This document shows, piece after piece, positions 1 through 64,000 of a stretch of DNA of 64,000 nucleotides. Position 1 is the stretch's first letter, and every line of letters begins with the position of its first letter. This stretch comes from Gammaproteobacteria bacterium (GTDB lineage Bacteria > Pseudomonadota > Gammaproteobacteria > Ga0077554 > Ga007554), in contig JAKFXX010000024.1 in the NCBI GenBank assembly GCA_021731145.1, forward strand, positions 1 through 64,000, written 5' to 3'. A program made the position numbers and the translations under genes. The notes under the pieces were generated by a model. It was given only the letters and a program-made list of their open reading frames with translations. It did not search any database and was not told the origin of the DNA.

Positions 1-118
1 AACCTGCCAACGTGTAGGTATGGATAATCTCATTCGCGGCATCGCTGTTGTCGATGCTTCCCCGACGTCCGATAAAGCGCCGTAACAAAAACTTCACCCT
101 CTCGTTATCCTACTGACA

Positions 119-570
119 TTTTGCCGCGTGCGGTGCGCACCGCACGCGGCTTGCCGTATTTCCCAATAGATAGAAACAAGTATCCGAGCAATGTCCACGC
201 GCATTTGTCCGGCAATGCCGCCAAGCCCAGCAAGGCGCGGCTGCCGTGATCGAGGAGGCCGAAGATCATATGCACATCGCCCGCGTCATCCGTCTTGCCC
301 GTCAAATCCAGCCCTCACACGAGATTGCGCGGAGTAGGGCGCGGCACCCGGTGTTTCAGTGTACGCCGCATGACCTCTATTTCGTACCGATGGCGCAGTA
401 TCGTGTCCGCCACGAAAGTCTTGCCCACCGTCATCGTGCGGCTGGCGGCGTAACGCCGATTGAAGATTTTGTGATGCTACGGCAACCGGCGTCGGGCATT
501 ATGGCCTTGAGACGGATGATCTCGTGGCCCACCCACGTCGGCTTGGGTTGTGAACGGCACGTTGCCTGCT
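119..570 (-). pseudogene. Decayed DDE (integrase-core) transposase remnant
   Basis: Read on the minus strand, three frames together give a transposase of the integrase-core type. About 570-475 encodes WVGHEIIRLKAIMPDAGCR, then after a frameshift near 470 the text continues as FNRRYAASRTMTVGKTFV and RHRYEIEVMRRTLKHRVPRP, and at about 316 a TGA sits where tryptophan is expected (NLV-stop-GLDLTGK). It ends as SWTLLG-like and GKPRAVRT, then departs from the family just before the expected DNE catalytic residues. I see one frameshift, one nonsense codon and a lost C-terminal half, so it cannot be active. Family assignment (IS3/IS481-like integrase core) is from recognised motif text only; no terminal inverted repeats were found. 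The left window edge may cut the element's context. Confidence 0.7.
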
Positions 571-672
571 TCGCTAAGCCGTGCCCCCGGCGGCGATGGC
601 CGTGCCGCGTGGGTTCAGTCCGCCCCTCCGCCTAAAAAAATAGAAGCTTGACGTGAGCACATGGCAACAAGC

Positions 673-691
673 CTGTCATATAAACGGGTTA
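673..691. repeat. Direct repeat copy 1 flanking the parDE remnant
   Basis: CTGTCATATAAACGGGTTA matches 1434-1452 at 18 of 19 positions, and weaker similarity continues 13 bases to the left (about 27 of 32 overall). It lies about 50 bases beyond the 3' end of the parE remnant. Each copy is preceded by a small hairpin (here TGAC...GGC-AACAA-GCC-T-GTCA). The pair may be recombination sites bounding a toxin-antitoxin cassette, but the GTTRRRY core of integron attC sites is not strictly met. Confidence 0.6.
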
Positions 692-743
692 ACGTCACTG
701 CTGAGCGTGATTGGCTTCGCCCGGCAAAGAAGCAGAGCAAAAA

Positions 744-1056
744 TTAAGGTTCGTCGGGGTCAAGCTGCAAGGCGGCCGCGTAGTCCTGTCCACCATAGAA
801 CACGCCGATGATGGATACCCATTCGGTCTCCGCGTCGAAGGCGATCACTGTCCGCTTGCGGTAATTTGTAACACGCAGGCCGGGGCGTATGTCATCGCGC
901 CGGGGGCTGCGATGCGGGAACGTTCGCAGCCCTTCGCAGTAGGTCACGATGGCGTCCGTGTAGCGAGCCGCTATCTCCGGCGATGCAGCGGCCGCGATGT
1001 AGCGCCGCAAGCTGCTCCTGCGCCTCGGGGGTGAAAACGACGGTGTGCGGTATCAC
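744..1056 (-). pseudogene. parE: ParE/RelE-superfamily toxin with an N-terminal frameshift
   Basis: The intact part reads RYIAAAASPEIAARYTDAI then FPHRSPRRDDIRPGLRV and ends FYGGQDYAAALQLDPDEP, which is the ParE-type mRNA-interferase/gyrase-toxin fold through its normal C-terminus. The natural start is a GTG at 1056 overlapping the parD stop, giving VIPHTVVFTPEAQEQLAAL, the expected first strand and helix; that frame is lost at about 1003-1008, where the text jumps to RYIAAA. Roughly 8 bases appear to be missing. A TTG at 1010 could start a shortened protein without the first strand. I infer an inactive or attenuated toxin still paired with an intact antitoxin. A sequencing indel would give the same picture. 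Confidence 0.75.
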
Positions 1057-1331
1057 GCTTTCGCAGTGGCCTTGCGGTGCTCGGCGGCGAGCGTAGCCCG
1101 CACCTGGTCAACGGTAACAGCCCGTGACGGATCGGCTTTTAGCGCGTCATAGGCCGGCCCCACTTGTTCCCGGAGCCAGTGTTCCACGGCGCGGTCGCGG
1201 GCCAGCAGCGCGCGCAGGCCGTCGCGGATCACTTCGCTTTCGGTGGCGTACTCGCCGGTGGCGACCTTGGCCTTGACCGTATCGGCCATCTCGTTCGGTA
1301 GGGTAATGCTGAATTGCTGGGTTGAGCGCAT
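1053..1331 (-). CDS. parD: ParD-like ribbon-helix-helix antitoxin
   Basis: A 92-residue protein opening with QFSITLPNEMADTVKAKVA, the ribbon-helix-helix strand and helix of the ParD/CopG antitoxin family, followed by ATESEVIRDGLRALLARD, the second helix and the start of the toxin-wrapping tail. Antitoxins of this family bind their own promoter as dimers and neutralise ParE with the C-terminal tail (established for the family). Its stop overlaps the GTG that should start parE, the usual coupling of such pairs. Start is ATG at 1331; upstream lies about 100 bases to the second direct repeat, where the operator would be expected. The partner toxin gene is broken, so this antitoxin may now be an orphan. 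Confidence 0.88.
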   Translation of the reverse strand: MRSTQQFSITLPNEMADTVKAKVATGEYATESEVIRDGLRALLARDRAVEHWLREQVGPAYDALKADPSRAVTVDQVRATLAAEHRKATAKA

Positions 1332-1433
1332 GGGGAATCTCCCTTACATCGAATAGGATTTAATCCTACGCCCTCTTGGGGTCTCGGGTCAAGCGTGATT
1401 CTCACAGTCTGACAGCGCCCCGTGACAACACGG

Positions 1434-1452
1434 CTGTCATATATACGGGTTA
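1434..1452. repeat. Direct repeat copy 2 flanking the parDE remnant
   Basis: CTGTCATATATACGGGTTA, one mismatch from 673-691. Just before it is a hairpin with arms CCGTG/CACGG around ACAA (1420-1433), extended by TGACAG/CTGTCA with a bulge. It lies about 100 bases upstream of parD, so the two copies enclose the toxin-antitoxin pair, about 760 bases apart. Confidence 0.6.
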
Positions 1453-1517
1453 GCCTGATGCGGTTCTGGTCTGGAAATGTGTCGATGACGACGGGCACGG
1501 CGGGCGGGGTAGGGGCC

Positions 1518-2027
1518 GGCAGCGCCTTCACCGCACCGCAAGGCTTTTTCTTCCAGACCGTCCGCCAGGCCGATGGCCGCTACACCCTGCCGCGCGGCAA
1601 CGGCATGAACTTCGAGTACTACAGCAACGGCAAGGTCTTCCGCCACGCCACCTTCCCCGGCAACGAGACCACCACCTTCGCCTACAACGACTTCCGCCAC
1701 GAGACCGTGCAGACCAACCCGCGCGGCCATGAACGGCGCTTCTTCTTCGACCCCTACGGCAACCCCGTCAGGATCATCGAAGAAAATGGCGCCGAGCGCC
1801 GCTACAGCTACGACCCCGCCAACCCCTACAACCGCCTCACCAAGACCGGCCCGCAGGGCTATCAGACCCAGTATGCCTACGACACCCAGGGCAACGTCAC
1901 CCGCATCACGAATCCCTCCGGCGCCACGGTCGAATTCAGCTACTTCAACAGTTTCAACCAGCCCGGCAAGGCCAAGGACGCTCGAGGCAACTACACGCTC
2001 CTGAAGTACGACGCCCAGGGCAACCCG
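1518..2027 (+). pseudogene. Orphan RHS/YD-repeat fragment
   Basis: An open stretch of about 170 residues with repeated YD-type units: FEYYSNGKVFRHATFPGN, FFFDPYGNPVRIIEENGAE, TQYAYDTQGNVTRITNPSG and LLKYDAQGNP. These strands build the hollow beta-barrel shell of RHS toxins, which encase a C-terminal effector. Full RHS proteins exceed 1000 residues; here the N-terminal region is missing, homology stops abruptly at 2027 and is followed by an unrelated low-complexity T-rich stretch. No secretion signal, core DPxG cleavage motif or toxin domain is present. The frame remains open to 2249 but the tail is not RHS-like. This is a displaced internal fragment, probably moved by recombination with the neighbouring mobile-element scraps. 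Confidence 0.75.
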
Positions 2028-2073
2028 GCGCTTTTTTCTTTTCTTTTTCGCTGTAAAAGGAAAAGGTCATGTT

Positions 2074-2105
2074 GCCCGCCGCATCTGCCTTGCCCGTCAA
2101 ATCCA
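2074..2105 (-). mobile_element. Second scrap of the same transposase type
   Basis: These 32 bases match 279-310 at 28 positions. On the minus strand they read VDLTGKADAAGN, the same motif as LDLTGKTDDAGD in the remnant at 119-570. Similarity does not extend into the flanks, so this is a very short second piece of a related element; together they bracket the parDE and RHS remnants. Confidence 0.5.
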
Positions 2106-2431
2106 CCGCGTGTACGGTGTTATCTCACCTATCGCTTGAGTCCCCTCTCCCGCGTAGTGCGCATCGAGCGGACACCGGGAACGCCGTATCTTAGCTTGCA
2201 GCACCGCGATGGCCAGCTATATCCAAATAAACTGGCTTACCATGAGTAACGATCTTACAGAGGACGCGGCGGTGGCCCAGACCTTCCTCACTGCGACCGA
2301 TCCCCTGCACGCCAACCTGACCGAGTACATTGAATCAATGGAGTCGGATACGATTGATTCTCTGTCTGATTATTTCCCGGTAGGATACCCAGATTCGGCG
2401 GAATCTCTAACTTTACGACAGAGCTATTTTG

Positions 2432-6835
<4,404 letters not shown>

Positions 6836-6836
6836 G

Positions 6837-7247
6837 TCATTCTTTGTGTTTGTTACCCACGCCAAATAGCCGCTCAAGCTGTTCCCGCGCAGCCTCCGCT
6901 TCCGAACGCTGTCCAGCCTTGCTCATGGCGGACTCTCCAAGCAACGCTTCAAGCTGAGCCTGGGCAATTGTGGCCTGCTCATCCGCGTGTGGGTTATATG
7001 CGTCGGGCTGGGCCTGGAAATAGCCACAAAAATTCGCCCGCTCTTTGTCTTTCACTGCGTCTGCAACAGGCTCGCGGCAACTGTTGCTTACGCGCGGATC
7101 GTAAAATGCGCAGAGACGGCAGACGTGCAGATCGGCACGGCAGGCCGGGCATTCCGCAAGGCGCCCCAAGGGCATGGGGAGTTCTGCAACCGAAGCGCCG
7201 CATTTCCAGCAGACCAGTTCTTTTGTCACGTTCACATATCTTGGCAA
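6837..7247 (-). CDS. Conserved zinc-ribbon-like protein, function unknown
   Basis: A 136-residue soluble protein. The N-terminal half has paired cysteines in [26 protein letters not shown] and RLCAFYDP, followed by SCREP and NFCGYF; this spacing suggests one or two structural zinc sites. The second half is charged and Gln/Ala-rich ([14 protein letters not shown]) and probably helical. I recognise the layout as a conserved gammaproteobacterial hypothetical protein but know no function. It ends one base before the start of lhr, so the two are likely co-transcribed; whether they act together is not shown by sequence. Confidence 0.75.
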
Positions 7248-7269
7248 GGGTGCTCTTTACTATGGTGGC

Positions 7270-7524
7270 TCAGTGCCGGACATTCAACACCGGTTCTTTT
7301 GGCGGCAGTTGCAGGTAGTATCCCTGCGCCTGCAATTGTTCGCGGACTTCTTCGGGATTCGCCTGTGCCAGGCTCCGCTCGGGTGTCAGTTCAATATTCA
7401 TGACATGCTGTAGCTGCCCCAGCAATTTCAACAGTGTTTCTGGAACGCGGGAGAAGTCGTTTTCACGCTCCATGTACAAATACGTGTCCATTTTTTTCAG
7501 CGACTTGTAGATGGCGCATTTCAT
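7270..7524 (-). CDS. ycgL: YcgL domain-containing protein
   Basis: An 84-residue protein starting MKCAIYKSLKKMDTYLYM and containing FSRVPETLLKLLGQ and QLQAQGYYLQLPP, the conserved features of the YcgL (DUF709) family of gammaproteobacteria. The fold is a small alpha/beta domain; its biochemical role is not established. Start is the ATG at 7524, because homologues begin with this MKCAIYK segment; the frame is open for another 24 codons upstream but that text is not conserved. It lies 22 bases upstream of the zinc-ribbon gene, in the same direction. Confidence 0.85.
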   Translation of the reverse strand: MKCAIYKSLKKMDTYLYMERENDFSRVPETLLKLLGQLQHVMNIELTPERSLAQANPEEVREQLQAQGYYLQLPPKEPVLNVRH

Positions 7525-7834
7525 GGGTTGCAGATCTCGTTGATGGTTGTGGAGAGAAACTTGCTCGCTCCAAATGAGCGATGAGCTACGCCACATGATA
7601 GGTTTGGATCTCGTGAGTGTAAACTAACTGAAGTCGCGCTGGAAACTGTGGATGGGGCTGCGTTCGTGCCGATTTGCGGCATGATTTCCCTGGTGGCGAT
7701 TCTATGGCCGGTTGGAAGAACATTGTTTCCAGGAAGATCTCGGTCACGCCGGGCGGCGGCACTTACGGCATCCGTACACCGCCATGAGATTGGCGCCAGG
7801 CACTTCGCAGCCCGGCCTGCAAGCTACTGGCCGA
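7525..7834. other. Intergenic stretch with nothing recognised
   Basis: About 310 bases between amiB (3' end) and ycgL (start). It has an open frame on the plus strand at 7648-7875 with arginine/alanine-rich text and no ribosome-binding site, which I take as chance. No T-tailed hairpin for amiB was found. The ycgL promoter is presumably here but no clear -35/-10 pair stands out. Confidence 0.4.
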
Positions 7835-9220
7835 TCACCCATCCCCAGGAATACGCAGCACTACGCCTGCCTTGACCTGTTCATCCGGTAGTTTGTTCGT
7901 TATACGCAGCTTCTCTACGCTGACACCATACTGGCCAGCGACAGATGCGAGAGTCTCACCCTCGGAAATGATATGACGTCGCGCGGCGAGTGCGGCGAGT
8001 TTTGTGCCGGGCGGTGGGGAGCGGGTGAAGTAGGTGCGTATGCCGCTCAGGATGGCGCGTGCAAGGTTCTGCTGATGTTCTTCATCCTGCAATTTTCTTT
8101 CTTCGGCCGGGTTTGAGATGAAGGCTGTTTCGACCAGCAGGGAAGGCATGTCTGGCGATTTGAGCACCATGAAGCCTGCGCGCTCGACGTGTGGCTTATG
8201 CAGGTCGCCGATTTCCTTCAGTCCTTCCAGCACTTTGCTGGCAACGTCATGGCTGGCTTCGACGGAGGCTGTTTGCGATAAATCCAGCAGCACGGAGGCG
8301 AGCATTTTATCCTTGCCGCCCAGCTCAACGCCGCCGATCAGATCCGAGGCGTTTTCCTTGGCCGCCAGCCAGCGGGCGGCCTCACTGCTCGCGCCCCGCT
8401 CGGACAGGATAAATACCGATGAGCCGCGTGCATTGGGGTTGGTGAAGGCATCGGCATGAATGGCAACGAAGATGTCAGCCTTTTGCTCGCGCGCCTTTTG
8501 GGTGCGCTGGCGCAAGCCGACGTAGTAATCACCATCGCGTATCAGTACCGGCCTCATGCCCTTTTCCTTGCGCACCAGGTCTTCCAGTTTGCGTGCAATC
8601 GCAAGTGTCACGTCTTTTTCGTTAGTGCCGCTGGGGCCGCGCGCGCCTGTGTCTTCCCCGCCATGTCCAGCGTCGATGGCGATCACGATATCGCGGTAGC
8701 GCTTGTCATCCAGTGCCTTGGTATCAGGAGTCTTATCATTTATCGTGATGGAGGGGGGCGGGACGGGTGAGGGTGGGGCGGATGTTGCCGCGTTGGCTGT
8801 TTTTACTGCGGTATTGGCGTCATATAAATCTATCACCAGCCGGTAGCCATACTCTCCTGCGGGATTCAGCATAAAAATCTCTGGCCTTACCCTGTTTTTC
8901 AGATCCAGCACCACACGCAGATCCTTACCGTTGCGCGGCGCGCTGCGGATACTTTGCAGCAGAGTGTTGTTGTAATCCACTGTGCCCAGCGGGGCAGCGA
9001 GACGGGCACTCTCCAGATCAACAACCAGCCTGTCGGGATTATCCAGGGTAATAAGTTTGTATGCCGCCGGGGTGCTCATATCGAACACCAGGCGCGTGCT
9101 GTCAGGGCTCGCCCACAGCCGCACACTTTTGATCTGCGCGTCGCCAGCAAGGCCGATGCTGGGCAGAAGCATCAAACAAAAGACTGTGATGATTTGTTTC
9201 ATAAGGCGATTTTGCATCAT
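7835..9220 (-). CDS. amiB: N-acetylmuramoyl-L-alanine amidase, AmiB/AmiC type, with LysM
   Basis: A 461-residue periplasmic zinc amidase that cleaves septal peptidoglycan between MurNAc and the stem peptide during cell separation. A signal peptide (LMKQIITVFCLMLLPSIGLA) ends near residue 25; an AMIN targeting domain spans about 28-130; the Amidase_3 domain starts at IVIAIDAGHGGEDTGA, with zinc ligand His186, then Glu201, FVAIHADA and the catalytic Glu in SLLVETAFISN; a LysM repeat closes the protein (HIISEGETLASVAGQYGV). LysM is common in AmiB but absent from E. coli AmiC. It is the last gene of nnr-tsaE-amiB, 12 bases after tsaE. The start is uncertain between two adjacent ATGs and a third at 9202; none has a strong ribosome-binding site. 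Confidence 0.93.
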   Translation of the reverse strand: MMQNRLMKQIITVFCLMLLPSIGLAGDAQIKSVRLWASPDSTRLVFDMSTPAAYKLITLDNPDRLVVDLESARLAAPLGTVDYNNTLLQSIRSAPRNGKDLRVVLDLKNRVRPEIFMLNPAGEYGYRLVIDLYDANTAVKTANAATSAPPSPVPPPSITINDKTPDTKALDDKRYRDIVIAIDAGHGGEDTGARGPSGTNEKDVTLAIARKLEDLVRKEKGMRPVLIRDGDYYVGLRQRTQKAREQKADIFVAIHADAFTNPNARGSSVFILSERGASSEAARWLAAKENASDLIGGVELGGKDKMLASVLLDLSQTASVEASHDVASKVLEGLKEIGDLHKPHVERAGFMVLKSPDMPSLLVETAFISNPAEERKLQDEEHQQNLARAILSGIRTYFTRSPPPGTKLAALAARRHIISEGETLASVAGQYGVSVEKLRITNKLPDEQVKAGVVLRIPGDG

Positions 9221-9232
9221 TTTTTGCGTTTT

Positions 9233-9688
9233 TTATAGACCCAGTTGTGTCACAGTGTTTTTGCCCGTCGCCGTCTTTGCTTCAAATCGCACCAGGCGTC
9301 CAGACCCAGCATAATCAATGCTTACTTCAATATCCGGGGGAGGCAGATAATGCGCGCCGCGCTCAGGCCACTCAACAAGAAATATCGCGTTTCTTTCCAG
9401 AAAATCCCGTATTCCCAGATATTCCAATTCCTGCGGGCCTGCGAGCCGGTACAGGTCGAAATGATAGATAGGCATCTGGTCGATTTCATAAGGCTCCACC
9501 AGGGTATACGTCGGACTCTTTACCTTGCCGGCATGGCCAAGGCCCCGCAGAAAACCGCGCACCAGTGTCGTTTTTCCCGCGCCGAGTTCGCCGTGCAGGA
9601 AAATGATTGCTCCACTGTGTCCGCAGGCTTGGGCGAGCCGCGCACCTAATGCGAGCATTTCATCTTCGTGAGAGATCAAGATTTCCAT
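9233..9688 (-). CDS. tsaE: tRNA threonylcarbamoyladenosine biosynthesis ATPase TsaE
   Basis: A 151-residue P-loop protein that, with TsaB, TsaC and TsaD, makes the t6A37 modification of ANN-decoding tRNAs; TsaE hydrolyses ATP to reset the TsaBD complex (established for the family). Visible motifs are Walker A LHGELGAGKTTLVRGFL at about residues 31-47, SPTYTLVEPYE, the HFDLYRL switch-like segment and FLVEWPERG. Length fits the family. Its ATG shares one base with the nnr stop (TGATG), so it is translationally coupled to nnr, and amiB follows after 12 bases. Confidence 0.95.
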   Translation of the reverse strand: MEILISHEDEMLALGARLAQACGHSGAIIFLHGELGAGKTTLVRGFLRGLGHAGKVKSPTYTLVEPYEIDQMPIYHFDLYRLAGPQELEYLGIRDFLERNAIFLVEWPERGAHYLPPPDIEVSIDYAGSGRLVRFEAKTATGKNTVTQLGL

Positions 9689-11175
9689 CAGACTGAAGAT
9701 GGGTTTACCAATCGGCGAATGTGTGGCATCAGATCGCTCGCCAGCAGCCCACGCTCACCCGCCGCTGCCGCAGCATCGCCTGCAGCAGCATGGATGTAGA
9801 CACCGGCACATGCCGCATCCGCCAGGCTCAGTTTTTGCGCGAGCAGGCCGGCGATAACACCAGTGAGCACATCACCCATGCCGCCGCTGGCCATGCCGGG
9901 ATTGCCTGCATCGCAGACGGCGATGGGTTGCTGGGCGCTGCAAATCAAGGTGCCTGTGCCCTTGAGGATGCAGACACCGCCGTAACGTTGCTGTAATTCC
10001 CGAACGGCCTGGAAACGATCCATTTGAATATCCGTTGTTGTACAGCCCAGCAGACGCGCCGCTTCGCCGGGGTGGGGTGTCAACACCCAGTTGTCGCGCG
10101 TGGCGGGTTTCAGCGCCAGCAGATTCAGTGCATCGGCATCCACCACCAATGGCAGATGTGTTTCCAGCACGGCGGCAAACAGTTCGCGCGCCCAGACTGA
10201 TTGGCCGAGTCCTGGCCCGATGGCGATTACGCTGGCACGGTGCAGCAGCGCATGCAGATCTTGTGCGTGCTCCACACCATGGCACATCAACTCCGGACGC
10301 ACTGAGGAGAGGAAGGCAGCATGTGCGCTGCGTGTGGCGACACTGGTTAATCCGCTGCCGGTGCGCGCGGCAGCCTCTGCGGCAAGCCGCACCGCGCCGG
10401 ACATGCCGTGGTCGCCGCCGATCACCAGCACATGGCCGTTATCGCCCTTGTGGGCCGAGCGTAAGCGTGACGGCAGCAAGCGCTGTATATATTGGGGGGT
10501 AAGGCGGACGGCGGGCGCGGTGATCCGTGGATATACTTCAGCGGGGAGTCGCAAATCGTCAAATTCGATCACGCCGCAGCAGTCCGGACCCGCAGCAGTG
10601 AACATACCTTGCTTTAGCCCGATGAACGAAATGGTCGCCTGTGCGCGCACTGCCGCGCCGAGTATTTTCCCCGTGTCCGAGTGCAGGCCTGAGGGGATAT
10701 CCAGTGCGAGTACAGGTGCCCCACTGTGATTGATGGCATCGATGGCGGCACGCCACTCACCGCTGACTTCACGGTCCAGCCCGGTGCCAAGCAGGGCATC
10801 GACCACCACATCGAACTCCCTCAATGAGTCAGAGTCGAGTTGTTTTATGGGCACACCCACTACGTTCAAAAACTGCGCTGCGGCCTGAGCATCGCCGTGC
10901 AACCTGGTTGCTTCACCCACCTGAAAAACAATAACCTTCATGCCCGCCACATGCGCCAGACGTGCCAGGACAAAACCATCACCACCGTTGTTGCCGATGC
11001 CGCATACCACGGCGACTGACCGCGCCTGCGGCCAACGCACACCCAACGCCACAAATCCCGCAGCACCAGCGCGGGACATCAACGTGGCGCCGGGTATGCC
11101 GAACTCTTCGATGGCGATGCGATCCATCTCGCGGACGTCGCTGGCGCGGTACAAGTGATGTGGTAGGGTGTCCAT
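9688..11175 (-). CDS. nnr: Bifunctional NAD(P)H-hydrate epimerase/dehydratase
   Basis: A 495-residue repair enzyme. The N-terminal YjeF domain (about 1-215) carries VVCGIGNNGGDGFVLARL and LDIPSGLHSDTG and epimerises R/S hydrates of NAD(P)H. The C-terminal ribokinase-like domain (about 230-490) carries HKGDNGHVLVIGGDHGMSGA, LTPHPGEAARLL and the phosphate-binding NPGMASGGMGDVLTGVIAG, and dehydrates the S form using ADP or ATP. Both halves look complete. It starts 54 bases after mfd ends and overlaps tsaE by one base, the conserved nnr-tsaE-amiB order of gammaproteobacteria. Confidence 0.95.
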   Translation of the reverse strand: MDTLPHHLYRASDVREMDRIAIEEFGIPGATLMSRAGAAGFVALGVRWPQARSVAVVCGIGNNGGDGFVLARLAHVAGMKVIVFQVGEATRLHGDAQAAAQFLNVVGVPIKQLDSDSLREFDVVVDALLGTGLDREVSGEWRAAIDAINHSGAPVLALDIPSGLHSDTGKILGAAVRAQATISFIGLKQGMFTAAGPDCCGVIEFDDLRLPAEVYPRITAPAVRLTPQYIQRLLPSRLRSAHKGDNGHVLVIGGDHGMSGAVRLAAEAAARTGSGLTSVATRSAHAAFLSSVRPELMCHGVEHAQDLHALLHRASVIAIGPGLGQSVWARELFAAVLETHLPLVVDADALNLLALKPATRDNWVLTPHPGEAARLLGCTTTDIQMDRFQAVRELQQRYGGVCILKGTGTLICSAQQPIAVCDAGNPGMASGGMGDVLTGVIAGLLAQKLSLADAACAGVYIHAAAGDAAAAAGERGLLASDLMPHIRRLVNPSSV

Positions 11176-11229
11176 GGCGCTTATGATAATCCTAAAAATG
11201 GCATCAATCTTACGTTTTTTATCCTGCGT

Positions 11230-14200
11230 TTATCCCCTCAGCTTATCCAACACTTCTCCAACCTGCTTGATCCGCGCCGCGTTGTCGGGCATGGCGAGGG
11301 TAAAGCGCAGCTTGTCCTGGCCGTCCAGTTTGTAGGTGCGTGGCTGGGTCTGGATGAGGTGGATGATGGTGCGCGGATCGACGTTTGGCTCTGCGTTAAA
11401 GATGATGCGTCCGCCGAGTGGACCTGCTTCAACTTTACGTATCCCCAGCGGGCGGGCCTTGAGCTTGAGCTCGGTTACCTGGAACAGATTCTTGGTCGGT
11501 TCCGGCAACAGGCCGAAGCGGTCGATCATTTCCACTTGCAGTTCGCGCAGTTCTTCCTCGTTCGCGGCGCTGGCGATACGTTTGTACATGACCAGCCGCG
11601 CATGCACATCGGGCAGGTAGTCGTCGGGTATCAAGGCTGGAATATGCAGGTCGATCTCCGCGTGAGTATCAAGCGGCTGCTCCAGACTGGGCTGCTTGCC
11701 GGACTTCAGCGCCTTTACGGCGCGTTCCAGCAGTTCGGTGTAGAGCGTGAAGCCGATCTCCTGCATCTGCCCGCTCTGATCCTCACCCAGCAGTTCGCCC
11801 GCGCCGCGGATTTCCAGGTCGTGAGTGGCGAGCGTGAAACCCGCGCCCAGTTCCTCCAGTGATTCGATAGCCTCCAGACGCTTCACGGCATCGGCGGTGA
11901 TGAGGCTGCGCGGCGGGATGATGAGATAGGCATAGGCGCGATGATAGGAGCGTCCGACGCGGCCGCGCAGTTGATGGAGCTGTGCCAGGCCGAATTTATC
12001 GGCGCGGTTGATGACGATGGTGTTGGCGCTGGGCACGTCGATACCGGTCTCGATGATGGTGGTGCACACCAGTACGTTGAAGCGCTGATGGTAGAAGTCC
12101 AACATCACATGTTCCAGTTCGCGCTCGCGCATTTGACCGTGAGCGACGCGCACGCGGGCTTCGGGCACCAACTCCTCGATTTCGCGCGCCATTTTTTCGA
12201 TGGTGTCTACTTCGTTATGCAGGAAGTACACCTGGCCGCCGCGCTTGATCTCGCGTAAACAGGCCTCCTGAATCAGCGCCTTGTTCCATTCCCTGACAAA
12301 CGTTTTTACCGCAAGGCGGCGTGCCGGGGGGGTGGCGATTACGGATAAATCGCGCATCCCTGACAGCGCCATGTTGAGGGTGCGAGGGATGGGTGTGGCG
12401 GTTAGGGTGAGTACATCGACCTCGGCACGCAGCGCCTTGAAGCGCTCCTTTTGGCGCACGCCAAAACGGTGCTCTTCGTCGATGACAACCAACCCCAGGT
12501 TCTTGAACTTGATGTCGCCTTGCAAGAGCTTGTGGGTGCCGATGATGATATCCACCTTGCCATCCGTGATTCCCTCCAGCGCCGTGTCCTGTTCCTTTTT
12601 GGAGCGGAAGCGCGATAGCATCTCGATGCGTATCGGCCAGTCGGCGAAACGGTCTTTGAAGTTTTCATAATGCTGCTGGGCAAGCAGGGTGGTGGGCACG
12701 AGAACGGCAACCTGCTTGTCGCCATGCACAGCGAGGAACACGGCGCGCATGGCGACCTCGGTCTTGCCGAAACCGACGTCGCCACACACCAGCCGGTCCA
12801 TGGGCTTGCCGGATACCATGTCGGCGAGCACATCCTGAATTGCGGCTTGCTGATCCGGCGTCTCTTCAAAGGGGAAGCCCGCCACGAAGGCGGCGTATTG
12901 CTCATCGGCAGCGGGGAAGGCGTGCCCTTTGCGCGCCGCGCGCCGCGCGTAAACATCGAGCAATTCCGCAGCAACATCGCGCACCTGCTCGGCGGCCTTG
13001 CGCTTCGCGCGCTGCCATTGCTCGTTCCCCAGTTTGTGCAACGGTGCTTGTTCGGGGTTCGCGCCCGAATAGCGGCTGATCAAGTGCAGTGAGGAAACCG
13101 GTACATAGAGCTTGTCGCCACCGGCGTATTCCAGTGTCAAAAATTCTGTTTCGATCTCACCGAGCTTGAGGGTTTGCAGGCCCAGATAGCGCCCCACGCC
13201 GTGCTCCTCATGTACCACTGGCGCGCCGATGCTCAGCTCAACAAGGCTGCGTACCAGCGCATCAGGATCGCGGCCGCGCGTCTTACGGCGGCGGCGCTGC
13301 ATCACCTGTTCACCGAAGATCTGTGGCTCGGCGATAACAGTGATGCGTGGCTCATCAATCAGCAGACCATGTTCCAGCGGCGCAACGGTGATGCCCACAA
13401 CGCATCCGGTCGCGAGGAAAGTCTGCCAGTTATCGCACGCAACAGGCTGGAGGTGACCACCTTTGAGAAGTTCAAGCAGTGTTTCGCGGCGGCCAGCGGT
13501 CTCGGCGGCGAACAGAACTCTGCCATTGAAACTGGCGACAAACTCCATCAGTGCTGCGGCAGGTTGTGGTGCGCGTGGCGTCAAGGTCAGTGACGGCGTA
13601 GCTTGCGTGGCGTAGTTGTATGCCCCGGCGCGGTTATCGGTGTCCGCGCGCTGTATCGAAACGCGTGGAAATACCTGGCTGGCACCCATGACCTCATTGG
13701 CCTGTAAAAACACCTGCGTCGGAGCAAGCAACGGGCGTTCCCTGTCGTAGCGATGCTGCTCATAACGCTCACCGATCTCATTCCAAAAATCTGCAGCGGC
13801 TTGTTCGACGCCTTCAGTAGTGATCAGTATGCTGGTGCGCGGCAGGTAATCGAACAGGGTATGGGTCTGCTCAAAAAACAGCGGCAAATAATATTCGATG
13901 CCCGGTGGCGCAAGGCTGTTGCTGACATCGCGGTAGATCACGCTCTTCTGGGGATCGCCCTCGAAACTTGCGCGGTAGGCCTGGCGGAAGCGCGTCACGG
14001 CGTCTTTGTCGAAGGGGAACTCGCGCGCGGGCATGAAGCGGATGTGTTTGACGCTATCCAAAGAACGCTGGCTTTCCGCATCGAAGGTGCGGATGCTGTC
14101 CACTTCGTTGTCAAAAAGGTCGATGCGGTAGGGCAGGGGGCTGCCCATGGGGTAGAGATCGATCAAGCTGCCGCGCACCGCGAACTCGCCATGCTCCATG

Positions 14201-14727
14201 ACCTGCGACACGCATTGATAACCCGCGCCCTCAAGACGTTTGCGAAACTGGTCCAGATCGACTTTCGCGCCCACATCCAGCAACAGGCTGCTGCCTTCCA
14301 GCCAGGTGCGCGGCGGCAGACGGTGCATCAGCGTCGAAACCGGCACAATCAGGATGCCGCGCTGCAATGATGGTAGTTGATAAAGAGTGGCCAGGCGTTG
14401 CGAGATTATGTCTTGATGCGGCGAGAAATTGTCGTAGGGCAGTGTCTCCCAGTCGGGGAACGTCAGCACCGGCAATGCATCATGGTCCGCAATATAGAAT
14501 CGCAGCTCATATTCTAAAAGACTGGCGGCCTGGACATCGGCAGTGATCACCACCACGGGTCCTGGATGCCGCTGCGCCGCAGCGCTGATGACCAGTCCGA
14601 ATGCGCTGCCCTGCAGTCCGCCCCAAAATACCCTGTCACCCGGTTTTTCAGGCAGAACGGGCTGAAAGGGGCTGAGCTTGAGGCTGCCTGTTGTTAATGG
14701 ATTGGATGCTGGGGCCGATATCGTCAT
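11230..14727 (-). CDS. mfd: Transcription-repair coupling factor Mfd
   Basis: An 1165-residue DNA translocase that displaces stalled RNA polymerase and recruits UvrA. It has the UvrB-homology N-terminus, the RNA-polymerase-interacting domain (KLGEIETEFLTLEYAGGDK followed by LYVPVSSLHLI), then RecG-like motor domains with Walker A GDVGFGKTEVAMRA near residue 650, VIDEEHRFGVRQKER near 750, TATPIPRTLNMAL and QLHQLRGRVGRSYHRAYAY, and the C-terminal regulatory domain beginning around HIPALIPDDYLPDVHARL. Length and motif order match E. coli Mfd (1148). It is divergent from tetR, with 124 bases between the starts. The next gene downstream is nnr. Confidence 0.97.
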   Translation of the reverse strand: MTISAPASNPLTTGSLKLSPFQPVLPEKPGDRVFWGGLQGSAFGLVISAAAQRHPGPVVVITADVQAASLLEYELRFYIADHDALPVLTFPDWETLPYDNFSPHQDIISQRLATLYQLPSLQRGILIVPVSTLMHRLPPRTWLEGSSLLLDVGAKVDLDQFRKRLEGAGYQCVSQVMEHGEFAVRGSLIDLYPMGSPLPYRIDLFDNEVDSIRTFDAESQRSLDSVKHIRFMPAREFPFDKDAVTRFRQAYRASFEGDPQKSVIYRDVSNSLAPPGIEYYLPLFFEQTHTLFDYLPRTSILITTEGVEQAAADFWNEIGERYEQHRYDRERPLLAPTQVFLQANEVMGASQVFPRVSIQRADTDNRAGAYNYATQATPSLTLTPRAPQPAAALMEFVASFNGRVLFAAETAGRRETLLELLKGGHLQPVACDNWQTFLATGCVVGITVAPLEHGLLIDEPRITVIAEPQIFGEQVMQRRRRKTRGRDPDALVRSLVELSIGAPVVHEEHGVGRYLGLQTLKLGEIETEFLTLEYAGGDKLYVPVSSLHLISRYSGANPEQAPLHKLGNEQWQRAKRKAAEQVRDVAAELLDVYARRAARKGHAFPAADEQYAAFVAGFPFEETPDQQAAIQDVLADMVSGKPMDRLVCGDVGFGKTEVAMRAVFLAVHGDKQVAVLVPTTLLAQQHYENFKDRFADWPIRIEMLSRFRSKKEQDTALEGITDGKVDIIIGTHKLLQGDIKFKNLGLVVIDEEHRFGVRQKERFKALRAEVDVLTLTATPIPRTLNMALSGMRDLSVIATPPARRLAVKTFVREWNKALIQEACLREIKRGGQVYFLHNEVDTIEKMAREIEELVPEARVRVAHGQMRERELEHVMLDFYHQRFNVLVCTTIIETGIDVPSANTIVINRADKFGLAQLHQLRGRVGRSYHRAYAYLIIPPRSLITADAVKRLEAIESLEELGAGFTLATHDLEIRGAGELLGEDQSGQMQEIGFTLYTELLERAVKALKSGKQPSLEQPLDTHAEIDLHIPALIPDDYLPDVHARLVMYKRIASAANEEELRELQVEMIDRFGLLPEPTKNLFQVTELKLKARPLGIRKVEAGPLGGRIIFNAEPNVDPRTIIHLIQTQPRTYKLDGQDKLRFTLAMPDNAARIKQVGEVLDKLRG

Positions 14728-14814
14728 TTAAATAAGGCTGTTTTCTGAAAGTCTGGATGTAATTGAGCATTTTCCCATAGTTACTGATGTTACGCACCTT
14801 TGGCCGATACTTAA

Positions 14815-14842
14815 TTGACACTGAACTCAAGTTGCATACATA
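14815..14842 (+). promoter_or_regulatory. Probable tetR-operon promoter
   Basis: TTGACA at 14815-14820 is a perfect -35 hexamer. After a 16-base spacer, TACATA at 14837-14842 is a plausible -10. Predicted transcription start is near 14849-14851, so the message would begin at or just before the ATG at 14852, with no leader. No Shine-Dalgarno sequence precedes 14852 or the next ATG at 14858, which fits leaderless translation. Confidence 0.5.
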
Positions 14843-14855
14843 CTGGTTGGTATGT
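14838..14855. promoter_or_regulatory. TetR-family operator palindrome
   Basis: ACATACTGGTTGGTATGT is a perfect 6-base inverted repeat (ACATAC/GTATGT) around six bases, of the form typical for TetR-family operators. It overlaps the proposed -10 element and the first start codon of the adjacent tetR gene, so binding would block the operon: autorepression is the simple reading. Confidence 0.7.
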
Positions 14856-15457
14856 TAATGCGCAGCCCGGATCAAACACGCAAGATACTGCTCGACGCGG
14901 CCTATGAGGAAATCCACCATTATGGTTTCCAGGCTGCGAGCCTGTCCCGCATCCTGGCCAACACCGGCTTGACCAAAGGCGCGTTATACCATCATTTCCC
15001 TACCAAACTTGCACTTGGCTACGCAGTGGTTGATGAAGTTATCCATGAAGAGATTTTGAACTGCTGGGCAACGCCTCTGACAGACTGCCAGGACCCTGTC
15101 GACTGCCTGATGAATCTCCTGCAAAAAGCGGCGGAAGATACAGGGGATGAATTTGTTGAAATGGGATGTCCCCTGAACAATCTGGCTCAAGAGATGTCTT
15201 CGGTGGACGAGGGGTTTCGTCAGAAATTGGGCCATATTTATACCCTGTGGCGGCAAGCCATCGCCAATGCACTTGCCAGAGGCCAGGCGAACGGGAAGGT
15301 ACGCGCGGATGTGGATACGGGGGCGGCGGCGATCTTTATCGTGGCGGCTATCGAGGGATGTCTTGGCATGGCCAAGAACGCGCGCGACATCAACTTGTTG
15401 TTCGAATGCGGGGCAGGGTTGCTGCATTACCTTGATACGTTACATGCCAAGCCTTAA
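14852..15457 (+). CDS. TetR/AcrR-family transcriptional regulator
   Basis: A 201-residue regulator. The N-terminal helix-turn-helix runs through ARKILLDAAYEEIHHYG-like text and LSRILANTGLTKGALYHHF, the canonical TetR DNA-binding signature (about residues 10-55); the rest is the helical ligand-binding and dimer domain. It precedes the RND exporter gene by 36 bases in the same direction and has a perfect operator palindrome over its start, so it very likely represses itself and the exporter operon until a ligand binds. Start is either ATG 14852 or ATG 14858; neither has a ribosome-binding site. The ligand is unknown, but a hydrophobic compound handled by the exporter is the obvious guess. Confidence 0.9.
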   Translation: MLMRSPDQTRKILLDAAYEEIHHYGFQAASLSRILANTGLTKGALYHHFPTKLALGYAVVDEVIHEEILNCWATPLTDCQDPVDCLMNLLQKAAEDTGDEFVEMGCPLNNLAQEMSSVDEGFRQKLGHIYTLWRQAIANALARGQANGKVRADVDTGAAAIFIVAAIEGCLGMAKNARDINLLFECGAGLLHYLDTLHAKP

Positions 15458-15493
15458 CAGCATAGAATTCATGAATCAAGGAGAAGAATAAAC

Positions 15494-17827
15494 ATGGCCC
15501 TCGCATTTTCCCGCTGGGTGATTCGCTGGCGCTGGTTGATCGTGATTGGAACCTTGCTGGTTGTTACGCTCATCGCAAGCGGTGCGCGGTATATCGAGTT
15601 TGCCAGCAGCTACCGATCCTATTTCAGTACGGACAACCCCCAGTTGCTGGCTTTTGATGAGCTTCAAAATACCTATAGCAAGAGTGACAACGTCATGTTT
15701 GTCATAGCGCCCAAGGATGGCAAGGTGTTCACCCGGCAGACGCTCGCCACCGTGGAGTGGTTGACCCAGCAGGGCTGGCAGATGCCCTATTCAAAGCGCG
15801 TCGACTCCGTCAGCAATTTCCAGTATACGCGCGCGGAGGGTGATGATCTGGTTGTGAAAGATCTGGCGGAAAATGCCGCGTCTTTGCCGGATGCGGAACT
15901 TGAACGCATCAGCAAAATCGCTCTGGCCGAGCCGCTGCTAATAAATCGTCTTGTTTCCCCGCGTGCCGATGTCACCGGCGTTAGCGTGACATTCGTCCTG
16001 CCGGAGAAGACGCTCGTAGAGGTGCCAGAGGTCGTGGCGTTTGCGCGTAAGCTTGTCGAACAGGCCAAGGCGCGCGACCCGAATGTGGCCATCTATCTGA
16101 CCGGCATGGTGCCGTATAACAACGCCTTCCAGGAGTATTCCCAGAAAGATCTCGAAACGCTCGTGCCGATCATGTACGGCATCATCATACTGATTACAGT
16201 TCTGACATTACGCTCCGTGGCGGGCACGATTGCCACGTTGCTGGTGATCATTTTCTCAGCGGTTGCCGCGATGGGAATGATGGGGTGGTTGGGCATCAAA
16301 CTTTCTGCGCCTACCGCTACCGCACCGACAGTGATATTGACGGTGGCGGTGGCCGACAGCATCCACGTTCTTTTGTCCATGCTTCATGGGATGAGGTCCG
16401 GGCAGGATAAACATACGGCGATTATTGAGGCTTTGCGCATCAATCTTTCAGCCATATTTCTTACCAGCGTCACTACCATCATCGGCTTCCTGACCATGAA
16501 TTATAGTGAAGTACCGCTGTTTCGCGACCTTGGTAATGTCCTGGCGATGGGGGTAGCGGCGGCCTGGATTCTTTCCACCCTGTTTTTGCCCGCATTGATG
16601 GCAATATTGCCGGTCCATGTCAAGCCGGTCAAGCCCGGCAAGGCGCGCGACTGGGCCACCATGGAGCGTTTTGGAGAATTCGTCGTCAAGCGGCGTAACC
16701 CGATCTTGTGGGCTGTTGCCATGCTGACAGTCGGTCTGGTAGCGTTTATCCCACGCAATGAGCTGAATGACGATTTCGTCAAATATTTCGACAAGACCGT
16801 GGATTTCCGCAACGCCACGGATTTTATGGTGGCCAACCTGACCGGCGTTAACCAGATCCAGTATTCATTGGGGGCGGGGGAAAGTGGAGGGGTGAGCAAT
16901 CCTGAGTATTTGAAAAAAGTCGACGAGTTCGCCGACTGGTACCGCCAGCAGCCGGGAGTCATGCACGTCAACTCCATCACCGATGTCATGAAGCGCCTCA
17001 GCAAAAACATGCACGGTGATGATCCCGTATGGTACCGTATTCCCGAGGCGCGCGATTTAAGTGCCCAGTATCTTTTGCTTTATGAAATGTCCCTGCCTTT
17101 TGGTCTTGATCTGAACGACCAGATCAATGTAGACAAATCGGCGTCGCGCATGATTGTTACGATGGGCCATGCTACCACCAAGGAAATTCTTGCACTGGAA
17201 TCCCATGCCCAGCAATGGCTGCGCGAACATGCCCCAGCTTCGATGATTAACCACGGGACAGGCACAACGATCATGTTCGCCCATATCGGCGACCGTAATA
17301 TTCGCAGCATGATCGGCGGCAACCTGATAAGCCTGGTGCTTACATCCCTTGTCATCATGGTTGCCATCCGAAGCTTTAAGATTGGACTTATCAGCCTGAT
17401 TCCCAACCTGGTGCCTATCGGCATGGCGTTTGGGTTATGGGGGCTGTTTGTGGGGCAAATAGGGTTGTCTTTGTCGGTTATTACCACCATGACTTTCGGT
17501 ATCGTGGTGGATGATACAATCCATTTCCTGAGCAAATATTTGCAGGCCAAGCGCGAAATGAATTTGAGTGCGGAAGATGCGGTGCGTTATGCTTTCTCCA
17601 CCGTGGGTATGGCGGTGTGGGTGACATCACTGATACTCGTAGCCGGTTTTTTGGTGTTGACATTATCCTCATTTGAGCTCAACTCCGGCATGGGGCTGCT
17701 GGCCGCCATCACTATCGCCTTTGCCGCCTTTGCCGAATATTTATTGCTGGCGCCATTATTGATAAAACTCGAGGAAAAAGGACGTGACAAGAATATTGTT
17801 TCTACTGCTGGCTCTATTACCCCTTAG
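15494..17827 (+). CDS. RND-superfamily exporter, MMPL/SSD type
   Basis: A 777-residue inner-membrane transporter with two repeats, each being one transmembrane helix, a large periplasmic loop and a five-helix bundle. The first helix is at about residues 13-33. The first bundle includes YGIIILITVLTLRSVAGT and GFLTMNYSEVPLFRDLG; the second includes SLVIMVAIRSFKIGLISLIP and FGIVVDDTIHFLSKYLQA. The acidic pair in VVDDTIHF and VAVADSIHVLLSM are the usual proton-relay positions. It resembles MMPL/HpnN-type lipid or hydrophobic-molecule exporters rather than AcrB (which is about 1050 residues), and needs no visible adaptor protein. The ribosome-binding site AAGGAGAAG lies 8 bases before the ATG. It overlaps the LolA-like gene by 44 bases, so the two are a coupled unit. 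Confidence 0.88.
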   Translation: MALAFSRWVIRWRWLIVIGTLLVVTLIASGARYIEFASSYRSYFSTDNPQLLAFDELQNTYSKSDNVMFVIAPKDGKVFTRQTLATVEWLTQQGWQMPYSKRVDSVSNFQYTRAEGDDLVVKDLAENAASLPDAELERISKIALAEPLLINRLVSPRADVTGVSVTFVLPEKTLVEVPEVVAFARKLVEQAKARDPNVAIYLTGMVPYNNAFQEYSQKDLETLVPIMYGIIILITVLTLRSVAGTIATLLVIIFSAVAAMGMMGWLGIKLSAPTATAPTVILTVAVADSIHVLLSMLHGMRSGQDKHTAIIEALRINLSAIFLTSVTTIIGFLTMNYSEVPLFRDLGNVLAMGVAAAWILSTLFLPALMAILPVHVKPVKPGKARDWATMERFGEFVVKRRNPILWAVAMLTVGLVAFIPRNELNDDFVKYFDKTVDFRNATDFMVANLTGVNQIQYSLGAGESGGVSNPEYLKKVDEFADWYRQQPGVMHVNSITDVMKRLSKNMHGDDPVWYRIPEARDLSAQYLLLYEMSLPFGLDLNDQINVDKSASRMIVTMGHATTKEILALESHAQQWLREHAPASMINHGTGTTIMFAHIGDRNIRSMIGGNLISLVLTSLVIMVAIRSFKIGLISLIPNLVPIGMAFGLWGLFVGQIGLSLSVITTMTFGIVVDDTIHFLSKYLQAKREMNLSAEDAVRYAFSTVGMAVWVTSLILVAGFLVLTLSSFELNSGMGLLAAITIAFAAFAEYLLLAPLLIKLEEKGRDKNIVSTAGSITP

Positions 17828-18572
17828 CATGCCTGTTGGCGCACTGGCCGAGTCCCCTGAAGAAAAGGGGCTCGCCATTGCTGTTGAAGCAGACCGGCGC
17901 GATCTCGGCTTCGGCGATTTCACCGCGGACATGCTGATGGTCCTCAAAAACAAACAAGGGGAGGAGAGCACCCGTCAGATACGCGCACAGAACCTGGAGG
18001 TAAAGGGCGACGGCGACAAGAGTTTGTCGATTTTCGATGAACCCGTCGATGTAAAAGGCACCACCATGCTGACATTTTCCCATAAGGTTGATGAAGACGA
18101 TCAATGGATGTACCTGCCCGCGCTCAAGCGCGTCAAGCGCATTGCCTCGGACAATAAATCGGGCTCCTACATGGGCAGCGAATTCGCCTATGAGGACATA
18201 GGCTCTCAGGAGGTGGAAAAATATACCTACAAATATTTGCGTGATGAAACGTGCGAGGGCCAACCCTGCTTTGTGCTGGAGCGCTATCCGGTGAACAAAT
18301 ATTCCGGTTACAAGCGCCAAGTGGTATGGATGGATAAGGCCGAGTATCGCCCATGGAAAATCGATTATTATGACCGCAAGGACAGTTTGCTGAAAACACT
18401 GACTTTCAAAGGCTATAAACAATACCTTAACAAGCACTGGCGGCCTGATGAAATGTTCATGGTCAATCACCAGACCGGCAAGAGCACGCTGCTCAAATGG
18501 AGCAACTATAAATTTCGCACCGGCCTGGCGGATGCCGACTTCACTCAGGACAGCATCAAGCGCGCGCGTTGA
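17784..18572 (+). CDS. LolA-like outer-membrane lipoprotein-sorting protein
   Basis: A 262-residue secreted protein. It starts at a GTG (17784) preceded by AAAAAGGAC and has a signal peptide (ILFLLLALLPLSMPVGALA, cleavage near residue 22). The mature protein shows QWMYLPALKRVKRIASDNK, GSYMGSEFAYEDIG and KYSGYKRQVVWMDKAEY, characteristic of the LolA-like family annotated as outer-membrane lipoprotein-sorting protein: a half-barrel that shields a lipid or acyl chain in the periplasm. This is not the housekeeping LolA (about 200 residues). Its start lies inside the exporter gene and its end overlaps the region of the next start, so the three genes are tightly coupled. I infer that it carries the exporter's substrate across the periplasm. 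Confidence 0.85.
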   Translation: MTRILFLLLALLPLSMPVGALAESPEEKGLAIAVEADRRDLGFGDFTADMLMVLKNKQGEESTRQIRAQNLEVKGDGDKSLSIFDEPVDVKGTTMLTFSHKVDEDDQWMYLPALKRVKRIASDNKSGSYMGSEFAYEDIGSQEVEKYTYKYLRDETCEGQPCFVLERYPVNKYSGYKRQVVWMDKAEYRPWKIDYYDRKDSLLKTLTFKGYKQYLNKHWRPDEMFMVNHQTGKSTLLKWSNYKFRTGLADADFTQDSIKRAR

Positions 18573-18574
18573 TA

Positions 18575-19963
18575 ATGAACCACCTACGCACGAGTTTGCA
18601 CCGACGTAAGGCTGGCCTCTTCTTGGCAACAGCCGCCGCACTATTTTTATGCGGCAACGGAGGGTTGCCACCGCCCGCCGCTGCCGATGAAGAACGCAAG
18701 CTGCTGTCTCTTCCCGAGGCTGGGGAGCGTGCACCGCTGCCAATGCCCGACATTAGAGGGAGAGAGCGGTTTCTTCCATTAGGTACCCGTCAGAAAGAGG
18801 CGGCACGGCTCCAAGGGGCAGCGGAAGAGTCGGGAAAATGGTCAGGCTACGTTGCGGTGGAATCACGCGCATTCCTCCAGGATGCGCTGTTTATCGAGCA
18901 GGACAACACGCAATTTTCTCTGGCGCTTCAACCCGAGTTTTACAGAAAGTGGGATAACGGCAAGCAGAGCTTTACCTTTGTACCTTTTTATCGAAAAGAT
19001 CAGCGTGACGAGCAGCGCACCCATTTTGATATCCGCGAGATGACCTGGCTGAAGGTTGGGAAGGGGCACGAATGGCGCGTGGGCATCCGCAAGGTATTCT
19101 GGGGTGTGACCGAATCCCAGCACCTGGTCGACATCATCAACCAGACCGATCTGGTTGAAAATCCTGATGGCGAGGACAAGCTCGGCCAACCCATGATTAA
19201 TCTGGCTCTGATGCGCGGCTGGGGCACGCTGGATTTGATTGTGTTACCCGGCTTTCGTGAGCGCACCTTCCCCGGCTTGAATGGCCGGCTGCGTTTTCCC
19301 CTGCGGGTCGACACCAGTCAGGCTCAATACGAATCCGGCAGCAAATGGCGGCACATAGATTTGGCGGCGCGCTGGGCGCTGACGGCCGGCAACTGGGATA
19401 TCGGGCTTTCGCACTTCTATGGCACAAGCCGTGACCCGCTGCTTTCTCTTGGCTTGGACAGCACGGGTAAGCCGGTGTTAATACCTTACTATTCCCTGAT
19501 TAATCAGACGGGTCTTGATGTGCAAATGGCCATGGGTAGTTTGCTGTGGAAGCTTGAGGCGATACACCGCTCCGGTTTTGGTCCAAAAAATTATGTCGCG
19601 TCGACGGCCGGTTTGGAGTACACCCTCTCAGGCCTGTTCGGTTCAGGAATGGATCTGGGGCTACTCACGGAATATCTCTATGACGAGCGCGGCAACCAGG
19701 CCACCACGCCTTTTCAGGACGACGTGATGGTCGGTTTGCGCCTGGCCGTGAATGACGTGCAAAGCACTGAAGTGCTGATGGGCGCCATCTTCGACCGCAC
19801 GACCAGTGCGCGTTTTTTCAATCTGGAAGCCAGCCGGCGCCTGGGTGACAACTGGAAGCTGAACATGGAAGCGCGCGCCTACGCCGGCCTGCCACCCGCC
19901 AACATACTCTACGGCTTCCGTAACGATGATTACCTGAAAATCGAGCTGGCAAGATTTTTTTGA
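18575..19963 (+). CDS. Predicted outer-membrane beta-barrel protein
   Basis: A 462-residue protein with a signal peptide (FLATAAALFLCGNGG, ending near PAAA-D at about residue 40). The rest alternates short aromatic-flanked strands (WSGYVAVESRAFLQDALF, GHEWRVGIRKVFWGV, RFFNLEASRRLGDNWKLNM) and ends in YLKIELARFF: a C-terminal phenylalanine is the Bam recognition signature of outer-membrane barrels. I do not recognise a named family, though size and layout recall barrels encoded beside RND and LolA-like genes. The ATG at 18575 lies three bases after the LolA-like stop codon; a TTG at 18569 is less likely. It would complete a path from inner membrane through periplasm to outer membrane. Confidence 0.75.
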   Translation: MNHLRTSLHRRKAGLFLATAAALFLCGNGGLPPPAAADEERKLLSLPEAGERAPLPMPDIRGRERFLPLGTRQKEAARLQGAAEESGKWSGYVAVESRAFLQDALFIEQDNTQFSLALQPEFYRKWDNGKQSFTFVPFYRKDQRDEQRTHFDIREMTWLKVGKGHEWRVGIRKVFWGVTESQHLVDIINQTDLVENPDGEDKLGQPMINLALMRGWGTLDLIVLPGFRERTFPGLNGRLRFPLRVDTSQAQYESGSKWRHIDLAARWALTAGNWDIGLSHFYGTSRDPLLSLGLDSTGKPVLIPYYSLINQTGLDVQMAMGSLLWKLEAIHRSGFGPKNYVASTAGLEYTLSGLFGSGMDLGLLTEYLYDERGNQATTPFQDDVMVGLRLAVNDVQSTEVLMGAIFDRTTSARFFNLEASRRLGDNWKLNMEARAYAGLPPANILYGFRNDDYLKIELARFF

Positions 19964-19986
19964 GAACTCCTGCTTTGTTAGGCAGC

Positions 19987-20028
19987 GCGCGCACCAAGCC
20001 CCGAAAAACGGTGCGCGCGGGGCGTTTT
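19987..20028. terminator. Bidirectional intrinsic terminator
   Basis: Inverted repeat GCGCGCACC (19987-19995) with GGTGCGCGC (20010-20018), plus an alternative overlapping stem GCCCCG (19998-20003) with CGGGGC (20018-20023) followed by GTTTT. It lies between two convergent transcription units: the exporter operon ending at 19963 and the nuclease gene ending at 20027. Confidence 0.65.
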
Positions 20029-20914
20029 ATCCCGCTGGCACGAGATTCAGCTTTCCCACGGCCTCGGCAACATCCTTGGGCCAGATAAATATCCGGTTAT
20101 ACGGTTTGACCTTGTAATAATCCTGCGGGTAATGAATTTCCTGCGTGGTCATATCCACGCAGTATCTCTCGATCCACCCATAGCGTTCGGATGAACTCAG
20201 GTCGCTTCCCTTCACCAGCCTGGCTGTCACTTCCCACAATTTGTGGCACATGCGGAATTCATAACCGGTCAGCGCCATCGGGTCACTCCATGCACCCTTT
20301 TTCTTTTCAAAGGCATTTTCAGCCGCTTTTTGCAGCATAACGAGATCCGTATACTTGGGCAGACTGGGGTGAATCGGAAACGAAGCGGCCCAGCCTGATT
20401 CGATCATCAACAGATTGAACGTTGCTCGTTCCGAATAGGGCAGGGTGGCCAGTTCTTTTTTGTCATAATTGGGCGCCATGTAGGCAAGAAGCCGTCCATA
20501 TTGATCAAACGGCTGGTTGGCGGCGCGAAGGAACACGGAGCGCTTGCTACCGTTGGGCCTGGTCAGCTTCAGATCCAGCATTTTCTGGAACGCCTCTGAG
20601 GCGTTGCCACCTTGCTGCTTCTGCAAAGTGCCCGCGTTCCCGGTGGCAAGTTTTGGCTGGAGATAAGAAGCCAAATCTGAATCAATCGGCGCTTTACCCG
20701 CTTGAATCCAGTCGGCGAGTTCTTTTAATTTGGCATCGTGTTTTGACGGGTCTTCGGTGCCAGGATAATGCACCTCCGGCGTGTCGATACTTAACATGCG
20801 GATTGCCATGGAAACATAAGGCGTATCTCCGTCGGTGATACGTTCAAGTTTTGTCGTGCCCAGTGAATTCAGTTCGAATCCCACGGGATCCCAGAATAGC
20901 TTTACTTTTGACAT
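20027..20914 (-). CDS. Staphylococcal-nuclease-like (SNase) protein
   Basis: A 295-residue protein with an SNase (thermonuclease) OB-fold. The catalytic set is visible: ITDGDTPYVSMAIRMLSIDTPE supplies the first arginine (AIR), the calcium-binding Asp (IDTPE) and Glu, and FDQYGRLLAYM the second arginine; SGWAASFPIH and LQKAAENAFEKKKGAW complete the family. An insertion of about 80 residues separates the first and second blocks. Unlike secreted thermonucleases it has no signal peptide, so a cytoplasmic role is likely. A good ribosome-binding site (AGGAGAATAAC) precedes the ATG at 20914; the frame is open upstream into text overlapping the end of the neighbouring GH13 gene. It is 25 bases downstream of that gene, which suggests an operon. 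Base composition is AT-richer than the flanks. Confidence 0.8.
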   Translation of the reverse strand: MSKVKLFWDPVGFELNSLGTTKLERITDGDTPYVSMAIRMLSIDTPEVHYPGTEDPSKHDAKLKELADWIQAGKAPIDSDLASYLQPKLATGNAGTLQKQQGGNASEAFQKMLDLKLTRPNGSKRSVFLRAANQPFDQYGRLLAYMAPNYDKKELATLPYSERATFNLLMIESGWAASFPIHPSLPKYTDLVMLQKAAENAFEKKKGAWSDPMALTGYEFRMCHKLWEVTARLVKGSDLSSSERYGWIERYCVDMTTQEIHYPQDYYKVKPYNRIFIWPKDVAEAVGKLNLVPAG

Positions 20915-20939
20915 GTTATTCTCCTTGCATGTGAAGTAA

Positions 20940-22793
20940 TTACTGATTAACAGTCCATATGCGCCCATAATTGCTGGGTATTCTCAACCAGCGTTCTTCC
21001 GTATTCGCAACCCCATTCAAGTTATCCTCTCCATGAAGTTCTTCCCGGTAGTTGCCGTTCAACGGAAAAGTGAACGGCACCCACTGTTCCTGATCGCCGA
21101 AATTGAGCGCCACCAGGCTGTAATGGTTGCCAAGCCGGCGGGAAAATAACAAAACATTCTTTGACTGGTAGCGGTCGTGGTGGTTATAAAAGAAATGATC
21201 ACCATCCCTGAACTGAGGGGAGTCACGGCGCAATCTTGTCAGGCGGCGTACCATCGCGACTGTGAGATTGCCGATGGAATCATAGAAATAATCCCAACGC
21301 ACCGGTCGAAACAACATTACACGCCCCCAGCCTGAATCAGGTATGTAATAGTTTTCACCAAACTCCTGGCCTTGCCACAGCATTGGAATCCCTTTTGCCG
21401 TCAACAGGCCAATCAGGTAAGGCTGCACCTTGTACCATAGTCTGCGGTTTCCTTCGCCCAGCAAATCATTGTCACGGCTGGCCATGCCAAAATTGCAGAC
21501 GAAGCGGGAGTGATCGTGATTTTCGATATATTGCAGTGCTGTTTTCTTGATGGTGTCGTTATTGCTGGTGACTTCGGATGGATAACCGGAAAGCCCAAGC
21601 CGAAGTCCAAGATTGACCAGATCACCTTGATTGCCATGCGCAACCGCTTCAGCCGCACCGAGCGTTTCATTCTGCCATGTACAATTACTATAGGTTTTCT
21701 CCAGGATTTCCTGTGGTCCTTCCAGTTGCTCGGCGCACTGGATTAAATTATTGGCGCCATTATTGAAAAATCGCTGCCAGTGATCGGCCTGGCCTTGTTT
21801 CGCCTTTACAGTCCGATAGGTTTCGAACGTCAGTGAGGCATAGCCTTGTCCAAGAGGGCCATCCCAATAGTTGGGAACGCAATCGTAACGGAACCCGTCA
21901 ACGTGATAGCAATCAAGCCAGTGATGATTGACGGTAAAGAAAAAGTCCTGGGTAAATGTGCGGCGGAAATCAGTGCTTTCGCCAAAGTAGTCTTTTGCAA
22001 AGGCGCCCATAAAAGGATTTTCGTGATAATTCAGTTTTTTATACAGATAGGCGTAGGGGAAGTTATCGCTGGTGTGGCCGTAAACAACGTCGAGAATGAT
22101 GGCGATCTTTCTTTTGTGTGCCTCATCGACAAGTTTTTGAAAATCCTTTCGCTTCCCAAACCGCTCATCCACACCGAAATAACCAATCGGCAGAAACCCC
22201 CAATCAACGGTATTGGAAACATTCGACACCGGCATCACTTCGATGCAGTTGATCCCCAGGTCGGCCAGATAATCGAGCAAGCTGATGGTTTTGTCGATAT
22301 CCTCGCCAAATTCATTAATCATGAGTTCGTATAGGATAAGGTCGTTCAGCGACGGCGTTTTCCAGCTATTCTCGTTTCCACTCCAGGCATGAGGCTCATA
22401 CCCCAGAGTGAAGGCCGACAGTTTTCCGATGCCGAACTCCCTGGCAAATGGATCAATGATCCAGTCGATTAATTCGGGGGTGTTGGGGTTTTGCAGTATA
22501 TAACGGTAGACGTATCTCCCCGGTGATCCCCATGCCGATTCGGGATGCTTTTTAGAGGCGGGATTGATCTCGACTTCCACGGACCAGTAATCGCCATAGT
22601 CAGGATCACCCGAATGAGCCAGCTCAAACATCGATGGCTGGATCTCTTGCAGGAATTGATCATTTTCATGGATTACTTTTACCCAGAGGCGATTTCCAGC
22701 GTTGGCCGACACCCAGGGCAAAAAGAGACCGAACTGAACAACGCCGTTTGATTTCTCCCTTGCGCCGAGTTTTTCTAAAGGTAGCAGCTTCAT
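20940..22793 (-). CDS. GH13-family glycosidase (alpha-amylase/branching-enzyme-like)
   Basis: A 617-residue protein with an N-terminal beta-sandwich (CBM48-like, about 1-140) and a GH13 TIM barrel. Visible regions are I VVYGHTSDN, II CYHVDGFRYDCV (nucleophile Asp), III IQCAEQLEGPQ (acid/base Glu) and IV QYIENHDHSRF (stabilising Asp), so the triad is complete. A C-terminal beta domain follows (SLVALNFGDQEQWVPFTFP). Members act on alpha-1,4/1,6 glucans; exact specificity (branching, debranching or trehalose-related) cannot be read here. There is no signal peptide, so it is cytoplasmic. Start is the ATG before KLLPLEKLG; the frame is open 10 codons upstream. No glycogen genes are nearby, and the AT-rich composition and adjacent IS630 remnant suggest acquisition by transfer. 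Confidence 0.82.
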   Translation of the reverse strand: MKLLPLEKLGAREKSNGVVQFGLFLPWVSANAGNRLWVKVIHENDQFLQEIQPSMFELAHSGDPDYGDYWSVEVEINPASKKHPESAWGSPGRYVYRYILQNPNTPELIDWIIDPFAREFGIGKLSAFTLGYEPHAWSGNENSWKTPSLNDLILYELMINEFGEDIDKTISLLDYLADLGINCIEVMPVSNVSNTVDWGFLPIGYFGVDERFGKRKDFQKLVDEAHKRKIAIILDVVYGHTSDNFPYAYLYKKLNYHENPFMGAFAKDYFGESTDFRRTFTQDFFFTVNHHWLDCYHVDGFRYDCVPNYWDGPLGQGYASLTFETYRTVKAKQGQADHWQRFFNNGANNLIQCAEQLEGPQEILEKTYSNCTWQNETLGAAEAVAHGNQGDLVNLGLRLGLSGYPSEVTSNNDTIKKTALQYIENHDHSRFVCNFGMASRDNDLLGEGNRRLWYKVQPYLIGLLTAKGIPMLWQGQEFGENYYIPDSGWGRVMLFRPVRWDYFYDSIGNLTVAMVRRLTRLRRDSPQFRDGDHFFYNHHDRYQSKNVLLFSRRLGNHYSLVALNFGDQEQWVPFTFPLNGNYREELHGEDNLNGVANTEERWLRIPSNYGRIWTVNQ

Positions 22794-23164
22794 TGCAATC
22801 CTCTCCTTTTGATATGCAAGCATTCAACCCGAATGAAGCTATATCCTAAGCATCATGCGTGCCATTGGATAATTTATTTATTGTTTACAACTGCTTGTGG
22901 ATGACAAAAGAAAAAGGAGGGTCTCTGGGCATATTCGCATCTCGAATTGTGTAAAGTATTTCGACAGTATTTTTATGTAAAAAAGTAAGCGATCCATATT
23001 TTTTTATTAATGGTCAATGAGTTGCAAAATATAGTTGAGTTGTACCTATATTTTTTATAATGTAAAGAATCCCGACATGCTAACTAAGTGCCAGAAAAGG
23101 ATACCGAAGGTTCTCGAAAGAATGATTTTGTCAATGGGTTATCGTTTTTGATTTTTTGCATGTC
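22794..23164. other. AT-rich intergenic region upstream of the GH13 gene
   Basis: About 370 bases, markedly AT-rich, without an open reading frame I would support. It must hold the promoter of the GH13-nuclease pair, but no convincing minus-strand -35/-10 pair stands out. On the plus strand TTGAGT (23035-23040) and TATAAT (23056-23061) are only 15 bases apart and lead into the transposase remnant. Confidence 0.35.
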
Positions 23165-23640
23165 ATTGGCACCCGCTGCTTAAGCGACCCACCTTTCTTC
23201 AGAGGTTTTTTCGATGTCCCCATGTGACGCATCTGATTCCAAACTAAATTCGCCTGGATTAATATCGGAAGCATAGGGTGGCAAAAGGTAAATTCAGGCC
23301 TATGTTAGATAGTGCGGATGTCGCATTAATGGATTGCCTTTGGCCGCTGGTTTTAACAATGGGCGTTTGACCTTTGAGACCCCAGATATGCTGTAGCGGA
23401 TCATCTGTACGGAGGCCTGCTTCACCTAACCAGAATATCTCTGCCTCTTGTTTTTTTTAGCTTCTTTACGAATCCTTGGGTACTCTTTTCCTTCCACTCT
23501 TTAACGGCTTCTTCAACTCTTTCGTAGGCGCGCCGCAATGGCTTTTGGGGCGTCAAGCCTAAACGATGTGGTAGATTGCCCGCTGCCGTTACGCTTAACC
23601 CAATAGCAAATCTATCTGCAATAAGGTCGGCGACCGGCGA
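23165..23640 (-). pseudogene. IS630-family transposase remnant
   Basis: On the minus strand, broken frames together give an IS630 transposase: VADLIADRFAIGLSVTAAG and LGLTPQKPLRRAYERVEEAV (helix-turn-helix region), then after frameshifts EYPRIRKEAKK, EAEIFWLGEAGLRTDDPLQ and SGQRQSINATSALSN (the DDE core start). A gap of roughly 80 residues follows, then PPYASDINPGEF (third acidic region), another one-base shift and VWNQMRHMGTSKKPLKKGG. At least three frameshifts and one internal deletion make it dead. I did not find matching terminal repeats or a TA duplication. It sits between the AT-rich GH13 island and relA, marking an insertion-prone boundary. Confidence 0.8.
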
Positions 23641-23799
23641 CGATTTGGCGTGGAGGGTGGGCAGTCAGCGGAGTGCGGGTTGTGCCTGCCATCGGTAAAA
23701 TGCATTATCCGATGTGTGTGTGTCGATTCTTTGTGGCCTGGAATAAGGCATAATCACCACTCACGTTCTTCTTCTGGCGCTCAACAAGCAGGCAACACC
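23641..23799. other. relA upstream region with small hairpin
   Basis: Leader region of relA. It contains an inverted repeat CATCGGTAA (23690-23698) with TTATCCGATG (23705-23714, one bulged T) and no following T-run, so it is probably not a terminator. No clear promoter hexamers were identified. Confidence 0.3.
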
Positions 23800-26004
23800 A
23801 TGGTTAGTGTTACCGACAGCCATACTGGCACCTCCAGCAAGGAGGCTATACACATTGATGCTTGGCTTGCCTCACTCGCCGCTGGCCGGACGCCGCAGGA
23901 GATGGAGGTTATCGAGCGTGCCTGCCGTCTGGCGGAGGGGGCCTACGCCCCCTCGGGCGGGTCCTCTGTCCAGCATGCAGTCGCGGCAGCGAATATCCTC
24001 GCTGCCCTCAATCTGGATCACGAGACCATTGCCGCCACCCTCTTGCACGAGGTGGTGGAGGACACGGCCGTTTCTCTGGCGGAAGTCGAGGAAAAGTTCG
24101 GCAAGACCATTGCCTCGCTCGTCGACGGCGTCACCAAAATGGACGCCATCCAATCGTTCCAGCATTTGCCGGAGAGCCACAGGAAAGAGCGCCATCAGAC
24201 CGAGGCGTTGCGCAAGATGCTTCTTGCCATGGTGGAGGATGTGCGGGTTGTCCTCATCAAGCTGGCGGCTCGTACCCACACCATGCGTACCCTGGGCGCC
24301 CTGCCCGAGGATCAGCGGCGAAGTATCGCCCGGGAGACCCTCGACGTCTACGCGCCCCTGGCCAATCGCCTGGGGATGTGGCAGATCAAGTGGGAGTTGG
24401 AGGATCTTGCCCTGCGCTATCTGGAGCCAGCCACCTATAAGCAGATGGCCATCATGGTCAGTGAGCGGCGCGTCGACCGCGAGCAGTACATCACGAGCTT
24501 TGTGGCGACGCTGAAGATGGAGCTGGCCAAAGCGGATATCCAGGCGGAGATCAAGGGGCGGCCCAAACATATCTATAGTATCTGGCGAAAGATGCAGCGT
24601 AAGAATCTGGATTACAGCCAAATCTATGACGTGCGTGCGGTGCGCGTGCAGGTGAACACAATCCCCGAGTGTTACTCGGCATTAGGCATCATTCATACCC
24701 TGTGGCAATACATCCCCGGGCAGTTTGACGACTACATCGCAACACCCAAGGAGAACAACTACCGTTCTATCCACACGGCCATTATTGGGCCTGGGGGCAA
24801 GACGGTAGAGGTGCAGATTCGTACCCACGACATGCACCAGCACGCCGAACTGGGGGTGGCAGCCCACTGGCGGTACAAGGAGGGAGCGGCGGCTGACGCC
24901 GGCTTCGACCGCAAGGTCAATCTGTTGCGGGAGCTGCTGGAGTGGAAGCGTGACATCGAGGAGGCCGGTGATGCCGGGGAGCCTGTGCGTGCCGACATCT
25001 TCGAGGATCGGGTGTATGTCTTTACCCCCAAGGGTAATATCGTGGACCTGCCCGCAGGCGCCACGCCCCTGGACTTTGCCTACCAGATCCATACCGATCT
25101 GGGCCACCGCTGCCGCGGTGCCAAGGTGAACGGCCAGATGGTGCCCTTCACCTACACACTGCAGTCGGGCGAGCAGGTGGAAATTCTCACGGTCAAGCGC
25201 GGGGCACCGAGCCGCGACTGGCTCAACGTGCATCTCGGCTACCTCAAGACGGCGCGCGCACGTAGCAAGGTCCAGCACTGGTTTCGCCAGCAGCACCATG
25301 AGGAGAACATCGACACGGGCCGCGCCATTCTGGAGCGTGAGTTTCAGCGTCTGAGGCTGACGGGCATCAACCACGAAACCCTGGCGCAACGCCTGGGTTA
25401 CCACAAAACCGATGATTTCCTGGCCGCTATTGGGCGCAACGATGTCAAGACCGGCCAGATCATACACGCCCTGGAAGAGATCCTGCACTCCAGAAAGGCG
25501 GAGGAGGAAATCGCTCTGCCCGTGCATGCCCCCAAGCCAAAAACTTTTGGCAGCGGCGATGTTCAGATTTTGGGGGTGGGAAACCTGCTGACGCAGATGG
25601 CCGGTTGCTGCAATCCCGTACCCGGAGATCAGGTGGCCGGCTTCATCACCCGCGGCCGCGGCGTGAGTATCCATCGGCGCGATTGCCCCAACTTGCTGCG
25701 CCTGACAAAGGTGTCACCACAACGCATTGTTGATGTGGATTGGGGTCAGGCGACATCCGCCAGCTATGCTGTGAATCTGCACATTACGGCATTCGACCGT
25801 CAGGGATTATTGCGGGATATCACCGGGGTGTTGACCAACGAGGAGATCAACGTGATCGCAGTGAACACCCTCTCGGATAAAAAAAACAACACCGCGCGAA
25901 TGACGCTAACTGTAGAAATTTCCAACCTGGAAGCGTTGAGCCGAGTACTGGCCAAGATTAGCCAGCTCCCCAATGTGAGTGAGGTGTGGAGGCAGAGTAA
26001 CTGA
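23800..26004 (+). CDS. relA: (p)ppGpp synthetase RelA (hydrolase-inactive)
   Basis: A 734-residue ribosome-associated alarmone synthetase. The N-terminal HD domain is degenerate: where active Rel/SpoT enzymes have HDxxEDT this has LLHEVVEDT (residues about 81-89), and where they have KLADRLHNM it has KLAARTHTM (about 153-161), losing a metal-binding Asp. The synthetase domain is intact (RAVRVQVNTIPECYSALG, ATPKENNYRSIHTAI) and carries QFDDYIATP, the acidic RelA-type motif rather than the basic RxKD of SpoT. TGS (RVYVFTPKGNIVDLPAGATP), a zinc-finger/CC region (MAGCCNPVPGDQVAGFITRG) and a C-terminal ACT domain follow. Start is ATG 23800, where family similarity begins; the frame extends 50 codons further without conserved text. 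Confidence 0.92.
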   Translation: MVSVTDSHTGTSSKEAIHIDAWLASLAAGRTPQEMEVIERACRLAEGAYAPSGGSSVQHAVAAANILAALNLDHETIAATLLHEVVEDTAVSLAEVEEKFGKTIASLVDGVTKMDAIQSFQHLPESHRKERHQTEALRKMLLAMVEDVRVVLIKLAARTHTMRTLGALPEDQRRSIARETLDVYAPLANRLGMWQIKWELEDLALRYLEPATYKQMAIMVSERRVDREQYITSFVATLKMELAKADIQAEIKGRPKHIYSIWRKMQRKNLDYSQIYDVRAVRVQVNTIPECYSALGIIHTLWQYIPGQFDDYIATPKENNYRSIHTAIIGPGGKTVEVQIRTHDMHQHAELGVAAHWRYKEGAAADAGFDRKVNLLRELLEWKRDIEEAGDAGEPVRADIFEDRVYVFTPKGNIVDLPAGATPLDFAYQIHTDLGHRCRGAKVNGQMVPFTYTLQSGEQVEILTVKRGAPSRDWLNVHLGYLKTARARSKVQHWFRQQHHEENIDTGRAILEREFQRLRLTGINHETLAQRLGYHKTDDFLAAIGRNDVKTGQIIHALEEILHSRKAEEEIALPVHAPKPKTFGSGDVQILGVGNLLTQMAGCCNPVPGDQVAGFITRGRGVSIHRRDCPNLLRLTKVSPQRIVDVDWGQATSASYAVNLHITAFDRQGLLRDITGVLTNEEINVIAVNTLSDKKNNTARMTLTVEISNLEALSRVLAKISQLPNVSEVWRQSN

Positions 26005-26050
26005 TGGTACTAGCAATGCCCGTCTCAGTCGAAGGGGTCAAATCAGATTC

Positions 26051-26707
26051 TCAGGCTGCATACCAAAGCACTGCGAAGTAATGACATGTGGTGCCGGCTA
26101 TAACAAACAGATGCCAGATTAGATGGCCATACTGCAGCCGCGAATCTGTTGCGAAGAATGCTACACCGGCCGTGTAAGACAAGCCTCCCGCAAGCAACCA
26201 GAGCAAGCCCGCTGTTGGCACTCTGGCAAGCAATGGATCGACCGCGATCACGACAACCCATCCCATCAACAGATAAAGGCCGGTGGAGAATATCGGATGG
26301 GTGGCCTTATCGAATGCCTTCATTGCCGCCCCGGCTACGGCAAGACCCCAAACAACCCCGAAAAGCGTCCAGCCCCATGTGCCGCGAAGTACTCCAAGCG
26401 TGAACGGCGTGTACGTGCCAGCGATAAGAAGAAAGATAGCGGAATGCTCAATAATCCGAAAAACACCCTTGGCCTTGCCCGGGGGGAGCGCGTGGTAGAG
26501 CGTAGATGCAAGGTAAAGAAATATCATGGTCGCGCAGAAGACGCTCGTGCCGACAATGAATCCAGCGTCACCGTGCTGTGCTGCATGGATGATGAGAAAC
26601 GGCGTTCCGGCGAGTGCGGCGACCAGTCCTATAGCGTGGCTAATGCTGTTCGCAATCTCTTCCGCGTGCGATTGCTCACGCTTGGGGCCTGCAAGAAATA
26701 TGCGCAC
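26051..26707 (-). CDS. trhA: Hemolysin III/PAQR-family membrane protein
   Basis: A 218-residue integral membrane protein of the hemolysin III (YqfA/TrhA, PAQR) family with seven predicted helices. The family's metal-site residues are visible: SISHAIG (first His), STLYHALP with the preceding Ser/Asp-type positions, and the C-terminal HLIWHLFVIAGTTCHYFAVLW with paired histidines. TrhA has been linked to membrane fluidity homeostasis; enzymatic activity in bacteria is unproven. I prefer the GTG at 26707 because AAAGGAAA lies 4-5 bases upstream; an ATG at 26722 would place that ribosome-binding site inside the gene. It is convergent with relA, with 46 bases between the stops. Confidence 0.88.
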   Translation of the reverse strand: MRIFLAGPKREQSHAEEIANSISHAIGLVAALAGTPFLIIHAAQHGDAGFIVGTSVFCATMIFLYLASTLYHALPPGKAKGVFRIIEHSAIFLLIAGTYTPFTLGVLRGTWGWTLFGVVWGLAVAGAAMKAFDKATHPIFSTGLYLLMGWVVVIAVDPLLARVPTAGLLWLLAGGLSYTAGVAFFATDSRLQYGHLIWHLFVIAGTTCHYFAVLWYAA

Positions 26708-26891
26708 GCAATTTCCTTTCAAGGGTTAATATTTGCGTTAACAAGTGAGCCAAAGCAGAGTAAAGCGACCCTTTGTCGAGATTAACGATCATAACCACTA
26801 GCTGAAGGAAAAGGCAAAGGCAATATTGAGCCTCATCCAATATGAAATGAGTCTGATGGGGTTGCGTATTTCCGGATGGGTGACCACAAGG

Positions 26892-26897
26892 TATAAT
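26892..26897 (+). promoter_or_regulatory. Possible -10 element for htpG
   Basis: TATAAT in the 275-base gap before htpG. A -35 at the right distance (TTTCCG at 26869-26874, 17-base spacer) is poor. I looked for the heat-shock sigma-32 pattern (CTTGAAA with CCCCAT-type -10) and did not see a match. Confidence 0.3.
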
Positions 26898-26997
26898 TTC
26901 TTTATCGATAGTCCCCTTGCCTGTCCTAATTTAAGAGGGAAATCAGGAGGGGATTTTTCCCTGTGAACAAATATCAACCAAGGAGCTGATTCACCCC

Positions 26998-28875
26998 ATG
27001 ACCACAGAGACACACAAGGAAACCCTGGGTTTTCAGGCCGAGATTCAGCAATTGTTGAAACTGATGATCCATTCGTTGTACAGCAACAAGGAGATTTTCC
27101 TGCGCGAGCTGATTTCCAATGCCTCAGATGCGGCGGATAAGCTGCGCTTCGAGGCGCTGACCGATAATGCTCTCTACGAGGGGGATAGCGATCTCAAGAT
27201 TAGCGTGTCCTTTGACAAGGAAAACCGCACCGTCACCGTGACGGATAACGGTATCGGCATGAACCGCAACGAGGTGATGGAGAATGTCGGCACCATCGCC
27301 AAATCTGGCACACGGCAGTTTTTTGAATCCCTCACAGGTGATCAGGCCAAGGATGCCCGGATGATTGGGCAGTTCGGCGTCGGCTTCTATTCCGCTTTCA
27401 TCGTCGCTGACAAGGTAACACTCACCACACGGCGCGCGGGACTGGGCGCGGAACATGGTGTGCGCTGGGAGTCTGGCGGCGAGGGGACGTACACGCTGGA
27501 AACCGTCGACAAACCCGCGCGCGGCACGGAAGTCGTGCTGCACTTGCGTAGCGACGAAGATGAATTTCTGGATGGCCACCGGTTGCGCCATATCATCCAT
27601 AAATATTCTGACCACATCCCCCTGCCCATTGTGATGAAAGCGCAGGACAAAGATGAGAACGAGACCGTCAATCGGGCCTCTGCCCTGTGGGCGCGTCCAA
27701 AAAAAGAGATCAGCAACGAGGAGTACACCGAATTCTACAAGCATGTATCGCATGATTTCGAGGAACCGCTCGCGCATGTGCATAGCCGCGTCGAGGGTAA
27801 TCAGTCCTATACCACGCTGTTTTATGTCCCTAAGCGCGCCCCGTTTGACCTGTGGGATCGTGACGGCCGACACGGCATCAAGCTGTATGTGCGCCGTGTT
27901 TTCATTATGGATGACGCCGAGCAGTTGATGCCAAATTATCTGCGTTTCGTGCGTGGCGTGGCGGATTCCGACGATCTGCCGCTCAATGTCTCCCGTGAGA
28001 TTTTGCAACGCAACAAACAGATCGACACCATCCGCGCCGCCTCGGTGAAAAAAGTGCTCGGCTTGCTGGAAGAACTTGCGAAAAACGACAAGGAAAAATA
28101 CGCCACATTCTGGAAAGAGTTTGGTCGTGTGCTCAAGGAAGGCCCGGCGGAAGATTATGCCCATCGTGAACGCATTGCCAAACTTCTGCGCTTTGCTTCC
28201 ACACATGACGACACGGATGCCCAGGATGTCGCGCTGGAAGATTATATTGCACGCATGAAGGAAGGGCAGGGCAAGATCTACTACATCACTGCCGATAGCT
28301 TCGCCGCCGCCAAACACAGCCCGCATCTGGAGATTTTTCGCAAAAAAGGCATTGAGGTGTTGCTGCTTTCGGATCGCGTCGATGAATGGCTGATGGGGCA
28401 TTTCACCGAATTCGAGGGCAAACCCCTGCAATCCATTGCCAAGGGTGACCTGGGCCTTGAGGCGCTTGAAGACCAGGAAGAAAAGCAAGAGCTGGAAAAA
28501 GCCGCTGACGAACTTAAAGACCTCACCGTAAAGATGAAGGAAGCATTGGGGGATAAGGTCAAAACCGTGAGGGTCAGCCACCGGCTAACCCGTTCACCGT
28601 CGTGTCTGGTGGTGGAAGAGCACGATATGGCGGTCAGTATGCAGAAGCTGCTCAAGGCGGCCGGGCATGCTGTGCCTAATGTTGCCCCCAGCCTGGAAAT
28701 CAATCCGCAGCATCCGCTGGTGATGCGTTTGAATGATGAATCGGATGCCCAGCGTTTTACGGATTGGACGCATATCCTGTTCGACCAGGCCTTGCTCAAC
28801 GAAGGCGGCCAGCTTGATGACCCGTCCGCTTTTGTGCAACGGTTGAATGAGCTGCTGGTAACGCTGAGCAAATAA
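26998..28875 (+). CDS. htpG: Molecular chaperone HtpG (Hsp90)
   Basis: A 625-residue cytosolic Hsp90. The GHKL ATPase domain shows [43 protein letters not shown] and [16 protein letters not shown]; the middle domain shows [40 protein letters not shown] and [20 protein letters not shown] with the catalytic-loop arginine; the C-terminal dimerisation domain ends normally. Length matches E. coli HtpG (624). A strong ribosome-binding site AAGGAG precedes the ATG. The small-RNA-binding heat-shock gene hslR follows closely in the same direction, so the two may be co-expressed. Confidence 0.97.
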
Positions 28876-28881
28876 TCCGGT

Positions 28882-29319
28882 TTGCTTGGTGCCACAAGAG
28901 GAGCAGCAGTCATAAACAAACATGACACACAAATCCCGGAAGACGTGCGCCTGGACAAGTGGCTATGGGTTGCGCGTTTCTTTAAAACCCGGGCATTGGC
29001 AACAAAAGCCGTGGAAGGCGGCAAAGTGCATGTCAATGGCACACGGGCAAAGCCTGCCAAGTTGGTTCATGCGGGCGACGAGGTGCGTATCCACCGTGAA
29101 CAATATGAATATGTGATCAGCGTGCGTGGCACCGCCAGCCAGCGCCGCCCCGCGCCGGAGGCGGCGCTGCTGTACGAGGAGTCCGAGCAAAGCAAGCAGG
29201 CGCGCACTGAACTTGCAGCGCAGTTAAGGATGGAAGCGGCAGGTGGCCTGCACGCACAGGGACGCCCCAGCAAAAGAGATCGTCGGCATATTATTCAGTT
29301 CAAGCAGGAAAAAAGATAG
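28882..29319 (+). CDS. hslR: Ribosome-associated heat-shock protein Hsp15 (S4 domain)
   Basis: An S4-domain RNA-binding protein of about 125-145 residues: VRLDKWLWVARFFKTRALAT, KAVEGGKVHVNGTRAKPAK and GDEVRI are the S4 signature, followed by a basic C-terminal helix (RPSKRDRRHIIQFKQEKR). Hsp15 binds 50S subunits carrying stalled nascent chains and helps rescue them. The start is odd: no in-frame ATG exists upstream of the domain. A TTG at 28882 has no ribosome-binding site; AAGAGGAG (28896-28903) is 8 bases before an ATA at 28912; a GTG at 28945 begins exactly at VRLDKW. An ATG at 28922 is in another frame. I give the longest frame; the true start is unresolved. Confidence 0.85.
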   Translation: MLGATRGAAVINKHDTQIPEDVRLDKWLWVARFFKTRALATKAVEGGKVHVNGTRAKPAKLVHAGDEVRIHREQYEYVISVRGTASQRRPAPEAALLYEESEQSKQARTELAAQLRMEAAGGLHAQGRPSKRDRRHIIQFKQEKR

Positions 29320-29448
29320 ATCATACAACCATATGTTTTAATGTTATTTTTCGATAATATTTTAAGGAGGGTTCGACGTTCGCTTAACGAGGCGCGGGGA
29401 CAACATGCTATAGTCACGCTCGTATCCTGCCTTATTGAAGAGCAATCT

Positions 29449-30567
29449 ATGGATCTCACCTCTTTTCTCTCCGAAATGGTGCGCAGAAACGCATCTGATC
29501 TATTTATTACGGCAGGCGTTGCTCCCAGTTTCAAGATCAACGGCAAGGTTGTTCCCGTCGCTCAGGGACGCTTCACCCAGGAAGAGGCGCGTGATGCGGT
29601 CCACGGCATCATGAATTCCAAGCAGCGCCAGGAGTTTGAGGCGACCCAGGAATGTAATTTTGCCATCCACCTGCAGGGTATCGGACGTTTCCGCGTCAAT
29701 GTTTTCCAGCAGCAAGGCCATGTGGGTATGGTAGTGCGTAGAATCGAAACCAAAATCCCCACTTTTGAGCAATTGAGTTTGCCGCCACTGCTGAAGGACC
29801 TCGCATTAACCAAGCGTGGCCTGATTATCGTCTCAGGGGCGACAGGGTCGGGAAAGTCGACATCCCTGGCGGCGATGATCGGCTATCGCAACAAATGCAC
29901 CAACGGGCATATCGTCACCATCGAAGATCCGATTGAGTTTATTCATGCCCATGCCGGTTGTATCGTAACGCAGCGTGAGGTGGGGATTGATACTCAATCT
30001 TTTGAGGCTGCGCTAAAAAATACCTTGCGTCAGGCCCCTGATGTTATAACGATAGGCGAGATTCGCAGTCGCGAGGTGATGGAGCATGCCATCGCATTTG
30101 CAGAAACAGGCCACCTTTGCCTTGCAACTCTCCATGCCAACAATGCCAACCAGGTGCTCGATCGCATAATCAACTTCTTTCCCAGGGATCGCCGAGACCA
30201 ACTACTCATGGACCTGTCGTTGAATCTCAGGGCAGTGTTGTCGCAACGTCTGATTCCCACGCCGGATGGACATGGGCGCCGTGCGGCGGTTGAGGTGCTT
30301 ATCAATACACCCCTGGTGGCTGACCTGATTCTTCGCGGGGAAAGTCATTTATTGAAAGATTTGATGAAAAAATCCGGTCAGCATGGCATGAAAACCTTTG
30401 ATCAAGCGTTGTACGAGCTATACAGTCAAGGGGAAATTATTTATGAGGACGCTATCAGCCACGCCGATTCCGCGAATGAAGTGCGATTGATGGTCAAACT
30501 CAGTGTCGGAGAGATTCCGGCCGCGAGAAATTTCACTCTTGAAAGCACTGAGGATCTGGATTCCTGA
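29449..30567 (+). CDS. pilU: Type IV pilus retraction ATPase, PilU type
   Basis: A 372-residue hexameric secretion ATPase. It opens MDLTSFLSEMVRRNASDLF and TAGVAPSFKINGK, then has RFRVNVFQQQGHVGMVVR, Walker A SGATGSGKSTSLAAM (about residues 127-141), Asp box IVTIEDPIEF, Walker B IGEIRSREVMEHA and the His box HLCLATLHANNANQ. PilU assists PilT in pilus depolymerisation. PilU rather than PilT is favoured by the N-terminus and by the tail beyond the C-terminal domain. Start is ATG 29449; a longer frame from 29341 has no conserved text. No pilT lies next to it in this window, whereas many gammaproteobacteria pair the two. Confidence 0.85.
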   Translation: MDLTSFLSEMVRRNASDLFITAGVAPSFKINGKVVPVAQGRFTQEEARDAVHGIMNSKQRQEFEATQECNFAIHLQGIGRFRVNVFQQQGHVGMVVRRIETKIPTFEQLSLPPLLKDLALTKRGLIIVSGATGSGKSTSLAAMIGYRNKCTNGHIVTIEDPIEFIHAHAGCIVTQREVGIDTQSFEAALKNTLRQAPDVITIGEIRSREVMEHAIAFAETGHLCLATLHANNANQVLDRIINFFPRDRRDQLLMDLSLNLRAVLSQRLIPTPDGHGRRAAVEVLINTPLVADLILRGESHLLKDLMKKSGQHGMKTFDQALYELYSQGEIIYEDAISHADSANEVRLMVKLSVGEIPAARNFTLESTEDLDS

Positions 30568-30693
30568 GGCTTCACGTTTCCTTGGGTGGGGGAGATTTTT
30601 TTCGTAAAGCGACGCCTGATAGGCTACTTGATGATCGAGCGCTAAGCCGTCGTTCATTGTAATCTGTACATTTGGAATGGTGGGAACGGCATA

Positions 30694-30765
30694 AGGGGCC
30701 GTAATCACCGTGAGGTGACAATGAGGCTTAACCAGAAAAGCATTGGTTATTCCTTAACGGCCCCT
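30694..30765. repeat. Inverted-repeat-bounded 72-bp structured element
   Basis: The outer arms AGGGGCCGT (30694-30702) and ACGGCCCCT (30757-30765) are perfect complements. Inside are two hairpins: TCACC-GTGA-GGTGA (30705-30718) and AACCA (30730-30734) with TGGTT (30744-30748). The whole could fold as a closed stem with two arms on either strand. It lies between convergent pilU and a PyrK-like gene whose last codons fall inside it. It may be a small non-autonomous mobile element or a structured RNA; there is no T-run to make it a terminator. Confidence 0.55.
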
Positions 30766-31445
30766 AATCTTGTGCCAGCCTCCACAATTGATTTCGGCCC
30801 GCTCACAAATATCTCAACCCCTTCACGCTGGCCGGCAGGCAGCGATTCCAGCCAGGCGCATGCCAGATCAGCAACATTGCCATCAAAGCAGCCCGGTGAC
30901 CCTTGTGCGCTGGCAAGGCGGCTGGGAATCCCCCAGTCCTCCATGAGCGGCATTGCCGCGATCACGCCCGGAGGTGTGCCGCGGATGATGAAGCGGGATG
31001 GGTGAGGGGTGAAGGGGAGCGGTCCATCGAAGCTCATTAAGAACAATGGTTGGCTCGTCTTCTCATGCCGCAAGGTATCGGCCAGGAATATCAAGGATGG
31101 GATACCCATTCCTTCTCCTATGAGCAGCGCCTGTGGTTTATCTTTGCGGGTAATGAAGGCATTGCCGAATGGGGCTGTCAGTTTGATGTGATTTTCAGGT
31201 TTTTGTTGCGATAGCCGGAGAGTGTCTGGCTCGATAGCGCTATAGAGAAAATCCACCCAGCCCAGGTTGGGATTCGTGCGCATAATCGGTAGCGCGCATT
31301 GGGTAGTATCATAATGCAGACTGGCGAACTGGCCAGGGCGGGCGAGTGCGGCACATGCCGGCGCGTGCAGGCGAAGCATATAATAGTGATTTGCGAGTTC
31401 TTGATGCGAGAGTACCGCAGCGGTTTCATAGTTATTGTTCAGCAT
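30747..31445 (-). CDS. PyrK-like ferredoxin-reductase-type protein, C-terminally truncated
   Basis: A 232-residue flavoprotein resembling the electron-transfer subunit of dihydroorotate dehydrogenase B and related oxidoreductases. The FAD domain includes ANHYYMLRLHAP and RPGQFASLHYD; the NAD-binding domain includes QALLIGEGMGIPSLIFLAD and LMSFDGPLPF, and late in the protein EIFVSGP. PyrK-type homologues continue about 40 residues after that motif to a four-cysteine [2Fe-2S] site. Here the protein ends ...GTRLGAVKE within an inverted-repeat element, and no cysteine cluster is found on the minus strand downstream. I infer truncation by insertion or recombination, leaving a protein that could bind FAD and NAD but lacks the iron-sulphur relay. 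No pyrD or pyrC is adjacent. Confidence 0.7.
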   Translation of the reverse strand: MLNNNYETAAVLSHQELANHYYMLRLHAPACAALARPGQFASLHYDTTQCALPIMRTNPNLGWVDFLYSAIEPDTLRLSQQKPENHIKLTAPFGNAFITRKDKPQALLIGEGMGIPSLIFLADTLRHEKTSQPLFLMSFDGPLPFTPHPSRFIIRGTPPGVIAAMPLMEDWGIPSRLASAQGSPGCFDGNVADLACAWLESLPAGQREGVEIFVSGPKSIVEAGTRLGAVKE

Positions 31446-31564
31446 GGTTAGTGGCGGCCTTCGTGTGAACTTTCTGATTTATTTCTTGTCTTCTGAGAAG
31501 ACCAGCAATCCGCTCGCCTAATGGCTCATAAATTTAATGATGATTACCATCAGAAAATCGATTT

Positions 31565-31592
31565 TTGACTTTTTGGATAATAGAATTACAAT
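31565..31592 (+). promoter_or_regulatory. Strong sigma-70 promoter ahead of the czc block
   Basis: TTGACT (31565-31570) and TACAAT (31587-31592) with a 16-base spacer; each hexamer differs from consensus at one position. The predicted transcription start is at about 31599, exactly the first ATG of the next small ORF, so this may be another leaderless message. It probably drives the small ORF and, through it, czcCBA. Confidence 0.55.
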
Positions 31593-31598
31593 AACACT

Positions 31599-31919
31599 AT
31601 GTTGTCCATTCTAAATCTTATTTCCAAGCGCACTATCATGGTGTTCGTTTACCTGACAATGATCTTTTCGATCTGTCAGGGTGTTGGCGATGATATTCTA
31701 GTTTCCTCCGGCACCATTTTACAGCAGGAATATAACCCTCATACGGATCCTGCCGTAGCTCCGCATGCGGATATTTCAGAGCTTTCTGAAATGGATCCTG
31801 CGTTACCTTCCTATCTTCAGAGAATACAAATCTCGTCGATCGCTAATTGGCTCCCATACCGTATCGACTTCGATAGTCTGGCGCTCCTCCAGCACACCAA
31901 ACCCCCCACCTTCTCTTGA
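31599..31919 (+). CDS. Small exported protein upstream of czcCBA, function unknown
   Basis: An open frame of 106 residues with a hydrophobic start (TIMVFVYLTMIFSICQGVG) that could be a signal peptide or membrane anchor, followed by a polar acidic region (HTDPAVAPHADISELSEMD) and a hydrophobic/aromatic C-terminus. No domain is recognised. Small periplasmic proteins such as CzcI and CusF precede heavy-metal RND operons in other bacteria, but this one lacks the Cys/His/Met clusters expected of a metal binder. It sits right behind a good promoter, 156 bases before czcC. The start may be ATG 31599 (leaderless) or ATG 31638. Real expression is plausible; function is unknown. Confidence 0.4.
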   Translation: MLSILNLISKRTIMVFVYLTMIFSICQGVGDDILVSSGTILQQEYNPHTDPAVAPHADISELSEMDPALPSYLQRIQISSIANWLPYRIDFDSLALLQHTKPPTFS

Positions 31920-32075
31920 TTCTGTTAGAAAATTTACGCCGCAGTTACGTAAAGTTTCTATGGATCATTGTTGTTTAATAGGTTATGTCTGTTTTTGCTG
32001 GTTGCTGACAGGCTATTTCCCTATAATTCCTGTTGGGCCAAAATATGACTTTTTCTTTAAAAAATTAGGATAATT

Positions 32076-33368
32076 ATGAATGTTTTTGTTTCCCCCGCAA
32101 CTTCATACGGAGCGCTGTTTTGCGCGCGCGCCTGGGTTGGCGTCATAATTTTTCTGGTTGCATTGGCTGGAAGTGCAAATCTTTCGGCGGCACCGCCGCT
32201 CACGCTCCAGACGATTATGCAGCTTGCCGAGCAGAATAACCCTGGATTACAGGCGTCGCGTGACCAGATGGAAATAGCGCGCGGTGTGCGGCGTACTGCG
32301 CAGGCATACCCAAACCCTGATGTCGAGATTGGCATGGGGCCATCCCGCACCCGCCAGGCACAGGGGCAGTCCGGACAGAACAGGATCATCGGGTTGTCTC
32401 AACCTATTGAATATCCCATCGTACGCGAAACCCGGATACGCGGCGCCGAGGCGGGTATCACCGCGACTGAAGCTGGGTTTCAATCCGCGAGAATCAATTT
32501 TCTGGCGCAGATCAAGAACTCTTTCTATGACATCCTGCGCCGTCAGGATGAACTGCAAGTTGCCCAGGAAAATTTCAATCTGCTGGGGCAAGTACGAGAC
32601 CGCGTCAAGCTGCGCGTGAATATCGGCGAATCGCCGCGTTATGAGCTGGTCAAGGCCGAGGCGGAGCTGCTGGGCGCCGCCAAAAATCTTGAGAGCGCGT
32701 CGTTACGAGTTGATCAGAGCAAGGATGCTTTGCGTAACCTGATTGGCCCGGTTCTGCCTGAGGATTTCGAAGTGGCAGGCAGCTTGCAGGCAGGCCAGCC
32801 ATTGCCATCGTTGGAAGCACTCCGTAAGGAGTTGATGGAGCGCAGCCCTGATGTTGCCCAAAGCCGGGCGCGTGAGGATCAGGCGAGGGCGCGCCTGGAG
32901 TTGGAGCGGCGCTTGCGTATGCCCCAGGTCACTGTGAAAGGGATAGTCGAGGACGACCCTGATCTGCGGAACTGGCGTATTGGCGTGTCTCTGCCATTGC
33001 CATTGTGGAACCGGCGCGAAGGCCAGATTGCCGAAGCCTCTGCATCGTTGACACAGAGTCAATCACTGCTAGCGCAGCAGCGCCTGGTCTTGCTGCGCGA
33101 ATTGGAAACCACCTACAGCAATTATCTGATCGCCAACCAACAGGTGGCTGCCTTTGAAGGCGGCTTGTTGAAAGAGGCTGAATCTGCGGTCAAGGTGGCT
33201 GAGGCGGCGTACCGTTTTGGCGAGCGGGGAATTCTTGATTATCTCGACGCGCTGCGTGTGTTTCGCGGTGTCCGTCAGGATTTTCTCGCCGCACGCTATG
33301 AGCTGCAGACCGCCCTTATTCAAATTGAACGCTTACGCGCCACTGATCTTGCTTTTGCCGGAGAATAA
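32076..33368 (+). CDS. czcC: TolC-family outer-membrane factor of metal efflux (CzcC-like)
   Basis: A 430-residue outer-membrane channel subunit. A signal peptide (VGVIIFLVALAGSANLSAA) is followed by two TolC-type repeats beginning LTLQTIMQLAEQNNPGLQA and SLEALRKELMERSPDVAQS; long coiled-coil helices and short barrel strands alternate as expected. TolC-family trimers form the exit duct of tripartite pumps. A ribosome-binding site (TTAGGATAATT) precedes the ATG. It is followed two bases later by the adaptor gene and then by the RND pump, the standard czcCBA order, so all three form one pump. Confidence 0.9.
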   Translation: MNVFVSPATSYGALFCARAWVGVIIFLVALAGSANLSAAPPLTLQTIMQLAEQNNPGLQASRDQMEIARGVRRTAQAYPNPDVEIGMGPSRTRQAQGQSGQNRIIGLSQPIEYPIVRETRIRGAEAGITATEAGFQSARINFLAQIKNSFYDILRRQDELQVAQENFNLLGQVRDRVKLRVNIGESPRYELVKAEAELLGAAKNLESASLRVDQSKDALRNLIGPVLPEDFEVAGSLQAGQPLPSLEALRKELMERSPDVAQSRAREDQARARLELERRLRMPQVTVKGIVEDDPDLRNWRIGVSLPLPLWNRREGQIAEASASLTQSQSLLAQQRLVLLRELETTYSNYLIANQQVAAFEGGLLKEAESAVKVAEAAYRFGERGILDYLDALRVFRGVRQDFLAARYELQTALIQIERLRATDLAFAGE

Positions 33369-33370
33369 TA

Positions 33371-34552
33371 ATGACTATTGCATTTACCCTAAAGGGCACC
33401 AGAAAAATCATCCCTTTTGCCGCAATTTCTCTCGTCGTGCTTGGGCTTGCGGCATGTGATTCTGCCAAAGAGCCTGCTGCCACCCAACCTGCATCAAGTG
33501 CGGTGCAGGACCCTAACCTTGTAACGGTAAAAGCCGATTTGTTGAAACGCCTCAAGATTTTCACCATCGGCAAGGACGAGGTGCGCGACACCTTGCGGGT
33601 GCCTGGCCGTGTTGAAGTGGATGAGCAGCGTGTAGCCCGCATCGGTGCGACGGTCACCGGGCGCATTGCGCAAGTCCATGGCATTCTGGGACAGGACGTG
33701 ACCCGTGGTGAAGTGTTGGCCAAGGTGAACAGCACTGAATTGGCGGAGGCTCAGCTTACTTTTCTGAAGGCACTGGCGCAGGTTGAGTTGCAAAGCCGGG
33801 CAGTGGAACGCGCCAAGCTGTTGTTGAGTGCGGATGTGATTGGTTCGGCGGAGCTGCAAAAACGGGAGAATGATCTCTTTTCCGCGCAGGTGGAGCGGCT
33901 TGCCGCCCAAGACCAGTTGCAATTGCTGGGCATGTCGGAAAGCGCCGTCAAAGAACTCGCCAAACGCCGCGACATCAATTCAGTGATGCCGGTTACCACC
34001 ACACTGAGTGGTACGGTCATCGAACGCAAGGTTACCCAGGGGCAGGTGGTGCAGCCCGCCGATGCACTGTTCACCGTGGCGGATCTCTCGCATGTCTGGG
34101 TTGTTGCCGAAGTGCCCGAGCAGCAGGCGGACTTGGTGAGGGAGGGCAAGGAGGTCGAGGTGGAAATCCCGGCGTTGCAGGATCGGCGCATCATGGGGCG
34201 CCTGATCTTTGTGGGTGACACGGTCAATCCTGAAACCCGTACCGTAATGGTACGCACGGATGTATCCAATCCGGGCCGCGACATCAAACCCGCCATGTTG
34301 GCCAGCATGCTGATTCAGGGACGGCCCACGGCGCGGCTCGTGGTGCCTGCGGTGGCGGTAGTGCGCGAGGACAACAAGGATTATGTCTTTGTGCAAACTG
34401 GGCAGATGCAGTTCCGTTTGACGCCCGTTACCCTTGGAGTGGAGAGCGGTGGGACGCGCTCTGTCAAGTCGGGCTTGAATGAAAAAGATGCCGTAGTGAC
34501 CGACGGTGCATTTCATCTCAACAACGAACGCAAACGTAAAGAACTGGAGTAA
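33371..34552 (+). CDS. czcB: RND efflux adaptor (membrane-fusion) lipoprotein, CzcB-like
   Basis: A 393-residue periplasmic adaptor. A lipobox LGLAAC lies at about residues 22-27, so Cys is probably lipidated. Next come a beta-barrel segment (VPGRVEVDEQRVARIGATV), a lipoyl-type half (GRIAQVHGILGQDVTRGEVL), an alpha-helical hairpin (LAEAQLTFLKALAQVELQSR) and the second lipoyl and barrel parts (VIERKVTQGQVVQPADALF, ADLSHVWVVAEVPEQQADLV). Adaptors bridge the RND pump and outer-membrane channel. No His-rich N-terminal metal-binding stretch of the kind found in classical CzcB is present. It is four bases upstream of czcA. Confidence 0.9.
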   Translation: MTIAFTLKGTRKIIPFAAISLVVLGLAACDSAKEPAATQPASSAVQDPNLVTVKADLLKRLKIFTIGKDEVRDTLRVPGRVEVDEQRVARIGATVTGRIAQVHGILGQDVTRGEVLAKVNSTELAEAQLTFLKALAQVELQSRAVERAKLLLSADVIGSAELQKRENDLFSAQVERLAAQDQLQLLGMSESAVKELAKRRDINSVMPVTTTLSGTVIERKVTQGQVVQPADALFTVADLSHVWVVAEVPEQQADLVREGKEVEVEIPALQDRRIMGRLIFVGDTVNPETRTVMVRTDVSNPGRDIKPAMLASMLIQGRPTARLVVPAVAVVREDNKDYVFVQTGQMQFRLTPVTLGVESGGTRSVKSGLNEKDAVVTDGAFHLNNERKRKELE

Positions 34553-34555
34553 TTC

Positions 34556-37500
34556 ATGATCGAAGCCCTGGTTCGCGGCGCGCTCAAGCAGCGCGTCATT
34601 ATGGTGGTGATCGCGCTGGCTTTGTTCGCGTTTGGCGTCATGTCGGTGAAAAAACTCTCGGTGGACGCCTTCCCGGATGTGACCAACATTCAGGTACAGA
34701 TAGCGAGCGAGGCACCTGGCCGTTCACCGGAAGAGGTGGAACGTTTCGTCACCGTACCCATCGAAATATCCATGACCGGTTTGCCCGGATTGACAGAGAT
34801 GCGCTCTTTGAACCGGAACGGCCTGTCTCTCATCACGCTGGTGTTTACCGACGCGACGGACGTGTATTTTGCCCGGCAACTGGTGATGGAACGTCTGATT
34901 GAGGTGGGCGGCCGTATGCCGGAGGGCGTGACGCCTGTGCTCGGCCCGGTCTCGACGGGTCTGGGCGAGGTGTATCAATACACCTTGGAAAGGCCCGATG
35001 ACGGCAAGCGTGCCTTGACCACGGAGGAATTGACCGAGCGCCGCACTATTCAGGACTGGGTGGTACGGCCTATGTTGCGTGGCGTCTCCGGCATCGCGGA
35101 GATCAATTCCCAGGGGGGCTACGTCAAGCAATACCAAGCGCTGGCCAATCCTGACCGTTTGCGCCACTACGGAATAAGCCTGCAAGAGCTGTACACGGCG
35201 CTGGCGCGCAATAATGCCAACAGCGGCGGCGGCGTGTTGCCGCATTATGGCAAGCAATACCTGATTCGTGGCGTGGGTCTGATACGCAGCCTTGACGATA
35301 TCGGCAATATCGTGCTCAAGGAGGTGGAGGGCACACCGGTGTATGTCCGCGACGTGGCGCAGGTAACTTTTGGCCACGAAGTGCGCCAGGGTGCGATCAT
35401 CAAGAATGGCGATACCGAATCTGTCGCGGGCATTGTCATGATGCTGCGTGGCGGCAATGCCCGCGAGGTGGTGGGCCGCATCAAGCTCAAAGTGGCAGAG
35501 ATCAATCAGAAGAATATCCTGCCCGGTGGCTTGCAGATCGTACCTTTTTATGACCGCACCGAGCTGGTTGACTCGGCGCTGACGGGTGTTGTCAAGGTGC
35601 TCGCCGAGGGCATTATCCTGGTCGTCATTGTGCTGTTCATCTTTCTGGGGGATGTCCGTTCCAGTTTGATCGTAGTGGCGACGCTGGTGCTTACGCCGCT
35701 TATCACATTCATGACCATGAACCACTACGGCATATCGGCCAATCTCATGTCGCTCGGCGGGTTGGCCATCGCCATAGGACTGATGGTGGATGGTTCCGTG
35801 GTGGTGGTGGAGAACGCCTTCCGCCATCTGGGAGAACGCAAGGACAGCGGGGAAAGCAAATTCCACATCATTCTGGATGCGGCGTCCGAGGTGGGCAAGC
35901 CTGTACTGTTCGGCATAGGCATTATCATTCTGGTGTTTCTGCCGTTGTTGTCGCTGCAGGGCATGGAAGGCAAGATGTTCGCGCCGCTGGCCCTCACTAT
36001 CGCTATCGCCCTGACCGTCTCGCTCATCCTCTCCTTCATGCTTACACCGGTGTTGTGTTCGTATTGGCTCAAAGGCGGCGCGGAGCATGACACATGGCTG
36101 GTGGCGATCATTAAGAAACCTTATCTCAAGCTATTGGGATGGGCCGTTGTCAATCAGAAGAAAGTCACTTTTGCCGCGCTTGCCTTGTTCGTTGGGAGCC
36201 TGAGTCTCTTCCCGTTCCTTGGCACGTCGTTCATTCCGATCATGCAGGAAGGTTCGATTACACCGCAAATTATCCGCGTGCCTAATATTTCATTGGAAGA
36301 ATCGATCCGTATGGAAATGGAAGCGATGAAAGCAGTCTCTGAAACATCCGGTGTCAAGATGGTGGTATCCAAGCTGGGACGGGGCGAGAGCCCGGCTGAC
36401 CCCGGCATGCCAAATGAGTCGGATCCCGTTGTCAGTCTCCAGCCGCGCGATGAATGGCCTGAGGGTTGGAAGCAAGAAGATATTGCCATGGCAATCCGTG
36501 AAAAACTCAAAGCATTACCTGGAATCGAACTGGTGATGAGCCAGCCGATTGCCGCGCGTGTCGACGAAATGGTCTCCGGTGTGCGCTCACAGGTGGCGAT
36601 CAAGCTATTCGGCGATGATCTCGCGGCACTCAAGCAAACAGGCGATGAAATTGCGCGTGTGCTGTCAAGCATCCAGGGCGCATCGGATATGCGCGTGGAA
36701 AAAGTGAGCGGCCAGGAGTACCTCACCGTCAAAATTGACCGTGCTGCCATCGCCCGTTATGGCATCAATGTCGAAGATGTCAACGACCTCATCGAAACCG
36801 CTATCAAGGGCCGGGTTAGCACCGAGGTCTTCGAGGGCGAGCGCCGCTTCGCCGCAGTGGTGCGCTTCCCGGAAGCCTACCGTGAAAATCCGGAAGCCAT
36901 TGGCCATATCCTGCTCAAATCGCCCAAAGGGGCGGTCGTTCCTTTGAGTGATGTGGCGGAAATCGAATTGCTCGATGGTCCCGCCCAAGTCAGCCGTGAC
37001 GGCGCCAAACGCCGTATCGTGATCGGTGCCAACGTGCAGGGCCGCGACTTGGGCGGTTTTGTCGCGGAGGCTCAGGCGAAGATCGCGCAGCAGGTCAAGC
37101 TCCCTGAAGGATATTACCTTGTGTGGGGCGGACAGTTCGAGAATATGGAGCGGGCCATGGCGCGCCTTATGGTGATCGTGCCCATCACCATCGCGGCGAT
37201 TTTCTTTCTGCTTTTCGTGCTGTTTAACTCGGCGCGCTATGCCGCTCTCATCATTCTGGTGCTGCCGCTGGCCTCGATAGGCGGCATTGTTGGATTGTTC
37301 GTCAGCGGCGAATATCTCTCGGTGCCCGCCGCAGTCGGCTTCATCAATCTGTGGGGTATAGCGGTTCTGAATGGTGTGGTGCTGGTGTCGTATATCCGCG
37401 GCCTGCGTGAGGAAGGGCTGGATCAGGCCACGGCCATCATTCAGGGATGTACACAGCGTTTGCGCCCGGTGTTGATGACTGCCTCCGTCGCCATGCTGGC

Positions 37501-37657
37501 GCTGATTCCTATGTTATTCGCATCCGGCCCAGGCTCCGAAGTGCAACGCCCCTTGGCGGTTGTAGTGATTGGCGGGCTGATTAGTTCCACCCTCTTGACG
37601 CTGGTACTGCTGCCCACGCTGTACCGGTGGTTTGAGGAAAAAAAAATTGAAGCATAA
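34556..37657 (+). CDS. czcA: Heavy-metal efflux RND pump, CzcA/CusA family
   Basis: A 1033-residue inner-membrane proton antiporter of the HME-RND class with 12 predicted helices and two large periplasmic loops. Diagnostic text includes VDAFPDVTNIQVQI, RSLNRNGLSLITLVF, ILPGGLQIVPFYDRTELV and, in helix 4, GGLAIAIGLMVDGSVVVVEN. Classical CzcA pumps for Zn/Co/Cd have DFGxxxDGAxVMVEN here; this protein lacks the DFG and resembles the AIGxMVD form, so its metal cannot be safely assigned to Zn/Co/Cd. The neighbouring PII-type gene is typical of one HME-RND subgroup. The ribosome-binding site CTGGAG lies shortly before the ATG. Confidence 0.9.
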   Translation: MIEALVRGALKQRVIMVVIALALFAFGVMSVKKLSVDAFPDVTNIQVQIASEAPGRSPEEVERFVTVPIEISMTGLPGLTEMRSLNRNGLSLITLVFTDATDVYFARQLVMERLIEVGGRMPEGVTPVLGPVSTGLGEVYQYTLERPDDGKRALTTEELTERRTIQDWVVRPMLRGVSGIAEINSQGGYVKQYQALANPDRLRHYGISLQELYTALARNNANSGGGVLPHYGKQYLIRGVGLIRSLDDIGNIVLKEVEGTPVYVRDVAQVTFGHEVRQGAIIKNGDTESVAGIVMMLRGGNAREVVGRIKLKVAEINQKNILPGGLQIVPFYDRTELVDSALTGVVKVLAEGIILVVIVLFIFLGDVRSSLIVVATLVLTPLITFMTMNHYGISANLMSLGGLAIAIGLMVDGSVVVVENAFRHLGERKDSGESKFHIILDAASEVGKPVLFGIGIIILVFLPLLSLQGMEGKMFAPLALTIAIALTVSLILSFMLTPVLCSYWLKGGAEHDTWLVAIIKKPYLKLLGWAVVNQKKVTFAALALFVGSLSLFPFLGTSFIPIMQEGSITPQIIRVPNISLEESIRMEMEAMKAVSETSGVKMVVSKLGRGESPADPGMPNESDPVVSLQPRDEWPEGWKQEDIAMAIREKLKALPGIELVMSQPIAARVDEMVSGVRSQVAIKLFGDDLAALKQTGDEIARVLSSIQGASDMRVEKVSGQEYLTVKIDRAAIARYGINVEDVNDLIETAIKGRVSTEVFEGERRFAAVVRFPEAYRENPEAIGHILLKSPKGAVVPLSDVAEIELLDGPAQVSRDGAKRRIVIGANVQGRDLGGFVAEAQAKIAQQVKLPEGYYLVWGGQFENMERAMARLMVIVPITIAAIFFLLFVLFNSARYAALIILVLPLASIGGIVGLFVSGEYLSVPAAVGFINLWGIAVLNGVVLVSYIRGLREEGLDQATAIIQGCTQRLRPVLMTASVAMLALIPMLFASGPGSEVQRPLAVVVIGGLISSTLLTLVLLPTLYRWFEEKKIEA

Positions 37658-37671
37658 TTGAGAATTCCGCA

Positions 37672-37995
37672 ATGAAAGAAATCAAAGCTATCGTGCAGCC
37701 CTTCAAGCTGCCCAAGATCCGCAGTGCTTTACGCAATGTGAAGGATTTTCCAGGCATGAGCGTCGGCAAAGTGGAAGGTTGCGGTCCGGTTGTGGCTGAC
37801 ATCCTCGGCCACGATATCAAGGCGGATCTTACCGATTTCACTCCCAAGGTACGCATCGAGATAGCCGCGCCTGATGAGCTGGTGGAGGAAATCGTGCGAA
37901 CCATCACAGAAGCTGCATATACGGGGCAGGTAGGGGACGGGATCGTGTGGGTAACACCGGTTGAACAGATGACGCGTGTCCGTGAAAAGGGTTAG
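37672..37995 (+). CDS. PII-family signalling protein linked to metal efflux (PII-NG type)
   Basis: A 107-residue PII-fold protein: MKEIKAIVQPFKLPKIRSAL, a T-loop region between GKVEGCG and FTPKVRIEI, and the second signature TGQVGDGIVWV. Spacing is identical to GlnB, so the T-loop length is normal, but the uridylylated tyrosine (Tyr51 in GlnB) is replaced by Asp in HDIKADLTDF, and the ATP-site lysine of GDGKIF is Ile here. It therefore cannot be regulated by uridylylation and may not bind ATP as GlnB does. PII proteins of this new group are known to be encoded with heavy-metal RND genes. It follows czcA by 14 bases and probably senses a ligand that tunes the pump. Its stop is three bases from the convergent end of chrA. 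Confidence 0.85.
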   Translation: MKEIKAIVQPFKLPKIRSALRNVKDFPGMSVGKVEGCGPVVADILGHDIKADLTDFTPKVRIEIAAPDELVEEIVRTITEAAYTGQVGDGIVWVTPVEQMTRVREKG

Positions 37996-39347
37996 TTAAT
38001 CAGGGTATACGCAACACCGATTGCACCACATGCGGCGATTACTGGGATGATTCCGGCTTTATAGCGGAACAAAGCGATAAAGGCTGCCACACCAATCAAC
38101 AGGGAGACCCACTCAAAATTCCCGGAAAAGCCCTGTGGCCACAGCACGTGATAGGCGAAAAACACCGCCAGATTGAGTATCACCCCCACCACTGCGGCGG
38201 TGATGCCGGTGAGCGGTGCGGTGAAGTGCAGGTTGTGCCGTGTCGTTTCGATTGCGGGGGCGCCAACCAGAATGAACAGGAAGGAGGGCAGGAAGGTGAA
38301 GAAGGTAACCACTGCGGCGGCGGCAGCGCCCGCCAGCGCCAGGTGGCCGGGCCCAAATAATTGCAGCGTCCAGCCGCCAACGAAGCCAACAAACGCCACG
38401 ATCATGATCAATGGGCCGGGCGTGGTTTCACCCAGCGCCAAACCGTCGATCATCTGCGTGGCCGTCAGCCACTGATAATACTCCACCGCCCCTTGGTAGA
38501 CATAAGGCAGCACCGCATAGGCCCCACCAAATGTCAGCAACGCGGCTTTGGTGAAGAACCAGCCCATTTGCGTAAGTGTGCCCTGCCAACCGTAGTTGAG
38601 CAGCAGCAGGGCCATAACGCCGGCCCACAACCCAAGGCAAACGAGCAGGTAACGTAGCGCGCGCGGCCAGTGGAAGTGAGTATGCGTGGGGCGCAGCGTG
38701 TCGTCATCGATCAGGGCGGGGCCGTAATCTTTGTTGGATGCCTTATGGCCGCTGCCTACGGCGAATTTGTCCGGTGCCATGCGGCCGCCCAGATAACCTG
38801 CCAGTGCCGCGCCTGCGATGATATAGGGGAAGGGGATGCTGAACGCAAGCATGGCGATGAATGCCGTGCCGGAGATGGCCCAGAGCACCCCGTTTTTCAG
38901 CGCACGCGAGCCGATTCGCCAGGCGGCGAACACCACTATCGCCGTTACGGCGGGCTTGATGCCATACAGCAGGCCCGCCACCAGTGGTGTATCGCCGAAC
39001 GCCAGGTATGTCCAGCTCAAGCCAACAAGTATAAACAAGGAGGGCAGCACGAATAGCACACCCGCCATGATGCCGCCCCAGGTGCCATGCATCAGCCAGC
39101 CGATATACGTTGCCAACTGCTGTGCCTCCGGGCCGGGCAGCACCATGGTGTAGTTCAGCGCGTGTAAAAAACGCCCCTCAGAAATCCATCTGCGGCGCTC
39201 CACCAACTCCTGGTGCATCAGGCTGATTTGCCCGGCAGGCCCGCCGAAGCTGATAAACCCAAGCTTTAGCCAGTATAAAAAGGCTGCGCCGAAGGATATG
39301 GGGCTGTGTGAAGCGGGTGTGGCTGTGGCGCTGTCGTCGGACGGCAT
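37992..39347 (-). CDS. chrA: Chromate efflux transporter ChrA
   Basis: A 451-residue inner-membrane protein with the two-domain (long-chain) CHR architecture. The N-terminal CHR domain has FLYWLKLGFISFGGPAGQIS, the ERRRWISEGRFLHALNYT region and MVLPGPEAQQLATYIGWLMHG; the second has FFTKAALLTFGGAYAVLPY, ALGETTPGPLIMIVAFVGF and the C-terminal helices. These are the conserved FGG and PGP motifs of chromate/proton antiporters. Start is the ATG before PSDDSATATP; a GTG 11 codons upstream is possible, and neither has a strong ribosome-binding site. It is convergent with the czc-PII operon and completes a metal-resistance block. A hairpin with a very G-rich loop lies in its leader. Confidence 0.9.
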   Translation of the reverse strand: MPSDDSATATPASHSPISFGAAFLYWLKLGFISFGGPAGQISLMHQELVERRRWISEGRFLHALNYTMVLPGPEAQQLATYIGWLMHGTWGGIMAGVLFVLPSLFILVGLSWTYLAFGDTPLVAGLLYGIKPAVTAIVVFAAWRIGSRALKNGVLWAISGTAFIAMLAFSIPFPYIIAGAALAGYLGGRMAPDKFAVGSGHKASNKDYGPALIDDDTLRPTHTHFHWPRALRYLLVCLGLWAGVMALLLLNYGWQGTLTQMGWFFTKAALLTFGGAYAVLPYVYQGAVEYYQWLTATQMIDGLALGETTPGPLIMIVAFVGFVGGWTLQLFGPGHLALAGAAAAAVVTFFTFLPSFLFILVGAPAIETTRHNLHFTAPLTGITAAVVGVILNLAVFFAYHVLWPQGFSGNFEWVSLLIGVAAFIALFRYKAGIIPVIAACGAIGVAYTLIN

Positions 39348-39408
39348 AATATCAATCGCAAATTTTGTGACGCAGCGCACAGAACTTTATCTGCCGTTGC
39401 GGATAATA

Positions 39409-39466
39409 GACTCCAGGGTAACAAATGACGGTCACCCCCCACCCCCCCAAGCCGTCATTTGGAGTC
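39409..39466 (-). promoter_or_regulatory. Hairpin with a G-run loop upstream of chrA
   Basis: Arms AAATGACGG (39423-39431) and CCGTCATTT (39452-39460) are perfect complements, extended by GACTCCA (39409-39415) and TGGAGTC (39460-39466) with seven bulged bases on one side. On the minus strand (the chrA sense) the loop contains seven G, one T and six G. It is 62 bases before the chrA ATG. It may be a regulatory leader structure or the end of a small mobile element. Confidence 0.45.
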
Positions 39467-39474
39467 CAACTTTA

Positions 39475-39508
39475 GCCCGGGCTGCTCAAAGCGCCTGGGC
39501 ATTTTTTT
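39475..39508 (+). terminator. Terminator-like hairpin with T-run
   Basis: GCCCGGGC (39475-39482) pairs with GCCTGGGC (39493-39500) with one wobble/mismatch, and seven T follow an A. By its T-run it works on the plus strand, although mutL and chrA beside it run on the minus strand; it may stop read-through from the convergent side. Confidence 0.4.
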
Positions 39509-39529
39509 GCCTGGCAACCTTAACCGCTT

Positions 39530-41365
39530 TTATCGTCCTCGCATGAACATCTTATCGAGTTCTGTCATGCTGAGCTGTATCCACGTAGGACGCCCATGGT
39601 TGCACTGGCCGCTACGTTCAGTGTGCTCCATGTCTCGCAATAGCATGTTCATCTCCGGGAGGGTAAGTTTGCGGTTGGCGCGCACTGAGCCATGGCAGGC
39701 GAGGGTAGAGAGTACGGTGTTAAGCTGTTCGCGGATCCGTGTGCTGTCGCCGAAGGCATGAAGGTCGGCCAGCACATCCTGCACCAAGGCTTCAACATTT
39801 GCATCGTGCAGCAATTCAGGTATCTGACGCACCACCAGCGTTGTGGCGCCCAGCCGATTAACCTCGAAACCAAGATTGGTGAAAGCGGTGCCGCATTCTT
39901 CCGCTAAGCGGGCGTCGCGTTCATTGACCGTTATTGTGATAGGTACAAGCAGAGGTTGAGAGCGTATCCCGTCGCTATCCAGCGCGGTTTTCATGCGTTC
40001 ATAGGTAATGCGTTCGTGCGCGGCGTGCATGTCTACCAGCACCAGGCCATTGGCGTTTTCGGCGAGAATATAGACGCCGTGCAGTTGCGCGATGGCGTAG
40101 CCCAGCGGCGGGGGCTCGTGCCGGACTTCATCCGCTACGGCTGGTATCGCATCGGAAGATGGGTGCAGCGCGGCATAGGCAGAGATTTGTTCGCGCACTT
40201 GCAATGGCGCTTGTGATGACGACAAAGGCAGGGGAGGTTGTCGTGCATATTGAGGGGCATGTGCAGGCGCTGGCGCATAGGATGGCTCGCGTGAGGCATT
40301 CTCAGATACGGGAATCCCGGGCGTGGAGAATTGCGGTGTGTGGTCGCCAGGCGTCGCATGACCAGGCCGGGTGGTTGCGAGCGCGTCGCGTAGCGTGCGG
40401 AACAAAAAGTCGTGGATCAGACGGCTTTCCCGGAAGCGCACCTCGTGTTTGGTGGGGTGAACGTTCACGTCCACCTCTGACGGCGGCATTTCCAGATACA
40501 GCGCAAACACCGGATGGCGTCCATGGAACAGCACATCCTGATAGGCCTGACGGATGGCGTGACTCACCAGCTTGTCGCGGATGATGCGTCCGTTGACATA
40601 AAAATATTGCAAATCGCTCTGGCCACGCGAGAAGGTTGGCAATGATATCCATCCCCATAGCCGCAAGCCGGAGGCCTCGAAGTCGATGCGCAGCGCGTTT
40701 TCAAGAAAGGGCGTGCCAATGATATCTGCAATGCGCCTCTCCTTGTCCCGTTCATCCAGGCCGGCGCGCAAGGTTTGAGCGGCGCGCTGGTTGTGGCGCA
40801 AGGTAACATCCACATCAAAACGGCTGAGCGCGATACGCTGCACAACGTCCTCAAGATGAGAGAATTCGGTTTTTTCACTGCGCAGGAATTTACGCCGCGC
40901 CGGGGTGTTGAAAAACAGATCGCGCACTTCCACTGTGGTGCCGACCGGGTGAGCGGCGGGTGTGGGTTGCGCATCCAGTTCGCGGCCATCGCCCTGGATG
41001 CGCCACCCGCTATTGTCACTTTGAGTGCGCGATGTCAGGATCAGGCGTGATACGGAATAGATGCTCGGCAAGGCCTCGCCACGGAAACCCAGGCTGGATA
41101 TATTCGTCAAGTCATCAAAGGTTTTGATTTTGCTTGTGGCATGGCGGCTCAGCGCCAGGACAAGATCATCCTTGTGGATGCCACTGCCGTTGTCACGCAC
41201 CCGTATCAAACCCGCGCCACCCTGTTCGACATCAATCTCGATATGGGTTGCCCCCGCATCCATGCTGTTTTCGAGCAGCTCCTTGACCAGCGAAGAAGGT
41301 CTTTCAATAACCTCGCCTGCTGCGATTTGGTTGGCGAGTTGGGTAGGGAGACGGTGGATGCGCAT
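39530..41365 (-). CDS. mutL: DNA mismatch repair protein MutL
   Basis: A 611-residue GHKL ATPase that couples MutS mismatch recognition to strand incision. N-terminal motifs are complete: [39 protein letters not shown] and [12 protein letters not shown] variable proline-rich linker (about 330-410) precedes the C-terminal dimerisation domain. That domain has [13 protein letters not shown], a one-residue variant of the DQHA(x)2E(x)4E endonuclease motif, plus [12 protein letters not shown] and [12 protein letters not shown], the other metal-site motifs. This MutL is therefore probably an endonuclease, as in bacteria without MutH, unlike E. coli MutL. It stands apart from amiB, its usual neighbour, which is at 7835. 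Confidence 0.95.
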
Positions 41366-41384
41366 CGGTTACGTCAGGAATAAA

Positions 41385-41797
41385 TCGGTGGCTATGAATG
41401 CGAAAAGTATACCTTATCAAAGTCTCGGGTGCGCATTGAATGAGGGCGTGTTAGCTGAAATCAGCAATGCCGCTTTGTCCAATCAGCCGCTTTGTAGATT
41501 AGTGTTGGTCGCAAGAACATCGGCTACCATAGGTGAGGGGATTTGGCTGGAATGTGGATGTGTTATATACCGTTGGCGTCAAGCCGTAGGCAAGACACGT
41601 AGGAAGTTGTGCTGTAGTGTTTGAGGGGTGCCCCAAAATTGAGCGGCTGGATGCCGTGTTTTAGCCGGTGACGTAATTTTTTGCAGCATCCGTTCACCAC
41701 GGAGCCAATCATCAGAGCCAATCAGGAAGATTCGAAAAAATCTCAAATTTCATTGAGAATCAATGTATAATTTGGTTTTTGAGGATAATTCTTGAGA
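41385..41797. other. Intergenic stretch between mutL and tRNA-Leu
   Basis: About 430 bases without a supportable gene. It contains a short direct repeat (GAGCCAATCA at 41702-41711 and 41715-41724) and an AT-rich segment near 41760. The mutL promoter must lie near 41366-41450, but no clear hexamer pair was found. Confidence 0.4.
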
Positions 41798-41884
41798 TGG
41801 TGCCGAAGAGAGGACTTGAACCTCCACGGGGTTGCCCCCACTGATACCTGAAACCAGCGCGTCTACCAATTCCGCCACCCCGGC
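41798..41884 (-). tRNA. tRNA-Leu (anticodon CAG)
   Basis: An 87-base tRNA on the minus strand. The 5' end GCCGGGG (from 41884) pairs with CTTCGGC before the discriminator and an encoded CCA (41798-41800). The D-arm has GGCGGAATTGGTAGACGC, the anticodon arm is CTGGT-TTCAGGT-ATCAG giving anticodon CAG, a long class II variable arm follows (GTGGGGGCAACCCC), and the T-arm contains GGTTCAAGTCC. The long variable arm and anticodon identify leucine. Confidence 0.96.
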
Positions 41885-41920
41885 AAGGGCTTCCGGTTAA
41901 CGATTCACCAGAAGGTGCGC

Positions 41921-41949
41921 ACTGTACCGGGAGCAGGTTTTATTGTCAA
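41921..41949 (-). promoter_or_regulatory. tRNA-Leu promoter
   Basis: On the minus strand, TTGACA (41944-41949) is a perfect -35, followed by a 17-base spacer and TACAGT (41921-41926) as -10. The bases just after it are GCGCACC, a GC-rich discriminator of the kind that makes stable-RNA promoters sensitive to (p)ppGpp. Confidence 0.75.
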
Positions 41950-42170
41950 CCGGACAAGCGATTTTTTTATCGGTACAATAAGCGATTAGTATTCGAAAAA
42001 GAGCGCCGGGAAGATCGGAAGCCCTCGTATATGGTATGATTTTTGAAACTTCAGAGACATTTTGGAGTGTTTTGTTTTTAATAAAAGGGTTTTTAGTTGG
42101 AAAATATCTTGTTGATTCATGTGTTGCCACAGGGCGCTCCCGCGCCGGTTAAGCAGGGGATGGCAGTCTG

Positions 42171-44465
42171 ATGACTAATTCTCCACCCCCCACTCACGCA
42201 GATCCTCACGCTGGTCGCGAGGCGGAAAAGTACGAAAACCCCATCCCCAGCCGCGAATTCATCATGCAGCTCCTGGAGACGCAGGGCGAGCCGCTTACCT
42301 ATAAGCAGCTTGTTGACTTGCTGGACTTGCACGACGAGGAAAGCCTGGAGGCGCTGCGACGGCGCTTGAACGCCATGGAGCGTGACGGCCAGTTGGTGCG
42401 CAACCGCCGCGATGGCTATGGCCTGATCGACAAAATGGATCTGGTGTGTGGCCGGGTTATCGGCCACCCCGATGGTTTCGGTTTTCTGGTGCCGGATGAG
42501 GGCGGGGAGGATCTTTTCCTGACGCCGCGCCAGATGGGATTCTGCATGCACGGCGACCGGGCTGTGGCGCGTATCGCCGGGGTTGACCGCCGTGGCCGCC
42601 GCGAAGGCGTACTGATTGAGATCCTGGAGCGCAACACGCAACATGTGGTGGGGCGTTTCTATCAGCAGGAAGGGCGTGTCGGTTTCGTTACCCCCGACAA
42701 TAAACGCATTACCCATGACATTCTGGTGCCTGCGGATTACCAGGGCGGCGCGCGGCGCGATCAGATCGTGGTGGTGGAGCTTATCGAACAGCCGAGCAAA
42801 CACGCCAAGCCGCTGGGACGGGTTGTTGAAATACTGGGGGATCACATGGCCCCCGGTCTGGAAATCGAAGTTGCAATCCGCGCCCACGAGATCCCCCTGG
42901 CATGGCCGGAGGCGGTGCAAAGCGAAATCGCCCATCTCACCCCGGAGGTGCCCGAGGCCTCCAAAGAGGGGCGTGAGGATTTGCGTGATGTGCCTCTGGT
43001 AACTATCGACGGCGCCGATGCGCGCGATTTTGACGATGCTGTGTATTGCGAGCGCAAAAAATCAGGTGGCTGGCGGTTGCTGGTGGCCATCGCCGATGTC
43101 TCATCGTATGTGCGTCCCCGCACCGCATTGGACGAGGAAGCGCAGGAGCGGGGCACTTCGGTGTATTTCCCGCAGCGCGTCATTCCCATGCTGCCCGAAA
43201 TTCTGTCCAACGGGTTGTGTTCTCTCAATCCCCACGTCGACCGCCTGTGCATGGTGTGCGAAATGTCCATCGACGCCGAGGGTGAGATTACCCGCCATCG
43301 CTTTTTTGAAGGGGTGATGCGCTCCGCTGCACGGCTGACCTATGACGAAGTGGCGGCGATGCTGGCAGGGCAAAAGCCTGCACTCAGTGCAAAACATGCC
43401 GTGATACTGCCGCATCTCGTGGAGCTGCACGCGCTATACAAAGCGTTGCTTGCAGCGCGTCAGCGGCGCGGCGCGATTGATTTCGACACCACCGAAACAC
43501 GCATCGTGTTTGGTGAGGGGCGCAAGATAGAACGCATCGAACCACTGGTGCGCAACGATGCCCACAAGATAATCGAAGAGTGCATGATTGCCGCCAATGT
43601 CGCGGCGGCGCGTTTTCTGCTCAAGCGCAAGATTCCTGCGGTATACCGCGTCCACGAAACACCAAAAGTGGAAAAAATCACCGACCTGCGCACATTCCTG
43701 GGCGAGTTTGGATTGCAATTGCGCGGCGGCGAAGACCCCGAGGCGCAACACTATGCCGAGCTACTCAACATCGTGCGCGGACGCCCTGATTTTCGCCTCA
43801 TCCAGACGGTTATGCTGCGCTCGCTCAACCAGGCCAAGTACACCCCGGATAATGTCGGGCATTTCGGACTGGCCCACGAGGCTTACACGCACTTCACCTC
43901 ACCTATTCGACGCTATCCCGATCTGCTGGTGCATCGCGCCATCCGTCATGCCCTCAAGGAAGGCAAGGTCAAAGGGTTTGCCTACACCGTTGAAGACATG
44001 GAAGCCCTGGGCGAGCATTGTTCCACTGCCGAACGGCGTGCCGACGATGCCACGCGCGACGCTGTCGACTGGCTGAAGTGCGAATTCATGATGAACAAGG
44101 TGGGTGAGGAGTTCGACGGCCTCATCACCAGCGTGACGTCGTTTGGTATCTTCGTCGAGCTGAGCGATATCTATGTTGAAGGGCTGGTGCATATTACCGC
44201 ACTGAGCAATGACTACTACCACCATGACAGCGCCGGACACCGGCTGCGCGGTGAGCGCACCGGCAAGGTATACCGATTGGGAGATCCAGTGCGTGTGAAG
44301 GTCATGCGCGCCGATCTCGACACCAGGCGCATCGACTTTGATCTGGTTGACCAGAGCCCCGTAAAGGAAAAGGTCAAGGATAAAGACCAGGAAGATGTAA
44401 AGCCGAAGCCAAAACGCAAGAGTAGAAGGAAATCCTCGGCGAAGAAGCGGAGTTCGCACCCGTGA
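42171..44465 (+). CDS. rnr: Ribonuclease R
   Basis: A 764-residue 3'-5' exoribonuclease that degrades structured RNA. There is an N-terminal winged helix (REFIMQLLETQGEPLTYKQL), then cold-shock-like OB domains (VIGHPDGFGFLVPDEGGEDL), then the RNB catalytic domain with ITIDGADARDFDDAV-like text (TIDGADARDFDDAVYCE, metal-binding aspartates near residue 282) and FTSPIRRYPDLLVHRAI, an S1 domain (FDGLITSVTSFGIFVELSDI) and a lysine-rich tail (KPKPKRKSRRKSSAKKR). Order and length match E. coli RNase R (813). rlmB follows after 34 bases, the conserved rnr-rlmB pair. Confidence 0.95.
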   Translation: MTNSPPPTHADPHAGREAEKYENPIPSREFIMQLLETQGEPLTYKQLVDLLDLHDEESLEALRRRLNAMERDGQLVRNRRDGYGLIDKMDLVCGRVIGHPDGFGFLVPDEGGEDLFLTPRQMGFCMHGDRAVARIAGVDRRGRREGVLIEILERNTQHVVGRFYQQEGRVGFVTPDNKRITHDILVPADYQGGARRDQIVVVELIEQPSKHAKPLGRVVEILGDHMAPGLEIEVAIRAHEIPLAWPEAVQSEIAHLTPEVPEASKEGREDLRDVPLVTIDGADARDFDDAVYCERKKSGGWRLLVAIADVSSYVRPRTALDEEAQERGTSVYFPQRVIPMLPEILSNGLCSLNPHVDRLCMVCEMSIDAEGEITRHRFFEGVMRSAARLTYDEVAAMLAGQKPALSAKHAVILPHLVELHALYKALLAARQRRGAIDFDTTETRIVFGEGRKIERIEPLVRNDAHKIIEECMIAANVAAARFLLKRKIPAVYRVHETPKVEKITDLRTFLGEFGLQLRGGEDPEAQHYAELLNIVRGRPDFRLIQTVMLRSLNQAKYTPDNVGHFGLAHEAYTHFTSPIRRYPDLLVHRAIRHALKEGKVKGFAYTVEDMEALGEHCSTAERRADDATRDAVDWLKCEFMMNKVGEEFDGLITSVTSFGIFVELSDIYVEGLVHITALSNDYYHHDSAGHRLRGERTGKVYRLGDPVRVKVMRADLDTRRIDFDLVDQSPVKEKVKDKDQEDVKPKPKRKSRRKSSAKKRSSHP

Positions 44466-44499
44466 CATTGTCACCTTTGATGGTGAAGGGCGCAATGTA

Positions 44500-45240
44500 A
44501 TGGCGGGCGATCAGTTGATCTACGGTCTCCATGCCGTCCAGGCCGCGTTGCAGCGTGACGCAGAGCATGTCACCGTTATTTTGCTGGACGCCAGCCGCAA
44601 GGACGCGCGCATACAGGCTATCGCCGATGCGGCAGAAAAGCACCACGTTGATATTCAGCGCGTAGCGCGCAAGGAACTTGATGCGCTGGCGCCAGAGGCG
44701 CGTCATCAGGGCGTAGTGGCGCGCTGCCGGGTTCGGGCGGCATGGAAGGAGGACGATCTTGAGCGCATTCTGGATGGTCTCACCGAGCCGCCTTTCCTGC
44801 TGGTGCTCGATGGCGTGCAGGATCCTCACAATCTGGGCGCATGCCTGCGCACCGCCGATGCCGCTGGCGTACACGCGGTGATCGCCCCGCGTGATCGCGC
44901 CGTGGGTCTCACCCCCGTGGTGCGTAAAGTCGCCAGCGGCGCGGCGGAAGCCGTGCCCTTCATCCAGGTCACCAATCTGGCACGCACCCTGCGCATGCTC
45001 CAGGAGCGGGGCGTGTGGACGGTAGGCGCGGATGCCGCGACTGATAAGGATCTCTTTGATGCCGACCTGCGCGGCCCGCTGGCCTTGATCATGGGTGCAG
45101 AGGGGCAGGGCATGCGCCGCCTCACCAGGGAGCACTGCGACGTACTGATCCGCATCCCCATGCGCGGCGCGGTGGAGAGCCTGAACGTCTCAGTGGCAAC
45201 GGGTATTTGCCTGTTCGAGGCAGTGCGTAGACGGGCTTAG
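44500..45240 (+). CDS. rlmB: 23S rRNA (guanosine-2'-O-)-methyltransferase RlmB
   Basis: A 246-residue SPOUT-fold enzyme that methylates G2251 of 23S rRNA using SAM. The N-terminal L30e-like substrate-binding domain starts IYGLHAVQAALQRD; the knotted catalytic domain has DGVQDPHNLGACLRTADAAG, IMGAEGQGMRRL and IPMRGAVESLNVSVATGICL, the three SPOUT motifs. Length is typical. The start ATG at 44500 follows the rnr stop by 34 bases in the same direction. Confidence 0.95.
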   Translation: MAGDQLIYGLHAVQAALQRDAEHVTVILLDASRKDARIQAIADAAEKHHVDIQRVARKELDALAPEARHQGVVARCRVRAAWKEDDLERILDGLTEPPFLLVLDGVQDPHNLGACLRTADAAGVHAVIAPRDRAVGLTPVVRKVASGAAEAVPFIQVTNLARTLRMLQERGVWTVGADAATDKDLFDADLRGPLALIMGAEGQGMRRLTREHCDVLIRIPMRGAVESLNVSVATGICLFEAVRRRA

Positions 45241-45330
45241 TTCTACTTTGTCAGCAGGGCAAGCGCATCTAATTTTCTTGGTGGATGCCCGCGCTGGCGA
45301 GCACACTGTTTCGCAGTGTCTGGTGGGAAT

Positions 45331-45885
45331 TCATTTCCGGTGACGGTCCCGCTGCCACAGCACTTCCTGTCCTCCTTCGGCGCGTGCCAGCACGCGTGCG
45401 ATGACGAACAACAGATCCGATAGGCGGTTAAGATAGGCGAGCGCTTCCCCGTTGATTGTTTCGTTGCGGGCCAGGCTCACCACATGGCGTTCGGCACGGC
45501 GGCATACCGTGCGTGCCAGGTGGCATGTGGCTGCGGCAGGGCCACCGGCGGGCAGGATAAACTCTTTGAGATAGGGCAGGTCGGCGTTGAATGCATCCAG
45601 CGTGGTTTCCAGCCGCGCCACATCATCCGCCGTGATGACCTGATGCCCAGGAATGCACAGTTCCCCGCCTAAATTGAATAAATCATGCTGAATGTCTGAT
45701 AGGCAGGCATGCACCGCTTCGGGCAGGTTATGAGCTAACACCATACCGATCACGCTGTTAAGTTCATCCGCTGTGCCATAGGCCTCCACGCGCAGGCTAT
45801 CCTTCGCTACGCGTGAGCCGTCGCCCAGACCGGTGTCGCCCTGATCGCCGGTACGGGTGTAGATTTTTGAGAGACGGTGTCCCAT
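45331..45885 (-). CDS. Cob(I)alamin adenosyltransferase, PduO type
   Basis: A 184-residue ATP:cob(I)alamin adenosyltransferase that makes adenosylcobalamin. Motifs are IYTRTGDQGDTGLGDGSRVA (ATP site), RVEAYGTADELNSVIGM, ILPAGGPAAATCHLARTVCR with RRAERHV, and LNRLSDLLFVIAR, all conserved in the trimeric PduO family. It lies alone and is convergent with rlmB. No cobalamin riboswitch is visible upstream, and no other B12 genes are in the window, so cofactor salvage or a B12-dependent enzyme elsewhere is implied. Confidence 0.92.
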   Translation of the reverse strand: MGHRLSKIYTRTGDQGDTGLGDGSRVAKDSLRVEAYGTADELNSVIGMVLAHNLPEAVHACLSDIQHDLFNLGGELCIPGHQVITADDVARLETTLDAFNADLPYLKEFILPAGGPAAATCHLARTVCRRAERHVVSLARNETINGEALAYLNRLSDLLFVIARVLARAEGGQEVLWQRDRHRK

Positions 45886-46165
45886 GTTGTTTAGCCTTTT
45901 CGTGATTTGTGTCTTGATAGCCGATAGCTGCGCCGAATATAAGGGGGATAGGTTCGAGATGCAAACACATTTATGCCAGGGAAATTATAGGGTACTTGGA
46001 GCTGCTGTTGGAATGGAAGGTTAGACGTGTTACGCGGGAAGGACATAAGAAACTTTGGTGTCAGGTTGCCATACACCGTACATCTGCCATGCACACAGCG
46101 TATCGGTGCATGTGAGAAGTTTGGTGTTCGCGTCCGGCAGCCATAACGATTCGTTATCGGAATGC

Positions 46166-47608
46166 CTATGTCAGCGGCGGCATGGTCTCCCGCCAGCGTT
46201 GAAAGCGCTGCGCTAGCGGCGGGTTTTGAACGGGCGTAAAAGTGATGGCGGTGCCGGTCTCAGGCCAGGCGGGCGTCCCGCCCGCCAGCAGGAAAGCCGT
46301 GCCGCGTGCGGTGGCTTCGCATTCGGCGGGGCGGTGGACGGGCAGGCCGCTGAGGTCGGCGAGGCGCTGGCACATGCCGTTGAGCGCGGCCAGACCGCCG
46401 CTGATGATGATTCTGTGCGCGGGGGCGTGCAATGCCTCCATTTCGGCCAGATTGGTGTAGAGCAAGAACACGATGCTTTCGACAACGGCGACGATTTTTT
46501 CCCAAGGTTCGCCTTCCCCGACGAACCGCGAGGCAAAGTCAGGTATCCAGAAGGGTGCCCCCAGACCCGAGACGCCGTTGAGAAACAATGGCAGTGCGCT
46601 ATCGTTTGCCAGCCATTCCGCCAGCCGGGTTGCCGTATCACGCAACCCCAGAGCCTTGCTGGCCCAATCCAGGGCGCTGCCCGCGCCGTTGATAGTGGCT
46701 TCGAGCGTGTAGGTGGTTTGTTTGTCTTCCTGAAAGGCAATGCTGGTCAATAATCTTGGATGAGTGGGGTGTCGGCCGGTGGTGCGTTGTATAAAAGCGC
46801 CGGTACCCATGTTGATATAGACCGTATCCGGTTGTGGCGGGCCGAAGCCGAACAGGGCGGCGGATTGATCGCCGGTGGCGATGGTGAGCGGGATGGTATG
46901 CCCTCCTGCGCGCAGATGGCCGAAGCCGTGCCGCGTAGGCACGCAGCGGGGCAGGAGGGTGTGCGGTACGCCGAACAGCGCCAGCAATTCATCGTCCCAA
47001 TCCCGGGTTTTAATGTTCCATAGTAAAGTGCGCGAGGCGTTGGCGGGATCCGCCAGCAAGGGGCGCTCTTCAAGCAGATGGAACAGGACAAAACTCGCCA
47101 GTGGCCCGCAGGCGAGGGTATCATTTTGATGGGCGGCTTGGACGGCAGGCAGGTGGTCCAGGCACCAGCGTAATTTGCTTGCGCCATAGTGGGCAGACAA
47201 GAAGAGGCCAGTGCTTCGATGGATCTTTTCCCCGTGTTCCGCGAACTGCTGCAACCACGCATGGGCGCGCCGGTCTTGCCAGCTTATAACGGGCGAGAGC
47301 GCGGCGCCGCTATGTTTGTCCCAGCACACCACGCTGGAGCGTTGCGTGGCCAGCCCTGCCGCGACCACACTGCTGCCGCGTTCGCCCAGACGGTACATGG
47401 TATTGCTAATGGCGGTATGCAGAGAGGTGATTAGTTGTGCTGGGTCGTGCTCTGCCCAGCCGTTATGGGGATGAGTGACGTCGATGGGTTGAAAATCGCT
47501 GGCGACTATCCTTCCTTGGCCGTCAAACACCAGTGCGCGACTGGCATGGCCACCCTGGTCAATGGCGAGATAAAGCGCGCCGTCAGGCGGCGCTGGCGTT
47601 GGGTTCAT
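46166..47608 (-). CDS. FGGY-family carbohydrate kinase
   Basis: A 480-residue sugar/polyol kinase with the actin-like two-domain FGGY fold. Visible are ALYLAIDQGGHASRALVFDG (phosphate 1), GLATQRSSVVCWDKHSG, VISWQDRRAHAWLQ, IATGDQSAALFGFG, VYINMGTGAFIQRTTGR (phosphate 2) and IIISGGLAALNGMCQRLADL (adenosine). It is nearest in feel to glycerol kinases, but the glycerol-binding Arg-Glu pair (QRE) is QRS here and the first motif has DQGG instead of DQGT, so the substrate is probably not glycerol. I start at the ATG at 47608; a GTG five codons earlier is possible. It overlaps the end of nudJ by about 25 bases. No glp genes are nearby. Confidence 0.82.
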   Translation of the reverse strand: MNPTPAPPDGALYLAIDQGGHASRALVFDGQGRIVASDFQPIDVTHPHNGWAEHDPAQLITSLHTAISNTMYRLGERGSSVVAAGLATQRSSVVCWDKHSGAALSPVISWQDRRAHAWLQQFAEHGEKIHRSTGLFLSAHYGASKLRWCLDHLPAVQAAHQNDTLACGPLASFVLFHLLEERPLLADPANASRTLLWNIKTRDWDDELLALFGVPHTLLPRCVPTRHGFGHLRAGGHTIPLTIATGDQSAALFGFGPPQPDTVYINMGTGAFIQRTTGRHPTHPRLLTSIAFQEDKQTTYTLEATINGAGSALDWASKALGLRDTATRLAEWLANDSALPLFLNGVSGLGAPFWIPDFASRFVGEGEPWEKIVAVVESIVFLLYTNLAEMEALHAPAHRIIISGGLAALNGMCQRLADLSGLPVHRPAECEATARGTAFLLAGGTPAWPETGTAITFTPVQNPPLAQRFQRWRETMPPLT

Positions 47609-48056
47609 CGAAATGGAGGTCACCGATGATCTCTAGCGGGTAGCGCTTTCCGGCCAGATAATCATCAATGCAGCGCATTACCATTGGGCTGCGCAGGCGC
47701 GCGGTGTTTTCGCACAGTTCGGCGCGTGTCATCCATACCGCGCGCAGGATGCCGGTATCAAGGGTGCGGGACGGTTCATGGTTGTGGCAGGAGCCACTAA
47801 AGCACGCGCGCAGGTAGGTGGTGCCGCTGCCTGGGTGTTGCCAGCGGTAGAAGCCGACCAGCGCGGTGGGCCGGAAATGCCAGGCGGTTTCTTCCAGGGT
47901 CTCGCGGACAGCGGCTGCGATCAGGCCTTCGCCCTCATCCAGATGCCCTGCGGGCTGGTTGTAAACAATCCTGCCGTCGCTTTTTTCCTCAACCATAAGA
48001 AACTGCCCCTCGCGTTCGATCACGGCGGCAACGGTTACGTGGGGTTTCCAGGTCAT
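47583..48056 (-). CDS. nudJ: Nudix phosphatase NudJ
   Basis: A 157-residue Nudix hydrolase. The Nudix box reads [20 protein letters not shown] followed by TAW (residues about 37-59); the final G of the consensus is Ala, a tolerated change, and the metal-binding glutamates are present. It starts [20 protein letters not shown] like E. coli NudJ, which hydrolyses thiamine pyrophosphates and nucleoside di/triphosphates. It overlaps rluE by four bases upstream, matching the rluE-nudJ pair in E. coli, and overlaps the kinase gene downstream. Confidence 0.88.
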
Positions 48057-48640
48057 GTATGTACTCTTCTCATGGTTGGTTTTTTTGCTTTACTCATTAA
48101 CGGCGTGTGAACCTCTTTCCATGAGCCGGGTGCAAGCCCTTCCATGGTCCATTCGCCGATGGCATAACGGATCAGCCGTAGCGTCGGGTGACCGACGGCG
48201 GCAGTCATGCGCCGCACCTGGCGGTTGCGCCCTTCGCTGATCTTCAATTCGAGCCATGCAGTAGGAATGGCTGCACGGTAGCGGATGGGTGGGGTGCGCG
48301 GCCAGATTTCGGGCTCATCCATCAGCCGCGCCTTGGCAGGCGCAGTCACGCCATCATTCAGCAGTACGCCCCGCTCGAGTGCAGCCAATGCGCGCGCATC
48401 CGGAACGCCTTCCACCTGCGCCCAATAGGTTTTTTCCATTTTATGGCGCGGGTCTGAAATGCGGTATTGCAACTCGCCGTCGTTTGTCAGGATCAGCAGG
48501 CCCTCGCTGTCACGATCCAGCCGCCCGGCGGGATAGACGCCCGGCACGCCGATATAATCGGCCAGTGTCTTGCGCTCCTTCTGGTCGGTGAACTGCGTCA
48601 GGACATCATAGGGTTTATTAAACAGGATGATTTTTACCAT
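48053..48640 (-). CDS. rluE: 23S rRNA pseudouridine synthase RluE
   Basis: A 195-residue RsuA-family pseudouridine synthase; RluE modifies U2457 of 23S rRNA. Text includes [16 protein letters not shown], the catalytic block [20 protein letters not shown] (catalytic Asp in RLDRDSEG), [11 protein letters not shown] and [20 protein letters not shown]. Unlike RsuA and RluB it has no N-terminal S4 domain, as expected for RluE. Start is the ATG at 48640, because family members begin at [10 protein letters not shown]; the frame is open 20 codons upstream. It is divergent from icd, and nudJ overlaps its end: the conserved icd/rluE-nudJ neighbourhood. Confidence 0.92.
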
Positions 48641-48744
48641 TTTATTAATATACTCGATATAGCCGTGCGGCGAGAGCGTGGAGTTGTTAAAATGTTTCAA
48701 AATATAAGCTGGCTTGCCGTGTTTTTTGAGATGATGGAGTGTGT

Positions 48745-50001
48745 ATGACCTACGATAAGATTACCGTCCCTGCCAATGGCGAGCGGATTACCGTCAATCC
48801 GGATTTTTCGCTGAATGTCCCGTCGTGCCCGATTATCCCATTCATCGAAGGGGACGGCATCGGCGTGGATGTCACGCCAGTCATGTGTACAGTGGTCAAT
48901 GCGGCGGTAGATAAGGCCTATAACGGTGCCAAATCCATCGCCTGGATGGAGGTGTATGCCGGGGACAAGGCGACGCAGGTCTATGGCAAGGATGTTTATC
49001 TGCCGGAGGAAACCATGCAGGCGTTGCGTGAGTATCCCGTCTCCATCAAGGGGCCGCTGGCGACGCCGGTGGGCGGGGGTATCCGCTCCTTGAATGTCGC
49101 CCTGCGCCAGGCGCTGGATCTTTATATCTGCCTGCGCCCGGTGCGTTATTTCACCGGCACCCCCAGCCCCGTGAAGGCACCGGAGAAGGTGGATATGGTG
49201 ATCTTCCGCGAAAACTCTGAGGATATCTATGCCGGTATCGAGTGGGCGGCAGGTACGCCCGAGGTGCAGAAGGTGATCGATTTTCTGCGCAACGAAATGG
49301 GCGTGACAAAAATCCGCTTCCCCGATAGCTCCGCCATCGGCATCAAGCCGGTGTCGCGCGAGGGCACTGAGCGCCTGGTGCGCAAGGCGCTACAGTACGC
49401 CATCGACAATGGACGTGATTCCGTGACACTGGTGCATAAGGGCAATATCATGAAATTCACCGAGGGGGGGTTCAAGAGCTGGGGTTATGATCTGGCCAAG
49501 GCTGAATTCGGTGCGCAGGAGATCGGCAACGGGCCGTGGTGTTGCATGAAAAATCCCAAAACCGGCGCTGAGATCATCATTAAAGACGTTATCGCCGATG
49601 CCTTCCTCCAGGAGATCCTGTTGCGTCCCGAGGATTTCAGCGTGATCGCCACGCTCAACCTCAATGGCGATTACATCTCCGATGCACTGGCCGCGCAGGT
49701 GGGCGGTATCGGCATCGCACCCGGCGCCAATCTGTCCGATTCCATTGCCATGTTTGAGGCAACGCACGGCACCGCGCCTAAACACGCCGGCAAGAATGAC
49801 GTCAACCCCAGCTCCGTGATCCTCTCCGCAGAGATGATGCTGCGGCACATGGGCTGGTGCGAGGCTGCGGATCTGATTACCAAGGGCGTTGCAGGCGCCA
49901 TTGCCGGCCACACCGTTACCCACGATCTGGCGCGGTTGATGCCGGAAGCAACGCAGGTGAGCTGCTCCGGGTTTGGCGAGGCGGTTATTGCTAAGATGTA
50001 A
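48745..50001 (+). CDS. icd: NADP-dependent isocitrate dehydrogenase
   Basis: A 418-residue TCA-cycle enzyme converting isocitrate to 2-oxoglutarate with NADP. It aligns closely with E. coli Icd: [20 protein letters not shown] (substrate site and the serine that AceK phosphorylates in E. coli), [56 protein letters not shown] and the NADP-binding [19 protein letters not shown]. The conserved regulatory serine suggests possible phosphorylation control, if aceK exists in this genome. The start ATG 48745 has GGAG five bases upstream; an in-frame GTG lies two codons earlier. A bidirectional terminator follows. Confidence 0.97.
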
Positions 50002-50007
50002 GCTGGC

Positions 50008-50045
50008 AAAAGGGGGGGGCAGACAGGGGATTTGCCGCCCCTTTT
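50008..50045. terminator. Bidirectional terminator between icd and cspD
   Basis: AAAAGGGG plus GGC on the left (50008-50020) pairs with GCCGCCCCTTTT (50034-50045) with one mismatch; the A-run on one side and T-run on the other serve both convergent genes. Confidence 0.75.
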
Positions 50046-50049
50046 GAGT

Positions 50050-50265
50050 CTACCTATTGTCTCGCCCGGCCTGTATGTTCTGCGCATGCCTTCCCTTGGG
50101 GCCGTCGGTGATCTCGAACTCGACCTTTTGGCCTTCGCGCAAGGTCTTGTAGCCGTCCATGGAGATTGCCGAGAAGTGGGCGAAGATGTCATCGCCACCG
50201 CCCTCTGGGGCGATAAAGCCATAGCCCTTGGCATTGCTGAACCATTTGACAGTGCCGGTCGCCAT
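50050..50265 (-). CDS. cspD: Cold-shock-domain protein (CspA/CspD family)
   Basis: A 71-residue single cold-shock domain that binds single-stranded RNA or DNA. RNP1 KGYGFIAP and RNP2 DIFAHFSAI are intact, preceded by [10 protein letters not shown]. Its place between icd and clpS matches cspD of other gammaproteobacteria; the sequence alone would only support a CspA-family call. A ribosome-binding site GAGG precedes the ATG, and a promoter about 100 bases upstream implies a leader of roughly 95 bases, as is common for thermoregulated csp mRNAs. Confidence 0.9.
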
Positions 50266-50366
50266 ACTATTATTACCTCGTGAATCGTGACGGGGTTTGC
50301 TGTGGTTGTGCTGATATGATCCCGGTGACGGGTTGACTTTTGATCCCTATTGTGGTCGAAAGTACT

Positions 50367-50394
50367 TTTATAACGATTTTTTGCGGATAGTCAA
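50367..50394 (-). promoter_or_regulatory. cspD promoter
   Basis: On the minus strand, TTGACT (50389-50394), a 16-base spacer and TATAAA (50367-50372). The predicted start near 50360 gives an untranslated leader of about 95 bases before the ATG at 50265. Confidence 0.6.
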
Positions 50395-50500
50395 GCCCTT
50401 TTTGAGAAAATAGAGGGGGCTTGCGCCGCTGTTGTAATGTCCCAATAATGAGACGGTGTACTGGGAAATTTTTTCGGGCTTTGAGTACAATTGGATCGCT

Positions 50501-50821
50501 ATGAAAGAAGGACAACGGGATAATCATGACGATGGGTTGGCGCTGCAGGAGGCAAAGCCGAAGCTCAAACGCCCGCCCATGTACAAGGTATTACTACTGA
50601 ACGACGATTACACGCCCATGGAGTTTGTCGTTCATGTGCTGGAAATTATTTTTGCCATGAGCCGTGATCAGGCTACTCAGGTCATGCTGCATGTGCATAC
50701 ACGTGGGGTGGGGGTGTGCGGTCTTTTTACGCGTGATATCGCCGAGACCAAGGTGGCCCAGGTGACGCAATTTGCGCAGGAAAACCAGCACCCGTTGAAA
50801 TGCACCATGGAAGAGGCATAG
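50501..50821 (+). CDS. clpS: ClpS, N-degron adaptor for ClpAP
   Basis: A 106-residue adaptor that recognises Leu, Phe, Trp or Tyr N-termini and hands substrates to ClpA. The binding-pocket signature [18 protein letters not shown] is intact, followed by [20 protein letters not shown] and the C-terminal LKCTMEEA; the N-terminal extension is charged and disordered, as needed for delivery. Start is ATG 50501; 15 more codons are open upstream but not conserved. clpA follows 78 bases later in the same direction. Confidence 0.96.
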
Positions 50822-50899
50822 ACTCACCGTTCGACGGCACGGCCGCACGCTGTCATCCGGGAAGTTTTTCATTAAGTCTTCGGACAAGAGGTTAACACC

Positions 50900-53167
50900 A
50901 TGTTAAGCAAGGACCTCGAATTCACGCTTAATATCGCCTTCAGAGAGGCGCGTGAAAAGTTGCACGAATTCATGACAGTCGAGCACTTGTTGCTTGCCTT
51001 GCTTGATAATCCGGGCGCGGTCGCGGTATTGCGAGCTTGCGGCGCCGATCTCGACAGATTAAAGAAGGATCTCGCCATTTTTGTGAACGAGAACACTCCT
51101 TTGCTGCCCTCGCAGGACAAGCGCGACACCCAGCCCACGCTGGGCTTCCAGCGGGTTCTGCAGCGTGCCGTGTTTCATGTGCAATCCTCCGGAAAAAATG
51201 AAGTGCAGGCCGCCAACGTGCTGGTTGCCATTTTCGGCGAGCAGGATTCACAGGCCGTCTACTTCCTCGGCCGACAGAACGTCACGCGCCTGGACGTTGT
51301 GAATTATATCTCTCATGGCATCTCCAAGGTGCATGGCGAGGGCGAGGGAGCGCCGCACACGCCCTCCAGCGAGGACGAGCCGGGGGCCGAGGCGCCCGCC
51401 AAAAGCCCGCTTGAACTCTATGCCGCCAACCTGAATCAACTGGCCAGGCAGGGCAAGATTGACCCGTTGATCGGCCGCAAGCACGAAATCCAGCGCACTA
51501 TCCAGATCCTGTGCCGCCGCCGCAAAAATAATCCGCTGTTTGTCGGCGAGGCGGGCGTCGGCAAGACCGCGCTGGCCGAAGGGCTGGCGAAGATGATTGT
51601 TGATGGCGAGGTGCCGGAAGTGCTGGCCCATAGCACAGTGTATTCGCTGGATCTGGGCGCGCTGCTGGCGGGCACCAAGTATCGCGGTGATTTTGAAAAG
51701 CGCCTGAAAGGCGTGGTCAATCAGTTGCAGAAAGAGCCGGGTGCGATCCTGTTCATCGATGAGATTCACACCATCATCGGCGCGGGCGCGGCCTCCGGCG
51801 GGGTGATGGACGCCTCCAACCTGATCAAGCCGGTGCTTGCCTCGGGCGCGCTGAAGTGCATCGGTTCCACCACCTACCAGGAATACCGTGGTGTTTTTGA
51901 GAAGGATCGAGCGCTGGCGCGGCGCTTTCAGAAGATCGACGTGGCCGAACCTACCGTTGATGAGACGGTGCAGATCCTGGAAGGCCTGAAATCACGCTTT
52001 GAAGAGCACCATCATGTCAAGTACTCCAAACAGGCGCTGCGTGTGGCGGCGGAACTGGCGGCGCGCTACATTAACGACCGTTATTTGCCCGACAAGGCGA
52101 TTGACGTGATCGACGAGGTGGGGGCGAATCAACACTTGCTGCCTGCCTCCAAGCGCAAAAAGGTGATCGGCGTCAAGGAGATCGAGGATATCGTCGCGAA
52201 GATTGCGCGCATCCCGCCCAAGAGCGTTTCCAGTTCCGATAAAGACGTGCTGCGTAATCTGGAGCGTGATCTGAAGATGCTGGTGTTTGGCCAGAACGAT
52301 GCCATCGAGGCATTGGCCTCAGCAATCAAGATGTCGCGGGCTGGTCTGGGCGATGTGCAAAAACCTATTGGCTCTTTCCTGCTCGCTGGCCCTACCGGCG
52401 TGGGCAAAACCGAGGTGACGCGCCAGCTTGCAAAAGTCATGGGGATCGAGCTGATTCGCTTCGATATGTCGGAATACATGGAGCGCCATACCGTATCACG
52501 CCTGATTGGCGCGCCACCGGGCTACGTGGGTTTTGACCAGGGCGGACTATTGACTGAGGCGGTCACAAAAAACCCTCATGCGGTGCTGTTGCTGGATGAG
52601 ATCGAGAAAGCGCACCCGGATGTTTTCAACATTCTATTGCAGGTGATGGATCATGGTACGCTCACGGACAACAACGGGCGCAAGGCCGATTTCCGTAATG
52701 TGATTCTGATCATGACCACCAATGCCGGGGCGGACCAGATGAGCCGCAGCTCCATCGGTTTTGTGCATCAGGACCATGCCAGCGACGGCACGGAGGCGAT
52801 CAAGCGCCTGTTCAGCCCTGAATTCCGCAACCGCCTGGACGCCATTATCCAGTTCAAGCCGCTGGACAGTGCCACCATCGCCTTCGTGGTGGACAAGTTC
52901 ATCATTGAGCTGGAAGCCCAACTGGAAGATAAAAACGTTACGCTCGAAGTCGACAGTACCGCCCGGCACTGGCTGGCCGAGCATGGCTATGACGAGAAAA
53001 TGGGCGCGCGCCCGATGGCGCGGATCATCCAGGAACACATCAAGCGGCCCCTTGCCGAAGAGCTGCTGTTCGGCAGGCTCGCGCGCGGCGGGCATATTCG
53101 CATCAGCGTGCGCGATGACAAGCTGGCCTTCGCACTGGAAGGCGCGGAGCAATTACAGGAAAGCTAG
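50900..53167 (+). CDS. clpA: ATP-dependent Clp protease ATP-binding subunit ClpA
   Basis: A 755-residue Hsp100 unfoldase that feeds ClpP. The N domain (about 1-140, [19 protein letters not shown]) binds ClpS. AAA-1 has [19 protein letters not shown] and [17 protein letters not shown]-2 has [37 protein letters not shown] and the sensor-2 region [20 protein letters not shown]. The ClpP-binding tripeptide loop is visible as SSIGFVHQD (IGF in place of IGL). Length and order match E. coli ClpA (758). It works with clpS just upstream, and with the two transferase genes bpt and aat 2 kb downstream. Confidence 0.97.
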
Positions 53168-53176
53168 CTTTTGCAG

Positions 53177-53201
53177 GGCGGGCATCGCATCGCCCGCCTT
53201 T
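53177..53201 (+). terminator. clpA terminator
   Basis: GGCGGGC (53177-53183) and GCCCGCC (53192-53198) form a 7-bp stem with an 8-base loop followed by TTT. It lies ten bases after the clpA stop and before the convergent end of infA. Confidence 0.55.
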
Positions 53202-53227
53202 CCTGGCAGAGCAGGAGGGGGAAGGCT

Positions 53228-53446
53228 TCAGCGGGCGCGGAAAGTGATGCGCGCCTTGCTCAGGTCATAGGGGGTCATTTCCACTGTAACCTTGTCGCCG
53301 GTCAGAATGCGGATATAATTCTTGCGCATTTTTCCCGAGATATGGGCCGTTACAACGTGCCCGTTATCAAGCTGTACCCGGAACATGGTATTGGGCAGGG
53401 TTTCCAATATTGTTCCTTCCATTTCAATATGATCTTCTTTTGCCAT
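53228..53446 (-). CDS. infA: Translation initiation factor IF-1
   Basis: A 72-residue OB-fold protein that occupies the ribosomal A site during initiation. It reads [19 protein letters not shown], then [39 protein letters not shown] and ends KARITFRAR, the complete family length. Start is ATG 53446, as in all homologues, though ten more codons are open upstream. Its place beside clpA, convergent, is conserved in many gammaproteobacteria. Confidence 0.97.
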
Positions 53447-53601
53447 GCAAATATAGTGCTCTTGATGAATAATCATGGATGCCGGGTCAGGATTGTCCCG
53501 ACTTAATGAACCATTTTGCCTGAATCCGGCATGATTGGCAAAGTTTGTGTTGTAATGTTATAGGCAGGGAAAGTCAAAAAAGTAAAACAGAGGGCTATGG
53601 A

Positions 53602-55431
53602 ATGGTTCGTTGTATGGATAATGGTGGAAACGGAAAAATCCTGAGGGCGATACTTGCTGTGTGCGCCTTGGTGTCAGGGATGCTACTCGCGGGGTGCGGC
53701 TCCAGCGGCGGTAGTGCAAGTGGCAGGGGTGACACCATCAGGCCTTCCGTCGTACTCACCAATCCTGCCAATAATGCCGCTGCCGTACCTGTTGCCGCCG
53801 TGCTTGCAGTTTCATTTTCCGAGGACATGAAGGTCTCGACCATCTCCGATGTCACGTTTATCGTGAGCACGGGGAGCGACCAGGTTGCCGGGAAGGTCGG
53901 TTTCAGCCCAGCCTCCAATGCGGCGACTTTTACACCCGCTGCTCCCCTAAAGTACGACACAATCTATACCGTGACGATCAAAGCGGCATCTGTGACGGAT
54001 ATGTCAAACAATGCGTTGAATGCCAATTCGCCGACGGGAGATTATGTCTGGAGCTTTACTACCAGCCGCTCGGGATCGGTGGATGCTGGTTTTGGCGGTG
54101 ACGGCACGGGTGGTACAGGTGGAGGTGGTACAGGTAATGCCGCCAATGCCTCGGTCGCGATTACCCAATTTTCAAATGACGGCTCAAGTGAAGCCAGAGC
54201 CGTCGCCATTCAGCCGGGCGGTAAGATCGTTGTTGCCGGTTCCGCCTGGAATGAGAATCGCAAGGACTGGGATTTCGCGCTGGCTCGCTATAATCAGGAT
54301 GGCATCCTGGATACGAGTTTTGGCACAAATGGTAATGGTATCGTGACAACCGATCTGGGTGGCGGTAAGCATGATATTGTGCACGCCATGAAGATCGATT
54401 CCGATGGCGGGATTGTGGTGGCGGGATTTGTTAACAAAAGCCCCAACGACAATGACTTCGCTCTTGCGCGATATAACTCGAATGGCACACTTGATTCCAG
54501 TTTCGGAACGGGCGGCATCGTAACTACTGATTTCAGCGGGCGGAATGATGTGGTTTATGCGCTTGCGATTCAGACGGATGGCAAGATCGTAGTGACGGGT
54601 TTTAGCAGTCTACAAGGCACAGCGACGATCCCTATCTTTATTGATGCATACCAAGCCAATCCCATTATATTTGGAAGCGGTTTGACTGCGGTCGATTTTG
54701 CGTTGGCCCGCTACGATCAATACGGCACGCTGGATGCCAGCTTCAGTAATGACGGCAAGGTCACTGCGGCTGTTGGCAGTAGTGCCAGTGTTGCGCGCGC
54801 CATTGCTATCCAGGAGGACCGCAAGATTGTTGTGGCGGGATATGCCAATCAGGGTGCCCACGCCAACTTCGCGCTGGCCCGCTTTGATGAGAATGGTAGC
54901 CTGGATACCGGGTTTGGAGCTGGCACAGGCAAGGTGATTACAGCTATTACGTCAGGCAAGGATAATGCGGCGCTGTCTGTGGCTATTCAGCCGGATGGCA
55001 AAATCATCGCGGCCGGTACCGTTGAGAATGATTCTGGCGGTACAAGTTTCAGCCTCGCCCGTTATAACACGGATGGTATCCTGGATAACGGTTTTGCGGG
55101 TGATGGCACAGTGATTACATCCCTTGGCGCGAATGGCAACGAGGTGGCGTTCGCTGTTACCGTTCAGGGGGATGGCAAGATCCTCACGGCGGGAGTGGCC
55201 TCAAATGGCAAGGACGATGATTTTGCCATGGTTCGCTATGGTGCGAATGGTTCGCTGGATAACAGTTTTGGATTGGGTGGAAAGGTGATTACACCTGTGC
55301 GCTCCGGGGTGGATGTGGCATTTGCGGTGGCCATTCAACCAGCGCCAGATAATAAGATCATCATGGCAGGAAGAAGCCGACGTCCCGACGTTATACTCTA
55401 TGATTTCGCCCTGGTCCGTTACTGGCCATAA
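53602..55431 (+). CDS. Delta-60-repeat lipoprotein with an N-terminal Ig-like (Big_5) domain
   Basis: A 609-residue cell-envelope protein. The signal peptide ends in a lipobox LLAGC (about residue 32), so it is a probable lipoprotein; a Ser/Gly linker follows. Residues about 45-155 form an SbsA/Big_5 Ig-like domain (VVLTNPANNAAAVPVAAVLA, SFSEDMKVSTISDVTF, LKYDTIYTVTI). A Gly-rich spacer leads to about seven delta-60 repeats of 55-60 residues, each of the form FALARYNxDGxLDxSFGxxG...AIQPDGKIVVAG, probably a beta-propeller. The last repeat is incomplete (FALVRYWP), closing the ring as propellers do. The role is unknown; surface binding or adhesion is a guess. It is unlinked in function to its neighbours infA and bpt. 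Confidence 0.85.
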   Translation: MVRCMDNGGNGKILRAILAVCALVSGMLLAGCGSSGGSASGRGDTIRPSVVLTNPANNAAAVPVAAVLAVSFSEDMKVSTISDVTFIVSTGSDQVAGKVGFSPASNAATFTPAAPLKYDTIYTVTIKAASVTDMSNNALNANSPTGDYVWSFTTSRSGSVDAGFGGDGTGGTGGGGTGNAANASVAITQFSNDGSSEARAVAIQPGGKIVVAGSAWNENRKDWDFALARYNQDGILDTSFGTNGNGIVTTDLGGGKHDIVHAMKIDSDGGIVVAGFVNKSPNDNDFALARYNSNGTLDSSFGTGGIVTTDFSGRNDVVYALAIQTDGKIVVTGFSSLQGTATIPIFIDAYQANPIIFGSGLTAVDFALARYDQYGTLDASFSNDGKVTAAVGSSASVARAIAIQEDRKIVVAGYANQGAHANFALARFDENGSLDTGFGAGTGKVITAITSGKDNAALSVAIQPDGKIIAAGTVENDSGGTSFSLARYNTDGILDNGFAGDGTVITSLGANGNEVAFAVTVQGDGKILTAGVASNGKDDDFAMVRYGANGSLDNSFGLGGKVITPVRSGVDVAFAVAIQPAPDNKIIMAGRSRRPDVILYDFALVRYWP

Positions 55432-55474
55432 AATGCACGGTGGGCAAGCAAAGTGGGCTCAACCCACAATCGCA

Positions 55475-56194
55475 TCATAAAGCCGGATCAATAATATCCC
55501 AGTGCCCGTGCCGGTAAGCCTCCAACGGGCGATACTGGCTTTTATAGCTCATTTTGGGTGAGTCCTTGATCAAATATCCCAGATAGACCCATGGCAGGCC
55601 GAGGCGCCGGGCTTCATGGATCTGCCACAGCACGGCATATACCCCCAGGCTGCGCGCATCGTGGTCCGGGTCGAAGAAGGTGTAGACCGCCGACAGCCCC
55701 TGTTCGAGACGATCGACTACGGCCACGGCAAGCAACTGGCCGCGCAGCCGGAATTCATGAAAGGTGGTGTCGATCCGGGGGTGCGTGAAAAAAGACAGAT
55801 AATTCTCCGGGTCAGGGTCGTCCATGCCGCCGCCGGGGTGGCGGGTGGCGAGATAACGCCGGTAGAGCGCGAAGTGCTCCTTATTGCTCGTGGCGGCCAC
55901 ACGGCTTACTTGCAGGTCTTCATTACGTCGCCAGGTGCGTTTCTGTGCGCGGTTGGGTTGAAATGCGGCGACGGGCACTCGCACCGGGATGCAGGCGTTG
56001 CAATTTTGGCAGTGGGGGCGGTATATGTGTTCGCCGCTGCGCCGGAAACCGTGATCAATAAGCTGGCTGTAAAGATGTGTATCAACCGGCACACGTGGAT
56101 CGGGAAACAGGGTCGTTGCCGTGCGCTCCGGCAGGTAGTTACAGGGGTGTGGCGTGCCACTGTATAAGGCCAGGGTGCGGGGCGGGGTGGTCAT
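55475..56194 (-). CDS. bpt: Aspartate/glutamate leucyltransferase Bpt
   Basis: A 239-residue transferase that adds Leu from Leu-tRNA to N-terminal Asp or Glu, creating ClpS substrates. The N-terminal cysteine cluster [18 protein letters not shown] and [20 protein letters not shown] belong to the ATE-N domain; the C-terminal GNAT-like part has [40 protein letters not shown] and [20 protein letters not shown], all conserved in Bpt/ATE. Its ATG overlaps the aat stop (ATGA), so the two transferases are translationally coupled. Confidence 0.95.
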
Positions 56195-57009
56195 ATGCCG
56201 CAGGGTCCGCATTCAATTCGCCACGGTGCGGCGTGGCCTGGTATGTCACGCCATTGTTCCAGTAATTTCTTGAAGTCGGCGCGGCTGATATCTTCGGCTC
56301 CCAGACTCTGCAAGTGGCCGGAGCCTACCTGGCAGTCGATCACGGCATAGCCCCAGCGCTCCAGTTGCCGCACCAGGTAGACAAACGCCACCTTGGAGGC
56401 ATCCGTGACACGACTGAACATGGATTCGCCGAAAAACACCCTGCCGATGGCGACACCATACAGCCCGCCCACCAGCTCATCGCCGCGCCAGGCCTCCACA
56501 GAGTGGGCAATGCCCAGCTCATGCAGACGGCAATAGGCGTCGAGCATATCATCAGTGATCCAGGTGCCCCCATCGACCGCCATGGATGGCGGTCGCTTTT
56601 GGCATCCTGCCTCTGGCGACACTCGTGCGTCCTTGCACAGCGGAAGTGCCGGTAACGCAGGAGCGGTTTTCCGGTCATAGGTGCGTGGCGCGGCGCAGGC
56701 TTGCATCACCTGACGGAAGGCGGCGTCCAGCGTTATCTTGAATTCTCCCTTTTTGAGCGTCTTGCGCAAGCTGCGCGATACTTTCAGGTGTGATGGGAGC
56801 AAAACGGCACGTGGGTCGGGGGACCACCAGAGTATGGGTTGCCCTTCGTTGTACCAAGGGAAAATACCGCTGCGGTAGGCATTGATCAGGCGAGCGGGTG
56901 TGAGATCGCCACCCGCCGCGAGCAGGCCGTTCGGTTCTTTGAATGAATATTCAACGGGGGGGAATGAATGCGCGCTGTCAGCGGGATTTATCCAGAATAA
57001 TGTGCCCAT
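56191..57009 (-). CDS. aat: Leucyl/phenylalanyl-tRNA-protein transferase Aat with in-frame insertion
   Basis: A 272-residue enzyme that adds Leu or Phe to N-terminal Arg or Lys. Conserved text: [80 protein letters not shown] and [20 protein letters not shown]. Relatives are about 230-240 residues and run directly from CAAPR to a short turn and GTWIT; here about 37 residues (roughly 110-146, [20 protein letters not shown] continuing to SMAVDG) intervene. That DNA begins with a perfect palindrome at 56574-56595 and has the look of a repeat element inserted without breaking the frame. The enzyme core is otherwise intact, so it may remain active with a surface loop. bpt overlaps its stop. Confidence 0.93.
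56572..56682. repeat. In-frame palindromic insertion element within aat
   Basis: About 111 bases with no counterpart in typical aat genes, a multiple of three. One end has the perfect inverted repeat CGACCGCCAT-GG-ATGGCGGTCG split at 56574-56583 and 56586-56595. The encoded peptide is Pro/Ala/Cys-rich and unlike the host protein. It recalls Rickettsia-type palindromic elements that insert inside genes; no second copy was noticed in this window. Confidence 0.6.
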
Positions 57010-57121
57010 GTTCATAATGCCGGTTCGTGGGGGATTAGGTTGTTTTATTAACTATATGAAATTAAAATGATTAATTCAATCAACTGGATTTGATTTCGAT
57101 ATCTTGAGACAATTATAGGAG

Positions 57122-59497
57122 ATGTCATCCCAACCCTCTCAAAAAGATTCGTCTTCCCCTGTTGGTCGTAACTGGTTTGCTCGCGGCTGGGGCAGCCCCG
57201 CAGTCAGGTATGTGCTGCTCATGCTGCTGCTGGCGGTGGTGGGCTATATTGCCTATCTCGATCATACCGTGCGCAGTCAGTTCGAGGGTAACCGCTGGGC
57301 GCTGCCCGCGCAGGTTTATGCGCGTCCGCTCGAACTTGTCCCTGATGCCCGTATAAGCGGCACGCAATTCGCGGAAGAGTTGCAAATGCTGGGGTATCGC
57401 CAGACCGGGGGCGAAAGGCTCACTGGCAGTTATGCGCGGAATGGCAACGAATTTCAGGTGGTGACGCGTCCCTTTACCTTTGGCGATGGTCGGGAAAGTT
57501 CGGTTGCCTTGCGGGCGGTATTTTCCGGTGACCGCCTGGTGAGTTTACAACATCTGGGCAGCGGTAAACCTTTGGCGTTGGCGCGTTTCGATCCTGTGCT
57601 GATCGGAAAAATCTACCCGGCGCACAATGAGGATCGGGTTTTCGTGCGCCTTAAAGAAGTGCCTGCTCCCCTCATCAAGGCTTTGCTTGTGGTGGAAGAC
57701 CGCAATTTCCGTGAACATCATGGCGTTGACCCCATCGCCGTGGCGCGCGCCCTGTGGGTCGATGTGCGGGCGCGGGAGATGGTGCAGGGCGGCAGCACCT
57801 TGACCCAGCAGTTGGTGAAGAACTTTTTTCTCAGCAATGAACGCACCATGACGCGCAAGCTCAAGGAAGCCATCATGTCATGGCAGCTTGAGTGGCATTA
57901 TGAGAAAGACGAGATCCTTGAGGCCTATTGCAATGAGATCTATCTGGGGCAGTCCGGCAAGCACGCCATACACGGTTTTGGGCGCGCTAGCTGGTTCTAT
58001 TTCCGCCGCCCGTTGAGCGATCTGCAACTGCCCGAACTGGCGCTGCTGGTGGGGTTGGTGCGCGGGCCGTCTTACTATGATCCGCGCCGCCACCCTGTGC
58101 GCGCTCTTGCCCGACGTAATCAGGTGCTTCAGATAATGGCGGAGCAGGGTGGTATTACCGACGCACAAGCGCGCGCCGCACAGGCCGCGCCGTTGGGTGT
58201 GACAGCCAAGGCGGCGAGCAGCGCAGCGCTTTCTCCCGCCTTCATAGATTTGGTGCGCCGCCAGTTGCGGCGTGATTATCAGGAGCAAGACCTGAATTCG
58301 GCCGGTCTGCAAATCCTTACCACGCTCGACCCGCTGGTACAGAACGCTGTAGCAGGCGCGATTAAAAGCCGTGTTGAAAGCCTGGAAAAACAGCAGCGTT
58401 TGCCTGCGGGTAGTCTGGAAGGGGCCGCGATTGTCACCAGCAGTGACGGTGGAGAAGTGCTGGCGGTGGCGGGTGGACGTGATGCCGATTCCGCCGGTTT
58501 TAACCGGGTGCTGGATGCCAGGCGTCCCATCGGATCGTTGGTCAAGCCCGCCGTGTACCTCACTGCGCTGGCCAATCCCAAGAAATACACACTGATCAGC
58601 CTGCTCGACGATGGTCCGCTGACGCTCAAAAATCCGGGTGGGCAGCCCTGGAGGCCCTCCAACTACGACCGGCAGTTTCATGGCTGGGTGCCCCTCAAGA
58701 CTGCGCTGGCGCGCTCCTACAACCTTGCTACGGTGCGATTAGGCATGGGCGTCGGCGTAAAGAATGTGCTGCATACGATGGCAAGTCTCGGTGTAAAGGA
58801 GAAGCTCAAACCTTATCCTTCAGTGCTGCTTGGGGCCGCCGAACTGACGCCTTTCGAGGTTACCCAGATGTACCAGACGCTGGCCAGTGGTGGCTTCAAT
58901 ACCCCGTTGCGCGCCATCCGCGAGGTATTGAGCAGGGAGGGAAAACCGTTGCGCAGCTATGATGTTACTGTCAAACAGGCCTTTGACCCCGCCCCGGTCT
59001 ATTTGCTTAATCGCGCGCTGCAGGATGTCATGCATAGCGGCACTGGGGTGTCCCTGTACTCACGCGCGCCGTGGTCATGGTCAGTGGCGGGAAAAACCGG
59101 CACTACCGATGATTTGCGCGATAGCTGGTTTGCGGGATTTACCGGCGACCGGCTGGCGGTGGTGTGGATGGGCCGCGATGATAATCGCTCGACGGGGCTG
59201 AGCGGCGCGACCGGCGCATTACAGGCCTGGGGTGATGTTATGCTGCGCATTGGCGCGCAACCGTTGCGCCTGGAGGCACCAAAAGGCATTGAGTGGGTCT
59301 GGATTGATCAGCAGACGCGCTTGCGCAGCATGGAGGGATGCGCGGGTGCCGTGCAAATGCCGTTTATGCGCGGCTCTGCCCCTGCTGCGATGGCGCCTTG
59401 CTTTGAGGATCCCGCTACTCCTGCCGATGATGTTGGCGATGCACTGAATAATGCGGTAAATAAAGCCGTTGACTGGCTCGACGAGGTAGTGCAATGA
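57122..59497 (+). CDS. mrcB: Bifunctional penicillin-binding protein 1B
   Basis: A 791-residue class A PBP that polymerises and cross-links peptidoglycan. A cytoplasmic tail and one membrane helix (YVLLMLLLAVVGYIAYLD, residues about 31-48) are followed by a UB2H-like regulatory domain (ALPAQVYARPLELVPDA), the GT51 glycosyltransferase (VVEDRNFREHHGVDP with catalytic Glu, GGSTLTQQLVKNFFLSNERT) and the transpeptidase with SxxK in PIGSLVKPAVYL, SYN in ARSYNLATVRLG and KTGTT in VAGKTGTTDDLRDSWFAG. The UB2H region makes it PBP1B rather than 1A. The start is unusual: AGGAG directly abuts the ATG at 57122 with no spacer, and an in-frame stop lies just upstream. The next gene overlaps its stop by four bases. 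Confidence 0.95.
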   Translation: MSSQPSQKDSSSPVGRNWFARGWGSPAVRYVLLMLLLAVVGYIAYLDHTVRSQFEGNRWALPAQVYARPLELVPDARISGTQFAEELQMLGYRQTGGERLTGSYARNGNEFQVVTRPFTFGDGRESSVALRAVFSGDRLVSLQHLGSGKPLALARFDPVLIGKIYPAHNEDRVFVRLKEVPAPLIKALLVVEDRNFREHHGVDPIAVARALWVDVRAREMVQGGSTLTQQLVKNFFLSNERTMTRKLKEAIMSWQLEWHYEKDEILEAYCNEIYLGQSGKHAIHGFGRASWFYFRRPLSDLQLPELALLVGLVRGPSYYDPRRHPVRALARRNQVLQIMAEQGGITDAQARAAQAAPLGVTAKAASSAALSPAFIDLVRRQLRRDYQEQDLNSAGLQILTTLDPLVQNAVAGAIKSRVESLEKQQRLPAGSLEGAAIVTSSDGGEVLAVAGGRDADSAGFNRVLDARRPIGSLVKPAVYLTALANPKKYTLISLLDDGPLTLKNPGGQPWRPSNYDRQFHGWVPLKTALARSYNLATVRLGMGVGVKNVLHTMASLGVKEKLKPYPSVLLGAAELTPFEVTQMYQTLASGGFNTPLRAIREVLSREGKPLRSYDVTVKQAFDPAPVYLLNRALQDVMHSGTGVSLYSRAPWSWSVAGKTGTTDDLRDSWFAGFTGDRLAVVWMGRDDNRSTGLSGATGALQAWGDVMLRIGAQPLRLEAPKGIEWVWIDQQTRLRSMEGCAGAVQMPFMRGSAPAAMAPCFEDPATPADDVGDALNNAVNKAVDWLDEVVQ

Positions 59498-60003
59498 AGC
59501 TGAATATGAGTAATCAACTCAAGTTTGCCATTGCTGGGGTGGCTGCCGCGCTGTTGCTGGCAGGTTGTGCCTCGCACATGAGCAAGGATAAGCCCGCCGC
59601 TGCTCCCAAAGAGCCGTCTCCCGTTGCCAGGGAGCAGAAAGCCGCACCTAAAGAAAGCGCTGCCCCACCTCCTGCCGCGTCACCCTCTCCGGCATCGCCC
59701 GCGGCTGCGCCTGCGCCGGAAGCCTCTCAAACGACCAGTCCGGCTGTTGCCGATATGCTCAAGAAGGCGGAGCGGCTAGTAAAAGCAAAGAAATTGGGCA
59801 GTGCCGTCGCCACGCTGGAAAGAGCGCTGCGCCTCGAGCCCAAAAATCCCATGATCTGGCATCGCCTGGCGTTAGTTCGCCAGCAACAGGGACGCCTGGC
59901 GCAGGCCGCGGATCTGGCGGCCAAGTCCAATGCCTTGCTGGGAGAAAACGCCCCCCTGCGTGCCCAAAACGATAGCCTTATCGCCAAGGCAGGCAAGAAA
60001 TAG
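59494..60003 (+). CDS. TPR lipoprotein, probable PBP1B activator (LpoP-like)
   Basis: A 169-residue protein. The signal peptide ends in lipobox LLLAGC (Cys about 26); a proline/alanine-rich flexible linker (about 30-85) spans the periplasm, and a TPR-like helical domain follows (ADMLKKAERLVKAKKLGSAV, ATLERALRLEPKNPMIWHRL, ALVRQQQGRLAQAADLA). Its ATG overlaps the mrcB TGA (ATGA). In Pseudomonas aeruginosa a TPR lipoprotein encoded beside mrcB, LpoP, activates PBP1B; architecture and coupling are the same here. I infer that role from context and layout, not from sequence identity. Confidence 0.8.
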   Translation: MKLNMSNQLKFAIAGVAAALLLAGCASHMSKDKPAAAPKEPSPVAREQKAAPKESAAPPPAASPSPASPAAAPAPEASQTTSPAVADMLKKAERLVKAKKLGSAVATLERALRLEPKNPMIWHRLALVRQQQGRLAQAADLAAKSNALLGENAPLRAQNDSLIAKAGKK

Positions 60004-60106
60004 TTTCAACGTGCATTAGGAATGCGCAATAGGCGCCTCATACCGTTTCAGGTTCAAATGTCAGGGTGGTCTACTCTTTGATCGAGAATGCACTTTGTTG
60101 GGGGCC

Positions 60107-60277
60107 TGCCTATCCGGTTGATTGCCAATCCGCCACAGTCATTGCGAGACCCTTCTGTGGGCAAGAATCCTGGCGTGCATCACCGCCTGTGGACGCAATT
60201 TCGCCAGTTCGCGGGTAAACGTTGCAAGCCAGTCGTTAACCGGCGCATCTTATCTTTGGCAATCAACCGGATAGGCA
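60107..60277. repeat. 171-bp element bounded by perfect 22-bp inverted repeats
   Basis: 60107-60128 (starting TGCCTATCCGG) and 60256-60277 (starting TTGGCAATCAACC) are exact reverse complements over 22 bases. The 127 bases between encode no protein and include a weaker internal repeat (GCCACAG with CTGTGGGC). No clear target duplication is seen at the edges. The size and ends suggest a miniature inverted-repeat transposable element; alternatively it is a long hairpin acting between the convergent genes on either side. It occupies most of the 293-base gap after the LpoP-like gene. Confidence 0.7.
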
Positions 60278-60296
60278 AGGTATGATAGTTGATATT

Positions 60297-60866
60297 TTAC
60301 TCAACAGTTTGCACTGTATAGCGTCGTGCCTGGATTGTTTTTGACCAATAACCGGCAGGCAGCCCGGCCTTTAGCTTGAGTTGCCGGAGGAAATCTTCAG
60401 GGTGCGGGAGTGAGTCCCATACGGCGGGCAGAAAAGTGCTCCGGTAACTGTCTTCCTCAATAATCAGGCCGTCGATGCCTGGTCGAAGTTGGGCAAGAAG
60501 ATCCGCCTCGCCAGCAATGCGCATCTCTTCAGGGGGAGATAGAACCGAGATGTGGATGTCCAGTTGCTTGAACTCCAGCCGGCTCAGCGGCGGAAAGCGC
60601 GGGTCGCGGAAGGCGGCGGCATAGGCGTTGGCGGCTATGTCGAGCGCCAGGGGGCGGAAGGCCTCCAGGGCGCCGATACAGCCGCGCAGGTTGCGCTGTA
60701 TGTGCAGCGTGACGAAGCTGGCAGCGGGTATCTGCAATGTCTGAGGGTAATCGCCAATTGCGACAGGCAGGGGCTGGTTGTAGTTCAGGCCATGGTCGAT
60801 GGAGTCAGCCGCCAGTTTCAGCAGTGTTTCCCTGTGCAGGTGCAGATCAGTTGCGTTGTTATTCAT
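60297..60866 (-). CDS. amrA: AmmeMemoRadiSam system protein A (AMMECR1 family)
   Basis: A 189-residue AMMECR1-domain protein. Visible text: FVTLHIQRNLRGCIGALEAF (the conserved RGCIG segment), YAAAFRDPRFPPLSRLEFKQ and LDIHISVLSPPEEM, with GIDGLIIEEDSYRSTFLPAV and WDSLPHPEDFLRQLKLKAGL. Conserved LRGCIG residues form a pocket on the fold, but no biochemical activity is settled. The ATG at 60866 lies inside the end of the Memo-family gene (eight-base overlap), so the two are translated together. With the divergent radical SAM gene they form the three-part system. Confidence 0.92.
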   Translation of the reverse strand: MNNNATDLHLHRETLLKLAADSIDHGLNYNQPLPVAIGDYPQTLQIPAASFVTLHIQRNLRGCIGALEAFRPLALDIAANAYAAAFRDPRFPPLSRLEFKQLDIHISVLSPPEEMRIAGEADLLAQLRPGIDGLIIEEDSYRSTFLPAVWDSLPHPEDFLRQLKLKAGLPAGYWSKTIQARRYTVQTVE

Positions 60867-61653
60867 GATAGCCAAAGACATAAGCGCCATACCCTACCAC
60901 TTGATCGCGTGGGCCGGCGGTATCTCCCGAATTGCGCAGATCAACCGTTTCTGCCTGCAAGTAGTGTTTTTTCGCGGCGTATAACAAGCCGTTGACAGGA
61001 TTGCGCCCGCAAGCATCTTCATAGTGTATGTCTTGCGGGCGTAACGTCTCGATGGCGTGCGACGTGGCGCTATCCAGTCTGCGGGCGGTGTCATAGTCAT
61101 GGTAATGGCTGAGATCGGAGCTGATTACGATGAGGGTTTCCGGCCCATCCCACAGCATCTCCAGCACTTCGCCTACTTCCTCCGGCGTGGCATCACCCAC
61201 CACCAGTGGCACCAGCGTGAAGTCACGCAGCACTTCCTGCAGAAAGGGCAGATGCACCTCCAGGCTGTGTTCCTCAGCATGCGCCTGATCCAGCACATGC
61301 ACTTGGGGCAGTGTCAGAATCAGATTAATGGATACGTAGTCGATGGGGATATTGCCCAGCGGGGTTGAAAAGGCATAAGCGCTGCTTACTGCAAGCCCGC
61401 GGAACGCCACACGATGCGCCGGGCCGACCAGCACCACTCGCCTGATGACATCGCGGGCAGGTTTGAGGCGCGCATAGGCGCTTGCCGCCACCGGGCCGGA
61501 GTAGATATAGCCGGCATGGGGCACAATAATTGCCTTTGGCACAGGTCCGGAAGATTCCACCTCATTTAGCAAATCCGCAACCATGGCGTGCAATGCACGC
61601 GCATCGGCGGGATAAAAAAGGCCTGCGACAGCTGGATGGCGCACGGTGGTCAT
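60859..61653 (-). CDS. amrB: AmmeMemoRadiSam system protein B (Memo family)
   Basis: A 264-residue protein of the Memo family, with the fold of class III extradiol dioxygenases (LigB-like). The metal-ligand positions known from human MEMO1 are present: His in AIIVPHAGYIYSGPVAASAY, His in VLVGPAHRVAFRGLAV, and Cys in YEDACGRNPVNGLLYAAK; other conserved histidines lie in AHAEEHSLEVHLPFLQEVL and VISSDLSHYHDYDTA. The start ATG at 61653 has GGAGG upstream. It overlaps the AMMECR1-type gene, and is divergent from the radical SAM gene across 178 bases that must hold both promoters. Confidence 0.93.
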   Translation of the reverse strand: MTTVRHPAVAGLFYPADARALHAMVADLLNEVESSGPVPKAIIVPHAGYIYSGPVAASAYARLKPARDVIRRVVLVGPAHRVAFRGLAVSSAYAFSTPLGNIPIDYVSINLILTLPQVHVLDQAHAEEHSLEVHLPFLQEVLRDFTLVPLVVGDATPEEVGEVLEMLWDGPETLIVISSDLSHYHDYDTARRLDSATSHAIETLRPQDIHYEDACGRNPVNGLLYAAKKHYLQAETVDLRNSGDTAGPRDQVVGYGAYVFGYHE

Positions 61654-61831
61654 CGTTTTTTTCCTCCGTTGGAGTCATTATTTGAAAATGGCGGCAATGC
61701 CTGAAACTTTCAAGGTGGTGCTTGAATTTCCGGTGATCGTTCGCCATTTATATAAGATAACCTGCCGCCACCCTGACCTGTACGGCTTCTTATGGAAGAG
61801 GGCAGGGGGATTCCTCAAAAGGAGAAATACC

Positions 61832-62929
61832 ATGACCACTCAACCGATGAGCGCCATAGTTCCCACTAAATATTGGCATGTTATTGAGGATGGACGCATC
61901 CAGTGTGACCTCTGTCCACGGTTTTGCAAGCTCCACGAAGGACAGCATGGGTTGTGTTTTGTGCGTGCCTGCCAGAACAATCAGATCGTCCTGACCACCT
62001 ACGGTCGTTCCAGTGGCTATTGCGTCGATCCCATCGAGAAAAAACCGCTCAACCATTTTCTGCCGGGAACACCGATCCTTTCTTTTGGCACTGCCGGATG
62101 CAATCTCGCCTGCAAGTTCTGTCAGAACTGGGATATCAGCAAGGCGCGCGAGACTGATGTGCTCGCCGACCAGGCCTCGCCGGAATTGATTGCCCGCGCC
62201 GCGAAAAAACTGGGATGCAGCAGCGTTGCCTATACCTACAATGATCCTGTTATTTTCATGGAATACGCCATCGATGTCGCCAAGGCGTGCCGTGAGCTGG
62301 GCATTAAATCGGTGGCCGTCACCGCCGGCTACATCACCGAGGAGCCGCGCAAGGAATTTTTCAGCTACATGGACGCGGCGAATGTCGACCTCAAGGCCTT
62401 CACAGAGCAGTTTTACCACAAGATCTGCGGTGGTCATTTGCAGCCGGTGCTGGACACGCTCAAATACCTCAAGCACGAGACCAATGTCTGGTTCGAAATC
62501 ACCACACTGCTGATACCGGGGGAGAACGATTCTGATCAGGAGCTGGAAGAGATGACGCAATGGGTGGTGGAAAATCTGGGCACGGATGTGCCCCATCATT
62601 TCACTGCCTTTCATCCAGACTGGAAGATGCTGGACAAACCGCCCACCCCGCCCGAAACCCTGACCCGCGCGCGTCGCATCGCCATGAAGAACGGCATACG
62701 CTACGCCTACACCGGCAATGTGCATGATGTTGAGGGCGGTAGCACCTATTGTCATCATTGCGGTAAAAAACTGATCGGACGCGATGGGTATGTGATCACT
62801 GAATGGCATCTCACTAACGATGGTCATTGCCAAAGCTGCGGCACCCAATGCGCCGGGGTATTTCACGGCCCAGCGGGGGACTGGGGGCCGCGGCGGCTGC
62901 CGGTGCGACTTAAGGATTTCGCGGTGTAA
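61832..62929 (+). CDS. amrS: AmmeMemoRadiSam system radical SAM enzyme
   Basis: A 365-residue radical SAM enzyme related to pyruvate-formate-lyase activating enzymes. The cluster motif CNLACKFCQNW (CxxxCxxC) is near residue 89; before it is a cysteine-rich N-terminus (RIQCDLCPRFCKLHEGQHGL) and after it YTYNDPVIFMEYAIDVAKA, AVTAGYITEEPRKEFF and the LDxxxK-like DLKAFTEQFYHKICGG. The C-terminus has two CxxC pairs (TYCHHCGKKLIG, GHCQSCGTQC), likely a zinc or second cluster site. A strong AAAGGAGAAATACC ribosome-binding site fixes the start at 61832. It stands divergent from the other two members; the substrate is unknown. Confidence 0.93.
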   Translation: MTTQPMSAIVPTKYWHVIEDGRIQCDLCPRFCKLHEGQHGLCFVRACQNNQIVLTTYGRSSGYCVDPIEKKPLNHFLPGTPILSFGTAGCNLACKFCQNWDISKARETDVLADQASPELIARAAKKLGCSSVAYTYNDPVIFMEYAIDVAKACRELGIKSVAVTAGYITEEPRKEFFSYMDAANVDLKAFTEQFYHKICGGHLQPVLDTLKYLKHETNVWFEITTLLIPGENDSDQELEEMTQWVVENLGTDVPHHFTAFHPDWKMLDKPPTPPETLTRARRIAMKNGIRYAYTGNVHDVEGGSTYCHHCGKKLIGRDGYVITEWHLTNDGHCQSCGTQCAGVFHGPAGDWGPRRLPVRLKDFAV

Positions 62930-62936
62930 CAATAAG

Positions 62937-62963
62937 CTATAAGGAGGTAAGCCCACCTTATAG
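62937..62963 (+). promoter_or_regulatory. Hairpin between amrS and the receptor gene
   Basis: CTATAAGGAGG (62937-62947) pairs with CCACCTTATAG (62953-62963) with one mismatch and a 5-base loop. There is no T-run, so it is a poor terminator. It hides a perfect GGAGG, 44 bases before the next gene's ATG; the functional site for that gene is a separate AGGGGAG close to the ATG. Confidence 0.4.
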
Positions 62964-62990
62964 TGATAAGAACGATTGCAAGGGGAGCAC

Positions 62991-64000
62991 ATGCTGAAAA
63001 GGACTGCGTCGGACATCAAGCTGTTTGCATCATTGTTGCGCCGTTTTTTGCTGGCACCGCTTCGCAGATTTGTTTTGATACCCATCCTGATGGCGATTAT
63101 CGGGGTCGTCATTGTGGGCCGGGTCACGGATTGGTGGACCGGCCCGGACAGTTATTACATTTATCTCGCGGGCGATTACAGGAACGATCCGGCAATTGCC
63201 AAGATATTTGAAGGCTTTCTGGGTGCGCCGTGTGAGAAATCCGATGGGGAAATCATCCGTGACAAGGGTGTCGACGGCGTACCCATCAGAGTTAAGTGCC
63301 TGGATGACCGGGGCGATCCTGCCGAGGTTCGCCGGATCTCTAGCGACCTTGCTCACCGAGCTGATACCCTCATGGTTATGGGGCATGTCTACAGCACGCT
63401 GACGAAGGAGGCGCTGCCCAATTATCTGCGACAAGCCCAGCCCGCCATCCCCGTTGTCCTCACTGCGGAGACCAATCCGCAATTGATTCCCGCCAAGAAG
63501 GCGGGGGACGACTATGATCCGGTATTCCGCTTGGCGCCCACGGATGATGAGCAAGCGGCCAAGGCCGCGCAGTTTGCTATCGACAACGCCAAACAGGTTT
63601 TGTGGGTCGTGGAGGATGAGCGCAACCCGGTTTACTCCAAGTATTTGGCGCTGGAATTTGTCCGGCGGGTGCAAGAAAAGGAAGGGAAGGTAGTACTGTG
63701 GTCGACCAATATGTCGGTGCCGCCTGCTGAAACGCTCAATAAGCTAAAAATCGATTTCGTTTTCTTTGCCGGAGACTGGTCGAACGCCTTGATATTGATC
63801 AGGCAGATCAAGCGCATATTTCCTCCGCATCGAATGCCTGTGCTTTTCTTGAGTGACGCAGCCGTAGATCAACAACTGGTCAAATACGGAGGGAAGGAAT
63901 TGGATGGATTGAGCATATATCTGGGTTATCCACTCAAGGCGGTCCAATTCAAGGACAGTGGTTTTGAGTTATTTGGGAAAGATGCCCGATCAATCATTGA
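62991..64000 (+). CDS. Membrane-anchored periplasmic ligand-binding receptor (partial, runs off window)
   Basis: An open frame from the ATG at 62991 to the window end (336 codons, no stop). The ribosome-binding site AGGGGAG is three bases before the ATG. A short basic start is followed by one membrane helix (VLIPILMAIIGVVIVGRVTD, about residues 28-47), then text typical of type 1 periplasmic-binding (LivJ/receptor-like) domains: SYYIYLAGDYRNDPAIAKIF, IRVKCLDDRGDPAEVRRISS, PVVLTAETNPQL, YDPVFRLAPTDDEQAAKAAQ, VDFVFFAGDWSNALILIRQI and PVLFLSDAAVDQQLVKYGG. No solute-ABC transporter genes are visible. Being anchored at the N-terminus rather than secreted, it may be the sensor part of a larger signalling protein; the missing C-terminus would decide. 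Confidence 0.75.
   Translation, partial: MLKRTASDIKLFASLLRRFLLAPLRRFVLIPILMAIIGVVIVGRVTDWWTGPDSYYIYLAGDYRNDPAIAKIFEGFLGAPCEKSDGEIIRDKGVDGVPIRVKCLDDRGDPAEVRRISSDLAHRADTLMVMGHVYSTLTKEALPNYLRQAQPAIPVVLTAETNPQLIPAKKAGDDYDPVFRLAPTDDEQAAKAAQFAIDNAKQVLWVVEDERNPVYSKYLALEFVRRVQEKEGKVVLWSTNMSVPPAETLNKLKIDFVFFAGDWSNALILIRQIKRIFPPHRMPVLFLSDAAVDQQLVKYGGKELDGLSIYLGYPLKAVQFKDSGFELFGKDARSII

Follow-up and report, generated by a model that had tools for sequence, protein, structure and literature searches.

Gene organisation and predicted local control

The window (the whole stretch of 64,000 nucleotides analysed, from a gammaproteobacterial genome) carries a single run of four genes on the forward strand, identified from the open reading frame list and Pfam. 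It starts with a TetR-family repressor gene (14852–15457; TetR_N and TetR_C_13, Pfam 1.9e-11 and 7.1e-16; alternative ATG at 14858), followed by an MMPL/HAE3-like RND pump (15494–17827, 777 aa; Pfam MMPL 2.3e-36), a LolA-like periplasmic carrier (17784–18572; Pfam LolA_like 8.6e-67, DUF1329 2.2e-9) and a predicted outer-membrane barrel of 464 aa (18569–19963). The pump ends at 17827 and the GTG start of the carrier lies at 17784, so that the two genes overlap by 44 bp. Two starts come into question for the barrel, TTG 18569, which overlaps the carrier stop by 4 bp, and ATG 18575, which follows that stop after three bases; the protein ends in ...ARFF. The tightly coupled operon of the preliminary description, with its 44-base pump/carrier overlap and a barrel that starts three bases after the carrier stop and ends in Phe, is thus borne out for all four reading frames. 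The same holds for the claimed absence of an adaptor or TolC gene from the operon and its direct neighbours: between the minus-strand genes for Mfd (11230–14727) and an SNase-domain protein (20027–20968), neither these nor any other transporter gene was found among the open reading frames or by Pfam.

The repressor gene is preceded by a sigma-70-like promoter (14815–14844, plus strand; TTGACA, 18 nt, CATACT), which with 10 of 12 consensus matches is the best of six sites in a consensus scan of 14700–20060, where shuffled sequences average 4.1 such sites. A palindrome, ACATACTGGTTGGTATGT (14838–14855), with 6+6 bp arms and zero mismatches, covers both the -10 element of this promoter and the first start codon of tetR. 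Allowing at most one mismatch, this motif has a single match genome-wide, and the reversed control has none. CATAC-N6-GTATG is equivalently placed in seven of the eight relatives whose TetR is 49–63% identical, and in just 7/32 of the TetR-bearing loci scanned overall, the remainder carrying mostly more distant TetRs. We predict that the palindrome is the TetR operator, positioned over the repressor's own promoter; TetR control, as originally proposed, agrees with this and with the Pfam-assigned TetR gene at the head of the operon. More widely, a TetR-family gene is found on the same strand within two reading frames upstream of MMPL in 30 of 43 copies.

Co-occurrence and gene order

Strong barrel matches are present in 84 of 229 genomes of the class, 78 of them together with the carrier and six without a strong carrier match; one genome has the carrier only, as a remnant, and 144 have neither, by strong-match cut-offs chosen in this analysis. 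Under a strict rule, 55 of the 69 loci with enough upstream DNA have the carrier gene immediately before the barrel gene. The 14 non-conforming loci comprise L052, where overlap of the genes is the sole failure, L084, with two inserted genes, and 12 without the carrier, as judged on the available upstream stretch, which is short in some. Among nearer relatives the carrier is adjacent in 16 of 19 loci, the window's own excluded (the exceptions being L006, L017 and L019). Carrier and MMPL pump stand in order at the barrel in 44 of 57 loci, and neither is near it in nine. The trio arrangement exceeds chance, and the neighbourhood survey suggested at the outset therefore comes out in favour of the trio, since its genes both co-occur and keep their order. 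A second unit, with PF17131, DUF1302 and MMPL, is present in the same genome as the operon described here.

The genes inserted between carrier and barrel in L084 encode a dehydrogenase and an SDR, reminiscent of detoxification operons. Among the orphan barrels, the 14 loci read have no new partner in common except the L063/L084 dehydrogenase pair and genes that recur only between close relatives. At a betaproteobacterial locus (L096) the barrel is followed instead by a MacB-like fragment (22.8 bits, under the cut-off), so the type of pump may not be fixed.

The pump and the carrier

The pump is a member of MMPL (Pfam, 125.8 bits, cut-off 20.5), as first described, but the likeness to HpnN does not extend to membership, with scores far under the NCBIfam cut-offs (69.9 against 751.85 bits for TIGR03480, 19.1 against 1100 for NF052374). 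Its top NCBIfam match is the HAE3 model TIGR00921, and because the score of 178.9 bits is under the cut-off of 351.9, it is not an HAE3 protein in the strict sense. The pair D673 and D674 is invariant, being kept in 41/41 pump sequences. The AF2 model (pLDDT 85.7) has the RND fold, and Z-scores do not separate the groups within it, CmeB coming first at 44.5 and MmpL and NPC1 at 42–44. MmpL3 aligns over 655–664 residues at 4.1–4.2 Å and AcrB-type chains (993–1035 aa) over 516–657 residues at 6.0–10.2 Å.

Structure comparison thus places the lipid movers MmpL3, HpnN and NPC1 among the pump's fold relatives, and LolA-type carriers serve outer-membrane biogenesis. Does the trio then place a home-made lipid in the outer membrane, as HpnN does with hopanoids and BstABC, as proposed, with sterols, rather than expel a toxin? 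The trio is spread across a wide range of bacterial groups, many of which we do not know as hydrocarbon users. However, neither the hopanoid nor the wax-ester link shows a positive association over the 229 genomes, in counts that ignore descent: the barrel occurs in 8 of 32 genomes with squalene-hopene cyclase (11.7 expected) and in 4 of 12 with wax-ester synthase (4.4 expected). The window's own genome has only partial cyclase matches, one of them, in a 409-aa frame, above the family cut-off. A strong barrel in only 84/229 genomes, and its deletion from a sister species, where a scar remains, also argue against a lipid-placing role, and a local TetR combined with a surface pore suggests an inducible response. 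We regard lipid placement as rather unlikely.

The carrier is indeed a member of the LolA superfamily (PF17131, LolA_like, 224.8 bits, cut-off 30) and also matches DUF1329 (37.5 bits, Pfam cut-off 23.1); a solved relative is 3BK5 (E 4.2e-93). Comparison with the N-termini of relatives indicates that the GTG start retains a hydrophobic, signal-peptide-like N-terminal segment (residues 4–22). A basic strip, LPALKRVKRI, is conserved. In one genome (G093) an MMPL–LolA fusion protein adjoins a barrel of the same family as ours. Among the long frames examined in G093, G123 and G153 the fusion appears solely in G093, giving at least one fusion among the matches listed, and the hunt for more in the order of G093 extended to only two genomes. 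Pump and carrier are joined by a segment that could be an additional, 13th helix or else a signal peptide inside the chain. We considered the fusion as proof of a tethered carrier and rejected it, since the joining segment can also be read as a cleavable signal peptide.

Both proteins have relatives in protein traffic. SecDF aligns well with the membrane core of the pump (402 residues, 2.3 Å), and LolA3 of P. gingivalis (9TP6; PMC13103446) is related to the carrier, itself of the LolA superfamily; for TOL_3187/3188, discussed below, a protein-delivery role was suggested by the authors in the accessible part of their report (PMC6304351). On these grounds the cargo could be a protein that pump and carrier export or help to assemble, with the barrel itself and surface lipoproteins as examples. 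Yet the reading frame list of the operon contains no lipoprotein gene, and the pump's 125.8 bits to MMPL compare with just 21.2 to SecD/SecF (NCBIfam cut-off 148.6). Barrels, moreover, are assembled by Bam, and we hold a protein substrate to be very improbable.

The outer-membrane barrel

The barrel has no Pfam or NCBIfam match at E 1 and nothing in PHROGs, and a PDB-sequence profile search with it found no barrel. In a plasmid collection its six records are labelled 'hypothetical protein' (four) or unannotated (two). The AF2 model (pLDDT 76.5), with 20 strand segments from residue 90 onward, is a barrel as predicted, nearest by VIA to OprD/Occ and AlgE (Z 22–24, ~300 residues, 7–12% identity; OccD2 at Z 24.2, 3.0 Å over 297). 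OprD/Occ and AlgE barrels have 18 strands. Foldseek alone ranks general porins first, at modest TM-scores (0.35–0.54, normalised by model length, among the 50 matches listed), and FadL-type barrels are absent among the VIA matches listed, an absence that excludes nothing. We conclude that the modelled fold is OprD/AlgE-like, and that the protein does not belong to the sequence family of OprD/Occ or AlgE. Profile–profile comparison aligns it with DUF1302-type barrels (hhalign 96%, E 4.7e-9), which makes it a distant DUF1302 relative. One of its four relatives scanned matches Wzi (E 0.0013) and DUF1302 (0.026), both under the cut-off. The barrel of no nameable family is therefore nameless in Pfam and NCBIfam, but not without kin. 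The preliminary description had named two outcomes that would speak against it, a third protein without a barrel fold and genes that do not co-occur, and neither came true.

The lumen is conserved and charged, with conservation of 0.75 inside and 0.51 outside. The inside/outside differences in hydropathy, conservation and charge each lie past all 2000 shuffles, that in charge narrowly; strand faces were set by hydropathy, which is partly circular, and the control shuffles obey the same rule.

Proposed mechanism

What does the operon do then? We favour, with moderate confidence, a small export system of the cell envelope, of the Ame kind and under a local repressor. Many bacteria carry such a gene set, which probably serves to expel a fatty or oily molecule. 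TetR would occupy the operator over its own promoter and be released as a hydrophobic or amphipathic ligand builds up. The pump, driven by the proton gradient, would lift this ligand from the outer leaflet of the inner membrane or from the periplasm, a step to which its RND fold and the invariant pair D673 and D674 point. The carrier would hold the ligand in its cleft and pass it to the barrel, as we infer from its LolA-superfamily membership, the strong co-occurrence and a single pump–carrier fusion, and the barrel would let it through the outer membrane along the charged lumen. Substrate, direction and shuttle step are what we infer here.

Since the lumen is charged, we favour an amphiphile with a polar head over a bare hydrocarbon. 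An anionic or polar-headed amphiphile, for example an oxidised hydrocarbon or a fatty acid of long chain length, expelled for self-protection, is the most likely cargo and purpose, and the weakest point of the export reading. In favour of export we count the kinship of all three parts to the AmeA, AmeB and AmeD types, co-occurrence, gene order, the operator, the lumen, the G093 fusion, the L084 genes, the second unit, the growth and dye effects of AmeABCD loss and the n-C28 response of TOL_3187/TOL_3188. Against it, the charged lumen poorly suits bare hydrocarbons such as monoterpenes, the AmeABCD mutant hardly differs from wild type in real-time Nile Red efflux, some loci and genomes have the barrel without its partners, L096 has a MacB-like fragment instead, Foldseek puts general porins first, and the P. 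putida relatives are required for growth on Tween 20, which would suit uptake. Of the hydrophobic cargoes first suggested, an apolar or amphipathic route stands, by analogy with AmeABCD, and hopanoids lose support, no association with the cyclase having been found. It is also conceivable, although doubtful, that the operon is a counterpart of NPC1–NPC2 widespread in bacteria, in which the pump loads a soluble carrier and an anionic amphiphile, e.g. free fatty acid, reaches a dedicated new-family barrel whose charged lumen releases it, all under one local repressor.

The same parts might instead import a hydrophobic nutrient, entering via the barrel and brought by the carrier to the inner membrane, with the pump joining in uptake. 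Known RND exporters of this fold work outward on the proton gradient, and several trio holders (Beggiatoa-type, Thiodiazotropha) are, by their names, presumably autotrophs. No neighbour outside the unit and TetR recurs in more than 13/80 loci, other neighbour clusters being unannotated, which also counts against import, as does the rise in dye accumulation, if slight, upon AmeABCD loss (PMC6394551, available text). On the other hand, the accessible parts of the respective reports describe DUF1302/DUF1329 relatives as required for growth on Tween 20 (PMC10866462), a DUF1329 gene as required for growth on phenanthrene (PMC13101534), and TOL_3187/3188 as rising on n-C28 (PMC6304351). On balance we find import decidedly unlikely and retain export as the preferred reading.

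Little is known of the ways in which apolar molecules pass the Gram-negative envelope when no TolC tube serves them. The operon is a small, self-contained and common version of such a route. It has a single operator and few neighbours that are fixed, and the whole route could therefore be transferred to a laboratory strain and tested. New here are a barrel family that merits a name, whose charged lumen is conserved and whose DUF1302 tie links scattered reports of hydrocarbon tolerance, an operator matched a single time in the genome, one MMPL–LolA fusion and the deletion scar in a sister species.

Comparison with known systems

Tripartite HAE1 efflux pumps have an adaptor (MFP) and a TolC-type channel, neither of which turned up in the operon or among the genes beside it. 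LppX of mycobacteria has a LolA-like fold, and we know of no beta-barrel of such kind with MmpL7/LppX. This system, which exports PDIM, shares an MMPL pump with a carrier in the available text (PMC11539658), and differs in its mycomembrane and lipoprotein carrier. BstABC of Methylococcus capsulatus shares an inner-membrane pump, a periplasmic carrier, an outer-membrane-associated part and an apolar cargo, but BstB resembles PhnD, and BstC is a helical protein of the TRAP-T type, as far as the accessible text describes them (PMC10942540). An NCBIfam RND model exists for BstA, against which our pump scores 16.9 bits (cut-off 1400).

In Thalassolituus oleivorans, MMPL and LolA-like parts form one protein, TOL_3187, unlike our separate genes, followed by the domainless porin-like TOL_3188; TOL_3187 was up 42-fold on n-C28 alkane and TOL_3188 was seen on that substrate only, and porin delivery and alkane passage were proposed, all from the available part of PMC6304351. 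The G093 locus has this layout with a barrel of the window's family, TOL_3188 being likened by its description there.

Relatives of the arrangement that were studied by experiment exist. AmeABCD of Castellaniella defragrans, in the accessible text (PMC6394551), combines an HAE3-type RND pump, a LolA-superfamily periplasmic protein and an outer-membrane protein, with classical adaptor and TolC both missing; its own features are AmeA (DUF1302), AmeB (DUF1329) and a fourth protein, AmeC (COG4447). It is described there as an apolar monoterpene efflux system, whose loss gave poorer growth on apolar monoterpenes and slightly higher Nile Red accumulation in CCCP-treated cells, real-time Nile Red efflux being similar to wild type. 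By Pfam the window has the MMPL pump and the LolA-superfamily protein, whereas its barrel is under the DUF1302 cut-off and reaches this family through profile–profile comparison only; it has a PF17131 carrier, its own TetR, a different gene order and neither the fourth protein nor a catabolic island, no AmeC-type gene lying between tetR, pump, carrier and barrel. The Pseudomonas putida system, PP_0765/PP_0766 together with PP_2018/PP_2019, has a DUF1302 barrel and a DUF1329 protein, this protein being predicted to touch both barrel and efflux transporter; it differs, in the available text, in two gene sites by numbering, a requirement for Tween 20 use and distant families (PMC10866462). We recognised no description of a TetR-led trio with this barrel in the literature searched, which covers few subscription journals. 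Because the barrel is distantly related to DUF1302 and the carrier matches both PF17131 and DUF1329, we class the operon with AmeABCD and PP_0765/PP_0766 as a relative in reduced form, headed by TetR, and as a slimmed-down cousin of hydrocarbon-tolerance systems rather than a wholly new machine.

A conserved pump, carrier and barrel unit

All four open reading frames that the preliminary description had joined in one operon are present on the plus strand: tetR (14852-15457; Pfam TetR_N/TetR_C_13), an MMPL pump (15494-17827; Pfam MMPL 2.3e-36), a LolA-like carrier (17784-18572; Pfam LolA_like 8.6e-67, DUF1329 2.2e-9) and the barrel (18569-19963), for which the Pfam search gave no match. They are flanked by mfd upstream and an SNase-domain gene downstream, both on the opposite strand. 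The pump had been called MMPL/HpnN-like, and of this name the MMPL part stands while HpnN membership does not: the nearest NCBIfam model is HAE3, with a score under the HAE3 cut-off, and the NCBIfam HpnN and BstA models score far under both their cut-offs. The LolA-like assignment holds; the N-terminus of the carrier resembles a signal peptide, and its solved relatives are 3BK5, 9TP6, 4Z48 and 3BUU.

The trio recurs well beyond this genome. Among the 229 class genomes compared, a strong barrel is found in 84, a strong carrier in 79 and the two together in 78 (Fisher test, p about 9e-53, with kinship among genomes ignored). A barrel without a strong carrier occurs in G082, G129, G144, G169, G191 and G201, and G001 has the carrier only, as a remnant. 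In a GTDB scan, from which 80 relatives of at least 571 were kept, the carrier directly precedes the barrel in 55 of 69 loci, and pump, carrier and barrel stand in order in 44 of 57, as the expected co-occurrence of the three genes would have it. Of the 13 out-of-order loci, L052 has an intact trio with overlapping genes, L084 carries two inserted enzyme genes, in L051 and L060 the pump was not found upstream, and nine have neither partner beside the barrel, six of these with Beggiatoa-, Marithrix- or Thiotrichaceae titles. Loci with a barrel but no carrier or pump include L032, L036, L038, L041, L042, L073 and L087, and six of these seven bear such titles. Where a neighbouring carrier is missing it may sit elsewhere in the genome, since in G038 carrier and barrel are on separate contigs. 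Beyond the unit and TetR, the largest neighbour cluster, starting as an ABC ATPase-like protein, reaches 13 of 80 loci and the next 7 of 80. In a betaproteobacterial genome (L096:10085-11784) a 219-residue MacB-like fragment (22.8 bits, under the cut-off) comes after the barrel, overlapping its end by 1 bp, in place of the RND trio.

Structure of the barrel and the pump

The AlphaFold2 model of the barrel, built from 19 homologues (mean pLDDT 76.5), opens with a poorly predicted N-terminal stretch and shows 20 strand segments from residue 90 onward. VIA-align matches it to OccD2 (Z 24.2; 3.0 Å, 297 residues) and AlgE (Z up to 23.4). Foldseek alone places general porins and AlgE on top; among the 50 matches listed, TM-scores normalised by model length span 0.35-0.54. 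The strand faces, assigned by hydropathy, alternate as expected of a real barrel. Inward positions are more conserved than outward ones (0.75 vs 0.51) and more often charged (0.32 vs 0.07); the differences in hydropathy, conservation and charge each exceed all 2000 within-strand shuffles, that in charge narrowly (0.255 vs a largest value of 0.251). Of the 20 charged residues within strands that reach a conservation of ≥90%, 19 face the lumen.

The claim that this barrel belongs to no nameable family agrees with the empty Pfam search, but profile-profile comparison finds distant DUF1302 kin (96%, E 4.7e-9, 275 columns). The comparison used seven barrels of the DUF1302 type, every one of them from the taxonomic family of the window. 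Among these, L134 owes its N-terminus to the window's barrel family; the alignment begins at residue 153 and leaves this N-terminus out. Because of this match we regard the barrel family, as far as profiles can tell, as a diverged relative of DUF1302.

For the pump, the model (pLDDT 85.7) can be superposed on MmpL3/4/5, HpnN, NPC1 and Patched over 655-728 residues, with the top Z for the drug pump CmeB (44.5; 629 residues, 8.1 Å), tied with others. Asp673-Asp674 is invariant in 41/41 homologues; at residue 288, on the fourth long helix, 21 of the 41 have Asp and 18 have Asn. Since the Asp pair never varies and residue 288 does, the proton relay may differ in part of the pump family.

Regulation and history of the locus

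The palindrome ACATACTGGTTGGTATGT at 14838-14855, the predicted operator, overlaps the -10 element and the first tetR start codon; the best promoter match ahead of tetR is TTGACA-18-CATACT, with its -10 under the palindrome. CATAC-N6-GTATG lies at the equivalent site in seven of eight relatives with TetR 49-63% identical, L043 being the sole exception; these seven are not all independent, since four are symbiont-type genomes and two belong to one genus. They are also the only carriers of the motif among 32 TetR-bearing loci scanned, the others, except L043, having more distant TetRs. In 30 of 43 copies a TetR-cluster gene is among the two ORFs that precede MMPL. A search of the window's own genome (2.89 Mb) for CATACNGGTNGGTATG at ≤1 mismatch gives a single site (reversed control 0), and the chance expectation at ≤2 mismatches within the window alone is 0.27. 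As the operator pattern is single, the repressor most likely serves this operon alone.

In the sister species G003, a deletion scar of the operon lies between mfd and the SNase gene (G003:C7 about 607431-607956; L136:7432-7957), consisting of a barrel 3' piece with stops (87% over 328 bp) beside 26 bp matching the stretch just upstream of the tetR promoter. Elsewhere in G001 and G003 a carrier-3'/barrel-5' piece precedes a DUF1302 barrel (L134:6870-8764, L135:6435-8279), in G003 in one frame with it; a further LolA-like gene and a set of MacB-type ABC genes lie alongside. This DUF1302 barrel seems to have taken over its signal peptide from the remnant. The scar and the remnants suggest that the common ancestor already had the operon and that it is dispensable. 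On contig 5, G001 also keeps 26 residues that match the beginning of the pump.

The window's own genome has a second, distant unit (contig 1, about 69460-76089; L132:7461-14090) with a PF17131 carrier, a DUF1302 barrel, an MMPL pump and an unassigned 325-residue protein; a DUF1302 barrel adjoins such a pump in six of seven relatives of the family. A further LolA-like gene lies on contig 1 at about 83730-84570.

Cargo and comparison with known systems

The trio likely exports an apolar or amphipathic compound. The charged lumen of the barrel, together with the carrier's basic strip, leads us to guess at an anionic amphiphile. In two loci titled Nitrospinaceae/Nitrospinota, genes for a zinc-type dehydrogenase and a short-chain dehydrogenase precede the barrel (L084:8037-9829 and L063:8-1549; identities come from a scan of the L084 proteins). 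In L084 they lie between carrier and barrel, and in L063 the zinc-type gene is split in two frames; their place before the barrel is a hint to cargo chemistry.

In G093 (L137:97-5284) pump and carrier are fused in a single 1069-residue frame, with a TetR gene before and a barrel of the window's family after; the joining segment reads as a 13th helix or an internal signal peptide. This is the layout reported for TOL_3187/TOL_3188, a fused pump-carrier followed by a porin-like protein (PMC6304351). TetR-ABC-MMPL-LolA operons of Bacteroidetes are reported to be induced by iron shortage (PMC10434189).

The closest tested relative of the trio is AmeABCD (apolar monoterpene efflux) of Castellaniella. 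Loss of AmeABCD impairs growth on apolar monoterpenes; after CCCP, Nile Red builds up slightly more in the mutant, and real-time efflux is almost unchanged (PMC6394551). Systems of the same kind are P. putida PP_0765/PP_0766 (PMC10866462) and, in a benzene degrader, the 'Nanopod' cluster (PMC13101534). The trio is a real, conserved variant of the Ame kind, uncharacterised in the literature searched, and differs from these systems in having its own barrel family, a PF17131 carrier, no AmeC (COG4447) gene and its own repressor.
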